From Desulfobacterales bacterium (GTDB taxonomy: Bacteria > Desulfobacterota > Desulfobacteria > Desulfobacterales > JAAELO01), in contig JAAELO010000822.1 in assembly GCA_024226555.1 (NCBI GenBank), positions 1-62,865 of the forward strand: DNA of 62,865 nucleotides, in the 5' to 3' direction. This document shows, one piece after another, positions 1 through 62,865 of this stretch (position 1 is its first letter; the number at the start of each line of letters is the position of its first letter). Made by a program: the position numbers and the translations under genes. The notes beneath the pieces were generated by a model that was given only the letters and a program-made list of their open reading frames with translations, was not told the origin of the DNA and searched no databases.

Positions 1-76
1 AATAAATATTATAATAAATATTATAATAAATATTATAATAAATATTATAATAAATATTATAATAAATATTATAATA
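1..76. repeat. 12-bp AT-only tandem repeat
   Basis: The unit AATAAATATTAT is repeated head to tail six times without a mismatch, followed by a partial seventh unit. The array starts at the window edge, so its true length is unknown. It lies downstream of the WYL regulator gene, which ends at 135, in non-coding DNA. A perfect array of this kind is expected to be prone to length variation by slippage. Confidence 0.95.
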
Positions 77-134
77 TAAAATATTTAAAACAATGTCAAG
101 TGTCTGTAAATACATTTATATTGCAGAAATATGC

Positions 135-1091
135 TTACTGGCTGTCCCTGCATTTATAATGATGATTTAAGCGTTTTATTAATTTTAATATTATATTTTT
201 TAGATCCTCAGGATAAATTATTTCAGCACTATCAGTAAAATTCAGAAGCCATCTTGCAAAATAATCCAGTGAAAAAGTTATAAAACTCATCTCTATTTTA
301 TCCTTGTAAACTTCTTCCTTAACTAAACCGTGATAATATTTGCTATCACCCAGGTATTTTAAAGCATCTTTTTTAAATCTGATTTTGGTATTAACCAAAG
401 AAGCTTTATCAAAAAGATCCTTTATTAATGCAGACATTGTTTTTCTTTTTTTAACAGAAAAGTGTTCATCTATAATTTTTAGTTTTTTTATCCTGTCTAT
501 ACGAAAATCTCTGTAATCAGATCTCAACCTGCAATATGCTATCAAATGCCAGTTACTTGTATAAAAATATAATCCCAGTGGTTCTATAACCCTGATTGTA
601 GATTCATATTTATAATTTGAATGATAGTCTATCTCAAACAATTTGTTCTTACTTATTACATTCTGTATCTCAAACAGATAGTTATCTTTAGTTTGTTTGT
701 TATCAAAATTTCCAACCATCACTCTGGATTCAAGATTTGCAAGTTTTTCTTTCTGTCCCTTTGAAATTACAGATTTTATTTTATATAGTGATGACTCATA
801 GTTTTCTTTTATTTTATCATCTGTATGTTTCTCAGTTAACTTACTCCCAAACAGTAGTGCACTTGCTTCATCTTCAGTAAAAACAACGGGGGGCAAGTGA
901 TACCCATCAACTATAAAATATCCTTTACCATTTTCTGATCCAATAGGAACTCCGGAATCTTCCAGAGCTCTGATATCTCTGTAAACAGTTCTTATACTTA
1001 TTTCAAATCTATCAGAAATCTCTTTTGCAGATATAAATTGCTTTGATTGAAGTTGAACCAAAATTGCTGTTAATCTGTTTATTCTCTTCAT
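135..1091 (-). CDS. WYL-domain transcriptional regulator (YafY type)
   Basis: A 318-residue DNA-binding regulator. An N-terminal DeoR-like winged helix (about residues 5-60, with ISAKEISDRFEISIRTVYRDI as the recognition region) is followed by a WYL ligand-sensing domain (about 145-215; the signature appears as SNWHLIAYCRLR) and a C-terminal WCX-like extension. WYL proteins bind small ligands or nucleic acids and often control stress or defence genes, but no obvious target is adjacent here. Five bases before the start codon lies the end of repeat E1, whose terminal arm carries an AGAGG that serves as the only visible ribosome binding site. Family assignment is firm; the target is unknown. Confidence 0.9.
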   Translation of the reverse strand: MKRINRLTAILVQLQSKQFISAKEISDRFEISIRTVYRDIRALEDSGVPIGSENGKGYFIVDGYHLPPVVFTEDEASALLFGSKLTEKHTDDKIKENYESSLYKIKSVISKGQKEKLANLESRVMVGNFDNKQTKDNYLFEIQNVISKNKLFEIDYHSNYKYESTIRVIEPLGLYFYTSNWHLIAYCRLRSDYRDFRIDRIKKLKIIDEHFSVKKRKTMSALIKDLFDKASLVNTKIRFKKDALKYLGDSKYYHGLVKEEVYKDKIEMSFITFSLDYFARWLLNFTDSAEIIYPEDLKNIILKLIKRLNHHYKCRDSQ

Positions 1092-1096
1092 TTATA

Positions 1097-1336
1097 GGGA
1101 ACCTCTAATAATTAGAATTTTGATTGAAATTCAACGTTTATAAAAGCTTTTAGTTTTATAAAATCTCTGCATGAAAAAAAATAACGAGCCGATTCGTTTA
1201 TAAAACGCTTTTTATTTATAAACATACTACAGTTCTTTTTTTGAATAACTCAGTGTAATGCGGAGCATTCACAGCATCTACATTGATAAACGAGAACCTC
1301 AGTAGTTCGATTAAAAGTCGGTTATTAGAGATTCAC
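1097..1336 (+). repeat. MITE-like inverted-repeat element, copy E1
   Basis: Left arm is GGGAACCTCTAATAATTAG and the right arm reads TTATTAGAGATTC, complementary to the left end. The interior has AT-rich GTTTATAAAAGC-type palindromes and no reading frame. The first 75 bases match copy E6 (21503 onward) with three mismatches. The element fills the gap between the WYL gene start and the patatin gene end. Its right arm encodes the last residues of the patatin protein (ESLITDF and stop). Confidence 0.88.
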
Positions 1337-2171
1337 TATAGTTTTTTAAAAAAACCTCTGCATCTTTTTTTCCAATATTATATAAAGATAATAACCTGCC
1401 TTTATTTTTTTCTAATCTTTTAACCTTAAAAGGTACACTTGGTCTGATTACAATAACGTTACCAACTTCTTCTTGTTTTTCAATCTCTTCAAGCATTCTA
1501 TTATATATATTATGTCTGTTTTCAATCAAACTAACAAGTTCGGGATATTTATTATATTTTAGTCTTATTATTTTTTTAAACCTGAATGTTTTTTTTCTAT
1601 AACCTTTATTTTGTGTGAGAACTATAATATTTTTACTATTTCCATCTTCAATAGATTTCTTTAATGGAATTGCATCAGATAAACCACCATCAAGATAAGT
1701 TTTACCATTTATTATACTGAATTCTGAAACAAAAGGTATACTAGATGTGGCTTTTAAATATTCCATAAGATTCTGATTATTAAGATTATTCATTGAAAAA
1801 TATTCTGCTTCACCATTTTTACAGTTTGTCACTCCAACAACAAACTTTGTATCAGCTTTAAAAAATGATTCATAATCAAATGGAACAATTGAATTTGGAA
1901 GTTGATTAAACAGAAAATCAAAACCAAATATGTTTTTTTTGAAGATTAAATTTCTTAAACTTAAATATCTTTTGTCCTTAACAAAATCTATTGTAACTTT
2001 TTTATTCCTTCCTTTCTGTTTCGAAATATAGGAGGTTCCAATCACAGCGCCCGCTGAAACTCCTATAACATATGGAAATCGTGTATCATTTTCTAAAAAC
2101 GTCTCCAATACACCGGCAGTATATACACACCTCATACCACCACCTTCTAAAACAAGCCCCATATTAATCAT
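1311..2171 (-). CDS. Patatin-like phospholipase family protein
   Basis: A 286-residue serine lipid acyl hydrolase-type protein. It shows the glycine-rich oxyanion loop EGGGMRC (about residues 9-15), the nucleophile elbow GVSAG with Ser39, and the catalytic aspartate in DGG (Asp161), so the Ser-Asp dyad is complete. Length and order fit the bacterial YjjU-like patatins, thought to hydrolyse phospholipid or lysophospholipid esters; substrate cannot be read from sequence. No signal peptide is visible, so it is probably cytoplasmic. The final seven codons (ESLITDF) and the stop lie inside repeat E1, so the natural C-terminus was probably rewritten by the insertion. Confidence 0.9.
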   Translation of the reverse strand: MINMGLVLEGGGMRCVYTAGVLETFLENDTRFPYVIGVSAGAVIGTSYISKQKGRNKKVTIDFVKDKRYLSLRNLIFKKNIFGFDFLFNQLPNSIVPFDYESFFKADTKFVVGVTNCKNGEAEYFSMNNLNNQNLMEYLKATSSIPFVSEFSIINGKTYLDGGLSDAIPLKKSIEDGNSKNIIVLTQNKGYRKKTFRFKKIIRLKYNKYPELVSLIENRHNIYNRMLEEIEKQEEVGNVIVIRPSVPFKVKRLEKNKGRLLSLYNIGKKDAEVFLKNYSESLITDF

Positions 2172-2200
2172 TTTATACCTGCTGCCTGAAATGGATTAAA

Positions 2201-2303
2201 GGGAATCTCTAATAACTGTTATTTTTGCAAAATACTTCAATTATCAGATGTTCCCTGAAACAAATTCATCACATCAATTAAAATTCTGATTATTAGAAGT
2301 TTT
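2201..2303 (-). repeat. MITE-like element, copy E2 (short)
   Basis: Starts GGGAATCTCTAATAACTG and ends with ATTCTGATTATTAGAAG, the complement of the other arm type, so it is inverted relative to E1. About 100 bp, no reading frame. It lies between the divergent starts of the patatin gene and the ABC ATPase gene and could influence either promoter. Confidence 0.75.
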
Positions 2304-2372
2304 CATTCATAATTTGTCAATCTAATAAATTTAATGTAAGTATATTTCTTCGCAATTTATAAAAGGATTTAC

Positions 2373-3812
2373 ATGGAAAACTACCTGATTAAACTTAATA
2401 AAATTACAGCAAGATTATACGATAAGTTTATATTAAAAGATAGTACATGGAATCTAAAAAAAAATGAAAGTTGGGTTATACTGGGACCTAATGGTTCTGG
2501 TAAATCATCATTTGTTAGGACTCTTACTGGTAAGGTTCCTGTTGTTAAGGGTTCAATTGAGTATTCTTTAAACCCAAAATCAGATATAGCTATTGTTTCT
2601 TTTGAGGATTTAAAAATTCTCCTGCAAAAAGAGGACTTTCTTGAAGAATGCAGGAACTATAGCAATTCCAATTCCCAAACAACCGCTCTAAGTCTTCTCC
2701 AGATTAACGAAGATACAACAAACTTAAATAAATATATAAATGTTTTCCAACTAAATAATTTATTAAATAAAAATATTTTAGAACTTTCAACTGGAGAAAG
2801 GCGCAAATTTCTTATAGTAAAAGCTCTTCTTAAATCCCCGGATGTTCTGATATTAGATGAACCTTTTGAAGGACTGGATAAAAATTCAAAGGCTTCTTTA
2901 AAAGAAATTATCGACAATTTAATAGACAGGAACATACAGATTATGCTTGTAACTCACAGATTTGATGAAATTCCAGATAAAATAGAGAATATTCTTTATA
3001 TAGACAGCTTAAAGATCAAAGACAATGGAAATAAAAAAGATATACTTAATCGTTATTTTAATAAAAAGATTTTCCATAAAAAAACAGTTAAAAAAAACAT
3101 ATCCTATGGAAGTTCTTTAAAATTAAGATCTTTAGTTGAGATGAGAAATATCAACATTAAGTATGGAGATCATGTTGTTTTAGCAAACTTAACCTGGACA
3201 ATGAAGAGTGATGAAAACTGGAAAATCAGTGGACCAAACGGATCTGGCAAATCCACACTTTTAAAACTTATATCTGCAGATAACCTCCAGGCATATTCAA
3301 ACGAAATATACCTTTTTGGTAGGAAAAGAGGGACTGGTGAAAGCATATTTGATATAAAAAAAAGAATTGGTTTAGTGACACCAGAACTTCAACTACAATA
3401 CAGGAAAAAGATAACCGTTCTCAATGTTGTTATTTCAGGTTTTTTTGATTCAATTGGCTTATATCAACAACCATCAGAGATTCAAATAAACAGAGCTGTT
3501 GATGTTCTAAAAACAACAGGTTTGGATATAAAAAAAAGATTTGACCATCTATCTTATGGTGAACAAAGAGTTGTTCTTATATCAAGGGCTATTGTTAAAT
3601 CACCTGAAATACTGATTTTAGACGAGCCATGTCAGGGCCTTGATCCGGATAACAGAAATATAGTATTAAATCTATGTGACCAGATAGCTTTTAATACGGA
3701 TACAAGAATTTTATTCGTATCACACAATGAAGATGACAACCTTAAATGTATTAGCAACGAGCTAAAACTTAACAGCAATAGTAATAATGATTATGAAATA
3801 GCAAAGTTATGA
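2373..3812 (+). CDS. ModF-like ATP-binding protein with two ABC domains
   Basis: A 479-residue soluble protein with two complete ABC ATPase domains in tandem. Domain 1 has Walker A at residues 38-45 (GPNGSGKS), signature LSTGERR (138-144) and Walker B with EP at about 158-164. Domain 2 has Walker A at 287-294, signature LSYGEQR (393-399) and Walker B at about 413-419. Two cassettes, no membrane segment and this length match ModF (PhrA), an uncharacterised protein named from molybdate loci. No molybdate transporter genes are adjacent, so a transport role is not supported. It is followed 20 bp later by ung on the same strand. The family call is reasonable; function is open. Confidence 0.82.
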   Translation: MENYLIKLNKITARLYDKFILKDSTWNLKKNESWVILGPNGSGKSSFVRTLTGKVPVVKGSIEYSLNPKSDIAIVSFEDLKILLQKEDFLEECRNYSNSNSQTTALSLLQINEDTTNLNKYINVFQLNNLLNKNILELSTGERRKFLIVKALLKSPDVLILDEPFEGLDKNSKASLKEIIDNLIDRNIQIMLVTHRFDEIPDKIENILYIDSLKIKDNGNKKDILNRYFNKKIFHKKTVKKNISYGSSLKLRSLVEMRNINIKYGDHVVLANLTWTMKSDENWKISGPNGSGKSTLLKLISADNLQAYSNEIYLFGRKRGTGESIFDIKKRIGLVTPELQLQYRKKITVLNVVISGFFDSIGLYQQPSEIQINRAVDVLKTTGLDIKKRFDHLSYGEQRVVLISRAIVKSPEILILDEPCQGLDPDNRNIVLNLCDQIAFNTDTRILFVSHNEDDNLKCISNELKLNSNSNNDYEIAKL

Positions 3813-3832
3813 TTAAGAGAGGAAAAGATTAG

Positions 3833-4522
3833 ATGAGTATTAAATTAAATGAATCGTGGCGACAATATCTTGAGAAAGAGTTTAGTAAAGATTACATGGT
3901 ATCACTAAGAAATTTTTTAAAGGAGGAAAAGGGCAAAGGTAAAACAATATATCCTCAGGGAAGCGAATTTTTTAATGCTCTGGATACTACTAATTTTGAT
4001 CTTGTTAAAGTGGTCATTATCGGTCAGGATCCTTACCACGGCCCGGGCCAGGCTCACGGTTTATGTTTTTCTGTTCGTCATGGTATAAAACCACCACCAT
4101 CACTTGTCAATATTTTCAAAGAGATCGAAAGTGATCTTAATCTAAAGCAACCTGCACACGGATGCTTAACCTCCTGGGCAAAACAAGGTGTTTTACTTCT
4201 AAACAGTGTGTTAAGTGTTGAAAGAAATCTTGCTGCATCACACCAGGGAAAAGGTTGGGAAACTTTTACTGATAAAGTTATTGATGTTATCAATCAAAAT
4301 AGAGATGGAGTTGTATTTTTATTATGGGGTAGTTATGCTCAGAAAAAAGGAAAGATAATTGACCAAAACAGGCATCTTGTTTTGGAATCACCCCACCCAT
4401 CACCACTTTCAGCACATAGAGGATTTATGGGAAACAAACATTTCTCTAAAACCAATGATTATCTTAAAGAAAAAGGTGAAACAATTATTAACTGGAAATT
4501 ACCTGAGGTTGAGGAGTTCTAA
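3833..4522 (+). CDS. ung: Uracil-DNA glycosylase, family 1
   Basis: Removes uracil from DNA, starting base-excision repair. The 229-residue length is standard. The water-activating loop GQDPYHGPGQAHG carries the catalytic aspartate (Asp66), and the minor-groove intercalation loop HPSPLSAHRGF carries the catalytic histidine (His188). The start is preceded by GAGAGGAAAAGATTAG, giving a fair ribosome binding site. It probably shares a transcript with the ABC ATPase gene upstream. Its stop codon falls inside the degenerate left arm of repeat E4, so the last two or three residues may derive from the insertion. Confidence 0.97.
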   Translation: MSIKLNESWRQYLEKEFSKDYMVSLRNFLKEEKGKGKTIYPQGSEFFNALDTTNFDLVKVVIIGQDPYHGPGQAHGLCFSVRHGIKPPPSLVNIFKEIESDLNLKQPAHGCLTSWAKQGVLLLNSVLSVERNLAASHQGKGWETFTDKVIDVINQNRDGVVFLLWGSYAQKKGKIIDQNRHLVLESPHPSPLSAHRGFMGNKHFSKTNDYLKEKGETIINWKLPEVEEF

Positions 4523-4795
4523 TAATAAAAGTTTTATTTTATGGGGGATCTCAGTAAAGGGGTTCCCGATTATCTTTTTGTTGATATCTTTAGGGAATCT
4601 CTTCTAAGTAACACTTTTTATATATTATGTGTTATTAGGCAGTTAGGTTCCAGAATATCTATTCTGGAGGAGTCGCTAATAACTGATCTTTTTGCGAAAC
4701 ACAGATATAACAAAAATAAAACTGTAGTAAAATCAACCCTTTATTTTTTGTTATGCCTTGTTTTTCATCAAAAATTCTAATTATTAGAGGTTCCC
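4513..4795 (-). repeat. MITE-like composite element, copy E4
   Basis: The right end reads AATTCTAATTATTAGAGG then TTCCC, the perfect complement of the E1 left arm; the left end is a degenerate GGAGTTCTAATAAT. Inside it, 4593-4684 is a 92-bp block found again, inverted and with one mismatch, in E6 (21738-21829). That block contains a CCAGAAT...ATTCTGG hairpin. The ends overlap the stop codons of ung and of the BNR-repeat gene. No transposase is present. Confidence 0.82.
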
Positions 4796-5835
4796 TTTAA
4801 TCTAAAAATATTTGAACAGAAAGTATCTGCATATAAATATCCATCTTTGTACCCAAGGTCTTCAACATTTTTTACGGGGATATCTCCAGTTATATCTTTC
4901 CATGTTAACCCATTATCCTTGCTAAACCAAACAGAACCTCTATTATACCAAATGGGGTAGCTCTTGGAGGAAGAAAGAAATATCTCATTACTTCTTTTTG
5001 GATTTATACATACTGAAGTTATGTATTCAACAGTCTTTTCTCCAAACCTTTTCAGTTTTGGAAATGATCGTTTAAAATTCCTGCCATTATCTAAACTTAT
5101 ATATAAACCATCATCAAAAGCCGCATAAATTTTCCCATTACTATGTGATAAAATTTTTTGAACACTTTTTTCACTTATATCTTCATTTTTACATTTTGAT
5201 TGCTTCCAGGTTTTACCATAATTCTGTGTATACCAAAGGCCACCCCAATATAGACCTGCGTATAGTCTACCTGATTTTTTATCAAAACAGATAGATGGTA
5301 TCTCTTTACCATTAAAATCTTTTAATTTATAAAATGATTTTCCATAGTTATCACTTTTATAAAGAGAACCATAAAAATCACCTTTTCCAAAGCCATCTGT
5401 TTCTCCTTTTAAAATATGAGAAGCAACAACAATAACTTTACCGGTTTTACTGATCGCTATACTTTTATAATTTACATGCTTATAAAAGCTTAAATTTGCA
5501 ATTTTATTCCATTTTTTACCAGCAGTTTTACTTCTAAATAATCCAAGTGGTATTCCAGCAAACAAATCTGAACTATTTGACGGGTTTATAGCAAAGGATG
5601 CTATTTCTCTCGAAGCCAATCCATTGTTAATCGGTTTCCAAAGATCCCCTCTATTTATACTTTTATAAATACCAGATACATCAGAACATAAATATACTAC
5701 TTTAGAATTTTTATCATCAGGAGTTATATTAAGGAAAAGACCACCGCCACTAAAACCGAATTGTTCCCATTTTGAAGCCAGTGATATGTCATATAAAAAA
5801 ATGCATAAAAGCAAAATTTTAATAAAAGTTTTCAT
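4777..5835 (-). CDS. Secreted BNR/sialidase-like beta-propeller protein
   Basis: A 352-residue exported protein. Residues 1-20 form a signal peptide (MKTFIKILLLCIFLYDISLA). The rest holds repeated Asp-box-like motifs such as S.NRGDLW, S.DNGRNF, SKDNGLTW and TQNYGKTW, which mark a BNR/YCF48-type beta-propeller. Catalytic sialidase residues are not evident, so a binding or structural role is as likely as an enzyme. The last six residues (KGTSNN) and the TAG stop are encoded by the terminal arm of repeat E4, showing that the original 3' end was replaced. A TATAAT sits only 10 bases before the ATG, so the transcript may have almost no leader. Confidence 0.75.
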   Translation of the reverse strand: MKTFIKILLLCIFLYDISLASKWEQFGFSGGGLFLNITPDDKNSKVVYLCSDVSGIYKSINRGDLWKPINNGLASREIASFAINPSNSSDLFAGIPLGLFRSKTAGKKWNKIANLSFYKHVNYKSIAISKTGKVIVVASHILKGETDGFGKGDFYGSLYKSDNYGKSFYKLKDFNGKEIPSICFDKKSGRLYAGLYWGGLWYTQNYGKTWKQSKCKNEDISEKSVQKILSHSNGKIYAAFDDGLYISLDNGRNFKRSFPKLKRFGEKTVEYITSVCINPKRSNEIFLSSSKSYPIWYNRGSVWFSKDNGLTWKDITGDIPVKNVEDLGYKDGYLYADTFCSNIFRLKGTSNN

Positions 5836-6012
5836 AGTTATAAAAATTATACCACTTATTAAATTTTTAAAAAATAAAATTGCTCTGTTTTCATCTTCAA
5901 TCCCAGGATTTTATAAATTCTAAATTTTACTCTTATTTTTTTAGGAAATAAAATACAAGAGATGTCAGAAAAAGCATGCAAAACAACTTTTTCCAACATC
6001 AATTAAATACTT

Positions 6013-6189
6013 TTATCTATACGGGGGCCATCTATCCTGTCGATCAAGACTTTTCAAATAATCTATCTTTTCTTCAGGATAAAAGAAATCTCTGTTTCTC
6101 TTAAATGGAATCAGGTTTTTAAAGAAATCACTAATTTTTATGATATTTAATTGAATGTCATTAATTATTTTATAGCTGCATACTTTCAT
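6013..6189 (-). CDS. Small ORF 3 (58 residues), unknown
   Basis: A 58-codon frame preceded by GAGGTGATAC before its ATG, a good ribosome binding site. Its first 20 bases overlap the end of the 47-codon frame upstream, suggesting translational coupling. The product is basic and aromatic, ending DYLKSLDRQDRWPPYR, with no signal peptide or membrane helix. I do not recognise a family. The ribosome binding site and coupling are the only support that it is a gene. Confidence 0.45.
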   Translation of the reverse strand: MKVCSYKIINDIQLNIIKISDFFKNLIPFKRNRDFFYPEEKIDYLKSLDRQDRWPPYR

Positions 6190-6313
6190 GTATCACCTCA
6201 TGTTCATGGAATTTGAATTTAAACATCTCTTTAATTTTAATACTTCTAACTTTGTAATTCCTGTAATAATCTGCTCCCATCGTATTGGTTTGTACCTGTA
6301 AATAACTCTTCAT
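6170..6313 (-). CDS. Small ORF 2 (47 residues), unknown
   Basis: A 47-codon frame with the best ribosome binding site in the region: AGGAGG six bases before the ATG. The predicted peptide begins MKSYLQVQTNTMGADYYRNY and continues with a Lys/Phe/His-rich tail. It lies about 60 bases beyond the terminator that follows the 16-codon frame, so it would be expressed by read-through or from its own promoter. Weak similarity to the 16-residue peptide upstream (Y-I/L-Q ... G-D/A-D) is seen by eye only. Unknown function. Confidence 0.5.
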   Translation of the reverse strand: MKSYLQVQTNTMGADYYRNYKVRSIKIKEMFKFKFHEHEVIHESMQL

Positions 6314-6374
6314 CAAATGTTCCTCCTGTTTTATTATTAAAATTCAGATCAAATCTTTATTTAGATCTGACCAA

Positions 6375-6409
6375 CTAAAAAACCCGAATTAGATGATCTA
6401 ATCCGGGTT
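6375..6409 (-). terminator. Rho-independent terminator after the 16-codon ORF
   Basis: On the minus strand a 13-bp stem (AACCCGGATTAGA pairing with TCTAATTCGGGTT, one G-U pair) closes a 3-base loop and is followed by TTTTTT. It starts 30 bases after the stop of the 16-codon frame and lies between it and the 47-codon frame. Confidence 0.88.
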
Positions 6410-6438
6410 TATCTTATCACTTAATTTTATTGAGTTAA

Positions 6439-6489
6439 TTAAACCAGATCATCTCCTTCTGTTTGTATATATTTGGTATTTCTTGACAT
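6439..6489 (-). CDS. Small ORF 1: 16-residue peptide MSRNTKYIQTEGDDLV
   Basis: A 17-codon frame (with stop) lying alone between a promoter-like sequence and a strong terminator. GAGG lies nine bases before the ATG. The promoter-like TTGACA (6552-6547) with TATATT (6531-6526) or a slightly shifted -10 is upstream on the same strand. A 16-residue product is short for an enzyme or structural protein; a modified peptide precursor, a signal peptide-like factor or an attenuation leader are possible. There is no run of one amino acid as in classical attenuators, and no maturase gene nearby. Function unknown. Confidence 0.4.
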   Translation of the reverse strand: MSRNTKYIQTEGDDLV

Positions 6490-6525
6490 GATTTAATTCC
6501 TCATTAAAATTTTTATTTGCTGAAA

Positions 6526-6552
6526 AATATAATAAAAAAATCACAATGTCAA
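6526..6552 (-). promoter_or_regulatory. Promoter-like sequence for the small-ORF unit
   Basis: Perfect TTGACA at 6552-6547 followed by TATATT at 6531-6526 (15-base spacer), or TATTTT with a 17-base spacer. It points toward the 16-codon frame, whose start codon is at 6489. Confidence 0.55.
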
Positions 6553-6849
6553 ATTTTTCTGTAACTTTTTTACCTTTAAATCTATACGTACAAAGTTTTC
6601 TTCACATGAAATAGAAAATATAGGTATGGTGCTTACCTTCACCCATTCCAATAATGAACTCAAATATAATTTCAGGATAAAGTTAATAAAACATCTTCAT
6701 TTTATTTCTAATTTCAAATGATTTAACTAAAGCTTTTCCTGTAAATTATCAATGTTATGCCCGTCTTTTAAAGTCCTTAATAGCAAATCGGCGTGAAAAA
6801 GGCTTTTGTATAAAAACCACAAATTCGATTTTTTCAAAATATGTTTGTT

Positions 6850-6895
6850 ACACTTTTCAAAAGTGTACCTCCCGGGAGCCACCGGAGGTGTTTTT
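6850..6895 (+). terminator. Double hairpin with T-tract; end of a possible small RNA
   Basis: A perfect palindrome ACACTTTTCAAAAGTGT (6850-6866) is followed directly by a GC-rich stem, ACCTCCCGG with CCGGAGGT (6867-6889, one bulged C, loop GAGCCA), and then GTTTTT. This is a strong plus-strand intrinsic terminator. No plus-strand coding gene lies upstream as far as ung at 4522, so it probably ends a non-coding transcript that starts somewhere in about 6700-6790. Confidence 0.7.
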
Positions 6896-7379
6896 ATATA
6901 TTAATTTGTTTTCTACCAGTTTTATTTTGTAGTCTTATTTTCTCAAGTTGTATTAATCATAGTTGCATCGGCTTGCAATGTCGGTTGTGTATTTTATCTT
7001 TTATTTTTTTTTAATTCTCAGGAATGATGATCGGTCATAGATTTGAAATGCACACATTTATGCATAAAAAACACAAATATTGTTAGATAAATGTTAAAAT
7101 AATATAAAAAAGATTAAACTAAACATAATTTGAGTAAAAACGTAATTTTGAAGTTCTTATTACAGCTGGTTTTAGATAGAGATATATTCTGTTTTTTAAG
7201 ACACTTGTAGTTCTACTCTTATATAATTTATTTATTTCTTCTAACTTTATGAAAGGCTAATTACTAAATAGAGATTTTTTTATTGATTATTTTACCTAAT
7301 TACCTGAAAGATTTTAGTTATAGGTTTTTTTAATTTTGAACCTAATTGATTTAAATTTATCCGGAGGCTGGAAATAGTA
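6896..7379. other. Non-coding stretch upstream of the aminotransferase gene
   Basis: About 480 bp of AT-rich DNA with no plausible reading frame, RNA gene or repeat that I can support. It presumably contains the promoter of the aminotransferase gene, but no single -35/-10 pair stands out. The 300 bp before the double hairpin (6553-6849) is likewise without a convincing gene on either strand. Confidence 0.6.
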
Positions 7380-8720
7380 ATGCAACCAAAAGAAAATGTA
7401 TTTTACAGAAATTTACGTAAAAACTATCCTGTTGTAGACAAAGCTAAGGGGATTTATGTATGGGATAATAAGGGTAAAAAATACATAGATGGATCGGGTG
7501 GTGCTGTTGTAGTAAGTATTGGTCACAGTGTCCCTGAAATTCGAGAAGCTATGATAAAGCAGGCTGAAAAAGCTTCTTTTATTCATAGTAGTCATTTCAC
7601 AAGTGATGCTGTTTTGGAGTGTGCGGAACTTCTTTGTAATCTTACTCCTGAAAAAAATCTTAATAAGGTGTATTTTCTTTCCGGTGGATCTGAAGCTGTT
7701 GAATCAGCCATTAAACTTGTAAGACAATACTGGCGTGAGGCCGGGCAACCAGATAAATATAAAATTATTTCAAGATGGTCCAGTTTTCATGGAAATACAA
7801 CAGGAGCCTTAGCTCTTGGTGGTCATACTTCAAGAAGAAAGCATTATCTTGCGATAATGCAGTATACTCCTCATATTGAGCCTCCTTACTGTTTCAGGTG
7901 TGCATTTAATGAAACCCCGGATAATTGTTCACTTCAATGTGCTGATAATCTTGAGAGAGCAATTTTGCATGAAGGACCTGATTCTGTTGCAGCTTTCATA
8001 GCAGAGCCGGTTATTGGCGCTACGGCTGGTGCAATAATACCTATCGATGGATATTGGCAAAGAATCAGACAGATCTGTGATAAGTACGATATTAAATTGA
8101 TAGCTGATGAAGTTATGACAGGAATTGGAAGATGTGGTAAAAATTTCTGTATGGATCACTGGAATACTGTTCCTGATATAATAGTATTAGCAAAGGGTCT
8201 AAGCTCAGGATATACACCTCTTGGTGCAGTAATTGCTAAAGAGGAGATACACCAAACCATAAAAAGAGGTTCCGGACTGTTTGTCCATGGTCATACATTT
8301 GGTCAAAACCCTTTATCTGCAGCTGTAGGAGCTGCTGTTCTTAAGTATATAAATAAGAAAAATTTAATAGAAAGATCCCGGAAAATGGGGACTATATTCA
8401 ACAAGAAGCTTAAAGATGAATTATCTGACATTGATATAGTTGGGGATGTAAGAGGATTAGGTCTTTTTTCAGGAATAGAATTTGTTTGTGATAAAAATTC
8501 AAATGAATGCTTTGAGAATGATTTGAAGATTAATAGCCAGGTTGCTAAACAGGCATTTTCAAGGGGTTTGATAAGCTATCCAGGTGGTGGCGGTGTTGAT
8601 GGAATGAGTGGTGATCATATTTTACTTGCACCTCCACTTATTATTACTGAAAAACAGATTGATGAATTGGTTAGTATTTTAAAAAGATCTATTCTTGCAG
8701 TTCAGGGATCAATAGACTAA
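7380..8720 (+). CDS. Class III (omega-type) PLP aminotransferase
   Basis: A 446-residue fold-type I pyridoxal phosphate enzyme of the acetylornithine / omega-amino acid transaminase group. The PLP-binding lysine is Lys272 (LAKGLSSGYTPLG) and the ring-nitrogen aspartate is Asp243 (ADEVMTG). SGGSEAVESAIK (101-112) binds the cofactor phosphate. A four-cysteine insert, C171-x2-C-x8-C-x3-C187, occurs in the YhxA-like subgroup and may bind a metal. The start has GGAGG 12 bases upstream. It stands alone in its transcript, so the substrate cannot be inferred from neighbours. Repeat E5 starts one base after its stop codon. Confidence 0.9.
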   Translation: MQPKENVFYRNLRKNYPVVDKAKGIYVWDNKGKKYIDGSGGAVVVSIGHSVPEIREAMIKQAEKASFIHSSHFTSDAVLECAELLCNLTPEKNLNKVYFLSGGSEAVESAIKLVRQYWREAGQPDKYKIISRWSSFHGNTTGALALGGHTSRRKHYLAIMQYTPHIEPPYCFRCAFNETPDNCSLQCADNLERAILHEGPDSVAAFIAEPVIGATAGAIIPIDGYWQRIRQICDKYDIKLIADEVMTGIGRCGKNFCMDHWNTVPDIIVLAKGLSSGYTPLGAVIAKEEIHQTIKRGSGLFVHGHTFGQNPLSAAVGAAVLKYINKKNLIERSRKMGTIFNKKLKDELSDIDIVGDVRGLGLFSGIEFVCDKNSNECFENDLKINSQVAKQAFSRGLISYPGGGGVDGMSGDHILLAPPLIITEKQIDELVSILKRSILAVQGSID

Positions 8721-8721
8721 T

Positions 8722-8876
8722 GAGAACCTCTAATAATTGGATTTTTTATTGAAATACAGCGTTTATAAAAAATTTTTGTTTTATAAAGTTTACAGTTTTT
8801 TTCGTAATAATTAAGTAATTCGGTTAAAACAAACAAAACTAAAACCTTTTTTTATAGGCATTTATTAGAGATTACC
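8722..8876 (+). repeat. MITE-like element, copy E5
   Basis: Left arm GAGAACCTCTAATAATTGG, right arm TTATTAGAGATTACC; 155 bp, no reading frame. The inner sequence GTTTATAAA...AAAACAAACAAAACTAAA matches E6. It begins one base after the aminotransferase stop codon and lies between convergent genes, where its fold could act as a bidirectional terminator. Confidence 0.85.
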
Positions 8877-8933
8877 TAATTATTTATTAATTTTGAGATA
8901 AGAGCTTTGCTTTTAAAAAAAGCATAGCTTTTT

Positions 8934-10907
8934 TTATCTGTTTGAAGCCATTTTAATCAAAGCACCTACATCAATAATCAGACCGACCAAACCGTCAGAC
9001 ATTATAGCTCCACCTGAAATTCCAACAATATTTTTTATTCCTTCACCCAGGCTTTTTATAACAATTTGCTGTTTACCTATAAGCTCATCAACAATTAATG
9101 CGGCTTTATACTCGTCCTCTTCGACAACTACAACTAATTCATCGGATGATTTTTCGTAACTTTCACTTTCGAAAATATCCCTTAAACTAAAAAGAGGTAA
9201 AAGCTCACCCTGAATATTTATTGACCTTCCTTTATTCATAACTGTGCTTATTTGATTATTTTCAAGTTTATTTGATGTAATTATTGATAAAGTTGGGATT
9301 ATATATCTTTCTAATCCTACCCTGATTACCATTCCATCTATAATTGCAAGGGTTAGAGGAATGCTGATATTAAATAAACATCCTTTTCCCAATATCGAAT
9401 TGACAGCAATACTGCCTTTTAAATCATCAATACTGTTTTTGACCACATCCATTCCAACGCCCCGACCTGATATATCCGTAATTTTATCTGCTGTTGAAAA
9501 ACCAGGCTCAAATATAAGATTAATGAGTTCTTGTTCATTTAAAATTAAATCATGATGTATAAGTTTATTTTTTATAGCATGATCTCTAACTTTATTGGTA
9601 TCTATCCCATTACCATCATCTTCGATCTCTATATGAATATTTCCACCTTTTTGATAAGCTCTCATTTCTATTTTTGCTTTTGATTTTTTTTGTTTTTGAG
9701 TTCTCTCCTCAGGGCTTTCAATTCCATGATCAACTGCATTTCTAATAATATGAAGTAAAGGATCACCAATTTTATCAACAACATTTTTATCAAGCTCTGT
9801 ATCTTCGCCTTTCATAGAAAAAATGATATCTTTACCTGATTTTTTTGAAAGATCTCTAACAATTCTGCTCATTTTTTGAAATGTGGATTTCACAGGAAGC
9901 ATCCTTAAAGAAAGACCTATCTCCTGAAGCTCTCTTGTGATTTTATCCATGACAGATATATTTCTATTCAGATCTGGTGAGTTTAATTCAATAATCTCTT
10001 TAGATTGGGAAAGTATTGATTCTGCAATAACAAGTTCGCCTATCATATCCAACATTCTGTCTAATCTTTTTGAATTAACATTTATTGATTCAAGAATTTC
10101 AAATCTTGTATTCTTCTTCTCAATTGCAATGTCATTAACTATCTCTTTTTTTTCTATCTCGAATCTGTTTTTTGTAATACTTAAATTCGCAGGTTGTTCA
10201 CCAATTCCTTTATAATAAGAGAAAGTATTTTCTAACCAATCTTTTACAGACAGGTAAGTATCTATATCACTTAGAGCATCTTTACTTTCAAGAATATCTT
10301 CTGTTTTATGGCAGACACTTTCAACCTCAATTAGATTTAAAAAGCCTGCTTCACCCTTAAGTGTATGAATTGATCTTCTTAATTGAGTTATAGCTTCAGG
10401 GGAATTTGTGTTTTCTATTTCTAAAATTAGCTCCTCAATTTTGGGAAGTACATCACCCTGATGAACTAAAAACTGTGCGAACATATGTTCATCAAGATGT
10501 TCTGGCAATGAACCCGGGTGATTAAGTCCCATATCGGACTGTTCTGTTTCATGAACTTTTTCCTTTAATATATTTTCTGATTTTTCCTCGAACTTATCAT
10601 CACTTTTATATAGATAATTTTGGCTTTGATTTATCTTTTTGAGGTTTTGTTGAATATCAGTAATAGAAATACTGATTTTATCTATTTCGACAGCCTTTTC
10701 TTCTGGTGAGATATTATTTATGTTGTTAATAATTTTAATACAATTATCAACTTTTTCCTGAGTATTATCACTATAATTTGATACAGCCTTTGAAACTTTT
10801 TTCAAAATTGACAAAATTGACAAAACTTCATTTTCATCATCAAAATCAAGCATTACAAATTCTAAGGATATTTTCTCAACAATGTCATTTATTTCGTTAG
10901 AAATCAT
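8934..10907 (-). CDS. CheA-type hybrid-free chemotaxis histidine kinase, orphan
   Basis: A 657-residue kinase. The order is an N-terminal helical region of unknown role (1-130), an Hpt domain with the phospho-accepting histidine in SIHTLKGEAGF (His181), a dimerisation segment (about 270-335), an HATPase domain with the N box around Asn390, G1 motif DDGNGID (430-436) and GRGVGMD (about 487), and a C-terminal CheW-like domain (about 520-650). CheA normally phosphorylates CheY and CheB under control of receptors through CheW. None of those partners is adjacent, and no receiver domain is fused. It may serve a non-flagellar pathway (pili or second messenger). Confidence 0.9.
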   Translation of the reverse strand: MISNEINDIVEKISLEFVMLDFDDENEVLSILSILKKVSKAVSNYSDNTQEKVDNCIKIINNINNISPEEKAVEIDKISISITDIQQNLKKINQSQNYLYKSDDKFEEKSENILKEKVHETEQSDMGLNHPGSLPEHLDEHMFAQFLVHQGDVLPKIEELILEIENTNSPEAITQLRRSIHTLKGEAGFLNLIEVESVCHKTEDILESKDALSDIDTYLSVKDWLENTFSYYKGIGEQPANLSITKNRFEIEKKEIVNDIAIEKKNTRFEILESINVNSKRLDRMLDMIGELVIAESILSQSKEIIELNSPDLNRNISVMDKITRELQEIGLSLRMLPVKSTFQKMSRIVRDLSKKSGKDIIFSMKGEDTELDKNVVDKIGDPLLHIIRNAVDHGIESPEERTQKQKKSKAKIEMRAYQKGGNIHIEIEDDGNGIDTNKVRDHAIKNKLIHHDLILNEQELINLIFEPGFSTADKITDISGRGVGMDVVKNSIDDLKGSIAVNSILGKGCLFNISIPLTLAIIDGMVIRVGLERYIIPTLSIITSNKLENNQISTVMNKGRSINIQGELLPLFSLRDIFESESYEKSSDELVVVVEEDEYKAALIVDELIGKQQIVIKSLGEGIKNIVGISGGAIMSDGLVGLIIDVGALIKMASNR

Positions 10908-11133
10908 CTATTATCCTGAGTATATTTAATATTGAAATAATTTTATAGATCTCTTTAAAAACCGGTAGGAATAGAAAATATTATATTTCAAGTTATAATA
11001 AATGTAAAGTACAGAAGATTTTATTCAAATTTTTTCATTTTTATAAAAGCCTTTAAATAAGTGTTTTTCTTAAATATCATCATCTTAAACTCCCTCTATA
11101 CAAAAAATATCTTAACCATAAATCTTTTGAACG

Positions 11134-11162
11134 TTGATAGATTAAATGGTTTATAGTATGAT
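11134..11162 (+). promoter_or_regulatory. Promoter-like sequence for the tail-specific protease gene
   Basis: TTGATA and TATGAT are separated by exactly 17 bases. The expected transcript start, near 11170, lies downstream of the upstream in-frame ATG at 11146, which supports the later start codon at 11236. The remaining 10908-11235 interval shows no gene. Confidence 0.55.
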
Positions 11163-11235
11163 GCTAAGATACTTTTTCTCAAAAAAAGTAATAAAACATA
11201 AATTTTTCTGCTTGCCCAGCTTTGAAAGGAAACAT

Positions 11236-13350
11236 ATGAAGCGCTTGATTCCTGTAATTACTTTCGTATTATTCGTATTTATTTATTTCACATCTTTTGC
11301 TTTAAGTTCTGGTGAAAGACTAATTGCTGCTAAGAAAATTGATGATAACAAAAATATCACCAAACTGCTTTCAAAAAAGTCTAAATTAAACCCGGAAGAT
11401 TTTATTAATACTTATCAACCCAATAGAGAATTTTCCAGAATATGTTTACAAATATATAATTACCTATATAGAGCGCATTACAAAAAAATGAATTTTGATG
11501 ATAATCTATCTGAAAATGTTTTTAAAGAATATCTAAGTAGCCTTGATTCATTAAAATTTTATTTCCATCAAAGTGACATAGATGATTTTCAAGCTTATAA
11601 ACTACTGTTTGATAACCAGATAAAAACTGGTAATTTAGATGCAGCTTTTATTATTTTTAATAAATATCATAGGCGTTTTATTGAGCGAATTGTAACTGTT
11701 GTAAATAATATACCAAAATATGTTGATACATTTAATTATAAAAAAAATGAAACGATAGAGTCTGACAGAGCTAAAATAAACTGGGCAAAAAATAGTGATG
11801 AGTTAGACATTTTATGGAAGAAAAGAATAAAAAACGATATATTGAACTTCCTATTAGATGGACTTAAGAAAAAAGAGATTAAAAAATTACTGGTAAAAAG
11901 ATATAAAAATCAGTTAAAAAGAGCATATCAGATGACTTCAAGAGATGTTTTCAGCACTTTTATGAACTCTGTAACCCAGATTTTCGATCCATATAGTCAA
12001 TATTTCCCTCCCAGGGATTCTGAAAATTTTAGCATCAGAATGAAACAATCACTTGAAGGTATTGGCGCTATGCTTCAGACAGAAAACGAATATACAAAAA
12101 TCGTTAGATTAGTGCCTGCCGGACCTGCGGAAAAAAGTAAACAACTTAAACCCGGTGACAAAATTATTGGAGTTGGTCAGGGTGATGGACCAATTGTTGA
12201 TGTTATAGGTTGGAGAATAGATGATGTCGTTCAGCTTATAAGAGGGCCTAAAAAAACAGTAGTTAAGCTTAAAATTTTGTCTGGCAACAATCGTGAGGAA
12301 AGTAAAATTGTCAGTATAACAAGGGAAAAAGTAAAACTTGAGGATCAGTCAGCTAAGAAAAAACTCGTTGAAATTACGCGGGATGGTATTAAATACAAAA
12401 TTGGAGTTATAAGCCTTCCAACTTTTTATCTTGATTTTGAAGCATTTTTCAAACGACAGGAAAATTATAAAAGTACCACAAGAGATGTAAGAAAGCTTAT
12501 TAGAGAACTTAAGAAAGAGAAAGTTAATGGAATAATTATTGACCTTAGAAATAATGGTGGAGGAGCTCTCCAGGAAGCTAAAGACCTTACAGGGCTCTTT
12601 ATTAAGACCGGTCCTGTTGTTCAGGTTAAACAACGTGAGGTTAGAAAGAAAGTTGAGTGGGATGGTAACCCGGAAGTTGTATATCATGGCCCATTAGTTG
12701 TTCTTGTTAACAGATTGAGTGCGTCAGCTTCTGAAATTTTTGCAGGTGCAATTCAGGACTACAAAAGAGGAATTATTATTGGAACAAGAACATATGGAAA
12801 AGGAACAGTTCAATCATTACAAAAACTGCAACAGGGAAGATTGAAAATTACTTTAGCCAAATTTTATAGAATATCCGGTGAAAGCACTCAACATAAAGGA
12901 GTTATTCCGGACATTAATTTCCCTGCAATTTATGATCCGGAGAAAATAGGTGAAAGTTCATATTCACAAGCTTTAAAGTGGGATAAAATTAAACCTGCCT
13001 TTTATCACCCATTCAAGGATAAAGCTGATATTTATAAAAGATTATCTATTTTGCATGCAAAAAGAATAATTAAGAATCCAGATTTTAATCATTTTGTTGA
13101 ATCAAACAGATTTAAAAAAGAGATGAGAAACAGAACTCTAATCTCCCTGAATATATTAAAAAGAAAAAAAGAGAGAACTGATATTGAGAAATTCAGACTT
13201 GAACTTGAAAATAAACGTAGAAAACTTAAGGGAATGAAATCTATAAAAAAATTAGATGAATTAACTCAAAACGATAGTGAAAAAGATCCTTTTTTAGTAG
13301 AAAGTGAAAATATACTGATCGATTATATTAATCAAACAAGTAACAATTAG
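11236..13350 (+). CDS. prc: Tail-specific (carboxyl-terminal processing) protease
   Basis: A periplasmic S41 endopeptidase of 704 residues that degrades proteins recognised by their C-terminus and controls cell-wall enzymes. The chosen ATG has AAGGA upstream and opens on a signal peptide (MKRLIPVITFVLFVFIYF); an in-frame ATG at 11146 would add 30 residues before it and lies within the promoter. Domains: Tsp-specific N-terminal domain (about 60-260), PDZ (about 270-350), protease core with Ser497 (in SASASE) and Lys522 (YGKGT), then a charged C-terminal region. Length and domain order match E. coli Tsp. Confidence 0.94.
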   Translation: MKRLIPVITFVLFVFIYFTSFALSSGERLIAAKKIDDNKNITKLLSKKSKLNPEDFINTYQPNREFSRICLQIYNYLYRAHYKKMNFDDNLSENVFKEYLSSLDSLKFYFHQSDIDDFQAYKLLFDNQIKTGNLDAAFIIFNKYHRRFIERIVTVVNNIPKYVDTFNYKKNETIESDRAKINWAKNSDELDILWKKRIKNDILNFLLDGLKKKEIKKLLVKRYKNQLKRAYQMTSRDVFSTFMNSVTQIFDPYSQYFPPRDSENFSIRMKQSLEGIGAMLQTENEYTKIVRLVPAGPAEKSKQLKPGDKIIGVGQGDGPIVDVIGWRIDDVVQLIRGPKKTVVKLKILSGNNREESKIVSITREKVKLEDQSAKKKLVEITRDGIKYKIGVISLPTFYLDFEAFFKRQENYKSTTRDVRKLIRELKKEKVNGIIIDLRNNGGGALQEAKDLTGLFIKTGPVVQVKQREVRKKVEWDGNPEVVYHGPLVVLVNRLSASASEIFAGAIQDYKRGIIIGTRTYGKGTVQSLQKLQQGRLKITLAKFYRISGESTQHKGVIPDINFPAIYDPEKIGESSYSQALKWDKIKPAFYHPFKDKADIYKRLSILHAKRIIKNPDFNHFVESNRFKKEMRNRTLISLNILKRKKERTDIEKFRLELENKRRKLKGMKSIKKLDELTQNDSEKDPFLVESENILIDYINQTSNN

Positions 13351-13594
13351 TGAGAAAATCTAATTTGAATTATTATTTGTATATATACTGACTTTTTTGG
13401 TTATAGTTTTTATCTTGTAGTTTTATTAATTAACACTTTAATTAAAGTACTTCTTAAGATTCAATTTTAATATGTAAACAGTTTTCAATTCAATTTTTTT
13501 TGAATATTATGAACTGTTTCACATCTTTTATTGGAATAATAATATAGGTATTTTTAAAGTGTTTTTTTTATGGAAAATTGGAGACCATAAAACC

Positions 13595-15745
13595 ATGAGT
13601 GTAAAAAGAAAAAAATCGCCTTATTTTGTTACAGCATGTATTACTATATTGAGTACAATATTTTTATATGTTTTAACTCTAATGCCTTTTTATAATGGTA
13701 TCAGCAACTCATATACTGATTTTAGATGGACACAAATTTATGATCAAAGCAAGGCTGATAGTGATATTGTTGTTATAGCAATTGATCAAAATTCCATAAA
13801 AAAAATATCTGAAAAACTTAATTTTAACTGGCCCTGGCCGAGACAATTTTATGGAATTGTTCTTGATTATTTAAAAGAAGCTAAATCTGAAACAGTTATT
13901 TTTGATATTCTGTTCGATGAAAGTGAAGTCGGTAGAATGGATATAAGTGGAGAAGAATCAGAAGCATATTTTTCAGATGCTATATCAAGGTATAAAAAAG
14001 TTGTTCTTGGTAATATGGTCCAGGATACTATTTCAGATGATTTTATAAAAATATCAAAAAATGCAATATCATTTGAAAACTCCGATAAATACCCAATCGA
14101 TAAAGAGTATAAATCTCTTTCAGTTCCTATTGAAAAAATCAGAAAAGATGCAAGCATGGGTGTTGTTAAATTTAATACTGATGCTGATGGAGTTTGTAGA
14201 AGATCTCCTTTGTTATACAAGGTTAATGGAAAATTCTTCCCTCAGCTCGCATTTTCAGCATATTTACAGAACCAAAATGATAAAGTTGTTAAATACGATT
14301 ATAGCAATGAATTTCTTATCACCACTAAATCAAAATTTAAACTGAAAGACGGAAATTACATAATAAAGTGGTACGGCCCTGCTAACAAACCTTATAAATA
14401 CTATTCATTTTACGATATTTTCAGATCTGCAACTCAAGTCATGCAAGGTCAAACCCCTGTTGTTCCATTAGATGAACTAAAAGGGAAAAAAATAGTTTTT
14501 TTTGCAACAGCAACAGGTTTGCTTGATTTTAAATCAACTCCATTCTCTTCTATGGGTCCATATCCAGGTGGGGAAATCCATACAACTTTGTTAGACAATC
14601 TTCTTAATTCAAATTTTATTTATGAAATACCATTTTATCAGGTATTGATTGCAACAATGCTTATTCTATTTGCTATCTCCTATCTATTTATAAAGAAATC
14701 TCTTTCTGTTGCCCTAACCAGTGTTGCTTTAACTATTACGGCAATTGTTTTTTCAGACTATTTTTTATTCAAAAGCTTTGATACCCATTTTGATCTCATG
14801 TTTCCAATAATATCTGTTATATTTACAAGTTCTGGAACTGCAATGTTCAGATTATTTTCTGAGGGAACTGAAAAAAGGCAGATCAAGAGCATGTTTTCCA
14901 GATATTTAAGCAAGGATGTTATAAATATTTTAATGGAAAACCCTGATAAAGTTGATCTTGAAGGTTCAGAATATACTGGAACAGTACTTTTTACAGACCT
15001 TCAAGGGTTTACGACATATGCTGAAGATAAAACACCTCAACAATTAATAAATACCTTAAATCGATATTTTCAAATTTTAACAGATATAGTTCTCGCTTAT
15101 AAAGGGCTTCTGGATAAATACACCGGGGATGGAATCATGGCTATTTTTGGTGCTCCTCTTCCATCAAAACACCATGCAAGAGCAGCCTGCGAAGTTATTC
15201 TAACTTTCAGGGATCAAAAAGTTAATGAACTTATATCTACTAAAGATGGTAATATTCTCACACGAATTGGAATATGCAGCGGACCAATCGTTGTTGGTAA
15301 TCTTGGAAGTGATAAAAGGATGGATTATACAGCCATTGGAGATACTGTAAATTTATCCGCAAGACTTGAAGGTGTTAATAAAGCCTACGGAACTACCAAT
15401 ATGTTAAGTGAGTCCACATGGGAACTTGTTAAGGATGATTATTTTTTTAGGGAACTGGATTTAATAAGAGTTAAAGGAAAAAATAAACCAATACGGGTTT
15501 TTACCCTAATTGATAGAAAAGATAATATATCAAAAGAACTTAGTAATATTGAAAAATCTTTTACAAAAGCATTGGAAGTTTACAGAGGTCGTGACTGGGA
15601 TAACGCAATCAAGAGCTTTGAAACTGTTATCGAGCTAAATCCAGAAGATCTGCCTTCCAAAGCATTTATAGAAAGATGTAATTTATTAAAAAAGAATCCG
15701 GATCTGGTTGACAGTGACGGTGTGTTCACTTTTAAAACAAAATAA
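13595..15745 (+). CDS. CHASE2-domain adenylate/guanylate cyclase with TPR-like tail
   Basis: A membrane-bound class III nucleotide cyclase (about 716 residues). An N-terminal helix leads into an extracytoplasmic CHASE2 sensor domain (about 40-330), followed by three membrane helices (about 340-430) and a cytoplasmic cyclase domain (about 460-640). Metal-binding aspartates are visible in FTDLQGFT and DKYTGDGIMAIFG, and SARLEG completes the site. A short TPR-like helical tail ends the protein. A GTG at 13559 would add 12 residues; the ATG at 13595 with GGAG upstream is preferred. The downstream SH3-M48 protease gene follows after 10 bases, probably one transcript. Confidence 0.9.
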   Translation: MSVKRKKSPYFVTACITILSTIFLYVLTLMPFYNGISNSYTDFRWTQIYDQSKADSDIVVIAIDQNSIKKISEKLNFNWPWPRQFYGIVLDYLKEAKSETVIFDILFDESEVGRMDISGEESEAYFSDAISRYKKVVLGNMVQDTISDDFIKISKNAISFENSDKYPIDKEYKSLSVPIEKIRKDASMGVVKFNTDADGVCRRSPLLYKVNGKFFPQLAFSAYLQNQNDKVVKYDYSNEFLITTKSKFKLKDGNYIIKWYGPANKPYKYYSFYDIFRSATQVMQGQTPVVPLDELKGKKIVFFATATGLLDFKSTPFSSMGPYPGGEIHTTLLDNLLNSNFIYEIPFYQVLIATMLILFAISYLFIKKSLSVALTSVALTITAIVFSDYFLFKSFDTHFDLMFPIISVIFTSSGTAMFRLFSEGTEKRQIKSMFSRYLSKDVINILMENPDKVDLEGSEYTGTVLFTDLQGFTTYAEDKTPQQLINTLNRYFQILTDIVLAYKGLLDKYTGDGIMAIFGAPLPSKHHARAACEVILTFRDQKVNELISTKDGNILTRIGICSGPIVVGNLGSDKRMDYTAIGDTVNLSARLEGVNKAYGTTNMLSESTWELVKDDYFFRELDLIRVKGKNKPIRVFTLIDRKDNISKELSNIEKSFTKALEVYRGRDWDNAIKSFETVIELNPEDLPSKAFIERCNLLKKNPDLVDSDGVFTFKTK

Positions 15746-15755
15746 GGTGGTAAAA

Positions 15756-16964
15756 ATGATCAAAAAAATACTGTTTTTTTTAACCCTTCTGCTTTTTAGC
15801 ACTCAATTTGTATTTGCGGATACAATTCAAAATAATAATGTATCTTTAAGAAGCGGTGCTGGAGCTTTTTTTCCAGTTATTAAGGTTCTTAAAAAAGGTG
15901 ATTATGTAAAACTTATTAAAAAAAATAGATACTGGTACAAAGTTAAACTAAAGAATGGAAAAAAAGGCTGGATCTCAACCAATTCATTTGGAAAGGTTAA
16001 AAAGTCAATAAACTATGGATTAGTAAGTCGCGACCTTTCAGGTAGATCAATATCAAAACTGATGGTTACTGCAGCTGTAAAAGGTTTCTTTGAAAATAAA
16101 ATCAACAGTAAAAACCTTAATAAAGATCTGTTTAAACAACCATATAAAAGATACCTCGACCCCTTCAAGTTTATGAACTTTAAACAGAATACTTTCAGTG
16201 GAAGACTCAATCAATACAGTTATCGTGACAAATATAAAATTGATTATAAGAGTTCATTCAATATTACAGAGGATATGTTTGCAACAAGTTCATTTGTTGC
16301 TGCTAGATTAGGGGCTCCTGGCCTTATTAATGACAAAAGACTCACTCAATATGTAAATAGTGTCGCTCAATTAATAGTAGAAAGTACAGAGTTTTTTGAT
16401 TTTCCAATAACTGTTCACATTGTAAATACAAATGCAGTATTTGCTAATGCAACACCAATTGGTGTTATCATGATCTCCAAAGGAATGTTAAAAGTTATAC
16501 AAAGTGAAAATGAACTTGCATGTCTTTTGGCCCATGAAATTTCCCATGTAACATTGGGACACGGGATTACTGAAGCTGGTAAAAGAAAACATATGATTAA
16601 AGCCGAATCTGCATTTGGTGAGCTTGATGATGCTACAGATAAAGATGATGCAGATATGGATGAACTTGCAAATGAGATGTATGAAAGATCTATAAAAGGA
16701 AGAAAAGCTAAGTATGAAATGGCTGCTGACCAGCGTGGAGCTATTTATGCATTTAGAGCAGGATATGACTTTAATGGTATGGCAACTCTTTTAAATCGTA
16801 TAAAATCAACGATTCCTGTTAGTCAGGAAGCCGAAGATGCAAGCCACTGGTTACCAATGGGTCTTAAAAAGAGAATAAACAGTTTAAATAACTTTACATC
16901 TACAGTCAATTCAGATTCCAGTTATAAAACTTTTAAAAATAGATATTTAAGATATACAAGATAG
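15756..16964 (+). CDS. Exported SH3-domain M48 family metalloprotease
   Basis: A 402-residue secreted zinc protease. The ATG at 15756 has AAGGTGG upstream and opens on a signal peptide (MIKKILFFLTLLLFSTQFVFA); a longer frame from 15708 would overlap the cyclase gene. Residues about 22-80 form a bacterial SH3b domain (NVSLRSGAG..., GWIS), likely binding peptidoglycan. The M48 core carries HEISH at 260-264, with a downstream glutamate in YEMAADQRG as third zinc ligand. This is a BepA/LoiP-like arrangement, suggesting a role in envelope quality control or cell-wall turnover. Confidence 0.88.
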   Translation: MIKKILFFLTLLLFSTQFVFADTIQNNNVSLRSGAGAFFPVIKVLKKGDYVKLIKKNRYWYKVKLKNGKKGWISTNSFGKVKKSINYGLVSRDLSGRSISKLMVTAAVKGFFENKINSKNLNKDLFKQPYKRYLDPFKFMNFKQNTFSGRLNQYSYRDKYKIDYKSSFNITEDMFATSSFVAARLGAPGLINDKRLTQYVNSVAQLIVESTEFFDFPITVHIVNTNAVFANATPIGVIMISKGMLKVIQSENELACLLAHEISHVTLGHGITEAGKRKHMIKAESAFGELDDATDKDDADMDELANEMYERSIKGRKAKYEMAADQRGAIYAFRAGYDFNGMATLLNRIKSTIPVSQEAEDASHWLPMGLKKRINSLNNFTSTVNSDSSYKTFKNRYLRYTR

Positions 16965-17086
16965 TCACAATGACAATGTTGAAAATTATAAATTTCAAAT
17001 ATTTTGACAGAAAAAGTGGTATGATGTATTTAACCCTTTTAATTTCATAATTTTCAACATTAACTTGTTTATCTGGAATAAATAAT

Positions 17087-17770
17087 ATGAAAAATTTTTA
17101 CAGAGTCGATGATCCAAGTAAAAGTGCTTTTCCAATTGAGAAAGCAGGGTTTCCTTTTATTTTTATGGCAGGTTTTTCAACTGCAATATTTGCTTTAATT
17201 GGAGTTAAATCTCTATCTATAATAGGTTTATTCCTAACCCTCTTTATATGTTTCTTTTTTAGAGACCCAGATAGAGTTATACCTGAAAAAGAAAATGCAG
17301 TTGTATCTCCAGCAGATGGAAAAGTAATATTTATCGATCATGTTGAAGATAATTCTTTTTTAGATGAAGATTGTCTGAAAATCAGCATTTTTATGTCAGT
17401 ATTCAACGTTCATGTTAATAGGGTTCCTTTTTCCGGAATCGTCAGAAAGATAAAATACTCACCGGGTAAATTTATTAATGCCAGTTACGATAAAGCTTCA
17501 CGTGATAATGAACATAATGCAGTTGTTGTTGAAACCGAAGGTGGCATTAAATATTGCATGGTTCAAATAGCTGGTCTGATTGCAAGAAGAATTATATGTA
17601 AAATTCAGGAAGAAGAAAATATTGTTAAGGGTTCCCGTTTTGGTTTGATTTGTTTTGGTTCAAGACTTGATGTCTATCTACCACCTAATACAGATATCAA
17701 TATTTCAATCGGAGAGAAAGTAAGCGCAGGAACTTCAATTCTTGGATATCTACGGGAAGAAAATAATTAA
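17087..17770 (+). CDS. psd: Phosphatidylserine decarboxylase proenzyme
   Basis: Makes phosphatidylethanolamine from phosphatidylserine at the inner membrane. The 227-residue length fits the short PSD group. Two membrane segments lie at about 22-56. Conserved HVNRVP (109-114) and the self-cleavage site FGSRLDVYLP (Gly191-Ser192) are present; Ser192 would become the pyruvoyl group on the small subunit. PssA often follows this gene in bacteria but is absent here. Confidence 0.93.
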   Translation: MKNFYRVDDPSKSAFPIEKAGFPFIFMAGFSTAIFALIGVKSLSIIGLFLTLFICFFFRDPDRVIPEKENAVVSPADGKVIFIDHVEDNSFLDEDCLKISIFMSVFNVHVNRVPFSGIVRKIKYSPGKFINASYDKASRDNEHNAVVVETEGGIKYCMVQIAGLIARRIICKIQEEENIVKGSRFGLICFGSRLDVYLPPNTDINISIGEKVSAGTSILGYLREENN

Positions 17771-17902
17771 TTCCTTGCATTTAGAAAATATATTGATATA
17801 TTAGTAACTTTAATCACAAAAAATTAAATTAATACTTAAATCATCTCAACATGAGGTGATTTTGCATTTTAAATGTGCAAAAAAAATTTTGGGAGATACG
17901 TT

Positions 17903-18370
17903 TTGGATAAGGTACCAATTACCAGAGAGGGATTTGAAAAGCTTAAAAAAGAGCTTGTGCAATTAAAAACTATCGAGAGACCTGAAAATATTGAAGCGAT
18001 TGAGATAGCCAGAGCCCATGGAGACCTTTCTGAAAATGCTGATTTTGATGCTGCTAAAGAAAGACAATCCTTCCTGGAAGGTAGAATAACAGACCTAAGC
18101 TTCAAACTTGCTAATGCTGATATTATTGACCCTGATAATCTGCCAAAAGACAGAGTCGTCTTTGGATGTAGAATCCTTCTTGAAAATGTAGATACAGAAG
18201 AGGAAGTTAAATATCAATTGGTTGGACAGGAAGAATCTGACATTGATGAAGGTAAAATTTCTGTTAGCTCTCCGTTAGGTAAGGCACTTATTGGAAAAGA
18301 ACCAGGACAGGAAGTAACTATAAATGCTCCTGGTGGTAAAAGAACGTATGAACTAATTGACATTCTTTAA
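17903..18370 (+). CDS. greA: Transcription elongation factor GreA
   Basis: Rescues backtracked RNA polymerase by stimulating transcript cleavage. The protein has the N-terminal coiled coil with the acidic tip (HGDLSENADFDAAKERQ, catalytic Asp/Glu residues) and the C-terminal FKBP-like domain (SPLGKALIGKEPGQEV). The frame extends to an ATG at 17873, but homologues begin at about PITREGFEKL, and a TTG at 17903 has GGGAG seven bases upstream, so the TTG start is preferred (155 residues). Repeat E7, a compact hairpin, follows the stop by six bases and may terminate transcription. Confidence 0.95.
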   Translation: MDKVPITREGFEKLKKELVQLKTIERPENIEAIEIARAHGDLSENADFDAAKERQSFLEGRITDLSFKLANADIIDPDNLPKDRVVFGCRILLENVDTEEEVKYQLVGQEESDIDEGKISVSSPLGKALIGKEPGQEVTINAPGGKRTYELIDIL

Positions 18371-18376
18371 CCTTAA

Positions 18377-18425
18377 GGGAATCTCTAATAATAATTATTA
18401 GATTAAAAACAGTTATTAGATTCCC
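18377..18425. repeat. Minimal palindromic element, copy E7
   Basis: GGGAATCTCTAATAAT and TTATTAGATTCCC form inverted arms only about 20 bases apart, 49 bp in total. This looks like the two ends of the larger repeat family with the interior deleted. As RNA it would make a stable hairpin directly after greA. Confidence 0.8.
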
Positions 18426-18436
18426 ATATTTGAAAT

Positions 18437-18465
18437 TTGCAAAATATACGATCTTTTGATATGAT
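18437..18465 (+). promoter_or_regulatory. Promoter-like sequence for rpoZ
   Basis: TTGCAA and TATGAT are separated by 17 bases, 55 bases before the rpoZ start codon and just after repeat E7. Confidence 0.5.
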
Positions 18466-18519
18466 AAAGATTTGAATTTATAGAATATTATTTATTATAT
18501 TATAATAAAGGAGATAGAT

Positions 18520-18708
18520 GTGGCTCGAGTAACTGTAGAAGATTGCCTCAATAGAGTTCCTAATAGATTTACATTGGTACATATGGCTGCTAAACGTGTT
18601 AGACAACTGCGTGATGGAGCAGACTATGTAATTGATGATAATAAAGGTAATGAAGATGTTGTTATGGCCTTAAGAGAAATAGCTGAAGGCAAAATAACAC
18701 AAAAATAA
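18520..18708 (+). CDS. rpoZ: RNA polymerase omega subunit
   Basis: A 62-residue protein that chaperones the beta-prime subunit during RNA polymerase assembly. The omega signature is clear: [20 protein letters not shown], then [12 protein letters not shown] and [13 protein letters not shown]. Translation starts at GTG, with AAGGAGATAGAT as the ribosome binding site. It is usually paired with gmk or spoT, which are not here. A terminator follows. Confidence 0.95.
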
Positions 18709-18717
18709 TTCTATTTT

Positions 18718-18750
18718 AATAGGCTACTTTTCAAATGTAGCCTATTTTCC
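18718..18750 (+). terminator. Intrinsic terminator after rpoZ
   Basis: A 10-bp perfect stem, AATAGGCTAC with GTAGCCTATT, loop of nine bases, followed by a pyrimidine tract (TTCCTTTCC). It begins ten bases after the rpoZ stop codon. Confidence 0.85.
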
Positions 18751-18767
18751 TTTCCAAGACTATTTTT

Positions 18768-19502
18768 TTGAAGAAACCCACAAAAACATATAAAAAGATC
18801 AGAAGAAACTTAGGCAAAGCTATAAACGATTTTTCACTGATTTCAGACGGTGATAAAATTGTAGTTGGTATCTCCGGTGGAAAAGATAGCTTTACTCTAT
18901 TAAATTTATTAGTAGATATGTTGGCTGTTGTTCCTATAAATTACAAACTTTTTCCAGTGTACATTGACCCTGGATTTGAAAATAGTTTTGCAAGTGAACT
19001 TAAAAACTGTTGCAAAAAAATCGGGTTAAATCTAAAAGTAGTTAGTTCTGATATTGGTATATATGCTCATTCAGATAAAAATACTGAAAACCCTTGCTTT
19101 CTCTGTTCAAGATTAAGAAGGAAAAGATTATTTGAAATTGCAGATGAGTTAGGATGCTATAAAATAGCATTAGGTCATAACAAAGATGATATTATTGAAA
19201 CTCTGTTTTTAAACATGTTTTATTCTGGAAGGATTTATACAATGAAACCTTCCCAGGATTTTTTCAATGGTACTATTAATATTATCAGACCTCTATCATA
19301 TGTGGATGAAGATTTAATTATTAAATATTCAACACAATCTGATTTTCCAATATTTAAAAATCCTTGTCCCTCAGCGGGCAAGACAAAAAGAAGTGATGTT
19401 AAAGTATTTCTTAATGAATTATATAAAACTAACCCAAATATAAAGGGTAGTATATTCAAGTCATTAAGCAGTGTTAAATTAGACTATTTATTGATAAAAT
19501 AA
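18768..19502 (+). CDS. ttcA: TtcA-type tRNA 2-thiocytidine biosynthesis protein
   Basis: A 244-residue PP-loop ATPase of the TtcA/TilS family that adenylates tRNA cytidine before sulfur transfer. The PP-loop is SGGKDS (36-41); the Fe-S/sulfur CxxC is Cys110-Cys113 in NPCFLCSR; GHNKDDIIET is the characteristic second motif. The start is TTG with no clear ribosome binding site, just after the rpoZ terminator. TtcA and closely related archaeal-type thiolases (CTU1/TtuA) share these motifs, so the modified base is not certain. FolE2 follows after 26 bases. Confidence 0.85.
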   Translation: MKKPTKTYKKIRRNLGKAINDFSLISDGDKIVVGISGGKDSFTLLNLLVDMLAVVPINYKLFPVYIDPGFENSFASELKNCCKKIGLNLKVVSSDIGIYAHSDKNTENPCFLCSRLRRKRLFEIADELGCYKIALGHNKDDIIETLFLNMFYSGRIYTMKPSQDFFNGTINIIRPLSYVDEDLIIKYSTQSDFPIFKNPCPSAGKTKRSDVKVFLNELYKTNPNIKGSIFKSLSSVKLDYLLIK

Positions 19503-19528
19503 TGAACTCATAGAAAGTTGTTTTAAAA

Positions 19529-20332
19529 ATGAAAGATACTCAAAAAGAAAGAGACTACAGAAATCTTGCAATAGAGAAAGTAGGTATTAAAAACCTAAAA
19601 TACCCAATAACTGTGTTTGATAAATCTAATATCTCACAACACACTGTTGCTTCAATTAATATGTATGTTGATCTACCACATCATCTAAAGGGAACACATA
19701 TGAGTAGATTTGTCGAGATGCTCCATCTCTTTAAATCTGAAGTTTCCTTAAAAACTTTTTCAATCATTTTAGATCAAATGAAATCCCATCTGGATGCATC
19801 CTCAGCAAATATTGAGATGAGCTTCCCATATTTCATTGAAAAAAAAGCACCAGCCAGTAATGCTCCTGGAATAATGGATTATAAATGCCGTTTTATTGGA
19901 AGTAGTGACAAAAATGGACAAATAGATCTTGTTTCTGAAGTTACTGTTCCAATTACGTCTGTGTGCCCCTGTTCAAAAGAAATTAGTGAGGCGGGTGCTC
20001 ATAATCAAAGAGGAGAGGTATGCCTTCGGATTCGTTTTAAGAAATTTGTATGGATTGAAGACACAATCAGGTTAATTGAAGAATCAGCTTCATGTGAGGT
20101 TTATTCAGTTCTTAAAAGAATAGATGAAAAATATGTAACTGAAAGAGGGTATGAAAACCCTAAATTTGTTGAAGATGTTGTGAGAGATATTGCTAAAATG
20201 ATCCATACAGATAAAAACATCACATGGTTTTCAGTTAGTGCTGAGAACTTTGAGTCAATCCATAATCATAGTGCATATGCTTTTATTTCAGGGGGAGAGA
20301 TTCCAAATAATCTATTAAATAAGGCTATTTAA
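19529..20332 (+). CDS. folE2: GTP cyclohydrolase I type 2 (FolE2)
   Basis: Converts GTP to dihydroneopterin triphosphate, the first step of folate and queuosine synthesis, with relaxed metal need. The 267-residue length and motifs DLPHHLKGTHMSRF, the cysteine-containing loop SVCPCSKEIS (Cys146, Cys148) and GAHNQRGEV (His158) fit this tunnel-fold family. It replaces the zinc-dependent FolE in some bacteria. Its 3' end overlaps the convergent PBP4 gene by eight bases. Confidence 0.94.
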   Translation: MKDTQKERDYRNLAIEKVGIKNLKYPITVFDKSNISQHTVASINMYVDLPHHLKGTHMSRFVEMLHLFKSEVSLKTFSIILDQMKSHLDASSANIEMSFPYFIEKKAPASNAPGIMDYKCRFIGSSDKNGQIDLVSEVTVPITSVCPCSKEISEAGAHNQRGEVCLRIRFKKFVWIEDTIRLIEESASCEVYSVLKRIDEKYVTERGYENPKFVEDVVRDIAKMIHTDKNITWFSVSAENFESIHNHSAYAFISGGEIPNNLLNKAI

Positions 20333-21497
20333 TAAGTTTTTTCATTTGTTTATAGATCTTATTTAACCTTAAATAAGCATTATCTCCATTAATTATTATT
20401 ACATAACTATACAGCTTATTATTTTTTTTTATAAAACCAACCCTTGATGAAATATCTCTCATTGTACCGGTTTTAAAGAAATCATTACCTTCATTTTTTA
20501 GTAGTTTATAGTGGATCTTAAAATCTAATAAAATGGTCATTAGGTCAGCCGATGAAATTTTATTATTTCTTGAGATACCTGAACCTTCTACAAGTGATAA
20601 ATGTTTTTTATTTGTTTTTTTTAAATAATTACTAACAACCTCCATTCCTTTTTTGAGATCACCCGGGACACCTTTTTTCTCAGCCCCCATAGTAATAAAA
20701 ACCTGGTTGGCAATAAAGTTATTTGAAAATAACATTAGTTTTTTAATTACATCGTTTAATGTGTAAACTGAGTTATATTCATATATTTTATTAGCTTTAT
20801 TATTTAAAACGCCTCTTTTAACAGATCCATCTATTTTCAAACCTTTTTTTTGTAGAAAATATTTAAAAAGATGACCAGTATAAAGAAGACTGTCATTTGA
20901 ATTTAATTTCACCCTACCTTTATCAAGTTTTGTATCTTTTACTCTTTTTAGTGTGAAATCAAGCAAAGGTGTTTGTTTCTCTCCACTGATAAATTTACCG
21001 GTCTTGTTCTTCTCGAAAAAAACTGTATTAAAATTAGAGCAAATTGCTCCATTAGGAGCGTCATATGGCTGCGAAGAGTTCTTAATTACACCAGGTATGG
21101 TAATATTTTTTTTAAAAAAAGATCCATCTAAGATAATATCTTTTACTTTGTACTTATTTATTTTTTTTGCAATTTTTTCTGAAACAGATTCTATAATTTC
21201 TGAAATTAGAACAGGATCACCATAGCCTTTGATTATTAAATCAAACCTTTCATTCATATAAAAATCTGTTTTAAATCTATAATCAGATCCGAGTGAGTCT
21301 ATAGCTGAAAGGGCAGTTAAAATTTTAAGTGTGGAAGCTGGTATTAAAATTTTATCGCTGTTAATTGATATTATTGTTCTTTCGAGGTGATCTTTTAATA
21401 TAACTGTACTGTTCTTATCCAATAGTTCATTTATATTTGAACTGTAAGCAATTGATGCAACTAAGGTTAAAAACAATACAGTAATAGTTTTAATCAT
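20325..21497 (-). CDS. dacB: D-alanyl-D-alanine carboxypeptidase/endopeptidase (PBP4, S13)
   Basis: A periplasmic peptidoglycan enzyme of 390 residues. A signal peptide (about 1-19) precedes the penicillin-binding motifs: SxxK at Ser55-Lys58 (PASTLKIL), SxN at Ser258-Asn260 (FSNNFIANQ) and KTG at 342-344 (FFKTGTMRD). The long insert between SxxK and SxN is typical of class C PBP4. The start codon lies five bases from the end of repeat E6; the repeat arm provides AGAGG ten bases before the ATG, the same geometry as at the WYL gene. Confidence 0.93.
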   Translation of the reverse strand: MIKTITVLFLTLVASIAYSSNINELLDKNSTVILKDHLERTIISINSDKILIPASTLKILTALSAIDSLGSDYRFKTDFYMNERFDLIIKGYGDPVLISEIIESVSEKIAKKINKYKVKDIILDGSFFKKNITIPGVIKNSSQPYDAPNGAICSNFNTVFFEKNKTGKFISGEKQTPLLDFTLKRVKDTKLDKGRVKLNSNDSLLYTGHLFKYFLQKKGLKIDGSVKRGVLNNKANKIYEYNSVYTLNDVIKKLMLFSNNFIANQVFITMGAEKKGVPGDLKKGMEVVSNYLKKTNKKHLSLVEGSGISRNNKISSADLMTILLDFKIHYKLLKNEGNDFFKTGTMRDISSRVGFIKKNNKLYSYVIIINGDNAYLRLNKIYKQMKKLIK

Positions 21498-21502
21498 ATC
21501 CA

Positions 21503-21829
21503 GGGAACCTCTAATAATTAGTATTTTTATTGAAATTCAACGTTTATAAAAGCTTTCAGTTTTATAAAATCTCTGCTGATAAAAAATAACGGGCCGATTC
21601 GTTTATAAAAAGCTTTTATTTTATAAAGTTTGCAGTTCTTTTTTGAAGATACTCTGTTGTTTTGTTTTTATTTCTTTTAAAACAACTTAAGTAGTTCGGT
21701 AAAAACAAACAAAACTAAAGCCTTTTGTTTTATAGGTAGTTATTAGCGACTCCTCCAGAATAGATAATCTGGAACCTAACTGCCTAATAACACATAATAT
21801 ATAAAAAGTGTTACTTAGAAGAGATTCCC
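21503..21829 (+). repeat. MITE-like composite element, copy E6 (longest)
   Basis: Starts GGGAACCTCTAATAATTAG and ends GAGATTCCC. The left 160 bp match E1; a middle section with AAAACAAACAAAACTAAAG matches E5; the right 92 bp (21738-21829) match E4 in inverted orientation with one mismatch. There is no reading frame. It fills the space between the M18 peptidase stop codon, one base away, and the dacB start codon, five bases away. Confidence 0.88.
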
Positions 21830-21830
21830 A

Positions 21831-23264
21831 TCAAATCATATCTTTATAAAAAGTATTATAAGCCAGGTATGCCATGTATATATCTGCTTTCCCACACAGT
21901 TCAAAAGGCGAATGCATCGATAAAACAGCGGGGCCACAATCTATAATTTCCATACCGTATTCTGCCAGAAATTTTGCAACAGTTCCACCACCGCCCTGAT
22001 CTACTTTACCAAGTTCTGCTACCTGCCAAACAATTTTATCTCTGTTAAAGATCTTTCTTATTTTATTAAAATATTCTGAGTTTGCATCACTTGATCCTGA
22101 TTTCCCTCTTACACCTGTAAATTTTGAAAAACAGATACCATATCCTATTCTTGCAGCATTCCTTTTCTCATGAACACTCTGGTAATCTGGTTCAATCCCG
22201 GCATTAACATCACCTGAAAGTGCACTGGAACTAATAATAGCCTTACGCAATGACCTTTGACTTGAATCCTCTTTTTTTATTACTAAAAGGTCAGAGATAA
22301 AGTCATCTATTATTTTTGATTTAGCACCTGTATTTCCTTCACTTCCTATCTCTTCCTTATCAAAGAAAAATCCGACAGCTGTTACTTCAGGTATTTTCTT
22401 AAGATCAATAATAGCCCTTAAAGATGTGTATGCACAAACCCTGTCATCATGCCCGTACGCACCAACAAGACTTCTGTCAAAACCAACATCCCTGGACTTT
22501 CCTGCAGGAACAACTTCTATCTCTGCACATAACAGATCCTCTTCAGTTATTTTGAAATCTGTATATAAAATATTCAGGATAGTGAGTTTGAATCTTTCTT
22601 TAATCTCTTTATCACCTATTGGAAGAGATCCGGTTACAATATTCAGTTTTTCACCTTCAAAAGCATCTGATAATTTTTTACTGGCTTGATCTTTTCCAAG
22701 ATGAGGAAGCAGATCAGAAATAGAAAAAACAGGATCGCTTTCTTTTTCACCTATTGTTATTGTAACCTCTTTACCATCTTTTAAATAAGCTATACCATGA
22801 ATTGCAAGTGGCCTTGCAAGCCATTGATATTTTTTTATCCCACCATAATAATGAGTTTTCATAAGAGCAATATCCTGCTCTTCATACAAAGGATTTTGTT
22901 TTAAATCCAATCTGGGAGAATCAATGTGTGACCCAATTATATTAACACCTTTTGAAATATCTCTTTTACCGCAATATGCAACTGCAACTGCTTTTTTATT
23001 ATATATTTTATAGAATTTGCTAACAGATTTTCCTTTTGTTACTGAATCGATATTCTTAAAACCTGATTTAAGAAGGATTTTTTCTATCTCTTTTACAGAT
23101 TCTCTTTCAGTTTTGGAGTTATCTATAAATTTTTTATAATCTTCTGCAAACTTAAAAGCAGATTTTTTTTGGACCTGATTTAAAGCATCCCATACAAGAG
23201 TGGGTTCTCTTAATACTGTTTTCGATAATTTTTCAGCTTCAGCTTTATTAATTTGTTTTATCAT
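21831..23264 (-). CDS. M18 family aspartyl aminopeptidase
   Basis: A 477-residue zinc aminopeptidase that removes N-terminal acidic or neutral residues. Di-zinc site motifs are visible: GSHIDSPRLD (His and Asp ligands), FDKEEIGSEGNTGA (general base and ligand glutamates) and the C-terminal SMHSPFE (His ligand). Length fits the bacterial M18 group. It starts 11 bases after the Tex gene and is probably co-transcribed with it. Repeat E6 begins one base after its stop codon. Confidence 0.92.
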   Translation of the reverse strand: MIKQINKAEAEKLSKTVLREPTLVWDALNQVQKKSAFKFAEDYKKFIDNSKTERESVKEIEKILLKSGFKNIDSVTKGKSVSKFYKIYNKKAVAVAYCGKRDISKGVNIIGSHIDSPRLDLKQNPLYEEQDIALMKTHYYGGIKKYQWLARPLAIHGIAYLKDGKEVTITIGEKESDPVFSISDLLPHLGKDQASKKLSDAFEGEKLNIVTGSLPIGDKEIKERFKLTILNILYTDFKITEEDLLCAEIEVVPAGKSRDVGFDRSLVGAYGHDDRVCAYTSLRAIIDLKKIPEVTAVGFFFDKEEIGSEGNTGAKSKIIDDFISDLLVIKKEDSSQRSLRKAIISSSALSGDVNAGIEPDYQSVHEKRNAARIGYGICFSKFTGVRGKSGSSDANSEYFNKIRKIFNRDKIVWQVAELGKVDQGGGGTVAKFLAEYGMEIIDCGPAVLSMHSPFELCGKADIYMAYLAYNTFYKDMI

Positions 23265-23275
23265 CTCATTTTCCT

Positions 23276-25510
23276 TTATTTTTTCAAGAGTTCTGCAAAG
23301 GGATTATTAAAAGGAGTCCTTCCTGAACTGTTATTTGTTATCTTTTTCTTACTTTTTTTCTTAATTGGCTTACTCTGGTCAAAAGTCGTTTTCATGGATA
23401 GTGCTATTCGTTTTCTATCCTGATCAATAGAAAGAACCCTAACTTTAACTTTCTGATGGACCTTTACAACTTTAGATGTATCTTTGACAAATGTATCTGA
23501 CATTTCACTAATATGAACTAAACCATCCTGATGAACACCAATATCAACAAAAGCTCCAAATGCTGTTATATTTGTTACTATTCCAGGAAGAGACATCCCT
23601 TCCTTTAGATCTGAAATCTTTTCAACGGAACTATCAAATTTAAACTCTTCAAACTCACTTCTTGGGTCTCTACCAGGTTTTGAGAGTTCATCTAATATAT
23701 CCTGAAGTGTTGGTAAACCAGTTTTTTCTGTTACATATTCTTTTATATCAATTTTGTCTCTTAATTCTTTTTTATTAATTAAGTCGGATATACTGCAATT
23801 CATATCTTTGGCCATGTCGTCAACAATATGATAACTTTCAGGGTGGACCGAACTTCTGTCAAGAATATTGTCAGATTCTGTTATTTTTAAAAACCCTGCA
23901 GCTTGTTCAAATGCCTTTGGACCAAGTCTTGGAACCTCTTTCAATGATTTCCTGGATATATATGGGCCATTTTCATTTCTAAACTTAACTATATTCTTAG
24001 CGAGCCTCTTCCCAAGACCTGATACGTATGTCAAAAGTTCGACACTAGATCTGTTTACATCAACTCCCACACCATTTACACAGCTAATAACAACATCATC
24101 TAGTGCATTTTTTAAAGAATTTTGATCCACATCATGCTGATATTGCCCAACCCCAATTGATTTTGGATCAATTTTTACAAGCTCTGATAATGGGTCCATT
24201 AACCTTCTCCCAATTGAAACAGAGCCTCTCACAGTTATGTCATGATCGGGAAACTCCTCTCTTGCAATATCTGATGCTGAATATATTGATGCACCACTTT
24301 CATTCACCATTGTTATTAATATATTTTTTAGCTTTAAACCCCTTATAAAACTTTCGGTTTCACGGCTTGCAGTACCATTTCCAATGGCTATAGCTTCAAT
24401 ATCATATTCATCGCAGAGTTTTATTATTTTCTTTTGAGCTTCAATATCTTTATTATTTGACATTCCTGGATAAATTGTATCATTTTTTTTCAATTGTCCC
24501 TGTTCATCAAGGCAGACTACTTTACATCCAGTCCTAAAGCCTGGATCTATTGCCAGTATTCGCTTGGCACCTAATGGTGCTGATAATAAAAGTTGTCTTA
24601 AATTTTCAGAAAATACATCTATTGCCTCACTATCCGCTCTCTCTTTTGTTTCAACTCTAATCTCTGTTTCCATACTTCTGGAAAGAAGTCTTTTATAGCA
24701 ATCGAAAATTGCGCTCTTAACTTCCATGGAATCAGATTTTTGTCCCTTCAGATATATAGCTTCAATCACTTCAATTGCATCATCAAATGAAGGCTGTACA
24801 TTTAAATTAAGAAGGTCTTCTTTTTCACCACGTCTCATAGCCAGTACCCTATGAGATGGAGCAGTTGTGATTTTTTCTGTCCAATCATAGTAATCTTTAT
24901 ATTTTACAGCTTCTTTCTCTTTATCTTTAACCACAGATGTTTGAAAAACAGCACTATTTCTAAATAATTTCCTCAGATTTTTTCTAACTAACTGATCTTC
25001 ATTAATTATTTCTGCAACAATATCTCTCGCTCCTTTAAGAGCATCTTCAACAGAAACCACCTCTTTATCTTCATTAATAAAATCCTCTGCAACAGCTTCA
25101 ACATCTATGCCACTTTGTTCTAAAATCTGTAATGCTAAAGGTTCAAGACCTTTCTCCTTAGCCATAAGACCTTTTGTTTTTCTTTTCGGTTTATATGGCA
25201 AGTAGATATCTTCCAGATCTGACATGGTTTCTGCAATTAGAACCCTTTTTTCAAGATCCTGATTTAAATGTCCGTTCTGTTCCAGAGATTTTAAAACTGC
25301 TTTTTTTCTATCTTCCAGTTCCGTTAATTGAGTTATTCTGTCCCTAATGTTTGTAATATATACTTCATCAAGACTTCCTGTGACTTCTTTTCTGTATCTT
25401 GATATGAATGGAACTGTTGATCCTTCAAGCAAAAGATTGTTAACCGAGATAACCTGAGCCTCTGAAATTTTAAGTTCATCAGCTATTAATTTAAAATGAT
25501 TTTGATTCAT
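23276..25510 (-). CDS. tex: Tex family transcription accessory/RNA-binding protein
   Basis: A 744-residue cytoplasmic nucleic-acid-binding protein. Domains in order: N-terminal helical Tex domain (1-190), YqgF/RuvC-like domain with AIDPGFRTGCK (about 325-340), helix-hairpin-helix repeats (about 490-570) and a C-terminal S1 domain (GIVTNITAFGAFVDIGVHQD, about 640-710) with a Lys/Ser-rich tail. Tex is widespread and linked to transcription and toxin-gene control, but its precise job is not settled. It heads a two-gene unit with the M18 peptidase. Confidence 0.95.
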   Translation of the reverse strand: MNQNHFKLIADELKISEAQVISVNNLLLEGSTVPFISRYRKEVTGSLDEVYITNIRDRITQLTELEDRKKAVLKSLEQNGHLNQDLEKRVLIAETMSDLEDIYLPYKPKRKTKGLMAKEKGLEPLALQILEQSGIDVEAVAEDFINEDKEVVSVEDALKGARDIVAEIINEDQLVRKNLRKLFRNSAVFQTSVVKDKEKEAVKYKDYYDWTEKITTAPSHRVLAMRRGEKEDLLNLNVQPSFDDAIEVIEAIYLKGQKSDSMEVKSAIFDCYKRLLSRSMETEIRVETKERADSEAIDVFSENLRQLLLSAPLGAKRILAIDPGFRTGCKVVCLDEQGQLKKNDTIYPGMSNNKDIEAQKKIIKLCDEYDIEAIAIGNGTASRETESFIRGLKLKNILITMVNESGASIYSASDIAREEFPDHDITVRGSVSIGRRLMDPLSELVKIDPKSIGVGQYQHDVDQNSLKNALDDVVISCVNGVGVDVNRSSVELLTYVSGLGKRLAKNIVKFRNENGPYISRKSLKEVPRLGPKAFEQAAGFLKITESDNILDRSSVHPESYHIVDDMAKDMNCSISDLINKKELRDKIDIKEYVTEKTGLPTLQDILDELSKPGRDPRSEFEEFKFDSSVEKISDLKEGMSLPGIVTNITAFGAFVDIGVHQDGLVHISEMSDTFVKDTSKVVKVHQKVKVRVLSIDQDRKRIALSMKTTFDQSKPIKKKSKKKITNNSSGRTPFNNPFAELLKK

Positions 25511-25570
25511 TGATATCCACTTAATTTTTATTGAAAAGTTTTTTAATTATGAAAAATAAAAAAGATCTAT

Positions 25571-25701
25571 AGGGAGCCTATAATAACTGCCTTTTGAACG
25601 AACTACATCGTTGATTAAAAAAATAACTGTTGAAAAACCAGCTCGTTATTTTGTCTCTCGCCTTGTAGTTCAATCAAAATTCTAATTATTATAGGTTCCT
25701 A
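25571..25701 (-). repeat. MITE-like element, copy E8
   Basis: Left arm AGGGAGCCTATAATAACTG, right arm CTAATTATTATAGGTTCCT. Both arms carry A where the other copies have C (CCTATAAT against CCTCTAAT), so the pairing is kept. 131 bp, no reading frame, between Tex and the downstream-lying unknown gene. Confidence 0.85.
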
Positions 25702-25730
25702 TATTAGATTTTACAAAAGTTCAATTAGTA

Positions 25731-26321
25731 TCATTTAAAATATGATATTATTTTTTCTATTATATCAGAGTGTTTATTCTTCATTTTTTCCTGATCGTCA
25801 TCCGGACTTTGAATTTTTGAATACAAAACCTCCATCTCAACTCTATATCCTTTATAACTTTTCATATAGCCACCTCTAATAATGTTATATGGATACTGTA
25901 TGATACCTTCATAACTTACAACAATTTCCTGATGGGATACACCGTTTATTAAAGTCCTTTTACTATTTAAAGACATTAAACCTTCTTTTATCAGAAGATT
26001 AAAAAGGGCATTATGCTCTGCAGCGTATTTTAAATCAATTCTTGTATCTTTATCTGAATGCCCTCTTATAAAATATTTACTATATTTTCTAATATAATTA
26101 TCTTCATGATATGGATTCATGATCAGATCAGATTTTATAACCATCCCATTAGAAGTTTTAATATCTGCTCTTATGTAAAAAGTGTTATAATTTTCAAAAG
26201 AGAGTACATCATCAAATATCAACAGAACAATTATTATCATTGAAATATTGATACATAATAATTTTTTGGTACGATTATTGAATAAGAAATTCATAACTTT
26301 TTTTTTATTAATTTGATTCAT
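25731..26321 (-). CDS. Hypothetical exported or membrane-anchored protein
   Basis: A 196-residue protein I do not recognise. A positively charged N-terminus (1-20) is followed by one hydrophobic stretch (about 21-40, CINISMIIIVLLIFDDVLSF), either a signal peptide or an anchor. The remainder is a soluble, beta-rich looking domain (TFYIRADIKTSNGMVIKSDL..., EIVVSYEGIIQYPYN), loosely like LolA/LolB or outer-membrane lipoprotein carrier folds, which is only an impression. A second ATG ten codons later is also possible. It is divergent from the LPP20 lipoprotein gene. Confidence 0.6.
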   Translation of the reverse strand: MNQINKKKVMNFLFNNRTKKLLCINISMIIIVLLIFDDVLSFENYNTFYIRADIKTSNGMVIKSDLIMNPYHEDNYIRKYSKYFIRGHSDKDTRIDLKYAAEHNALFNLLIKEGLMSLNSKRTLINGVSHQEIVVSYEGIIQYPYNIIRGGYMKSYKGYRVEMEVLYSKIQSPDDDQEKMKNKHSDIIEKIISYFK

Positions 26322-26486
26322 TAGTTATTAATTAACAAATTTTACTTTTAAAAAAAAGTTAAAGCACATGTTTTAGGTATTTTATATTTTGGAATAAGTT
26401 AAAAAAGCTATGAATTTACTACTCTTTTTATCTAAAATATAAAATTTATTTGAATGTTATTATTGTATATTAATTCTACTTGAATC

Positions 26487-26518
26487 CCGATTTTCTTAAG
26501 AAAGTACAGTAAAATCGG
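26487..26518 (+). promoter_or_regulatory. 5' UTR hairpin beside the LPP20 ribosome binding site
   Basis: CCGATTTT (26487-26494) pairs exactly with AAAATCGG (26511-26518), leaving a 16-base loop. The stem ends two bases before a strong GGAGG (26521-26525) and 11 bases before the ATG. It could stabilise the leader or tune translation. Confidence 0.55.
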
Positions 26519-26529
26519 AAGGAGGAGAT

Positions 26530-27183
26530 ATGAAAAAGAATGTCAGATTTTTGACAGGTTTATTGATTTTAATTACCTTTATGTTTGTTGGATGCGTTCC
26601 AGGACAAGAATCGGTCTTTTATCAGGCTGGTGGCAAAGTAAAAAACCTTGATCCGGGTTATATAGACGGAGAAATAGGTAAGCCTCAAATGGGACAAGGG
26701 TCTAAAAATGTAAGCCCATTAAGATCTATAAGTAATCCATCAAATCGTATTGCGAGAAGTGGCGGGTTTACACAGGATAACACTGAACAGGGATCTGATA
26801 TTGCTCAACGACTTATGTCAAGATTAAACAGAAATGCGTCGAGAGCTAAAATCATTACTTTTCATGTTGTAGGTATTGGTATTGCTCCTGAAAATGCAAG
26901 AAGTAAGGGTGAAGCTCTTATTATGGGCCAAAATGCTGCACGGTCTGATGGTTATGTTAAACTTGTGGAAAGAATCCATGGTGTTTATGTAGATAGCTAT
27001 AGAAGGCTAGGAAGAGGAGCTATAAACCAGGAAGTTGTGCATATGGAAACACAGGCATGGTTAAAAGGAGCTGAAGTTTTAGAATATAAGGAAAAGAAAT
27101 ATGGTTTATTTGAGGCTCATATTCGATTAAGAATAAAAGTAAATCCTGGGCATGCTTTATATGAAACAAATGTTCAAGGATAA
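26530..27183 (+). CDS. LPP20-family lipoprotein
   Basis: A 217-residue lipoprotein with a clear signal sequence and lipobox ending FVGC (Cys22). After a low-complexity linker (about 23-110) comes an LPP20-like domain (about 110-200; AKIITFHVVGIGIAPENARS, GEALIMGQNAARSDGY) in which the RSKGEALIMGQNAARSDGY helix is the family hallmark. LPP20 proteins are outer-membrane lipoproteins of unclear role, often near flagellar or OmpA-type genes. The OmpA-family gene follows 20 bases later. Confidence 0.8.
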   Translation: MKKNVRFLTGLLILITFMFVGCVPGQESVFYQAGGKVKNLDPGYIDGEIGKPQMGQGSKNVSPLRSISNPSNRIARSGGFTQDNTEQGSDIAQRLMSRLNRNASRAKIITFHVVGIGIAPENARSKGEALIMGQNAARSDGYVKLVERIHGVYVDSYRRLGRGAINQEVVHMETQAWLKGAEVLEYKEKKYGLFEAHIRLRIKVNPGHALYETNVQG

Positions 27184-27202
27184 ATAATTTCGAGGTAATT
27201 AT

Positions 27203-28216
27203 ATGAACCTGAGACATACAAAATTCATAGTGCTGATGTTTTCATTTATAACATTCATATCTTCATTCTCTTTTGCTGAAGTGGATACAAACACTTTCAA
27301 GGGTATGATTCTTCAAAAAAAAAGTATCTCTGAAGGTGAAATAAGTGATTATTCAAGTAAAATTAAGGATCTTGACCTTGATAACTGGACTCTAAAGTCT
27401 GAACAGGAATGGGTTGACCAAAAAATCTTAAGCATTGAGGATCAAGGAAGACCTGTTCCTGAAGACCTTTTAATATCAAAATCATTATTTGATAAAAAAA
27501 TTTCTCTCAATAACAAAAAAATTAAACGTTACAAGACGCTTCTTATTTCACATATTAGAGAATTAAAAATGTTAGACAGAAAAGTTGTGGAACATTTTTC
27601 CGGCAAAAGACCTAAATGGTGGAAAATTGTTCCCAAGAAAAGAAAGGGGAGCGCTTCAAGTAATGTTGAAAATGTTTCGGTAGAAAGTATTACAGTTGAA
27701 AATATCGATTCCGTTTCTGTTACTGATCTTCAAAAAAATATAGTAGAAGAGATTCATTCAAAGGGTTTAAACAAGGATTGGGTTGAATTGACTACAGTGA
27801 ATTCAGGATTAGTGATGAAAATGTCGCTACCAATACTTTTTGGATCTGGCAAAACTGATGTAAAACCCTATTATAAAAAAGTATTTACAAAACTTGCTTC
27901 AGTAATAAAAAAACATCGTGTTTTTGTCACTGTTGAAGGTTTTACAGATCCTAAAAAAATCAGAACTCAAATTTACCCTTCAAACCTGCAATTAGGCGCA
28001 GGTAGAGCTGCCAGTGTCGTTGCTGTTTTTGTTAAATCAGGTATGAAACCTTCTAAATTCACAATTATTAGTAGGGGTAAATATGGTTCAAATACAATGA
28101 GTGACGCTAAAAGAAGGCGAGCAGTTGTAACAATTTATTTTAAAGACCAAATGGGGAATATGAGTGAAAAGAGAATTAAATCAGAAGGAATTAATTACTT
28201 AAGAATATCAGGTTAG
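27203..28216 (+). CDS. OmpA-family peptidoglycan-binding envelope protein
   Basis: A 337-residue exported protein with signal peptide (1-25), a coiled-coil/helical middle (about 30-165) and a C-terminal OmpA/MotB-like domain (about 205-320) showing the typical F.SG...V.P start, VEGFTDPKKI and LGAGRAASVVAVFV segments. Such domains bind peptidoglycan. The N-terminal part has no beta-barrel pattern, so it is more MotB- or Pal-like than a porin. Likely in one operon with the LPP20 lipoprotein. Confidence 0.85.
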   Translation: MNLRHTKFIVLMFSFITFISSFSFAEVDTNTFKGMILQKKSISEGEISDYSSKIKDLDLDNWTLKSEQEWVDQKILSIEDQGRPVPEDLLISKSLFDKKISLNNKKIKRYKTLLISHIRELKMLDRKVVEHFSGKRPKWWKIVPKKRKGSASSNVENVSVESITVENIDSVSVTDLQKNIVEEIHSKGLNKDWVELTTVNSGLVMKMSLPILFGSGKTDVKPYYKKVFTKLASVIKKHRVFVTVEGFTDPKKIRTQIYPSNLQLGAGRAASVVAVFVKSGMKPSKFTIISRGKYGSNTMSDAKRRRAVVTIYFKDQMGNMSEKRIKSEGINYLRISG

Positions 28217-28336
28217 TATTTTTATATAGCTGTAAAAATCGCCTTTAAAGTATTTAATTGTTGAATAACTGTTTCTAATGCTCTATATCTTTATTCATAT
28301 CATTTTATTGAACCCCCAACCATCTGGAAATTAAAA

Positions 28337-29023
28337 ATGAAAGTAACCAAGCTAATTAAAAAATTTAATGTAATCGCTTTGCTTATTACCATTGTGACTA
28401 TTTTTGGTTGTAGTGGTGAAATCGTTGATCCTTTAATAAAGATTAAAATGGATCTTAAAAAAGCTTCAACCTATTCAATAGTTTTAGAAGATATGAAAGA
28501 GGAAGGAACTTTTTCAAGTAAATATTTTCACAAATATAGGATTATTGAAGAAACTAACGGAAAAGCTACTGACTGGCTACAAGTTACCAAGGGTACATAT
28601 CAGAAAAATGTAAACTTTCTCGGTATGTCAATATTTGCTAAAAAAGATGGAAAATTTGTTGAAGGTGTGAATCCAGCTGGTTATCAGTATGTTGGTGATC
28701 CTAAATATGGTAAATGGACAAATCGGGGTGGTTCTTCATTCTGGGAATTTTATGGACAATATGCCATGCTTAGAACTCTTTTTGGCGGTTGGTATAGTCC
28801 TATTGGTTTTAATGATTATGATTACTACAAAAGATATCGAAGAAATAATAGATCTCCATTTTACGGTAAGAATAAAAGATATGGTACTTTTGGGAAATTA
28901 GCTAAAAAGGCTAAACCAAGTTTTTTTACAAGAAACAGTTCTTCATTTAGAAATAAATTCTCAAGTAGAATAGGAAGGTCCAACTCAGGTTTCAGAGGAC
29001 GCTCCGGGGGAAGAGGTAAATAA
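28337..29023 (+). CDS. Hypothetical lipoprotein with Arg/Gly/Ser-rich tail
   Basis: A 228-residue lipoprotein: signal sequence and lipobox IFGC (Cys25). The middle (about 30-130) is a compact domain with aromatic residues; the C-terminal 70 residues are strongly basic and low in complexity (many Tyr/Arg, then Ser/Arg/Gly, ending SGGRGK). It stops one base before the DUF350 gene, and the aminopropyltransferase follows, so it belongs to a conserved-looking envelope cluster. The basic tail would suit contact with lipopolysaccharide or another polyanion, which is only a guess. Confidence 0.7.
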   Translation: MKVTKLIKKFNVIALLITIVTIFGCSGEIVDPLIKIKMDLKKASTYSIVLEDMKEEGTFSSKYFHKYRIIEETNGKATDWLQVTKGTYQKNVNFLGMSIFAKKDGKFVEGVNPAGYQYVGDPKYGKWTNRGGSSFWEFYGQYAMLRTLFGGWYSPIGFNDYDYYKRYRRNNRSPFYGKNKRYGTFGKLAKKAKPSFFTRNSSSFRNKFSSRIGRSNSGFRGRSGGRGK

Positions 29024-29024
29024 A

Positions 29025-29894
29025 ATGGATCTTGATAAAATAATGTCTGCTGTAATATTAATTTTTATATTTTATATACTTTTTTACATTGGTAAGAAGG
29101 TTAATAATTTCTTAAACAGAGATTACAATTTAATTGAAGAACTTGTAGAAAAGGACAATCCGGCTGTTGCCCTTGCAATCACAGGATATTACGCTGGGCT
29201 TGTTATTGCTATAGGTGGTGTTTTAGTTGGAGACTCTGTTAGTATTCTTGATGATGTCCTGGATTTAAGCATTTATGGTATTTTAAGTATTATTCTTTTG
29301 AATATATCATGGTTTATCTGTGATAAGATTATTCTTTATAAATTTAAAGTAAGCGAGGAACTTGTAAGAGACAGAAATACCGGGACAGGTGCTGTCTCTC
29401 TTGGGTTAAGTATAGCTACTGGTTTTATGATTTATGGTGCAATATCAGGTGAGGGTGGAAATATTTGGACAGCCCTGGGATTTTGGGCTATTGGTCAAGT
29501 TACTCTGATTTTGGCTGCATTCATATATAATTTGATAACTCCATATAATATTCATGATGAAATCGAAAAAGACAATGTTGCTGCAGGTGTTAGTTTTGCA
29601 GGAGCTCTTATCGGCGTTGGTGTTATAGTTGGTCTTGCTGCTGAAGGTGATTTTGTTTCCTGGAGTGAGAATTTATATGAGTATATTACTTTTTCTTTAG
29701 CAGGGCTTGTACTTCTTCCAATTATAAGAACACTTACTGATAAGATTTTATTACCAACTGTTAAGCTCTCAAACGAAATTACAGGTTTAAAAAATAATAA
29801 CGAAATAGAAGAGAAGGGCCCTAATATTGGAGCTGCTTTTATTGAAGCATTTTCTTATATTGCAGGAGCATATATAATTTACTGGTGTGTTTAG
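29025..29894 (+). CDS. DUF350 integral membrane protein (two repeats)
   Basis: A 289-residue membrane protein with about eight hydrophobic helices arranged as two DUF350 repeats: the motif NPAVALAITGYYAGLVIAIGG (about 45-65) recurs as NVAAGVSFAGALIGVGVIVG (about 184-204). DUF350 proteins are of unknown function and are often found beside polyamine-like synthases, as here. Its final eight bases overlap the aminopropyltransferase gene. Confidence 0.85.
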   Translation: MDLDKIMSAVILIFIFYILFYIGKKVNNFLNRDYNLIEELVEKDNPAVALAITGYYAGLVIAIGGVLVGDSVSILDDVLDLSIYGILSIILLNISWFICDKIILYKFKVSEELVRDRNTGTGAVSLGLSIATGFMIYGAISGEGGNIWTALGFWAIGQVTLILAAFIYNLITPYNIHDEIEKDNVAAGVSFAGALIGVGVIVGLAAEGDFVSWSENLYEYITFSLAGLVLLPIIRTLTDKILLPTVKLSNEITGLKNNNEIEEKGPNIGAAFIEAFSYIAGAYIIYWCV

Positions 29895-31461
29895 TTCAAA
29901 ACAAGAATCAATATCATTACAAATAGCCCTTTTTGCAACTGGTTGTGCAGGTATAGTTGCAGAATTTGTCTTATCAACACTTGCAACTTACCTAATTGGA
30001 AATACTATTTTACAGTGGACAATAGTAATGTCCTTAATGCTGTTTGCAATGGGTGTTGGAAGTCGAATAAGCCGTTTTTTTAAAAATAATTTATTAGATT
30101 CATTCATTTTAATAGAATTCCTGCTCTCAATTTTATGTTCCATATCAGCTATAGTGTCTTATGGATATGCAAACATTACCGTTGATGTAGGATTACCAAT
30201 CTATGATCAATCCTTTTACACTTCTATTGTAATCTATACTCAGGCATTTATTATTGGTGCTTTAATTGGACTTGAAATTCCATTAGTTACAAGATTAAAT
30301 GAAGAATATGATGAGTTAAGAACAAATATTTCCAATGTCATGGAAAAGGATTACTACGGTTCCCTTTTAGGCGGGATATTATTTGCTTTTGTTGCTCTTC
30401 CTTTCCTTGGATTAACATATACACCAATTGTACTGGGTGCTGTTAATTTTTTTGTGGCATCTTTATTAATTTTAAAATTTTATAAACTTCTAATTAAAAG
30501 AAAATTAATTGTTTTTTCTTTTTGTTTAACTCTGACTCTTTTTATAACAATAATATTCTCAGCTGATTTTATAATTAAAAGTGGTGAACAAAGCAGATAT
30601 AAAGATAAAATAGTCTATTCAAAGCAAACAAAATTTCAAAAAATTGTGATTACAAAATGGAAAAAATATTTCTGGCTTTTCATAAATGGTCAGGAACAAT
30701 TTTCAACATTTGATGAGATTAAATATCATGAACCACTCGTTCACCCTGCTATGATGTTGTCTTCTAATATAGAAAACATATTGATTTTAGGTGGTGGTGA
30801 TGGTCTTGCAGTTAGAGAAATATTGAAACATAGTCATGTTAAAAGTATAAAAATGGTTGACCTTGATCCAGTTATGACTGATTTGGCAAAAAATCATCCA
30901 GTTTTGAAAAAGGTTAACCAAAGTTCAATGCATAGTAATAAAATTACTGTCATTAATTCTGATGCGTCTTTATTTCTTGAAAACAATGATGAAAAATTTG
31001 GTGTTATTATTATTGATCTCCCTGATCCTGATACAGTTGATCTGATGCATGTTTATTCACTAAAATTTTATAAAAAATTAAAAAAAAGACTGATTAAGGG
31101 TGGTGTTATAGTAACACAAGCTACAAGCCCTTTCTTTTCAAGAAAAGCTTTTCTTTGTATTAATAAAACTTTTATAAAAGCCGGATTTAAAACGTTGCCT
31201 TACCACAATCATATACCAACAATGGGTGAGTGGGGTTGGATTATATCTGTAAGAGATGAAGACTATGGAAAAAACCTGAAAAAATTGATATCAAAAATTA
31301 ATTTCAATAATCTGGAAACGCGTTATATAAATAATGATTCAATTATTTCTATGATTAATTTTGGAAAAGAGGATATTAATGATAAAGATATTAAGGTAAA
31401 TACAGAGATTAATCCGGTACTTTATAAATACTATTTGGAAGGATCATGGGGTATTTATTGA
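29887..31461 (+). CDS. Membrane-anchored spermidine synthase-like aminopropyltransferase
   Basis: A 524-residue protein. The N-terminal 210 residues hold about six or seven membrane helices; the C-terminal half is a spermidine synthase-type methyltransferase-fold domain with GGGDGLAVREI (SAM/decarboxy-SAM loop), DLDPVMTDLAK and DLPDPDTVDLMHVYS. It starts at GTG inside the end of the DUF350 gene, so translation is coupled. Whether it makes a polyamine or modifies an envelope component is not known for this fused class. Confidence 0.85.
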   Translation: MFSSKQESISLQIALFATGCAGIVAEFVLSTLATYLIGNTILQWTIVMSLMLFAMGVGSRISRFFKNNLLDSFILIEFLLSILCSISAIVSYGYANITVDVGLPIYDQSFYTSIVIYTQAFIIGALIGLEIPLVTRLNEEYDELRTNISNVMEKDYYGSLLGGILFAFVALPFLGLTYTPIVLGAVNFFVASLLILKFYKLLIKRKLIVFSFCLTLTLFITIIFSADFIIKSGEQSRYKDKIVYSKQTKFQKIVITKWKKYFWLFINGQEQFSTFDEIKYHEPLVHPAMMLSSNIENILILGGGDGLAVREILKHSHVKSIKMVDLDPVMTDLAKNHPVLKKVNQSSMHSNKITVINSDASLFLENNDEKFGVIIIDLPDPDTVDLMHVYSLKFYKKLKKRLIKGGVIVTQATSPFFSRKAFLCINKTFIKAGFKTLPYHNHIPTMGEWGWIISVRDEDYGKNLKKLISKINFNNLETRYINNDSIISMINFGKEDINDKDIKVNTEINPVLYKYYLEGSWGIY

Positions 31462-31529
31462 TTAAATTAAATAAAGATGTATAATCCTATTTTTTCTCAA
31501 AAATAATAAAGATACTAATAAAAAATTTT

Positions 31530-32507
31530 ATGAACATATACTTACTACTTACATTAAGTTTTATCATATCGTTAATGGGATCATTTCTGATTTCAAGATA
31601 TGGTATAAAACTTGGTTTAGCTGATATACCAAGCAACAGAAGCTCTCACATAGAAGTTGTACCAAAAGGTGGTGGAATTGGTATTTTGCTATCTTTTCTT
31701 TTTGCATCAATTATTCTGAATATTGAATTTAAGTTTCTTTGTTCTGTTTTTTTTATTTCTATTCTTAGCTTTTATGGAGATAAATTAGAAATATCACCAC
31801 TATTTCGTCTCATTGTACATTTATTAGGTAGTTTATTAATTATATATAATATAAATTTTCATGATAATTTCATATTAAATTTATTAATAATTTTCATTTC
31901 AGTGGTTTTTATTGCAGGAACAGCTAATTTTTATAATTTTATGGATGGTATAAATGGGATTGCTGCTCTAACTGGTGTTATTTGTTTCAGCTTCGTTGCT
32001 CTTTACATCCATCTTAATGATACACATTATTTTTTTAAGATATTATCTATTTGTCTTGCTTTTGGATGCCTTGGTTTTCTTCCATTTAACTTACCAAAAG
32101 CAAAAGTGTTCATGGGGGATGTGGGAAGTATGCTTTTAGGAATCTGTTTTGGTAGTTTTGTCATAATACTTTCAAATTCTATGGTTGATTTTCTGTGCCT
32201 TATTAGTTTCTTATTCCCTTTTTATGCAGATGAGCTATTAACAATGCTAATAAGAATTAAAGATGGAGAAAGCTTAAGCAGGCCACATAGAAGACACCTT
32301 TACCAGCTCTTTGTAAATGAACTTAAATTTGAGCATTATAAAATAACAATTTTGTATGGGTTGATACAAATTATTATATCAACTGTTTTCATCTTTTTTA
32401 AAGATTATGGATTATTAACTCTTTTTTTGTTACATTTATTTTTTTTAGGTATATTTTCATTTTTATTTATTAAAGTCCGAAACAAGGTTCAGAGGCTAAA
32501 TATATGA
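31530..32507 (+). CDS. Glycosyltransferase family 4 (WecA/WbpL-like) sugar-1-phosphate transferase
   Basis: An integral membrane enzyme of 325 residues, about ten helices, that transfers a sugar-1-phosphate to undecaprenyl phosphate, starting O-antigen or exopolysaccharide repeat synthesis. Family motifs are intact: RSSHIEVVPKGGGIG near the N-terminus, NFMDGINGI (catalytic aspartates), FMGDVGSMLLG and HRRHLYQ. The stop overlaps the ATG of the following dehydratase gene as ATGA. It opens the polysaccharide block. Confidence 0.92.
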   Translation: MNIYLLLTLSFIISLMGSFLISRYGIKLGLADIPSNRSSHIEVVPKGGGIGILLSFLFASIILNIEFKFLCSVFFISILSFYGDKLEISPLFRLIVHLLGSLLIIYNINFHDNFILNLLIIFISVVFIAGTANFYNFMDGINGIAALTGVICFSFVALYIHLNDTHYFFKILSICLAFGCLGFLPFNLPKAKVFMGDVGSMLLGICFGSFVIILSNSMVDFLCLISFLFPFYADELLTMLIRIKDGESLSRPHRRHLYQLFVNELKFEHYKITILYGLIQIIISTVFIFFKDYGLLTLFLLHLFFLGIFSFLFIKVRNKVQRLNI

Positions 32508-34361
32508 AATTCAGAAAGAACTCGTTAATAATAATTATTTTGGATATGATTATAATTATAGGTTCATTATTTATTTCCTATCTTATTAGATTTGATTTTA
32601 ATCCCGATAGAATTGATGTTCCCCAGATAAAACAATTTTTGCCTCTTTTGATAATAACCAAATTTTTTTGTTTTTGATCTTTATAAAGGTATGTGGCGCT
32701 ACACAAGTATAAGAGATATGATAAATATACTAAAATCAACTCTTATAAGTTCTACAATTGTAGTTATTTTAATTTTAATTTTTTACAGGTTTGAGGGTTT
32801 TTCAAGATCAATTTTTTTAATTGACTGGGGTTTAACTTTTCTTTTCATTTCGGCCAGTAGAGTTATAATACGATTTTATTATGAACAAATTCAAAACCTT
32901 CCAAGTTTAAATTTTTTTAAATCTTATAAAAACTCAGATCAAGCAAATATTTTACTTATAGGAGCAGGTGATGCAGGTGAAAAAATTTTACGAGAGCTGC
33001 ATTTCAACAGGGACTCTAAATATAAAATATGTGGTTTTCTGGATGATCATAAAAGTAAAGCTGGTAAGTTAATACATGGTGTTCCTGTACTTGGAAAGAT
33101 TTCCGATTTATATGATATAGTAAATATCTATCAGATAGATGAGATAATTATTGCAATACCTTCAGCATCTTCAAGAGAGATCAGAAATATTGTCAATTCC
33201 TGTGAGGAAACAGGTATAAAATATAAAATTATTCCTGGTTTAGGTGAGTTAATTAATGGAAAAATAACTGTAAAATCTATTAGAGATGTCGCTTATCGTG
33301 ATCTTTTAGGTAGAGAGGTAATAACATTAGAAGCTGAAAAAATCGGAGCTTATTTAAATAATAAGGTTATATTGGTTACAGGTGCTGGTGGTTCAATTGG
33401 TTCTGAGCTTTGCAGGCAAATTTGCAGGTTTAAACCTTCAAAAATTGTACTTTTCGATATGGCTGAAACACCTCTATATGAAATTGACCTTGAAATTAGA
33501 AAAATCTTTACCGAAATCGAAGTAGTTCCATTTCTTGGAGATGTTCAGGATATTGTTCAACTAAAAAATGCATTTAAAAAACATAAACCCAATACTATTT
33601 TTCATGCTGCTGCATATAAACATGTACCAATGATGGAAAATCACCCGTGGAAATCAGTAAATAACAACATTATAGGAACACAAAATGTTGTTGAAATATC
33701 AAAAGAATTTAAGGTTGAAAGATTTGTTTTTGTATCTACTGATAAAGCTGTAAGACCAACAAATGTAATGGGAGCAACAAAAAGAATTGCCGAAATTGTT
33801 GTTCAAAATCAGAATAATTGTGAATTAAGTGATACCAGATTTATGATTGTAAGGTTTGGAAATGTTGTTGGTAGCGCGGGCAGCGTTATACCATTATTTA
33901 AAAAACAGATAGAAAAGGGCGGACCAATCACAGTAACTCACCCGGATATAACAAGATACTTTATGACAATTCCTGAAGCATGCCAGTTAATCCTTCAAAC
34001 ATGCTCAATGGCTCAAGGTGGTGAAATTTTTATCTTGGATATGGGTGAACCAGTTAAAATTGTTGATATGGCAAAGGATTTGATTAAATTTTCTGGTTTT
34101 GAGCCTTTTATGGATATCGACATTGAATTCATTGGTCTAAGACCTGGTGAAAAACTCTATGAAGAATTAATTACTGAAGGTGAAGGTATCGTTCCCACTA
34201 CACATAAAAAGATTATGGTCTTAAATGGTCAAGAGTGTAATTTAGATTCCCTAAAAGGAAATATAGAGAGGCTTACCGAGTGCTGTAAAAGTCAGGATCA
34301 TTTAGAAATAAAAAAGATGATTAATAATATTGTTCCGGAATATGAATATGAAAAGGAATAA
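32504..34361 (+). CDS. WbpM/FlaA1-type nucleotide-sugar 4,6-dehydratase, frameshifted
   Basis: An inner-membrane UDP-HexNAc C4,C6-dehydratase/epimerase, about 618 residues if restored. Frame 0 from the ATG at 32504 gives the first membrane helices but ends at a TGA at 32675. The rest (556 residues from 32691) continues one base out of phase and holds TGAGGSIGSELCRQ (NAD site) and the VMGATKR catalytic segment. Skipping one T of the seven at 32663-32669 joins them smoothly (LLIITKFFVFDLYKGMWRYTS), exactly as in homologues. It could be sequencing error, a decayed or phase-variable gene, or slippage expression. Confidence 0.9.
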
Positions 34362-34362
34362 A

Positions 34363-35400
34363 ATGCTTAAAGGTAATATATTGGTAACAGGCGGTGCCGG
34401 ATTTATCGGATCTAATTTTGTCCACTACTGTTTAAAAAAGTATAAATCAAATTTAATAAATCTTGATCTTCTTACCTATGCAGGTAACCTAAATAACCTA
34501 AGTAATATTAGTGAAAAAGACAAATACAAATTTTATAAAGGTAACATTAATGATAAAGACTTTATTCATAAAATTCTTAAGGATGAAAATATAGAATGCA
34601 TTGTAAATTTTGCTGCTGAATCACATGTGGACAGATCCATAACTTCTCCAGAAATATTTGTTGATACTAATGTTCATGGGACATTTGTTTTACTAAATGA
34701 ATTCAAAAAACACTGGGAAGAATCAGGTAGTCCTGATACATTTAGGTTTCTACATGTATCAACTGATGAAGTGTATGGAAGCCTTGGAAATGATGGATAT
34801 TTTACAGAAACAACACCATATGATCCATCAAGTCCTTACTCAGCTTCAAAAGCATCTTCAGACCATTTTGTTATGGCTTATAACAGAACATATAATCTAC
34901 CCACTCTTATTACAAATTGCTCAAATAATTATGGTCCATATCAGTTTCCGGAAAAGTTGATTCCGCTAATGATTTTAAATATCCTTGAAAATAAAGAACT
35001 ACCTGTTTATGGAGATGGTAAAAACGTACGTGACTGGCTTTACGTTGAAGATCACTGCGATGCTATCTGTAAAGTATTGTTAGAGGGAACTCCTGGAGAA
35101 CAATATAATATTGGTGGTAATAACGAATTTAAAAATATAGATATAGTAAACATGCTATGTGATATTATAGATAATAAAACAGGTAGATTGGAAAGTAGTA
35201 AGTCTCTGATTACATTTGTTAAAGACAGATTAGGCCATGATATGCGATATGCTATTGATGCTTCAAAAATTAAAAATGAATTAGGATGGGAACCTTCTTA
35301 CACATTCGAAAAAGGTTTACCTAAAACTGTTGAATGGTATTTAGATAATCTTAAATGGGTTGAATCAATCCAAAATGGTGAATATAGAAATACCATTTAG
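34363..35400 (+). CDS. rfbB: dTDP-glucose 4,6-dehydratase
   Basis: Second step of dTDP-L-rhamnose synthesis. An extended SDR enzyme with [10 protein letters not shown] for NAD binding, [10 protein letters not shown] with catalytic Thr-Asp-Glu, and [10 protein letters not shown] with the Tyr-Lys pair. The frame extends 33 bases upstream to 34330, overlapping the dehydratase, but the ATG at 34363 has AAGGA six bases ahead and fits homologues (345 residues), so it is chosen. Followed by rfbA, rfbC and rfbD. Confidence 0.95.
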
Positions 35401-35417
35401 CAATAAGGAAATGTTTA

Positions 35418-36278
35418 ATGAAAGGCATTATATTAGCAGGTGGATCTGGAACCAGACTATACCCTGCAACAAAAGTAATTAGTAAACAATTATTACCAAT
35501 TTATGATAAACCGATGATATATTACCCACTTTCTGTTCTGATGCTATCAGGTGTAAGAGAGGTTCTAATTATATCAACGCCTCAGGATCTTCCACGATTT
35601 CGTGAACTTTTAGGCAATGGAGGGAAATTAGGTTTATCAATTGATTACTGTGTACAACCAAAACCTGAGGGTTTAGCCCAGGCTTTTATTTTAGGACGTG
35701 ATTTTGTTGGTGATGGTAATGTATCTCTTATTTTAGGAGATAATATATTTTATGGACATGGACTAACAGATCAGCTTAAAAGTGCATATGATAGAGAAAA
35801 TGGAGCAACAGTGTTTGGTTATCAGGTAAAAGATCCTCAAAGATATGGGGTTGTTGAATTTGATAATGATGGAAAAGCAATCGACATAGTTGAAAAACCT
35901 GAATCACCAAATTCAAATTGGGCTGTGACCGGATTATACTTTTATGATAACAGGGTTTTGGATATAGCATCGGAACTTGAACCTTCAGAAAGAGGTGAGC
36001 TCGAAATAACTGACGTTAATAGAGAGTATTTAAAGCTCAACGACCTATATGTTGAAAAACTTGGTAGAGGGACTGCCTGGCTTGATACAGGAACACATGA
36101 AAGTTTAATGCAGGCTTCAAGCTTTATCGAAGCTATAGAAAACAGACAGGGATTAAAAGTCGCTTGTATTGAAGAAATTGCTTATCAAATGGGATATATC
36201 AATAAGGAAAATATTGAACAATTGGCTTTAAGCATCAAAAATGAATACGGTCAATACCTGATGAATTTAATTAAATAA
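35418..36278 (+). CDS. rfbA: Glucose-1-phosphate thymidylyltransferase
   Basis: First step of dTDP-L-rhamnose synthesis: joins dTTP and glucose-1-phosphate. The 286-residue length is standard. The nucleotide-binding loop [20 protein letters not shown], the [11 protein letters not shown] segment and [12 protein letters not shown] (metal-binding aspartate) are complete, as is TAWLDTGTH near the C-terminus. GGAAATGTTTA precedes the start. Confidence 0.97.
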
Positions 36279-36282
36279 ATAT

Positions 36283-36831
36283 ATGAAAATATTAAATACA
36301 GAAATAAATGGTTTGATGGTGATCGAACCAAAAATATTTGAAGACGATAGAGGTTTTTTTTTCGAATCATATCAAAAAAACAGATATGAAGATTTTGGAA
36401 TAACTTCTAATTTTGTTCAGGATAATATATCTTATTCAAAAAAAAATACTCTTAGAGGGTTACACTTCCAAATTGATAATCCACAGGCTAAGCTTGTTCA
36501 GGTTATATCTGGAGAAATTTATGATGTAGCATTGGATCTCAGAGTAAATTCCCCTCATTTTGGAGAGTGGTTTGGTGTTGTCTTATCAGGATCAAACAAA
36601 AAACAACTGTTTATTCCTGAAGGTTTTGCACATGGATTTTGTGTTACAAGTGATACCGCGACCTTTTCATACAAATGCAGTGATATTTATAACCCTACTG
36701 ATGAAGGTGGAATCATCTGGTCTGACCCTGAAATAAATATCAATTGGCCTGTTACAAATCCTGTTCTTTCTCAAAAAGACAATATTTATAAACAACTTTC
36801 ACAATTAGAATCCCATGAATTACCCAAATAA
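36283..36831 (+). CDS. rfbC: dTDP-4-dehydrorhamnose 3,5-epimerase
   Basis: Third step of dTDP-L-rhamnose synthesis. A 182-residue cupin epimerase with DRGFFFESY, TLRGLHFQ (catalytic histidine), GFAHGFCV and YKCSDIYNP motifs. It starts four bases after rfbA and overlaps rfbD by 17 bases if rfbD uses its first ATG. Confidence 0.97.
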   Translation: MKILNTEINGLMVIEPKIFEDDRGFFFESYQKNRYEDFGITSNFVQDNISYSKKNTLRGLHFQIDNPQAKLVQVISGEIYDVALDLRVNSPHFGEWFGVVLSGSNKKQLFIPEGFAHGFCVTSDTATFSYKCSDIYNPTDEGGIIWSDPEININWPVTNPVLSQKDNIYKQLSQLESHELPK

Positions 36832-37711
36832 TATGAATTTACTAATAATAGGAAATGGTCAATTAGGACAAGAGATATCTGCCATTTGTTTAAAGAGTGG
36901 TATCAATTATAAAATTCTTAATATTCCTTTATTTGATATAACTAATGAAAAAGATATTGAAAATTTCAAAATCAAAGATTTTTCAACGGTTATCAATGCT
37001 TCAGCTTATACAGATGTGGAAAAAGCTGAGGAAGAATCAGATTTAGCAGACTCTGTTAATGCAAAAGGACCTCATTTTATTTCCAGAAAATGTGCCAAAG
37101 ATAATGTCCCATTAATACATGTATCTACTGATTACGTATTTGATGGTAATAGTCAAAAAAAATACACAGAAAATGATGTTGTAAACCCAATAAATCAATA
37201 TGGAAGTTCAAAAGAAAAAGGTGAATCACATATACGTAACAACCTTAAAAAGCATATAATTATCAGAACATCATGGCTCTATAGTACATATGGAAACAAT
37301 TTTGTTAAATCAATGATAACCCTTGGAAGAGATAGAGAAACACTATCTATTGTTAATGATCAGTATGGTTCCCCCACCTACGCTTTTGATTTAGCCACTG
37401 TTATTGTTGAGATATGTGATAAAATTAACAAAAATGATAATATTATATGGGGAACATATCATTATAGTAATAAAGGAAAAGCAAGTTGGTATGATTTTGC
37501 CGCAAAAACATTTGATTTGGTTAAAGATCATGAAAAATTAAAATTAAAAAAACTGAATGGTATTCCAACATCAGAGTATCCTACTGTTGCAAAAAGACCT
37601 TTCAATTCAGAATTGGATTGTTCTTTGATTAAGAAAAATTTTGGTATAGATATCAAACTCTGGAAAGAGAGTCTAAAAATAATGATAACTAAATTAATGG
37701 AAAAAAAATGA
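36815..37711 (+). CDS. rfbD: dTDP-4-dehydrorhamnose reductase
   Basis: Last step of dTDP-L-rhamnose synthesis, NAD(P)H-dependent. An SDR protein with GNGQLGQEI near the N-terminus, STDYVFDG and YGSSKEKGE (catalytic Tyr-Lys). An ATG at 36833, just after the rfbC stop, would shorten it by six residues and start right at the conserved NLLIIGNGQLG; neither start has a clear ribosome binding site. Its end overlaps the next gene by four bases (ATGA). Confidence 0.94.
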   Translation: MNYPNNMNLLIIGNGQLGQEISAICLKSGINYKILNIPLFDITNEKDIENFKIKDFSTVINASAYTDVEKAEEESDLADSVNAKGPHFISRKCAKDNVPLIHVSTDYVFDGNSQKKYTENDVVNPINQYGSSKEKGESHIRNNLKKHIIIRTSWLYSTYGNNFVKSMITLGRDRETLSIVNDQYGSPTYAFDLATVIVEICDKINKNDNIIWGTYHYSNKGKASWYDFAAKTFDLVKDHEKLKLKKLNGIPTSEYPTVAKRPFNSELDCSLIKKNFGIDIKLWKESLKIMITKLMEKK

Positions 37712-38682
37712 ATGTATTAATTACAGGTGCTGCAGGATTTATTGGATTTTTTCTATCAAAAAGATTACTTGATCAAAACTATAATATTATTGGTTTAGAC
37801 AATCTCAACGACTATTATGATGTATCCCTAAAAAATAGCAGACTCAGTATTCTCAAAGAATTTAAGAATTTTAAATTTAACCTTTGTGATATTTCAGATA
37901 AGAAAAAAGTCCAATCTATATTTAGAAATAATGAAATTGATGTTGTAGTCAATTTAGCAGCTCAGGCAGGTGTAAGACATAGTATTGAAAAACCAGATGG
38001 TTATATTGAAAGCAATATAGTTGGATTTTTTAATATACTTGAAGCTTGTAGAAATAATAAAATCTCTCATCTTCTATATGCCTCAAGCAGCTCTGTTTAT
38101 GGTATGAACAAAAAAGTACCATTTTCAACCGAAGATTTTGTTGATAACCCGGTTTCACTATATGCTGCAACAAAAAAATCCAATGAGTTAATGGCATATA
38201 GCTATTCACATTTGTATAAAATTCCTGCTACCGGACTTAGATTCTTTACAGTTTACGGTCCTTTTGGAAGACCCGATATGGCATATTATAAGTTCACTAA
38301 AGCTATTTTAGAAAATAAATCAATAGATGTTTACAATAATGGTGATATGTTAAGGGATTTTACTTATATTGATGATATTGTTGAATCAATATACAGGTTA
38401 ATTAAAAAAGGATTTATTAATTTAGATGATCAAACTCCTCATAGGGTTTTTAATATTGGTAATAATAAACCGGTTAAATTAGGTCATTTTATTGATACAA
38501 TTGAAAAAGAGTTAGGTATTGATGCCAAAAAAAATCTTCTCCCCATGCAGCCAGGAGATGTTCCTATGACCTATGCAGATATTGATCCTTTAATTAATGA
38601 GGTAGATTTTAAACCTGAGACTTCACTTGAATATGGTATTAACAGATTTATTAACTGGTATAAAAGCTACTACAATATATAA
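37708..38682 (+). CDS. NAD-dependent epimerase, UDP-glucuronate 4-epimerase type
   Basis: A 324-residue extended SDR enzyme that probably interconverts UDP-glucuronate and UDP-galacturonate. It has TGAAGFIGFFL, the LDNLNDYYDVSLKNSRL segment characteristic of the UDP-glucuronate epimerase branch, YASSSSVYG and YAATKKSNE (Tyr-Lys). It is coupled to rfbD by a four-base overlap, and UDP-glucose dehydrogenase, which would supply its substrate, follows 20 bases later, strengthening the call. Confidence 0.88.
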   Translation: MNVLITGAAGFIGFFLSKRLLDQNYNIIGLDNLNDYYDVSLKNSRLSILKEFKNFKFNLCDISDKKKVQSIFRNNEIDVVVNLAAQAGVRHSIEKPDGYIESNIVGFFNILEACRNNKISHLLYASSSSVYGMNKKVPFSTEDFVDNPVSLYAATKKSNELMAYSYSHLYKIPATGLRFFTVYGPFGRPDMAYYKFTKAILENKSIDVYNNGDMLRDFTYIDDIVESIYRLIKKGFINLDDQTPHRVFNIGNNKPVKLGHFIDTIEKELGIDAKKNLLPMQPGDVPMTYADIDPLINEVDFKPETSLEYGINRFINWYKSYYNI

Positions 38683-38702
38683 AATTTAAGAGGTAATAAA
38701 CT

Positions 38703-40040
38703 TTGAATGTTACAGTAATAGGAACTGGTTATGTTGGTCTTGTTTCTGGAGCTTGTTTTTCAGAAATGGGTAATAATGTAACTTGTGTTGATGTTGACAA
38801 AAATAAAATTGAAAACCTGAAAAATGGCGTACTTCCAATATATGAACCAGGCCTGGAACCTATGGTCTTAAAAAACTATAAAGAAGGCTTTCTTAATTTT
38901 TCTACTGATCTCAAAAAAGCTATGTTAAATTCCAATATTTATATTATTGCTGTTGGTACACCTCCTGGTGAAAATGGATCAGCCGACTTAAAATATGTTT
39001 TATCTGTTGCTAAAGAGATAGGAAAAAATGTATCAGATTATTCAATTATTGTTGATAAATCAACCGTTCCTGTTGGAACTGCAGATAAAGTAAAAGAAAC
39101 TCTTAAAAAAGAGATCGAGAAAAGAGATTTAAATGTTGATTTTGATGTTGTTAGTAACCCTGAATTCTTAAAAGAGGGTGCTGCTATTGATGACTTTATG
39201 AAACCAGATCGTGTCATTATTGGTGCGGAATCTGAACGAGCTATAAGCGTTATGAGGAAGCTTTATGCTCCTTTTTCAAGAACCAGGGATAAATTGATTG
39301 TAATGGGTGTCAAAGATGCAGAGATGACAAAATATGCAGCTAATTCACTCCTTGCTACTAAAATTTCGTTTATGAATGAAATAGCAAATCTTTGTGAAAA
39401 ATTAGGTGTTGATGTCCAAAATGTACGAACTGGAATAGGTTCTGATTCAAGAATTGGATATTCATTCATTTATCCAGGATGTGGGTATGGTGGATCCTGT
39501 TTCCCAAAAGATGTTAAAGCTTTGATTAAGACAAGTATTGATGCTGATTTTGATCCTAAAGTACTTCAGGCTGTAGAAGATAGGAATAATTTACAGAAAG
39601 AAAGACTATTTGAGAAAGTAATAGAAAAATATGGTTCAGATCTTACCGACTACACCTTTGGAATATGGGGTTTATCATTCAAACCTGGAACAGATGATAT
39701 GAGAGAAGCATCATCTGTTGTACTGATTAACAAACTAATAGCTGCAGGAGCAAATATCCTGGCATATGACCCGGTAGCTATGGATGAAGCAAAAAAAGAA
39801 TTTCCTTATGATTTTTTTGACACCGGCAAACTTTTTCTAACGGACCATCAGTATGATGCATTAAAGGATGTTGATGCTATGATTCTTGTTACTGAATGGA
39901 AACAGTTCAGACAACCGGATTTTACAAAAATGAAAAAACTGATGAAACAACATATTATTTTCGATGGTAGAAATCAGTATGATCTTGAAAATATGAAAAA
40001 TCAATGTTTTGAATACTCTGGCATTGGAAGAGATCTTTAG
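38703..40040 (+). CDS. ugd: UDP-glucose 6-dehydrogenase
   Basis: Oxidises UDP-glucose to UDP-glucuronate for surface polysaccharide. A 445-residue protein with GTGYVGLVSGACFSEMGN (NAD loop), DKSTVPVGTADK, NPEFLKEGAAIDD and the catalytic cysteine in GCGYGGSCFPKDVKAL. The start codon is TTG, with AAGAGG ten bases upstream; homologues begin at the same place. It ends the polysaccharide block. Confidence 0.96.
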   Translation: MNVTVIGTGYVGLVSGACFSEMGNNVTCVDVDKNKIENLKNGVLPIYEPGLEPMVLKNYKEGFLNFSTDLKKAMLNSNIYIIAVGTPPGENGSADLKYVLSVAKEIGKNVSDYSIIVDKSTVPVGTADKVKETLKKEIEKRDLNVDFDVVSNPEFLKEGAAIDDFMKPDRVIIGAESERAISVMRKLYAPFSRTRDKLIVMGVKDAEMTKYAANSLLATKISFMNEIANLCEKLGVDVQNVRTGIGSDSRIGYSFIYPGCGYGGSCFPKDVKALIKTSIDADFDPKVLQAVEDRNNLQKERLFEKVIEKYGSDLTDYTFGIWGLSFKPGTDDMREASSVVLINKLIAAGANILAYDPVAMDEAKKEFPYDFFDTGKLFLTDHQYDALKDVDAMILVTEWKQFRQPDFTKMKKLMKQHIIFDGRNQYDLENMKNQCFEYSGIGRDL

Positions 40041-40055
40041 ATTTATTGAGGAGAA

Positions 40056-40760
40056 TTGGATTTGGAAATATTAAAATCACTTAAAAGAAAAAACTTAATT
40101 AAAATTCAAATATTACATATGATTATAGCATTATTATTGTCTGTTTTAATTTATGTTTTATTACTTGATAAAAATCAGAATTTTAAAGAGATATGTGACT
40201 TTTTAACAAAAAGTATAACAGATCTCGATATATATGTAATACCTTTGATCTTTCTTATTTTCGCAATATCAGGTTTTTTTACTACCTTTATAATCAATAG
40301 AAGTATTCCAGCTAAAATAGAAGAAAAGCCTAAAAAAGTTCATGATAATCTTCCTGGAAAAAAAGATATAGAGCATAAAAACAGGAGAATGTACCTAAAC
40401 CTGTTATCAATACTTCAAAGAGAAGGACGTTTACTTGATTTTTTTTCTGAGGAGTTATCACAGTTTGATGATGCTCAAATTGGAGCTGCAGCCCGGGGAG
40501 TCCACGATAGTTGCAGTAAGGTTATTAAGAAGTATATAGAAATAACGCCTGTAATTGATGACAATGAAGGTGAAGAGATAACAATAGATGAAGATTTTGA
40601 TCCTGATACTATAAAACTAACAGGAAATGTAACGGGAAAACCTCCTTTTAAGGGTATTCTTAAACATAAAGGTTGGCAGGCAAAAAAAGCGGATCTTCCT
40701 AAATTATCAGAAAGTGTTATTTCAAAACTTATTGTACCTGCTGAAGTTGAAATCAAGTAG
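40056..40760 (+). CDS. DUF2760 membrane protein, partner of an Hsp70 homologue
   Basis: A 234-residue protein with two membrane helices (about 16-35 and 60-82) and a cytoplasmic DUF2760 domain (about 110-234; LLSILQREGRLLDFFSEEL, ARGVHDSC, FKGILKHKGWQAKKADLP). The family is of unknown function and usually sits beside the large Hsp70-like gene, as here (23 bases). The start is TTG; a second TTG two codons later has better spacing from GAGGAG. It looks like a membrane adaptor for the chaperone-like partner, by inference from neighbourhood only. Confidence 0.82.
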   Translation: MDLEILKSLKRKNLIKIQILHMIIALLLSVLIYVLLLDKNQNFKEICDFLTKSITDLDIYVIPLIFLIFAISGFFTTFIINRSIPAKIEEKPKKVHDNLPGKKDIEHKNRRMYLNLLSILQREGRLLDFFSEELSQFDDAQIGAAARGVHDSCSKVIKKYIEITPVIDDNEGEEITIDEDFDPDTIKLTGNVTGKPPFKGILKHKGWQAKKADLPKLSESVISKLIVPAEVEIK

Positions 40761-40783
40761 TAAATATAAAGGTTCTAAATAAA

Positions 40784-43501
40784 TTGGATGATAAAAAATA
40801 TATAATCGGCATCGATCTTGGAACTACTAATTCTGCTATTTCATATGTTGATTTAGAAGGTAAAAAGCAAATCCAGAAATTTAATATTGATCAGTTAACT
40901 GGTGAAGGAGAAGTTTCAAAATTACCAATTCTTCCATCATTTCTATACATACCAGGTGAATATGAAATTACTAAGGAATCTCTGAAACTGCCCTGGAAAA
41001 CAGAATCAGATAACTTTACAGGTTCTTTTGCAATGGAACAGGGTTCACGGGTTCCTGCAAGACTAATATCTTCAGCTAAAAGCTGGTTATGTAATGATAG
41101 TGTTGACAGAAAATCAAGAATATTACCCTGGGGTTCAGGCGATGATGTTTTTAAAGAATCTCCGGTTTATGCAACCTCACAATATTTAAAACATATAAAA
41201 AATGCCTGGAATCATCATAAAGGCGATAATGAAGATCTTTATCTTGAAAATCAAAATGTTATAATAACAGTTCCTGCATCATTTGATGAAGTAGCACGGG
41301 AATTAACTGTTGAGGCAGCTACTCTTGCAGGGATAAAAAATGTTACTTTGATAGAGGAACCCCTTGCTGCATTTTACAGTTGGCTTATAAAAAATGAAAA
41401 AAGCTGGAATAACTATGTTAAAACAGGTGAATTGATACTTGTATGTGATGTTGGTGGAGGTACTACTGACTTCACACTAATAACATTGCGAGATGTTGAT
41501 GGTAGCCCAAAATTTGAGAGAATAGCTGTTGGTGATCATTTGATTCTTGGTGGTGACAATGTTGATATTAAGATTGCCGATACAATAAGACAAAAACTTC
41601 AAAATAAAAATCTTAGTAAAGACAAGTGGAAAACTCTCTGTCACCAATCCAGACAAGCCAAAGAAAATATTCTAAATGAAAAATCTGTTTCTGAAATTGT
41701 TACAATTATGGGTTCAGGAAGTAGTTTAATAGCAGGTACTATATCAGCTAAAATTGAGAAAAATGAATTGGAAAAAACTGTTTTTGATAGTTTTTTTCCT
41801 GTCGTAAATAAAAAAAGTAATATAGTTTCTGATGAAAATAATGGCTATGATTCCGGACTCCCATACGAAAAGGACCCTGCAATAACCAGAAAACTATGTG
41901 AATTCCTGGAAAATAACAGAATTGAAGTAAAAAATTTTTTAGATAAACTTCCAATTCCTGATCATATTCTCTTTAATGGTGGATCTTTAAAATCAATAAA
42001 AATTCAGAAACAAATTATTGAATCAATTAAATTCTGGTTCAAAGATGAGGAAACAAAAGAGATAAACACTCTTGAGAACAGTAACCATGATCTTGCTGTT
42101 GCATTAGGAGCATCATATTATGGATTAGTTAAATCAGGTATTGGAGTTAAAGTTGGAAGCGGTAGTCCAAGAAATTACTACCTTGGAATTTCCACATCTG
42201 ATTCTGATAATAGTGTTATCTGCCTTATAGAAAGAGGACTTGATGAAGGGTCAAAAATTGAAATCGATCAAAATTTTGAAGTAGTTGCAAATATGCCTGT
42301 AAGTTTTGATGTCTTTAGCTCTAGTTTTAGATCAGGAGATAAACCTTCCGATGTAATAAAAATAGATAATACAATTGCTCCACTTCCTCCTGTCCAAACA
42401 GTAATAAAGTATGGAAAAAAAGGAGAAACTAAAAATATTCCTGTAATTTTAGAAGCTGAATATACTGAAATTGGAACTTTAGCTATATATTGTAAATCAA
42501 CACAAAGTCAGCACAGATGGAAACTTCAGTTTCAATTAAGGAAAAATGGAAATACTGATATTTCTGAACATGAAGTTTTAGATGAAAGCACTGTTAAATT
42601 AATAAGTTCAGAAATTGATGACGCGTTTAAAAATAGTGATAAATTAAATGCAATTACAAAGAATATTTCTAAAATTGCAGAATCTTCAAAAGAGAAGTGG
42701 CCACTTGGTTTAATAAGAAAAGTAACAGATGAATTACTTGAAAAACATGAGAATAGAAAAAAATCACCAAATCATGAAGCAAGATGGTTAAATCTTACAG
42801 GATTTTGCCTAAGACCCGGATATGGAGACAGCTTTGACGAATTCAGAATCAAAAAACTATGGAAACTATATAAATCAGGTCTTTCATTTAATAAAAGCCC
42901 TCAAAACAGATCTGAGTGGTGGATTTTATGGAGAAGAGTAGCTGGTGGTCTAAGCGCGGGACAACAAAGACAGATATTTCAAGATATCTCCTCCTTTATT
43001 TTCCCTAAAAAAGGCGTGAAAATTAAAATATCACCACAGGAAGCTACTGAGATATGGATGTTAATAGCCAATTTAGAAAAACTTATTACCAAAGACAAAA
43101 TAAAATGTGGAAAACAGATGCTATCTCAAATCAAACCAAAGAAAGTTAAACCCCAACAGATATGGGCTCTTTCAAGGATTGGTGCAAGAGATCTTCTTTA
43201 TGGTTCACTTGATCGAGTTGTTCCTGTTAGCGAAGTAACTGAATGGATAGAAACTTTATTAACTTTTGAATATAAGCATTATAAATCAGTTGGAATATCA
43301 CTTCTGAATTTAGCAAGAAAAACCAATGACAGGAATAGGGATATAGATCCCAAACTAACTGGCAAAATAGTCATTTGGATGAAAAATAAAGGTTTAGAAG
43401 ACAGATATATCAAAGGTCTTACCGAATTTATTTTTAAGGAAGAAAATAATGAACAGATATTTGGAGAATCTTTACCAAGTGGTCTTATATTAAGGGAATA
43501 G
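40784..43501 (+). CDS. Hsp70-family protein with C-terminal DUF3731-type extension
   Basis: A 905-residue DnaK relative, about 260 residues longer than DnaK. The nucleotide-binding domain has GIDLGTTNSAIS (phosphate 1), DVGGGTTDFTL (phosphate 2) and FNGGSLKS. A short beta-domain follows (about 500-600), then a long helical C-terminal region (about 620-905) not found in DnaK. Translation starts at TTG. DnaJ and GrpE genes are not adjacent; the DUF2760 gene is. The protein probably works as a dedicated chaperone or scaffold, but its client is unknown. Its 3' end overlaps the convergent TIGR02757 gene by 12 bases. Confidence 0.88.
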   Translation: MDDKKYIIGIDLGTTNSAISYVDLEGKKQIQKFNIDQLTGEGEVSKLPILPSFLYIPGEYEITKESLKLPWKTESDNFTGSFAMEQGSRVPARLISSAKSWLCNDSVDRKSRILPWGSGDDVFKESPVYATSQYLKHIKNAWNHHKGDNEDLYLENQNVIITVPASFDEVARELTVEAATLAGIKNVTLIEEPLAAFYSWLIKNEKSWNNYVKTGELILVCDVGGGTTDFTLITLRDVDGSPKFERIAVGDHLILGGDNVDIKIADTIRQKLQNKNLSKDKWKTLCHQSRQAKENILNEKSVSEIVTIMGSGSSLIAGTISAKIEKNELEKTVFDSFFPVVNKKSNIVSDENNGYDSGLPYEKDPAITRKLCEFLENNRIEVKNFLDKLPIPDHILFNGGSLKSIKIQKQIIESIKFWFKDEETKEINTLENSNHDLAVALGASYYGLVKSGIGVKVGSGSPRNYYLGISTSDSDNSVICLIERGLDEGSKIEIDQNFEVVANMPVSFDVFSSSFRSGDKPSDVIKIDNTIAPLPPVQTVIKYGKKGETKNIPVILEAEYTEIGTLAIYCKSTQSQHRWKLQFQLRKNGNTDISEHEVLDESTVKLISSEIDDAFKNSDKLNAITKNISKIAESSKEKWPLGLIRKVTDELLEKHENRKKSPNHEARWLNLTGFCLRPGYGDSFDEFRIKKLWKLYKSGLSFNKSPQNRSEWWILWRRVAGGLSAGQQRQIFQDISSFIFPKKGVKIKISPQEATEIWMLIANLEKLITKDKIKCGKQMLSQIKPKKVKPQQIWALSRIGARDLLYGSLDRVVPVSEVTEWIETLLTFEYKHYKSVGISLLNLARKTNDRNRDIDPKLTGKIVIWMKNKGLEDRYIKGLTEFIFKEENNEQIFGESLPSGLILRE

Positions 43502-44302
43502 AGGTTTTGCATCCTTCAAATTAAATAAGCTTTCTATTAAATCCTCATGAGTTAGTTCTTCACGAATACCATATCTTGTTAGAGCAAAATCATATTTAAC
43601 AGGATCTCTGGGATTAATCTTTCTAAATTTTTCTGTAATTTCAAGTGCGGTCTTTAGATTTGCCTGTTTTCTTTTTGTAAACCCAAGATCTGATGCAAAT
43701 CTCATCATATGAGTATCAAGTGGAATTACAAGTTTTGATTTTGGGAAATCCCAGCCACCAGGATCAACATCATCGGATCTGACCATCCACCTTAAAAACA
43801 GATTGAATTTCTTACAGGCACTTCCCTTTGAAGGATATGGAATTAAAATTCCACCATCATAACCGAATTGGTCCAACTCTTTGCTAAAATTATCAAGTGC
43901 AGGGATAAGAGTTTCATCATTTTTACTAAATCCATTTGCAAAACATGAATAGATATCACCATACTTTTTAATAATTTTCTTAAGAGTAATTAAAAGAGAT
44001 ATCATGTGATTATCATTCACAAACCTGTATTGATATCCGTTAAAATCTGCTTTAATCTTTTTCTGGCTTGTATTTTTAAGATAAACCGAGGGTTTTTTAC
44101 CCAAAATATCAAGAACAACTTTGGTTTTTAAAAGAATCTGTGCAACTCTTCCAAATGCAAGAGAGGAAGCTATTAAACCTACAATTTCTCTATCTCTTAC
44201 ATCTTCATACTTATCAAGAAATTCCAGAGGATCAGGATGTATAAACTCTTTCTTATTATATTTCTTATAAATTTTGTCTAATTTAGATTTGATTTTATTC
44301 AT
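43490..44302 (-). CDS. TIGR02757 (DUF2400) family protein
   Basis: A 270-residue cytoplasmic protein of the conserved TIGR02757 family, with no established function. Recognisable segments are the N-terminal HPDPLEFLDKYEDVRDREIVGLIAS, KGSACKKFNLFLRWMVRSDD and PLDTHMMRFASDLGFTKRK, which resemble a helix-hairpin-helix DNA glycosylase-like core, so a nucleic acid role is possible. It lies four bases after cbiB as the last gene of the cobalamin run, probably as a passenger of that transcript. Confidence 0.88.
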   Translation of the reverse strand: MNKIKSKLDKIYKKYNKKEFIHPDPLEFLDKYEDVRDREIVGLIASSLAFGRVAQILLKTKVVLDILGKKPSVYLKNTSQKKIKADFNGYQYRFVNDNHMISLLITLKKIIKKYGDIYSCFANGFSKNDETLIPALDNFSKELDQFGYDGGILIPYPSKGSACKKFNLFLRWMVRSDDVDPGGWDFPKSKLVIPLDTHMMRFASDLGFTKRKQANLKTALEITEKFRKINPRDPVKYDFALTRYGIREELTHEDLIESLFNLKDAKPLFP

Positions 44303-44306
44303 TCTT

Positions 44307-45257
44307 CTAAGAAATTAAAAAAGAGATTCCAAAACATATAAAACCAAGAATAATTGAAGTAAACATCATAAATTCACATGCTTTCTTTATATGGATTGCT
44401 TTTGTTTCACCAAATCTCTCACCTATATATGGTTTTTCAACGATCTCTCCAAAGTAGTAATTTGGGCCACCTAATTTCACAGAAAGAACAGCGGCAAAGC
44501 CAGCTTCAGGATATCCAGCATTGGGACTTTTATGGTTTCTCCCCTCTTCTCCACATGTTCTGTACACATGGTGTTCTCTCCCATTTAGAAATTTTGATGC
44601 AAGAGCTATAATATGAACAGAAATTCTTGCTGGAAGGTAGTTCGCTACATCATCAATCTTTGCAGCATATCTTCCAAAATCCAAATATTTTTCATTTTTA
44701 TATCCAACCATGGAATCAAGAGTGTTTATCATTTTAAAACAAAGGGCAAATGGTCCACCTAAAAGAGTGGCATAAAACAGAGGGGAAACAACTCCATCCA
44801 CAAAATTTTCTGCAACAGTTTCAACTGCTGCCCTTGCGATTCCCTCTTCATTAAGTTTTGAAACGTCTCGCCCTACAATAAACGACAATTTTTGCTTTGC
44901 TTCTTCTATACTTCCGGTAATTAAAGGTTTATAAACTTCCAAAGCTTCATCGTTTAAGCATCTTATGGACAAAGAGTAGTAAACCATAACAACTTCAAGA
45001 ATAACTCCCAGAAAATGTGAAATTGAAGCTACAAAGCTTAAAAGTGTATAAGATAGATAAAGAGTTAGCAAAATTAATAAAACAGCAAAAAGCCCGCCTG
45101 TTACTCTTAAGGGAAGTTTTATTTTTCTGAAATATGGCTCAAAGAAAGAGATTGCGTTTCCCATCCATCTCACCGGATGAGGGAAATTATGAGGATCTCC
45201 TACTATCAGGTCTAAAATTAAAGCAAGGGGTATTACATACCACTCAAGTGTAAACAT
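44307..45257 (-). CDS. cbiB: Adenosylcobinamide-phosphate synthase
   Basis: An inner-membrane enzyme of 316 residues that attaches aminopropanol phosphate to adenosylcobyric acid. DLIVGDPHNFPHPVRWMG near the N-terminus, FVDGVVSPLFYA and NTLDSMVGYKNEKY are family signatures. It lies one base from the threonine-phosphate decarboxylase gene that makes its substrate. Confidence 0.95.
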   Translation of the reverse strand: MFTLEWYVIPLALILDLIVGDPHNFPHPVRWMGNAISFFEPYFRKIKLPLRVTGGLFAVLLILLTLYLSYTLLSFVASISHFLGVILEVVMVYYSLSIRCLNDEALEVYKPLITGSIEEAKQKLSFIVGRDVSKLNEEGIARAAVETVAENFVDGVVSPLFYATLLGGPFALCFKMINTLDSMVGYKNEKYLDFGRYAAKIDDVANYLPARISVHIIALASKFLNGREHHVYRTCGEEGRNHKSPNAGYPEAGFAAVLSVKLGGPNYYFGEIVEKPYIGERFGETKAIHIKKACEFMMFTSIILGFICFGISFLIS

Positions 45258-45258
45258 C

Positions 45259-46332
45259 TTATTTCCTTAGAAAGTTTTTTATATGTGTGCATAGCTCAAG
45301 ATTAGTATCTCTCTTTTTTAGAGAAAAACGAACAAAGTTTTCAGACAAGCCTTTAAAATTAGAACAGTCTCTGATCAGTATTTTCTGTTTTTTCAGATAT
45401 TCGCACAACTCATCAGCAATAAATCTCTTTGTTCTTGCAATTATAAAATAAGTGCTTGCCGGAAAAAATTCAAAATCTTCTATATCTTTGAACTGGTCTA
45501 AAAAGAGACTAATTTCCTCTTTGAAGAAAATACGGGAGCTTTCTTCAAAACCATCTGTATCATTACTATCCATAAGAAACTCAACAGCGCAATAGGCAAG
45601 ACCGTTAACACTCCATGGAAGTATAAAGTTATTAAACTTTTCAATTACCTTTTCATCAGCAATAAGAAAACCAATCCTGAGTCCTGGTATTCTGTATATT
45701 TTTGACATTGAGTTTAAGACAATGGCATTTTTCAGATTATAACTCTTAATACTTATATTTTTGAGATTATCAACAAATGGAAGATAGGATTCGTCTATTA
45801 TAAAATATTTATCCGGGTATGAATTGCAAAGATCAACAAGGCTTTCAGTTGGAATCAGAGATCCGGTTGGATTATTCGGATTACAAATATATATTGTATC
45901 GAATCCATCTAAAGATCTTTTGAGATCTTCCATATTCAGGTTGAATTTATCTTCCTCTTTCAAATAATAATATTCAAAATCGGTTCCGTTCATTTTACAT
46001 GAATCTGCATAATCAGAATATGTAGGCGCAACAATCAAACTTCTTTTTGACTCCAAAGCTCTTGGAATCAGATAAATCAGCTGAGTTGTACCGTTCCCGG
46101 CTATTATTCTTTCTCTATCAAGATCATATTTTTTTGCAAATTTATCACATATATTGCCAGCATCAACTTCAGGAAGTGCCAGAATTTTATCAAGATTTCT
46201 TTTAAGATGTTCATTTAAACCAGCTGGAGGACCCAGAGGATTCAAATTACTACTCATATCTGTAATATCTGAAATTTCACAACCTAATCTTAAGGCCAGA
46301 TCGTGAACATTACCACCATGTCCCTTTATCAA
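45259..46332 (-). CDS. cobD: Threonine-phosphate decarboxylase
   Basis: A 357-residue PLP enzyme that makes (R)-1-aminopropan-2-yl phosphate for the cobalamin nucleotide loop. It resembles histidinol-phosphate aminotransferase; the PLP lysine lies in NSMSKIYRIPGLRIGF, with PTYSDYADSC and NPNNPTG as further active-site segments. The opening GGNVHDLALRLG is typical of CobD rather than HisC, and the B12 neighbours agree. Confidence 0.94.
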   Translation of the reverse strand: MIKGHGGNVHDLALRLGCEISDITDMSSNLNPLGPPAGLNEHLKRNLDKILALPEVDAGNICDKFAKKYDLDRERIIAGNGTTQLIYLIPRALESKRSLIVAPTYSDYADSCKMNGTDFEYYYLKEEDKFNLNMEDLKRSLDGFDTIYICNPNNPTGSLIPTESLVDLCNSYPDKYFIIDESYLPFVDNLKNISIKSYNLKNAIVLNSMSKIYRIPGLRIGFLIADEKVIEKFNNFILPWSVNGLAYCAVEFLMDSNDTDGFEESSRIFFKEEISLFLDQFKDIEDFEFFPASTYFIIARTKRFIADELCEYLKKQKILIRDCSNFKGLSENFVRFSLKKRDTNLELCTHIKNFLRK

Positions 46333-46355
46333 AACATCACCTCAATAAAAATTTT

Positions 46356-47081
46356 CTATAATCCTGCTGTTACTGTAAGGAGTAAAACTGCTTCTGTAAT
46401 TTCTGTCATTGCACCTAACATGTCACCAGTTATCCCGCCCATTCTTTTCTTATACCAGGAAAGTATTGCATAGATGGTCAGTGCGAAAATGATATTTAGA
46501 AGGATTCCCCGGAAACCGCCTAAAAGTGAGAGAACTGCAGGAATTACCATCCATATAAGAATTGAATGATCTGGTTTATCTCCAAAAAGAGGTTTTGCAG
46601 TTCCTTCATCTGACCTTAGATATTTAAGATATATAAAACCGAAGAGTGAACCTCCCCGTGAATAAGCTGGAATTATCAGAAGAAACAGAAATCTGTTTTC
46701 ATTAAGTTCACTTAACCCTGCAAATTTTAGAGCTAAAACACAGGCAACAGCAGCGAGTCCCATCATTCCAATTCTGCTGTCTTTCATAATGGATAATGCT
46801 TTTTCTCTTGATCTTACACCGAGCATTCCATCTGCTGCATCTCCCAGGCCATCTAAATGAAAAGCCCCGGTTATACTTATCAGAAGTACAATATCTATTA
46901 TTGAAGCAGTTTGAGTCGACCATAAACTACAAAAGATCAGATCACAAAAAGCTATAATAAATCCAAGCAGTAATCCAACCACTGGAAAGTACTGTAACAT
47001 TCTTTCAGGTTTGAAATATTCAGGATCGCCAAATGGTAAAATGGTTATGAATCTTAGTGCGGCAAAAAAGTCTTTCTTCAT
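46356..47081 (-). CDS. cobS: Cobalamin-5'-phosphate synthase
   Basis: A 241-residue membrane enzyme joining GDP-cobinamide with the lower-ligand riboside. FFAALRFITILPFG at the start, GAFHLDGLGDAADGMLG (metal-binding aspartates) and the repeated hydrophobic helices are diagnostic. It overlaps the aldolase gene upstream by four bases (ATGA), so the two are translationally coupled. Confidence 0.95.
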   Translation of the reverse strand: MKKDFFAALRFITILPFGDPEYFKPERMLQYFPVVGLLLGFIIAFCDLIFCSLWSTQTASIIDIVLLISITGAFHLDGLGDAADGMLGVRSREKALSIMKDSRIGMMGLAAVACVLALKFAGLSELNENRFLFLLIIPAYSRGGSLFGFIYLKYLRSDEGTAKPLFGDKPDHSILIWMVIPAVLSLLGGFRGILLNIIFALTIYAILSWYKKRMGGITGDMLGAMTEITEAVLLLTVTAGL

Positions 47082-47884
47082 TGTTCCATCTCAGAAAGTA
47101 AAAGGTCATATGCATATTCAGCTGTTTGCCCATCATGAACTATAGAGCAGGCTGCTTTCACAAAAGATTTAGGATCTTTATGCTGAAAAGCGTTTCTTCC
47201 AATGGAAATGCCCTTTGCTCCGGCAATCATGGCTCCTTCAATTGAATATAGAATCTCTTTGTCATTCAATTTACTGCCACCAGCTATCACAACAGGAACC
47301 TGACATCCCTCAACTACTTTTGCAAATGAATCAGGATCACCCGTATAATTAGTTTTAACAAGATCTGCACCAAGCTCTGAACCAACCCTTGCAGCGATGC
47401 AGACAGATTCAAGATCATACTCATCTTCAACCTTAGGTCCCCTTGGATATACCATAGCAAGAAGAGGCATTCCCCACTCATTACATTTTTCTGCAACTTT
47501 ACCAAAATCTTCAAGCATTAAAGCTTCATCATCATCACCAACATTTACATGGATTGAGATGCCATCTGCTCCTGATTTAACTGCATTTTCAACAGTGTTC
47601 ACAAGAACTTTTCTGTTACTTTTTGGTGAAAGCATTGAAGCAGCTGAAAGATGAACAATAAGTCCTAAATCGTTGCCTCTTTTTCTGTGTCCTGTTTTCA
47701 CAAGCCCCATGTGACCTATAACAGCATTGGCACCGCCCTCAGCAACATTTCCCACAAGTTCTTTCATATTATTAAGGCCATAGAGAGGCCCGGTTGTAGC
47801 ACCATGGTCCATTGGGATAATGACAGTTTTGCCATTATGTCTATTTAGTATTCTCTCAAGCCTAATCTCTTTTCCAATATTCAT
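47078..47884 (-). CDS. ADH synthase / DhnA-type class I aldolase in the B12 operon
   Basis: A 268-residue TIM-barrel aldolase of the DeoC/LacD family, closest by eye to 2-amino-3,7-dideoxy-D-threo-hept-6-ulosonate synthase and archaeal-type fructose-bisphosphate aldolase. PMDHGATTG carries Asp26, the Schiff-base lysine is Lys177 (DLVKTNYTGD), Tyr146 is in AMVYPRGP and GGSK binds phosphate. It is not a known cobalamin enzyme, yet it overlaps cobU and cobS by four bases each and occupies the place where cobT is often found. Its reaction here is open: lower-ligand supply, aromatic precursor synthesis, or an unrelated passenger. Confidence 0.85.
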   Translation of the reverse strand: MNIGKEIRLERILNRHNGKTVIIPMDHGATTGPLYGLNNMKELVGNVAEGGANAVIGHMGLVKTGHRKRGNDLGLIVHLSAASMLSPKSNRKVLVNTVENAVKSGADGISIHVNVGDDDEALMLEDFGKVAEKCNEWGMPLLAMVYPRGPKVEDEYDLESVCIAARVGSELGADLVKTNYTGDPDSFAKVVEGCQVPVVIAGGSKLNDKEILYSIEGAMIAGAKGISIGRNAFQHKDPKSFVKAACSIVHDGQTAEYAYDLLLSEMEQ

Positions 47885-48405
47885 AATGTACCTTTTAGTG
47901 TTGTTGGAATACCTGCCACTGTCAAAATAACATTCTCAGATGATTCTGCTATTTTTTGATTAACAAGTCCTGCAATATCTCTGAACTTTCTTGCGAGACT
48001 ATTTACAGGTACAATTCCATATCCAACTTCATTTGATACCATGATCACCGGAATCTTTGAATTTTTCACAACTTCTGTAAATTCATCAGTTTTTTCCAGT
48101 ATCTCATCAAACGTTTTTTCAGCCATCAAAAGGTTGGTAACCCAGGCTGTTATGCAATCAACTAAAATTATATCGAGATCTTTATACTCTTTTTTTATAA
48201 CATCGGAAAGGCCTATTTCAACCTCACTGGTTTCCCAGCCGAAACCTCGCTCCTCCTGATGTTTAACAATTTTTTTCTTCATCTCATCATCAGTGGGTTG
48301 CCCTGTCGCAACATAAAGCCTTCTTTGGCCCCTCTTCTCAGCAGCAGCTTGTGCATAACTGCTTTTTCCACTTTTACATCCACCTAAAACAAGAATACCA
48401 CTCAT
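47881..48405 (-). CDS. cobU: Adenosylcobinamide kinase / guanylyltransferase
   Basis: A 174-residue bifunctional enzyme that phosphorylates and then guanylates adenosylcobinamide. The P-loop is GGCKSGKSS (8-16); HQEERGFGWETSE contains the RGxxW segment and the guanylylated histidine region. It overlaps cobQ by one base and the aldolase gene by four. Confidence 0.95.
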   Translation of the reverse strand: MSGILVLGGCKSGKSSYAQAAAEKRGQRRLYVATGQPTDDEMKKKIVKHQEERGFGWETSEVEIGLSDVIKKEYKDLDIILVDCITAWVTNLLMAEKTFDEILEKTDEFTEVVKNSKIPVIMVSNEVGYGIVPVNSLARKFRDIAGLVNQKIAESSENVILTVAGIPTTLKGTL

Positions 48406-49934
48406 TATAAAATCTCTTTTAAGTCTGTTAGTTCAATCATTGAAGATATATCTATATGTTTTTCAAAATAGTCTGAAAGTTTGTTATACTCAACATTACG
48501 TGCAGGAAGACCTCCGGTTTCAGGTAGATTTGAACTCTCTATCCCAACCATATCAAACCACTCTTTTATAATCGAAGGTCTGTCAAAAAAACCGTGGAGA
48601 TAGGTTCCTGCTATTTTTCCATTATTAAGCGAACAACCATCAAAACCATTCTCATCAGATCCGTTTCTTTTTTCTATCTTAACAAAAGATTCTCCACCAT
48701 TTATATTGGTTTGTCCCATATGAATCTCATAACCGGAACTTTTGCTTCCATTCAGGGAAAAATCTGTAACAGTTGTGACTTTTGGAGATTTCAGGGTTGT
48801 TTCAATTGGAAGCAGAGACAATCCTTCACTTGTTCCGGGTTTATCTTCCAAACCATCAGGATCATGGATAATAGTTCCCATTAGCTGGTATCCACCGCAG
48901 ATTCCAAGGATAGCTCCTGTTTTTGAATATTCTTTTAATACATCTGCCCAACCGGAATTTTTTAGCCACTTCAGATCTCCCCTTGTGTTTTTTGAACCGG
49001 GAAGAATTACAGCTTTATATTTCGATATGTCACAAATATTTTCAATATAAGCCAGATTGATAGATTCGATAGATTGTAAAGGCTCAAAATCTGTGAAATT
49101 TGAGATGTGAGGTGTTCTGATTACTGCAATTGAAGGTTTACTAAAATCATTATTTTTATCCGAGTCAGGGTTTTCAATTACAACAGAATCTTCAGATTCA
49201 ATATTAATATCCTGATACCAGGGAAGGACTCCGAACACTTTTTTGTCTGTTTTATCTTCTATCCAGTCAATTCCATCTTTGAACAGATCAACATCACCTC
49301 TGAAGCGGTTGATGATAAAACCTTTAATCATATCCTGCTGAGCTTTTGATATGCAGTCCACAGTTCCCTTAAGTTGAGCGAAAATTCCACCCCTGTGTAT
49401 ATCTCCAGCCAAAATCACATCAGCATCACAATATTCTGCTATTCGAAAATTTACAATATCGTGCGGCATCAGATTTACTTCAGCGCATGAACCAGCTCCT
49501 TCGATAACAACAACATCATAGTTTTCTCTTAATTTATCAAGAGCCTCAACCGTCTTTTCAAAGAGCATCTCTTTCTTCACATGATACTCTTTTGCTGTGT
49601 AATCTTTTAAAACCTTGCCCTTAAATACAACCTGAGAGCCTTTGTCTCCAGTTGGCTTTAATAAAATCGGGTTCATATCCACATGGGGAGGAACGCAAGC
49701 TGCTTCCGCCTGAACGATCTGAGCTCTACCCATCTCAAGGCCTTCAGGTGTTACACCTGAATTGTTGGACATGTTCTGGGCTTTAAATGGAACAACTTTC
49801 AAACCTTTATTAACAAGATATCTACATAAAGCTGTTGCAATTACACTCTTTCCAACATCTGAACCAGTACCAAATATTGCTATACATTTAGCTTTTCTAC
49901 TATTATTTTTCAATTCCAACTCTCGCCATAACAC
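48405..49934 (-). CDS. cobQ: Cobyric acid synthase (glutamine-hydrolysing)
   Basis: Amidates side chains b, d, e and g of adenosylcobyrinic acid diamide. The 509-residue protein has a dethiobiotin-synthase-like P-loop (IFGTGSDVGKS, about 20-30) and a C-terminal glutamine amidotransferase domain with the catalytic cysteine in GICGGYQLMG and histidine in YLHGFFD. The frame opens at GTG 49934, 32 bases inside cobO; TTG codons at 49919 or 49913 are alternative starts. Also called CbiP. Confidence 0.95.
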   Translation of the reverse strand: MLWRELELKNNSRKAKCIAIFGTGSDVGKSVIATALCRYLVNKGLKVVPFKAQNMSNNSGVTPEGLEMGRAQIVQAEAACVPPHVDMNPILLKPTGDKGSQVVFKGKVLKDYTAKEYHVKKEMLFEKTVEALDKLRENYDVVVIEGAGSCAEVNLMPHDIVNFRIAEYCDADVILAGDIHRGGIFAQLKGTVDCISKAQQDMIKGFIINRFRGDVDLFKDGIDWIEDKTDKKVFGVLPWYQDINIESEDSVVIENPDSDKNNDFSKPSIAVIRTPHISNFTDFEPLQSIESINLAYIENICDISKYKAVILPGSKNTRGDLKWLKNSGWADVLKEYSKTGAILGICGGYQLMGTIIHDPDGLEDKPGTSEGLSLLPIETTLKSPKVTTVTDFSLNGSKSSGYEIHMGQTNINGGESFVKIEKRNGSDENGFDGCSLNNGKIAGTYLHGFFDRPSIIKEWFDMVGIESSNLPETGGLPARNVEYNKLSDYFEKHIDISSMIELTDLKEIL

Positions 49935-50418
49935 CCTGTGAATAATAGTGTTTTATCTCTTTCATTTCAGTTACAAGATCTGCTCTCTCAATTATAGCAG
50001 GAGTAGCACCTCTTCCGGTTATTACAAGCTCAAGCTCGTCAGGCTTAGAATCTATAATCTTAATCAGCTCTTCCTCACCAAAAAGATTGCACATTACAGC
50101 AACATTACCCTCTTCAATGATTATAAGATCATGTTTTCCTTCTTTAATAAGCTCTCTTATAAGACTCAGACCCTCTTGACCTGCAAAAATATCCTCATCG
50201 GATGGATTACCCTTAACAAACTTACCAAGCCCAAACTGCTTTACAGTAATATTTTCGAACTTTGAAAGGGCTTTAATCTCGCTGTAATCACCCTGTTTAA
50301 GGAATTGAACTATATATACGTTTAAACCAGCACCCGCTGCTCTTATAGCAAGACCAAGTGATGCGGTTGTTTTTCCCTTTCCATTACCTGTGTAGACCTG
50401 AACATAACCTTTTTTCAT
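49903..50418 (-). CDS. cobO: Cob(I)yrinic acid a,c-diamide adenosyltransferase
   Basis: A 171-residue ATP:corrinoid adenosyltransferase of the BtuR/CobA/CobO family. The P-loop GNGKGKTT lies at 11-18 and the family segments GLAIRAAGAGL, VQFLKQG and GRGATPAIIERADLVTEM are clear. AAGGAG before the start gives a strong ribosome binding site. It is the first gene after the 440-bp gap in the B12 run, so a promoter may lie there. Confidence 0.95.
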   Translation of the reverse strand: MKKGYVQVYTGNGKGKTTASLGLAIRAAGAGLNVYIVQFLKQGDYSEIKALSKFENITVKQFGLGKFVKGNPSDEDIFAGQEGLSLIRELIKEGKHDLIIIEEGNVAVMCNLFGEEELIKIIDSKPDELELVITGRGATPAIIERADLVTEMKEIKHYYSQGVMARVGIEK

Positions 50419-50475
50419 AGCTACTCCTTAATCTCTAAAGGTAAAACTAATTTCCAAATTCAAAACACTAAAACC

Positions 50476-50857
50476 AAAACTTTTTGTAAAAAGTTTAACC
50501 AAAAACTTTATGATGGCACTTCGTGCAAAAATCTTAGTAAAATGTAATCATCCTTCTGTTAATCAAGATTTTCAATAGTTTGATAAACAATGTTAAAAAT
50601 AAAAAGTCATCATTCCCGAGAAAATTTGGTTTGTTTTTTGAGTCGGGAATAAAAAACGAACCCTGGATCCCTGATACTTCAAGAATAAACAAGTTTATTT
50701 TGAAGTTCTGGGATGACAACAGTTCAAGCAAATAATAATTAGGATTTTGGAAGAAGTACAAGATATTCAAAAAACTTTATCCGCAGGAATATTTTGTTAT
50801 TTTGAGGAATAATTTTTTTAATAACGCAGTAATTCTTTCAAAAGACAATTATTACAA
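50476..50857. other. Intergenic gap splitting the B12 superoperon
   Basis: The space between cobO and cbiH has a near-perfect palindrome AAACTTTTTGTAAAAAGTTT (about 50477-50496) and the REP-like element listed separately. A 78-codon frame on the minus strand (50534-50770) crosses the element and is not credible. No conserved B12-box or cobalamin riboswitch pattern is visible. I could not assign a promoter with confidence. Confidence 0.55.
50606..50717. repeat. REP/MITE-like palindromic element
   Basis: Begins GTCATCATTCCCGAG and ends TTCTGGGATGAC. Inside are TTCCCGA paired with TCGGGAA and ACTTCAA...TTGAAGT stems. This resembles the GTCATTCCCG-type intergenic repeats of many Gram-negative genomes and is unrelated in sequence to the E family at 1-26 kb. 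Confidence 0.7.
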
Positions 50858-51730
50858 TTATAATGTGTACTTCTTACCGTAACCCCTTGGTGTTATCATA
50901 AAATTCATATATTCACTGGTTGTACTGTTACCGACAAAAACAGTTGTAAGCATATCCACATCTGCATGATCAAGATTACCAAGAGTTGTTATCTTAACAC
51001 TCTCTTCCTCTCTCATTGCACTTTTAACAATTCCAACAGGTGTTTCAGGATCACGGTATTTTAAAATAATTTCCTGGGCTTTACCAAGCTGCCAGTCTCT
51101 TTTTTTACTCTTTGGATTGAACAGAACAATTGAAAAGTCTGCCATTGCTGCACCTTCAACTCTTTTTTCGATCTGCTTCCACGGTGTTAGAAGGTCACTG
51201 AGACTAATTACTGCAAAATCGTGCGTGAGAGGTGCTCCTAAAAGAGATGCACCCGATGAAAGAGCTGGTATTCCAGGAATAACTTCAATTTGAAGTGAGA
51301 ACTTTCTTTCAAGTGCTGTTGCTTCATGGGCTGATCTTATAATTGGGATATCTTTTTGTTCACAAATTTCGAAGGCAAGCCCTGCCATTGCATATATTCC
51401 GGGATCTCCACTTGAAATTATTACAGTATTTTTTCCACCCAATGCAGAATCAATAGCTGCCTGAACTCTATCAACCTCTTTTTTCATGGACGTGCTGATG
51501 ATTGTCTTTCCCTCAACAAGTTCCTTAATAAGCTCAATATAAGTTGTGTAACCAACAATAATATCCGCACTTTCGATTATGTCAAAAGCCTTCTTTGACA
51601 TATGGTCGATGTCACCAGGGCCAATCCCAACTATATAGAGGTTTTTGCTATCGCTATTGTCACATTTTTCGTTTTGGTCTTTGGTATCAGTAGTTTCCCC
51701 TGACTCGCCAGTATCGCTGCTGCTTCGCAT
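50858..51730 (-). CDS. cbiH: Precorrin-3B / cobalt-precorrin-3 C17-methyltransferase
   Basis: Catalyses C17 methylation and ring contraction in corrin synthesis. A 290-residue SAM methyltransferase of the tetrapyrrole family: NLYIVGIGPGD (about 31-41), STSMKKEVDR, SSGDPGIYAMA and VIPGIPALSSGASLLGAPL. The first 30 residues are an unusual Ser/Asp/Glu/Thr-rich stretch encoded over the last 100 bases of cbiG in another frame; no other start codon is available closer to the conserved part. Confidence 0.93.
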   Translation of the reverse strand: MRSSSDTGESGETTDTKDQNEKCDNSDSKNLYIVGIGPGDIDHMSKKAFDIIESADIIVGYTTYIELIKELVEGKTIISTSMKKEVDRVQAAIDSALGGKNTVIISSGDPGIYAMAGLAFEICEQKDIPIIRSAHEATALERKFSLQIEVIPGIPALSSGASLLGAPLTHDFAVISLSDLLTPWKQIEKRVEGAAMADFSIVLFNPKSKKRDWQLGKAQEIILKYRDPETPVGIVKSAMREEESVKITTLGNLDHADVDMLTTVFVGNSTTSEYMNFMITPRGYGKKYTL

Positions 51731-52638
51731 ACGCTTTTTGCTCCTATATGTTTCATCGCCATCTCAGACGGCGTTTTAATATTCGAAACTGAATTAAGTT
51801 CATTTTTATCAAAATACTTTACAGGCAAATTCATACCTTGCGCAAGTTCTGTTATGCCAATTTCATCCATTTTAACATCCACAGTTGCTAAAGCTTTTAA
51901 ACTGAGAACGGAATAATTATTATTTTCAAGCACTTGGAAGAGCAAACCTTTCATCTCATCCATATCTGTACCTCTGTTGCAGCCAATACCTGCAGAAAGC
52001 ATCCTTGGCCTTAATAACAAAGGGTCAGAACTATACTCTTTTTCTATGTAATCAACCACAAGATCCGGATTATCTGAATCACTGACCAGATTAACTTTCT
52101 TTAGATGTGGTGTGACTAAATTAAGAGGATCAAAAATCCTTATTTTTTTACCATTAAGAATGAGTGAATTAATTTTTTTTATATTTTCAGGATTTTCTAT
52201 GGATATGTCATTTTCAACAGCAATAACATCTATTGCAGGTAGATTGTTTACATCCGTTGCTGTAGTTATGACTGGATTTGCACCTAAAATTTCAGATATT
52301 TTTATGCAGAGCCTGTTTGATCCACCGATGTGCCCTGAAAGAAGACTGATAACGTTTAATCCCTTGTCATCGATAACCAGTACAGCAGGGTCTGTGGTTT
52401 TCGATTTAATAAGGTCTGAGATTAATCTAACAGTTATTCCAGTGGACATGATAAAGATATGCCCGTTATATTTGTTAAAGTTTTCTCTGATAGATTCTTT
52501 TAAACTATCGAAAAAGCAGGCATTTTTAGCATTTTTGAGTTTTCTGGAAGCAAAAAGGTCAAATCCCATATCTTTTTCAAGATTCTCAGATATCTTCAAA
52601 CCACCTTCTGTTATAACCCAAACTGCTGTTTTATCCAT
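51631..52638 (-). CDS. cbiG: Cobalt-precorrin 5A hydrolase
   Basis: Opens the delta-lactone of cobalt-precorrin-5A, releasing acetaldehyde; found only in the anaerobic pathway. The frame reaches 52722, but the ATG at 52638 (MDKTAVWVITEGGLKI), overlapping the cbiF stop by eight bases, matches homologues (335 residues). Segments MSTGITVRLISDLI, SGHIGGSNRL and the C-terminal AGIGCNRGTDMDEM domain are characteristic. Its last 100 bases also encode the start of cbiH. Confidence 0.93.
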   Translation of the reverse strand: MDKTAVWVITEGGLKISENLEKDMGFDLFASRKLKNAKNACFFDSLKESIRENFNKYNGHIFIMSTGITVRLISDLIKSKTTDPAVLVIDDKGLNVISLLSGHIGGSNRLCIKISEILGANPVITTATDVNNLPAIDVIAVENDISIENPENIKKINSLILNGKKIRIFDPLNLVTPHLKKVNLVSDSDNPDLVVDYIEKEYSSDPLLLRPRMLSAGIGCNRGTDMDEMKGLLFQVLENNNYSVLSLKALATVDVKMDEIGITELAQGMNLPVKYFDKNELNSVSNIKTPSEMAMKHIGAKSVCEAAAILASQGKLLIPKTKTKNVTIAIAKTSI

Positions 52639-53413
52639 TGCTGTCCCGATATGCATGTTTAAAGTCTTCTGCATAAAGCTTTGATTTATATTTAAGTCCA
52701 ACACCAGTATCTTTAACATCAAGAGACTTACTGATTATGATAAGTGCCTGATGGTCTATTTTTTCTTTTTTGACTATTTCTTCTATTTCAGTGGCTTTTC
52801 CATAAAATATTTTCTGCTCAGGCTGGCTCACTCTAAAAGCAATTGCACAATTTGCCTCTTCCCCGTATGCTTTAACAAGAATATCCTGAACTTTTCCTAC
52901 GTGCATAATGCTTAGATATATTGCAAGTGAAGCCTGATGTTTGGCTAACGATTCAAGAGATTCTGTTTCCGGTACTTTTGTTCTTCCTGAAATTCTGGTC
53001 AAAATAAGGGTCTGAGTAATTTCAGGAAGAGTATATTCAATGTTCATAGCTGCTGCCGCTGCAAAAGCTGCTGTAATACCCGGGATTACAAAGTAAGTGA
53101 TTTCATGTTTATCAAGCTCTTTCATCTGCTCATAAATAGCACCATATAGAGCAGGGTCTCCCGTATGAAGTCTTACAACCTTTCCATCTTTATCATGAAC
53201 TCTTTTAATAGCATCTATAATCTCATCAAGATGCATGGAAGCGCTGTTTAAAATCTCTGTTTTCTCTCTTGCCCACTTTAAAACAGCTTCAGGTACAAGG
53301 GAACCTGCATATATTATCAGGTCTGCACTTTCCAAAGCTTTCATCCCTTTTACTGAAATAAGCTCAGGATCACCAGGCCCTGCACCAACAAATATTACTG
53401 GATTCTCTTTCAT
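52631..53413 (-). CDS. cbiF: Precorrin-4 / cobalt-precorrin-4 C11-methyltransferase
   Basis: A 260-residue SAM-dependent methyltransferase: VIFVGAGPGDPELISVKG at the N-terminus, YAGSLVPEAVL, RLHTGDPALYGAIYEQM and GITAAFAAAAAMNIEYTLPEITQTLILTR segments are those of CbiF/CobM. The frame runs 33 bases further upstream into cbiET; the ATG at 53413 with GGAATAAAG upstream is preferred. cbiG starts inside its end. Confidence 0.94.
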   Translation of the reverse strand: MKENPVIFVGAGPGDPELISVKGMKALESADLIIYAGSLVPEAVLKWAREKTEILNSASMHLDEIIDAIKRVHDKDGKVVRLHTGDPALYGAIYEQMKELDKHEITYFVIPGITAAFAAAAAMNIEYTLPEITQTLILTRISGRTKVPETESLESLAKHQASLAIYLSIMHVGKVQDILVKAYGEEANCAIAFRVSQPEQKIFYGKATEIEEIVKKEKIDHQALIIISKSLDVKDTGVGLKYKSKLYAEDFKHAYRDSNG

Positions 53414-53418
53414 AATCT

Positions 53419-54633
53419 TTATTCCTTTTTTCCGGTAACAATCCAAACCGGATTTAAACTTTTTAACATCAGCTCACCTGCAATTGCCGATCCTCTACTT
53501 ACCGAAAGCTGGACAACATCAGGTTCCATATTATGCTTTTTTAAAGAATTAACAGCCGTTTCAAGACTTTTCAGAACCACGGTATTAATGACTATGATCC
53601 CATCTTTTTTAAGTTTTTTTATTGATTCATCCACAATCTTCTCAAGGTTCTTACCGCCACCGCCAATAAAAACTCTGTCAGGTTCTGGTAATTCTGAAAT
53701 TCCTTCGGGAAGGTCAAGATTTTTTACTTCTATATTAGAGCAATTAAACTTCTTAATATTATTTTTTATCTGAGTAACTCTATCTCTGTTTTTTTCCACA
53801 GAGTAAATTGAACCATCACTAATAAAAAAGGCAGCTTCTACAGAAACAGAACCACTTCCAGCTCCAAGATCCCAAAAAACGGAACTATCTTCCAATCTTA
53901 GTTTGGAAAGAGTTACTGCTCTTACTTCAGATTTTGTAATCAGACCATTTTCATGTTCATACTCATCTTCAGGAAGTCCGGGATATGGAGAACGTCCCTC
54001 ACTTTTCTCTTCACTAATAAAAACTGCTATGTTTAACTCATCAAAATTTTTATTTACTGCTTCCTCAAGTTTGTACCATTCAAATTTTTCATCAGAAGCC
54101 CCCATTTTCTCAAAAACACAAACCTTAAACCAGTTTATTCCGTTTTCAAGAAGAGTTTTTGAAACTGCTGCCGGAGTGTTCACAATATCGGTAAAAACCA
54201 CTATTTTATTATTACTTCTGAATGTCCTTAAAAAATCTCTGTCAAAAATTCTTCCATGTAGAGATATAGATTTAACATCACTCCATTTTTCTTTTATTCT
54301 TGAAAATGCAGCCGAAACTGAATTTATGTTCGGGTGTATATTTATGTTTTCTTTACCGATTTTTTTAATGAGATAAGAGCCAATTCCATAATATAGTGGA
54401 TCTCCTGAAGCAAGTATAACTACTTTTTTATTTGATTTTTGACTCAATATATAATTAGAAATTTCAGATATTTTTTTATCTATCTCAATCTTTTCACAAT
54501 CCTTTTCTTCAAACATTGAAAGATGCCTTTTACCACCAATTAAAACATCAGCATTATCAATTAAGGATAGATGCGCAGCTGTTAAATCATTATATGAAAC
54601 ACCTGTTCCGATTATGTTTACTATATTATCCAT
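53419..54633 (-). CDS. cbiET: Fused cobalt-precorrin-7 C5-methyltransferase / precorrin-6B decarboxylating C15-methyltransferase
   Basis: A 404-residue fusion of CbiE (about 1-200; NIIGTGVSYNDLTAAHLS, LASGDPLYYGIGSYL) and CbiT (about 210-404; class I SAM fold with DLGAGSGSVSVEAAF and RVFIGGGGKNLEKI), equivalent to CobL of the aerobic pathway. It performs C5 and C15 methylation and decarboxylation of the C12 acetate. It lies nine bases after cbiD. Confidence 0.95.
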   Translation of the reverse strand: MDNIVNIIGTGVSYNDLTAAHLSLIDNADVLIGGKRHLSMFEEKDCEKIEIDKKISEISNYILSQKSNKKVVILASGDPLYYGIGSYLIKKIGKENINIHPNINSVSAAFSRIKEKWSDVKSISLHGRIFDRDFLRTFRSNNKIVVFTDIVNTPAAVSKTLLENGINWFKVCVFEKMGASDEKFEWYKLEEAVNKNFDELNIAVFISEEKSEGRSPYPGLPEDEYEHENGLITKSEVRAVTLSKLRLEDSSVFWDLGAGSGSVSVEAAFFISDGSIYSVEKNRDRVTQIKNNIKKFNCSNIEVKNLDLPEGISELPEPDRVFIGGGGKNLEKIVDESIKKLKKDGIIVINTVVLKSLETAVNSLKKHNMEPDVVQLSVSRGSAIAGELMLKSLNPVWIVTGKKE

Positions 54634-54642
54634 TTTATTCTT

Positions 54643-55746
54643 TCAGCTTCTGAAAGCTATTCTACCATCAAAATCAAAAATTACAGATTTTATCTCAATA
54701 CCCTCTCCTGCAAACTTTTCAGCAGATCTTACTATCTTTTCACCAACATAAGTAATTACCTCATTATAATTGGGATATATATATGTAAATGCTTCTCTCG
54801 CAGTATTTGATTCCAAAACCTTCTTTGTCAGCTCTTTATCTTCAGTTTTTTCAAAGCACCAGCCCGACAGTTTTTCCATGGTTAGTTCAGACTTTCCAGC
54901 ATGTGTATGTGGAAACCCAAGGGCCATTTTAACAGCTTTTCCGAAGAAAACTGCTAAAGTAACTTTTTTTATTTTGCTCTGACTCGCTAAATCGAGAGAT
55001 TTCTGAAAAAAATCTCCGATCTGAACAAAAGACTCTTCTTTTAAATCACTTAAAAGTTCCTGTGAAAACCTTTCGCTTCTTCTACCCGTTGTTAAAACAA
55101 GTTCATCAATAGAGTTTGCCCTTGCAACATTAATAGATGCTCCAATAGTTGCAATATAAGCGTCATGGCTCATGGGTCTTACTATTCCTGTGGTTCCAAG
55201 AATTGAAATTCCTCCAACAATACCAAGTCTGTCATTCAAGGTATTTTTTGCAAGGATTTCACCTCTTGGGACAAAAACCTCAATTTCAACTCTTTTAAAA
55301 TCATCACCAAGAACTTCATTTACTGAGTTGTTGATCATCTTAACAGGGCCAGAATTAATAGCAGGGTTTCCAGGTTCAACCTCAAGCCCTTTTTTGGTAA
55401 TTTTGCCAACTCCAATGCCACCTGAAATTATAACTTCATGTGCCTTAAGCCCTTCAGAATCAACTATTTTAACCTTTGCACCAATTTCAGCCTTGTGGGT
55501 TATATCAGGGTCATCTCCGGCATCTTTGATTACAGTGCATGTGGCAATGTCATTTTCAATACTACTTCTTTTTACCTCAATATCTCTGTGACCCTTGCTT
55601 AAGAAGTGTATCCGAACTATCTCTCTTTCATCACCAGAAAGAAGATATAAGGCGCCCTTTACTGAAGCTGCGGCCGCTGCTCCGGTAGTAAAACCTTCTT
55701 TCAGTCTCTCTTTTCTCTCAGAATTTTTATTATTTTCTTTATTCAT
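54643..55746 (-). CDS. cbiD: Cobalt-precorrin-5B C1-methyltransferase
   Basis: The C1-methyltransferase specific to the anaerobic B12 pathway, 367 residues. The signature GFTTGAAAAASVKGALYLL lies near the N-terminus, with GGIGVGKITKKGLEVEPG and GILGTTGIVRPMS-like segments further on. It is followed by cbiET and preceded by the Gate-domain membrane protein gene at one base, so the membrane protein is embedded in the pathway operon. Confidence 0.95.
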   Translation of the reverse strand: MNKENNKNSERKERLKEGFTTGAAAAASVKGALYLLSGDEREIVRIHFLSKGHRDIEVKRSSIENDIATCTVIKDAGDDPDITHKAEIGAKVKIVDSEGLKAHEVIISGGIGVGKITKKGLEVEPGNPAINSGPVKMINNSVNEVLGDDFKRVEIEVFVPRGEILAKNTLNDRLGIVGGISILGTTGIVRPMSHDAYIATIGASINVARANSIDELVLTTGRRSERFSQELLSDLKEESFVQIGDFFQKSLDLASQSKIKKVTLAVFFGKAVKMALGFPHTHAGKSELTMEKLSGWCFEKTEDKELTKKVLESNTAREAFTYIYPNYNEVITYVGEKIVRSAEKFAGEGIEIKSVIFDFDGRIAFRS

Positions 55747-55747
55747 A

Positions 55748-56794
55748 TTAAAACAAAATATAATAAACTATCGTTACTAAAATTAAACTTAAGATTCGAA
55801 ATGACTGGCTCATTAAAAGAATCTGCAAACCCATTTTGGGTGAGAATATACCTAAATAACGTGGCAACTGATGCCTTAAAGCTCTTATTGGAAATGCCAG
55901 AATATTTCCAATAATCAGTGCTATTACTGTTTGTTTTGTTGTTATAACACCGGCATCGAGCATAGCCCCTGCTGCTGCAAACCCTGAAGTGAACTCTGCT
56001 GCAAAGCTTAGAATTACGACAGATAGAGATTCAATTGGTATAAATGATGTTATCACAAATTTTGATAAAAGCTTGTTTGCCAGTTCAAACATTCCCAAAG
56101 AGTTTAACACAAAAACAGAAATATAGATTGGAATTACAAAAGTAATAATATTCAGCACTCTTGATGGAAATCTTTTTTTCAGACTTTCAAAGAATCCTCT
56201 TTTTTTCTTTCCTTTCTTTTCATCTTTTAATGGTTCCACAGAAGCAGGTGGTTCCACAAAAAAATGTCCATAAAGCAAAAAAACAGATGTTCTGAAACAT
56301 GTAGCAATAAAAGTAAGTGCAAAATATAGAATTCCTGCTTTTCCGGTCAGAGGTATAACAATAAAAAAAGTAGTTGGCAGATGCAGAAAATAAGCAGGAA
56401 ATTGATTAACAAAGTTCGATAGAAACAGTTGAGCTTTTGTTATCTTTTTCTCTTCATAGAAATCTACAAGCATTGCATTTGCTGTTACGCCAGATATAAA
56501 TGCAGCTGTAAATGCGCTGCTGCATTGTTTTCCAAGGTTTGCAAACCTGAAAAAAGGTGAACCTAAAACGGCAAAATATCTTGTCCACCCTGTGTATTCG
56601 ATAAACTGACCCGCAAGAAGTCCTACCGTAATAAAAAACAGCAATCTTACAAGTGGCTTTAACAACTTTCTATAAAGAAGTTCTGAACTGATATTATCAG
56701 TAAAATACAAACCAAGAAACAGTATTAAACCCGAAATTAACAGTGAGATTAAAATCTTACTGTAAGATATCTTCTTCTTTTTAGAGTGAGCCAT
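55748..56794 (-). CDS. Gate-domain (nucleoside recognition) membrane protein
   Basis: A 348-residue integral membrane protein, about eight to nine helices, with two Gate-type regions: the N-terminal LLAGQFIEYTGWTRYF...SAFTAAFISGVTANAMLV (about 59-110) and the C-terminal ESLSVVILSFAAEFTSGFAAAGAMLDAG... half (about 250-348). Gate domains occur in nucleoside transporters, FeoB and SpmA/B. It overlaps cbiL by 14 bases and ends one base before cbiD, so it should be co-expressed with corrin synthesis. A transporter of cobalt, a corrinoid or a nucleoside is possible; no role is established. Confidence 0.8.
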   Translation of the reverse strand: MAHSKKKKISYSKILISLLISGLILFLGLYFTDNISSELLYRKLLKPLVRLLFFITVGLLAGQFIEYTGWTRYFAVLGSPFFRFANLGKQCSSAFTAAFISGVTANAMLVDFYEEKKITKAQLFLSNFVNQFPAYFLHLPTTFFIVIPLTGKAGILYFALTFIATCFRTSVFLLYGHFFVEPPASVEPLKDEKKGKKKRGFFESLKKRFPSRVLNIITFVIPIYISVFVLNSLGMFELANKLLSKFVITSFIPIESLSVVILSFAAEFTSGFAAAGAMLDAGVITTKQTVIALIIGNILAFPIRALRHQLPRYLGIFSPKMGLQILLMSQSFRILSLILVTIVYYILF

Positions 56795-57515
56795 TATTAC
56801 TCTGTTTTGCTAAAATCAATGTCCAGTAATCAGGATCTCTCTTTGATAATTCTCTTACATCATCAATAATCTCTTCACCCTCACGGCCACACTTGGATAT
56901 TCCAAAACTTTTCTTAAGCATATTGTTCTCTTCAAGAGCAAGAGTTATATCTTCAACATTTTTATACGCTTTTAGAAGGGCAACATTTTCTATCTTCTTA
57001 AGTCCTCTGATTCTTTCACCACCAAAAGCACCGGAAGTTAAAAGAAAAGATTCCTCTCCCTCAACAAGAATAGTTTTAGTGCGTGCTGCTGCTGCCTGAT
57101 ATGAAGTAATTCCAGGAATAATCTCAACCTGGTTCTCAGGGTAATCTCTTTTCATATATTTTAGAATGTAACCAAAAGTAGAATATGTCATTGGATCACC
57201 AAGTGTCAGAAAAGCTGCGCTTTTTCCCTTTTTAAGCTCTGCTGCAATCTCATCAGTATTTTCCTGCCATGCCTTGTCAGAAATATCCATGTCCTTTGTC
57301 ATTGGAAAATACAGAGTTTTTACTTCAGAATTCTCTGAAAGAAATTTTTCTGCAATGTTCACAGCGAGAGAAAAATCATTCTTTGTTGAAGCAGCTGTAA
57401 AGACAACATCAACCTCTTTAATTGTATTAACTGCCTTAATCGTCATCAGATCAGGATCACCTGGTCCAACACCTATGCCATATAAAACACCTTGTTCTTT
57501 ACTCATTTTTTTCAC
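56781..57515 (-). CDS. cbiL: Precorrin-2 / cobalt-factor II C20-methyltransferase
   Basis: A 244-residue SAM methyltransferase: LYGIGVGPGDPDLMTIKAV at the N-terminus, TLGDPMTYSTFGYILKYM and IIPGITSYQAAAARTKTIL mark CbiL/CobI. It adds the C20 methyl later lost during ring contraction. Downstream the Gate-domain gene overlaps by 14 bases. Confidence 0.94.
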   Translation of the reverse strand: MKKMSKEQGVLYGIGVGPGDPDLMTIKAVNTIKEVDVVFTAASTKNDFSLAVNIAEKFLSENSEVKTLYFPMTKDMDISDKAWQENTDEIAAELKKGKSAAFLTLGDPMTYSTFGYILKYMKRDYPENQVEIIPGITSYQAAAARTKTILVEGEESFLLTSGAFGGERIRGLKKIENVALLKAYKNVEDITLALEENNMLKKSFGISKCGREGEEIIDDVRELSKRDPDYWTLILAKQSNNGSL

Positions 57516-57517
57516 CT

Positions 57518-58135
57518 CTAACCTTTTGCTTCTGCGAGAATAATAAGCGCGTTCACAACTGCTGCTGCTATATTAGACCCACCTTTTCTGCCAATATTTG
57601 TTATATATGGAACATCAAGCTCCATAAGCATCTCTTTCGATTCAGCGGCATTAACAAAACCAACAGGAAAACCTAATATTAAAGCAGGTTTTATCTCTTC
57701 AGACTTTATTAATTCGATCAATCTTATCAAAGCTGTGGGAGCATTTCCCACAACATAAATTCCACCTTCCATTAAAGAAGCAGATGCATCCACAGATGCC
57801 CTTGCCCTTGTTATTACATTTTTCTTAGCAGTTTCAATAATAGAGCTTTCAGAGATCAGACAGTAGGAATCGCCTCCATATTTATTGAGACTCTTGGTTC
57901 TGACTCCTGATTTAGCCATGTTTGTATCTGTAATAACATTTTTGCCATTTAAAATAGCTTCAACGCCTTTTTCTATGGCATCTCCATTTAACCTTACAGA
58001 ATCTTTATATTCAAAGTCTGCTGATGTATGGATCATTCTTCTTCTAATGCTCCATTCATCTAAGGGATAACTGTGAGATCCTGCCTCTTCATCTATAATT
58101 CTAAAACTTTCAATCTCTATCTCAAAAGGTTTCAT
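57518..58135 (-). CDS. cbiC: Precorrin-8X methylmutase
   Basis: Moves the methyl group from C11 to C12, giving (hydrogeno)cobyrinic acid. The 205-residue protein has RRMIHTSADFEY with the catalytic histidine, TDTNMAKSGV and ALILGFPVGFVNAAESKE. It lies between cbiA and cbiL with two- to three-base spacing. Confidence 0.96.
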   Translation of the reverse strand: MKPFEIEIESFRIIDEEAGSHSYPLDEWSIRRRMIHTSADFEYKDSVRLNGDAIEKGVEAILNGKNVITDTNMAKSGVRTKSLNKYGGDSYCLISESSIIETAKKNVITRARASVDASASLMEGGIYVVGNAPTALIRLIELIKSEEIKPALILGFPVGFVNAAESKEMLMELDVPYITNIGRKGGSNIAAAVVNALIILAEAKG

Positions 58136-58138
58136 AAT

Positions 58139-59485
58139 CTATTTTTCCTTGCAACTTTTTACAAAATTTTCAGCAACATCCATATTACTTCCGAAGTGAA
58201 GGTGAATATAACTACCTAAAGTTTTATTCACAACATACCCCTCCTCCTTCAGATTTAAACCATTCCTTGGTGTAACTTTATACACAAAATCAGAATATTC
58301 CTGATCATTTTCAAGTTCAGAGTAGTGAAATTCATGCCCCCTGGCTTTTACATCCTGCCCTAAAACAGTGTCTCCACTTATGGTAATCTCTCTGTAACCA
58401 AGAGCTTTTCTTTTATTAAGCATCTTTGTTTTAAAAGGAAAACATCCTGTCATTTCAAACTCGCCTTCACCATGATCTATCAAATCGCTACAAAGATACA
58501 TAAAACCGCCACATTCTCCATATATTGGCAATCCTGCATCTGAATATTTTTTTACTTCTTCCCTCATCTCTTTGTTGCTCTGCAACTCTTTTCCAAAAAG
58601 TTCAGGATAACCACCACCAAAATAAATTCCATCAATGCCTTCTGGCAGTTTTTTATCAGCAATCGGAGAGAAGTATTTAATCTCTGCTCCCATGCTTTCT
58701 AAAATCTCAATATTATCGTGATAGTAAAAACAAAAAGCTTTATCCCTTGCAACAGCAATTGTAACAGTATTTTCATTCTTCTGCTTCTCTACTCTCTTTG
58801 TTATCTTAACAGGTGATAGCAGCATCTCCAGATCAATATTATCTTCGATCATATCTGCAAGGGTGTTCATGTTTTTCTCGTTTAAGAAATGCTCGTCACT
58901 TGTAACCAGTCCAAGATGTCTTTCAGGAATTTCAACATCCAGATTCCTTGGTATTCCACCTAAACACGGCATTTCAACATGGCCTTTTAAAGCATCTCTT
59001 AAGTAGTTCAAATGGTTTGGACTTCCGATATTATTAAAAATAACACCGGCAAATCCAAGATCAGGATCAAATTTTTCAAAACCGGAAACAACAGCAGCAG
59101 CGCTTCTCGCCATACTTTTTGCATTTACTACTAAAACAACCGGAAGGTTTATCCATTTTGCAATCTGAGCCGTTGAACCGTTCTCTGTGGTTCCGTCATA
59201 CCCATCATAAAGGCCCATAACCCCTTCAACAATTGAGAGGTCAGACCTTTTACCATCGAAAAGATTCTGATTATAACTCTTGTCCATCATCCAGCCATCT
59301 AAATTATAGCTGTTGCTATCGGTTATAATCGAGTGATGCCCCGGATCGATAAAATCCGGACCAACTTTAAAAGGGGAAACAGAAAAACCCTTTCTCTTAA
59401 AACAAGCCATCATAGCTAAAGAGATTGTGGTTTTCCCACATCCACTGTTTGTACCACCTATGACAAATCCCTTATCGATAGTAAT
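58139..59485 (-). CDS. cbiA: Cobyrinic acid a,c-diamide synthase, ATT start inferred
   Basis: Amidates the a and c side chains of cobyrinic acid. The first ATG in frame (59413) would cut off the essential P-loop, which is encoded just upstream: GGTNSGCGKTT. In that frame no ATG, GTG, TTG or CTG occurs between the upstream in-frame stop (59515) and the P-loop. The best candidate is ATT at 59485, overlapping the TAA of the preceding gene by one base (TAATT), with GAGG nearby, giving MTIDKGFVIGG. The C-terminal amidotransferase has Cys in GECGGFMYLC and His in YIHLHFGSN. Length then is 448 residues, normal for CbiA. Confidence 0.9.
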   Translation of the reverse strand: MTIDKGFVIGGTNSGCGKTTISLAMMACFKRKGFSVSPFKVGPDFIDPGHHSIITDSNSYNLDGWMMDKSYNQNLFDGKRSDLSIVEGVMGLYDGYDGTTENGSTAQIAKWINLPVVLVVNAKSMARSAAAVVSGFEKFDPDLGFAGVIFNNIGSPNHLNYLRDALKGHVEMPCLGGIPRNLDVEIPERHLGLVTSDEHFLNEKNMNTLADMIEDNIDLEMLLSPVKITKRVEKQKNENTVTIAVARDKAFCFYYHDNIEILESMGAEIKYFSPIADKKLPEGIDGIYFGGGYPELFGKELQSNKEMREEVKKYSDAGLPIYGECGGFMYLCSDLIDHGEGEFEMTGCFPFKTKMLNKRKALGYREITISGDTVLGQDVKARGHEFHYSELENDQEYSDFVYKVTPRNGLNLKEEGYVVNKTLGSYIHLHFGSNMDVAENFVKSCKEK

Positions 59486-60426
59486 TACCTCATATTCCTT
59501 TTTAAAATCTTCTTACCCTCACTTAAATAAATCTCAGGATAAAGGTAAGATCCGATCTTATATATTCCTTTAAGCAAACGCATTGTGGGTCTTGATACAA
59601 TATGTTCATCAATTAAGTATATTCTGTTATTTTTTACAGCCTTAATTAATGAAAACCCGGGCTCATATTTTATAATATTCACAGACGTTCTGTTCATTAC
59701 TCCCTTTTGAGCAAGATAAACATCAATCTGATCAGCTTTTTCAAGAATTCTCTCTTTGCCATAAAAAGCAATATTCGTTTTTCTTACCTGCTTTGCATCT
59801 TTAGCAACATTGACTCCACCAGCTTTCTCAAGAACATAGATCGCCATGGCATCTTTATAAAAAGTCTTCATCTTTCTGTGTATGGATTCAAAATACACAT
59901 TCTTTTTTCCCGGTCTTATGGATTCAAACTCTTTAACAGCTTTTTTGAAATTATTAATCATATCAGATGATTTTTCTTTTTTACCGGAGAGCATTCCCAA
60001 AGCCTTCCAGTATATAAACATCTCATTAATTGACGAAGGTTGCAGAGAGATAACATCCGTATGTTTTGAAAGTCTTTTAATCAGCCCTTTATAGCTTCTG
60101 TCTATCATGGGTCTGATTATTATCAGGTCCGGTTTTGCAGCTATAAATTTTTCCACACCATCACGATAGGAAAATTTCTTTATTTCTGATCTGTTTAAAA
60201 TATCAAGTCTATCGTGTTTTGAGACACCGATTATATTTTTTACTGCTCCTAAAAACAGAAGATTCTCAGTATGTGCCCCGTAAAGAGAGATAATTCTTTT
60301 GTAACCACTCTTTACTTCTATTACTCTTCCGGCATTATCAGTAATAATATTCCCTGAGATGGATATGGCATATGAACTGTTTGCAGAAACTATCACAAAA
60401 ATCAATATGTATAGCCATTTAGTCAT
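59485..60426 (-). CDS. Periplasmic binding protein of a corrinoid/metal-chelate ABC transporter
   Basis: A 313-residue exported protein: signal peptide (1-20, MTKWLYILIFVIVSANSSYA), then a BtuF/FecB-type two-lobe binding fold (RIISLYGAHTENLLFLGAVKNIIGVS..., KPDLIIIRPMIDRSYKGL). There is no lipobox, so it is probably soluble in the periplasm. It directly follows the ATPase gene (one-base overlap) and precedes cbiA. The ligand may be cobalamin, cobinamide, a cobalt chelate or iron chelate; B12 context favours the first three. Confidence 0.85.
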   Translation of the reverse strand: MTKWLYILIFVIVSANSSYAISISGNIITDNAGRVIEVKSGYKRIISLYGAHTENLLFLGAVKNIIGVSKHDRLDILNRSEIKKFSYRDGVEKFIAAKPDLIIIRPMIDRSYKGLIKRLSKHTDVISLQPSSINEMFIYWKALGMLSGKKEKSSDMINNFKKAVKEFESIRPGKKNVYFESIHRKMKTFYKDAMAIYVLEKAGGVNVAKDAKQVRKTNIAFYGKERILEKADQIDVYLAQKGVMNRTSVNIIKYEPGFSLIKAVKNNRIYLIDEHIVSRPTMRLLKGIYKIGSYLYPEIYLSEGKKILKRNMR

Positions 60427-61211
60427 TATATTGACCTCTTAAAAGCAACCTGCTTTGAACCGGAATAAATATTCTCTTCAATATTCGTATCAACATTGAA
60501 AATCTCTTTAATATTACTACTCGAAAGAACATCATCCTTTTTGCCAATGGCTTTAAGGTTTCCATCTTTCAAAAAAATCAGGTGATCACAAAACATGGCT
60601 GCGAGGTTTATATCCTGAATAACTGCAATAACAGTGATGTTTTTGTTTTTTACTCTTTCACTTACAAGGTTCATAAACTTTAGCGTATGGTTTATATCAA
60701 GATTCGAGGTTGCTTCATCTAAAATCAAAACCTTTGTATCCTGAGCAAGAGCCCTTGCAAAAACAACTCTTTGCCTCTCACCACCACTTAAATTTGTAAT
60801 TAATCTGTCTTTGAATTTTTCTATATCAGTTTTTCTGATTGTATCATCAACAATCCTTAAGTCCTGTTCTGCTGGATTTGCAAATTTCTTAATGTGCGGG
60901 TGCCTTCCCATCATCACAATATCTTTAACGGTATATCCAAAATTTATATAAAAATTCTGAAGAACCACACCAATCTCTTTAGAAAGCTCTTTTTTACTCC
61001 ACTTCCCAATATCTCTGCCCTTAAATGAAACTGAACCAGAGGCAGGTCTCAGATATCCGGTTATAATGTCCAGAAGCGTCGATTTTCCGCTCCCATTAGG
61101 ACCTAATATTCCGTAAAACGAACCTTGTTCTATATTAAGTGAGATATTATTCAGAACCTTTCTTTTGTCATATGAAAAGTTCAGATTATTTAGTTTGAAA
61201 AGGTTTTCCAT
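60426..61211 (-). CDS. ABC transporter ATPase, BtuD/FecE type
   Basis: A 261-residue ABC ATPase with Walker A GPNGSGKS (37-44), signature LSGGERQ (about 141-147) and Walker B KVLILDEA. It overlaps the permease stop and the binding-protein start by one base each, so the three are a coupled uptake system of the iron-siderophore/B12 group. Confidence 0.9.
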   Translation of the reverse strand: MENLFKLNNLNFSYDKRKVLNNISLNIEQGSFYGILGPNGSGKSTLLDIITGYLRPASGSVSFKGRDIGKWSKKELSKEIGVVLQNFYINFGYTVKDIVMMGRHPHIKKFANPAEQDLRIVDDTIRKTDIEKFKDRLITNLSGGERQRVVFARALAQDTKVLILDEATSNLDINHTLKFMNLVSERVKNKNITVIAVIQDINLAAMFCDHLIFLKDGNLKAIGKKDDVLSSSNIKEIFNVDTNIEENIYSGSKQVAFKRSI

Positions 61212-62239
61212 CAGGAGATCCCCCTTTCAATTCTGTTCTTTTTAAATATGTAACAGAAAAAAGGCCCGCCAATTAATGCGGTTAAAACACCAATGGGAAT
61301 CTCGTGTGGAAGAACAGCTCTTGTTACAGTATCTGCCACAAGTAGAAGAGCAGCGCCAAAAAGAAAAGAGATCGGAATAAGCTTTTTATTATCCGGCCCG
61401 GTTATGATCCTTACAATGTGAGGAACCAAAAGACCTACAAAGCCAATTATTCCGGAAACTGATACGCATATTGCCGTCATTATTGATGCTGTAATTAGTA
61501 AAATAAGGGTCACTTTAGATGTATCCACACCCAGTGAAGCAGCAGATTTTTCTCCAAGAGATATCAGGTTCAGATCCCTTGAATAAAAGATTGTTATCAA
61601 AATTCCTGTAAAAACAATTGACCCGGCAACAGCAGCATCCATCCATGTTTTTGAAACAAAACTTCCCATTAGCCAGAATATTATGACTGCAACTTCATCA
61701 TCAGCAGTATATTTCAAAAAGCTGATTCCAGCTGCAAGGATTGCAGCGACAATAATTCCGGATAAAATCAAACTGTTTGACGAAATTCTGCCTGAAGATT
61801 TTGAGAGATAAATTACAAAGAAAAGTGTTGAAATTGCCCCGGCAAATGCAAAAACCGGAATAGAATATGTCCCTGCAATAACAGGAAACAAAATTGCAAT
61901 ACATGCTCCAAAAGCAGCGCCTGCTGAAACGCCCAAAGTGTAAGGATCTGCAAGAGGATTTAACAAAATACCTTGAAAAACAGCACCTGAGACAGCAAGA
62001 CCACCACCAACAATAACAGATGTTATTATTCTTGGAAGTCTTACATCCAAAACTATGGTTTTAAAAAGATCGTTTTCTGAAAATTCAGCAAGACCTGAGA
62101 GGGAAAATATTATCCGGGACACCTTATCAAAAGGTACCTGAATGTAACCCATACCACTGGACACAGTTATTATAAGGATCAGCACTGCAATAGATATTAA
62201 AAAAGTAACAAAAAAACTATATCCTTTCGAACCGGCCAT
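61211..62239 (-). CDS. ABC transporter permease, BtuC/FecD type
   Basis: A 342-residue FecCD-family permease with about ten membrane helices; typical segments are VRLPRIITSVIVGGGLAVSG, GILLNPLADPYTLGVSAGAAFG and VGLLVPHIVRIITGPDN (the coupling-helix region). It is separated from cbiK by 60 bases containing a hairpin. Confidence 0.92.
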   Translation of the reverse strand: MAGSKGYSFFVTFLISIAVLILIITVSSGMGYIQVPFDKVSRIIFSLSGLAEFSENDLFKTIVLDVRLPRIITSVIVGGGLAVSGAVFQGILLNPLADPYTLGVSAGAAFGACIAILFPVIAGTYSIPVFAFAGAISTLFFVIYLSKSSGRISSNSLILSGIIVAAILAAGISFLKYTADDEVAVIIFWLMGSFVSKTWMDAAVAGSIVFTGILITIFYSRDLNLISLGEKSAASLGVDTSKVTLILLITASIMTAICVSVSGIIGFVGLLVPHIVRIITGPDNKKLIPISFLFGAALLLVADTVTRAVLPHEIPIGVLTALIGGPFFCYIFKKNRIERGIS

Positions 62240-62255
62240 ACCTCAAATCCAATTA

Positions 62256-62291
62256 TCTGGAGTTGATGACGAATCAACTCCAGATTTTTTT
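62256..62291 (+). terminator. Strong hairpin between cbiK and the permease gene
   Basis: TCTGGAGTTGA pairs with TCAACTCCAGA (11 bp, loop TGACGAA), followed on the plus strand by seven T. It therefore has the form of a plus-strand terminator, although both flanking genes run on the minus strand, where the stem is preceded by seven A and not followed by T. Confidence 0.7.
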
Positions 62292-62299
62292 AAAACATT

Positions 62300-62865
62300 T
62301 TACAATTTAATATCGTTATCTTTAGCAACATCTTTAAGGTGCTTAACATAGATCCTGGCCCATTTTTTGTTCTCACCAAGACCTTTTAATTTAGTTTTTA
62401 CATCTATTCCCATCTTTTTAAAGATAACTTTCCATGAGTCATCCTCATCACCAGCCATATCGTTACTTGCATGATCACCAGCAACAACCATTAGCGGTTT
62501 TAAAAGGATCTTTTTAGCATTCATATGCTTTAAAGCAGCAGATACATCATCAACAGAAGGATATCCTTCAACAACACCAACCAAAGTTTTCACTTTGTAT
62601 TTCTTGTTCATCATAGCCTGAAACTCAACATAAGCTCCTGTGCTGAAATATTCATTTCCATGACCCATATAAACAAGAGTAGCTCCCATTTTCTGAGCTT
62701 CCTTAACATCTGCCTTTACAGCTTTTACTGCTTTTTCAATGTCATGATGATATGGATGTTTGTCTCCTGGTTTTCCAAGAGCTGGCCTTCCAACAACAAG
62801 CTTGTTAAAAGGCATGAATTTTTTCTTGTGTGTTTTTATCTTATTCAGACTGTCCACATATGAAC
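62300..62865 (-). CDS. cbiK: Sirohydrochlorin cobaltochelatase CbiK (5' end outside window)
   Basis: Inserts Co(II) into sirohydrochlorin at the start of anaerobic B12 synthesis. Only the C-terminal two thirds are in the window; the frame is open to the right edge. All three metal-site residues of the CbiK family can be placed: His in YMGHGNEYFS, Glu in GVVEGYPSVDD and His in VVAGDHASNDMAGDEDD. A GTG at 62857 is unlikely to be the start, because CbiK normally has about 80-110 more residues. Some Desulfovibrio have a periplasmic CbiK next to a similar ABC transporter; whether this one has a signal peptide cannot be seen. Confidence 0.92.
   Translation of the reverse strand, partial: SYVDSLNKIKTHKKKFMPFNKLVVGRPALGKPGDKHPYHHDIEKAVKAVKADVKEAQKMGATLVYMGHGNEYFSTGAYVEFQAMMNKKYKVKTLVGVVEGYPSVDDVSAALKHMNAKKILLKPLMVVAGDHASNDMAGDEDDSWKVIFKKMGIDVKTKLKGLGENKKWARIYVKHLKDVAKDNDIKL

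Follow-up and report, generated by a model that had tools for sequence, protein, structure and literature searches.

The window, by which we mean the whole 62,865-nucleotide stretch of DNA analyzed here, probably carries a ribosome-mediated transcription attenuator of the general translation-stress type, whose target is an operon of two genes encoding lineage-restricted small proteins. It corresponds to bases 1-62865 of a 137-kb contig, has a G+C content of 32%, and belongs to a 7.7-Mb genome that is distributed over 904 contigs. The elements of the putative attenuator occupy the minus strand of a 1544-nt gap (5836-7379) that, in agreement with an earlier note on a stretch of about 1.5 kb, contains no ordinary gene. 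Along this strand, a candidate promoter is followed by a 16-codon open reading frame (ORF), a terminator, a second hairpin, a 47-codon ORF and a 58-codon ORF, and the corresponding features are as follows.

7380-8720, plus strand: class-III aminotransferase gene (Pfam), which bounds the gap
6547-6552, minus strand: candidate -35 element TTGACA (promoter-like match scan)
6524-6529, minus strand: candidate -10 element TATTTT, 17-nt spacer (promoter-like match scan)
6484-6511, minus strand: RNA segment 1, which pairs with 6451-6423 as hairpin 1:2
6498-6502, minus strand: Shine-Dalgarno (SD) sequence for the leader ORF, GAGGA, which the scoring rule counts as a 4-nt match
6439-6489, minus strand: leader ORF of 16 codons, MSRNTKYIQTEGDDLV, ATG at 6489 and stop codon at 6441-6439
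6441-6455, minus strand: RNA segment 2, GAGAUGAUCUGGUUU, the antiterminator strand (computed pairing)
6380-6410, minus strand: intrinsic terminator 3:4, then six U (6382-6377) (folding, terminator scan)
6391-6404, minus strand: RNA segment 3, GGAUUAGAUCAUCU, which covers the 5' arm and the loop of the terminator together with its first 3' bases
6347-6372, minus strand: second hairpin, 10 pairs, -11.2 kcal/mol, with 0 of 200 shuffles as stable
6322-6327, minus strand: SD sequence AGGAGG of the 47-codon ORF, a 6-nt match
6170-6313, minus strand: 47-codon ORF, with SD sequence
6193-6199, minus strand: SD sequence GAGGTGA of the 58-codon ORF, a 7-nt match inside the 47-codon ORF
6013-6189, minus strand: 58-codon ORF, with SD sequence
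4777-5835, minus strand: sortilin/BNR-type gene (Pfam), which bounds the gap

The leader and everything behind it would be transcribed from the candidate promoter, with a start expected near 6516-6517. The earlier note had paired TTGACA with TATATT. Both motifs are indeed present, but they are separated by only 15 nt, whereas TATTTT gives the spacer of 17 nt, and promoter-like matches between 4500 and 8000 occur at the level of chance (20 observed versus 18.6 in shuffled sequences). The 16-residue frame was found with its start, stop and ribosome binding site as previously described. In the plain codon score its own frame is the best of those available, for an ORF that is very short, and the encoded peptide has no run of codons for one regulated amino acid.

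Three hairpins can be computed for this leader, and they are mutually exclusive in a layout (1:2, 2:3 and 3:4) that resembles that of trp. Segment 1 includes the leader SD sequence. Hairpin 1:2 joins the SD and start region of the leader ORF to the end of the same ORF and the bases beyond, such that the SD sequence is hidden, and it reaches -16.8 kcal/mol (z -3.5; 2 of 200 shuffles as stable). Segment 2 spans the last codons of the leader as far as the first base of the stop codon, and its pairing with segment 3 comprises 14 pairs with an energy between -16.5 and -17.2 kcal/mol. The terminator itself is a stem of 14 pairs, one of them G-U, closed by a loop of 3 (-17.7 to -18.0 kcal/mol, z -4.8), and none of 200 shuffles proved as stable. 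The terminator is where the earlier note had put it, and nothing in the analysis supports calling it leaky. The second hairpin follows the terminator and precedes the 47-codon ORF, and an AGATC motif is common to both hairpins.

When the terminator was held fixed and the leader was shuffled 3000 times, 8 shuffles gave a 2:3 pairing as strong as the observed one, 29 gave a 1:2 folding as good, and none gave both at the observed strengths. Compared with random segments of the window, 69 of 4996 pair with the terminator arm as strongly, a count that partly includes segments of the locus itself and is inflated by an unknown share because the best segment (-34.8) must come from the surroundings of the terminator itself. 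Only one other hairpin in the whole window passes the strict terminator rule; there, pairing of the upstream region with the terminator arm reaches 0.45 of full strength, versus 0.93 at the leader. As a separate observation, searches for the segment-2 motif with up to three mismatches returned 131 forward and 142 reverse occurrences, compared with 24 and 39 for controls.

The effect of translation was modeled by moving a masked ribosome footprint along the leader one codon at a time, using a main footprint of 12/15 and two other shapes. Before the 3' arm of the terminator is made, the probability of pairing 2:3 is 0.71-0.89 when the P site is at codons 1-6, as opposed to 0.01 without a ribosome and 0.00 at codons 7-17; with the two alternative footprints the border shifts to after codon 5 or codon 7. 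Once the 3' arm is complete, terminator 3:4 forms with a probability of 0.88-0.96 in every modeled ribosome state, and therefore the switch, if real, would be kinetic. A coarse measure of switching, the fraction of 5' arm bases that are paired upstream, gave 0.17, a value reached by 125 of 2000 shuffles and not significant. An energy measure, devised after the coarse measure had failed, gives the energy that holds the 5' arm as 11.2, 9.5, 9.6, 8.4, 5.3 and 4.2 kcal/mol with the ribosome at codons 1 through 6, and as 3.0-3.3 kcal/mol elsewhere (3.3 without a ribosome and 3.0 at the stop codon). The resulting switch, taken as codon 2 versus no ribosome or stop, is 6.2, a value attained in 1 of 2000 shuffles, and the hold at codon 2 alone was attained in 10 of 2000.

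Applied to the Escherichia coli trp leader, the same energy measure peaks at codon 2 (2.1) and again at codons 10-11 (1.7-1.8), which are the two UGG codons. The switch at codon 10 is 1.5 and has the right direction, and 50 of 800 shuffles reach it. Thus, on an attenuator that is proven, the measure changes in the expected sense but is not decisive, and the layout in the window exceeds that of trp. At the locus, a leader ORF with a ribosome binding site lies upstream of an intrinsic terminator, and by computation an antiterminator that shares a strand with this terminator is set by the position of the ribosome, with the reservation that the coarse measure does not reach significance.

Of the alternatives, the one that survives best, although we consider it doubtful, holds that the terminator is a plain one that closes a short transcript, either a small mRNA or a small RNA with the 16-codon ORF, and that the small genes, if real, use a weak promoter of their own. 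The 2:3 complementarity would then be a by-product of the terminator, whose stem is nearly palindromic, which is why AGATNATCT recurs. This reading gains from the strength of the terminator, which on the finished RNA is favored at equilibrium in all modeled states, and from the outcome of the coarse measure. It does not account for the fact that the complementary segment at the end of the leader ORF also pairs with the start of that ORF, a combination that none of the 3000 leader shuffles reproduced, and our scan found no promoter-like site on the minus strand between the terminator and the 47-codon ORF.

Whether the attenuator would have genes to control depends on the two frames behind the terminator. 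Both were found as the earlier note had claimed, the 47-codon frame with its AGGAGG and the 58-codon frame with a GAGG of its own, and they overlap by 20 bases; the former has an alternative TTG start one codon upstream. A rather unlikely reading treats them as chance or decayed frames behind an ordinary terminator in a repeat-rich gap, and their codon usage speaks for it. The codon-usage scores are -4.9 and -1.6 bits per 100 nt for the 47- and 58-codon frames, respectively. For comparison, 58-codon pieces taken from long genes have their 1st percentile at -0.6, and 156 shadow ORFs have their median at -9 and their 90th percentile at 0.5. In the plain codon score, the 47-codon frame falls at about the 1st-5th percentile of gene pieces and the 58-codon frame just above the 5th, and in each ORF another frame beats its own. 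Such usage argues against long residence of either frame as an ordinary gene. The same reading is favored by the lack of homologues in the collections searched (below) and by the adjoining part of the gap, which is a mosaic of genome-wide repeats.

The translation signals argue in the other direction. Among 41 genes checked (of 52 long ORFs, 11 being left out), 12 lack an SD match of at least 3 nt, 8 have a match of 3 nt, 7 of 4, 12 of 5 and 2 of 7; none has a match of 6 nt, and the two small frames themselves reach 6 and 7 nt. Exactly three minus-strand ORFs of at least 14 codons in the gap have an SD match of at least 4 nt, namely the leader, 47- and 58-codon ORFs, and the plus strand has four short SD-preceded ORFs of 14-32 codons. 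When the gap was shuffled 1500 times and both strands were considered, an SD-preceded ORF of at least 45 codons appeared in 20.6% of cases and one with an SD match of at least 6 nt in 1.5%, but an adjacent pair of comparable ORFs appeared in none. Moreover, the DNA between 5990 and 6700 has just two other matches in its own genome, both of them short. Matches to the leader region elsewhere in the genome lie inside an ORF (C847) and in an intergenic repeat area (C58), and a match in C826 lies antisense to a 504-codon ORF. Predictions by AlphaFold made without an alignment consist of one helix for the 47-residue protein (pLDDT 89, pTM 0.55) and two helices for the 58-residue protein (pLDDT 70, pTM 0.34).

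The repeats of the gap lie upstream of the promoter, at 6753-6974 and 6589-6617, and are short and REP-like. They recur in at least 54 other places of the genome with 75-94% identity over 29-109 bases, 40 of 210 candidates having been scored, and a Y1_Tnp (IS200-like) transposase is located near such repeats (L005, 425-1108). The repeat area also contains a terminator-like hairpin with a long loop (6866-6890, plus strand; ACCTCC...GGAGGTGTTTTT), which is not listed by the terminator scan, where loops of up to 8 are admitted. Elsewhere in the window, a 62-codon ORF with a strong coding score (18520-18708, plus strand) matches RNA polymerase Rpb6/omega (PF01192, E 8e-20), and an intergenic ORF of 58 codons whose coding score is positive (51117-51293, plus strand) has no Pfam match at E<=0.1.

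The earlier observation that no family is recognized holds across every profile collection consulted. Neither small protein matches Pfam (DUF1127 included) or PADLOC, and neither matches a solved structure; the only hits are at the level of chance, for the 58-residue protein in NCBIfam (E 0.18) and for the 47-residue protein in PHROGs (E 0.13). Nor does the window contain an Rfam match at the gathering score. The best match below threshold, to L20_leader, was rejected; it scores 24.7 bits against a gathering score of 58.7 (E 0.006 in a search of 261 bases), and the next gene downstream is of the BNR type.

Relatives were sought among 57 other genomes, all related at the order level only, and among 389 genomes of the order. 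With the own genome included, the 58-residue frame has some match at E<=1 in 33 of 58 genomes (best non-self 0.022) and at E<=0.02 in 8 of 389, itself among them (best other 0.00185). For the 47-residue frame the corresponding figures are 11 of 58, including itself (best other 0.0034), and 3 of 389, including itself, where the other two have a stop codon inside the frame of the match. For the 58-residue frame, an exact peptide pattern was met in 160 stretches of GTDB contigs and 14 times in viral contigs, scans that detect close relatives only, and none of these matches was confirmed; phages and plasmids hold no homologue of it. The 47-residue frame has nothing convincing in viral contigs or plasmids and two unconvincing places in phages at E about 10, and the DNA of 5990-6700 has no match in phages in the distant mode. 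In the 389 genomes of the order, with two candidates scored in each, the leader region beyond the locus itself has matches of 19-41 bases only, among which the one in C826 was inspected.

The earlier note had left the choice between a leader-peptide and a peptide-precursor unit. The first gains support, in that segment 2 can pair either with the start region of the ORF or with the 5' arm of the terminator; the second does not. A regulated leader followed by two small, coupled ORFs could in principle represent a peptide-precursor (RiPP-like) or toxin-antitoxin unit, and control of a toxin-antitoxin pair by an upstream ORF (uORF) is known for toiL-topAI-yjhQ of E. coli, according to the available part of PMC12121999. 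We nevertheless judge this improbable, since no recognizable modification enzyme is present among seven neighbors, in line with the earlier note, and no known toxin-antitoxin or defense family profile in Pfam, NCBIfam or PADLOC matches either protein beyond chance. Specifically, Pfam assigns the seven neighbors scanned (135-10907) to a WYL-domain regulator, a patatin, a two-domain ABC ATPase, a uracil-DNA glycosylase, a sortilin/BNR-type protein, a class-III aminotransferase and a CheA-like kinase, and none is a recognizable peptide-maturation enzyme. The nearest ABC protein, the two-domain ATPase, is encoded on the opposite strand 2.2 kb away.

Downstream of the leader there are no amino-acid biosynthesis genes, and the next gene, of the BNR type, begins 177 nt beyond the 58-codon ORF. 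This gene has a TATAAT immediately before its ATG. A tRNA search of the whole window found none. For the neighborhood of the aminotransferase gene, GTDB contigs gave 4 distant loci.

The weakest alternative, which we hold to be highly improbable, makes the 58-codon ORF a relic or regulatory offshoot of an internal helical segment of an enzyme that, judging from its sequence, we take to be PPi-dependent phosphofructokinase. Residues 7-53 of the ORF align with one segment of this enzyme in several genomes of the same order, and with a profile of nine such segments none of 20,000 shuffles scores as high as the ORF (E 0.00097 in 20,001). By our estimate, the chance is perhaps 0.2-1% after correction for the fact that the family was picked after a search of many genomes. 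We did not accept this origin, and treat the resemblance as coincidence, because the enzyme of the same genome resembles the ORF less (14 of 51 residues identical in a protein-level comparison), the resemblance is confined to one internal segment with no other part of the enzyme found in the gap, and a second, different protein group matches about equally well.

For the attenuator that we prefer, the computed pairings suggest three outcomes. A ribosome that reaches the stop codon of the leader would cover segment 2, leaving 3:4 to pair and transcription to stop. If no ribosome is loaded, 1:2 would pair and hide the SD sequence, and the terminator would form as well. If a ribosome is held at about the first five or six codons, however, segment 1 would be covered and segment 2 would be free to pair with segment 3 before segment 4 is made, such that transcription would read through into the 47- and 58-codon genes, whose translation would be coupled. 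Because the leader lacks a run for one amino acid, what it senses is likely to be a general slowing of initiation or of early elongation, which might be caused by ribosome-targeting compounds or by a shortage of charged tRNA rather than by one amino acid. A further step, which we offer as speculation that is more likely wrong than right, is that a ribosome held at the start of the leader switches on a young, lineage-restricted pair of small proteins with an action on translation or growth, such as that of a growth brake released by stress.

If the attenuator interpretation is right, attenuators composed of a leader ORF and competing hairpins can reveal orphan small proteins. Such a mark would flag an expressed and regulated unit despite the absence of homologues and poor codon usage, and it would predict when the genes are made, namely under translation stress, which is the clue usually missing for orphan small proteins.

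The attenuation mechanism is of a known kind, and what is new is its orphan two-gene target. The E. coli trp leader forms three mutually exclusive hairpins, 1:2, 2:3 and 3:4. The locus shares with trpL a leader ORF, an intrinsic terminator and an in-silico measure that switches in the right direction, but it lacks both a cognate codon run and biosynthetic genes downstream. Unlike in trpL, segment 1 here is the SD and start region, and hence the first five or six codons are the responsive ones. This position and the lack of a codon run fit drug- or stress-type leaders on which ribosomes are stopped at or near the start codon.

Further parallels are found among such leaders. In Bacillus subtilis bmrB-bmrCD, slow translation of the leader caused by ribosome-targeting drugs favors an anti-terminator over an intrinsic terminator, and an anti-anti-terminator is predicted too, as given in the accessible part of PMC4191407. 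These three elements and the leader ORF have computed counterparts at our locus; bmrB differs in having 53 codons, a terminator inside bmrB and a drug exporter as its target (PMC4191407, same part). The mef(E)L leader of mef(E)/mel has in common with ours a very short peptide (8 residues there), stem-loops and a Rho-independent terminator, but it belongs to a Gram-positive mobile resistance element and controls macrolide efflux, as far as the available text of PMC4335068 describes it. In Sinorhizobium meliloti uORF-duf1127, a uORF likewise governs a small protein gene, a hairpin is predicted around the SD sequence of the uORF, and the attenuator responds to inhibition of translation; there, the target is DUF1127, and the available sections of PMC12218461 propose Rho in place of an intrinsic terminator.

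Finally, the toiL-topAI-yjhQ system of E. coli also relies on a uORF, which senses stalled ribosomes and has a toxin-antitoxin target. In the accessible portion of this eLife report (PMC12121999), toiL acts on translation of topAI, then through Rho, and not on an intrinsic terminator, and several uORFs are described with ribosomes stopped at or near the start. If the stress-sensor reading of our leader is true, the locus would represent an intrinsic-terminator counterpart of toiL-topAI whose genes are without known relatives.
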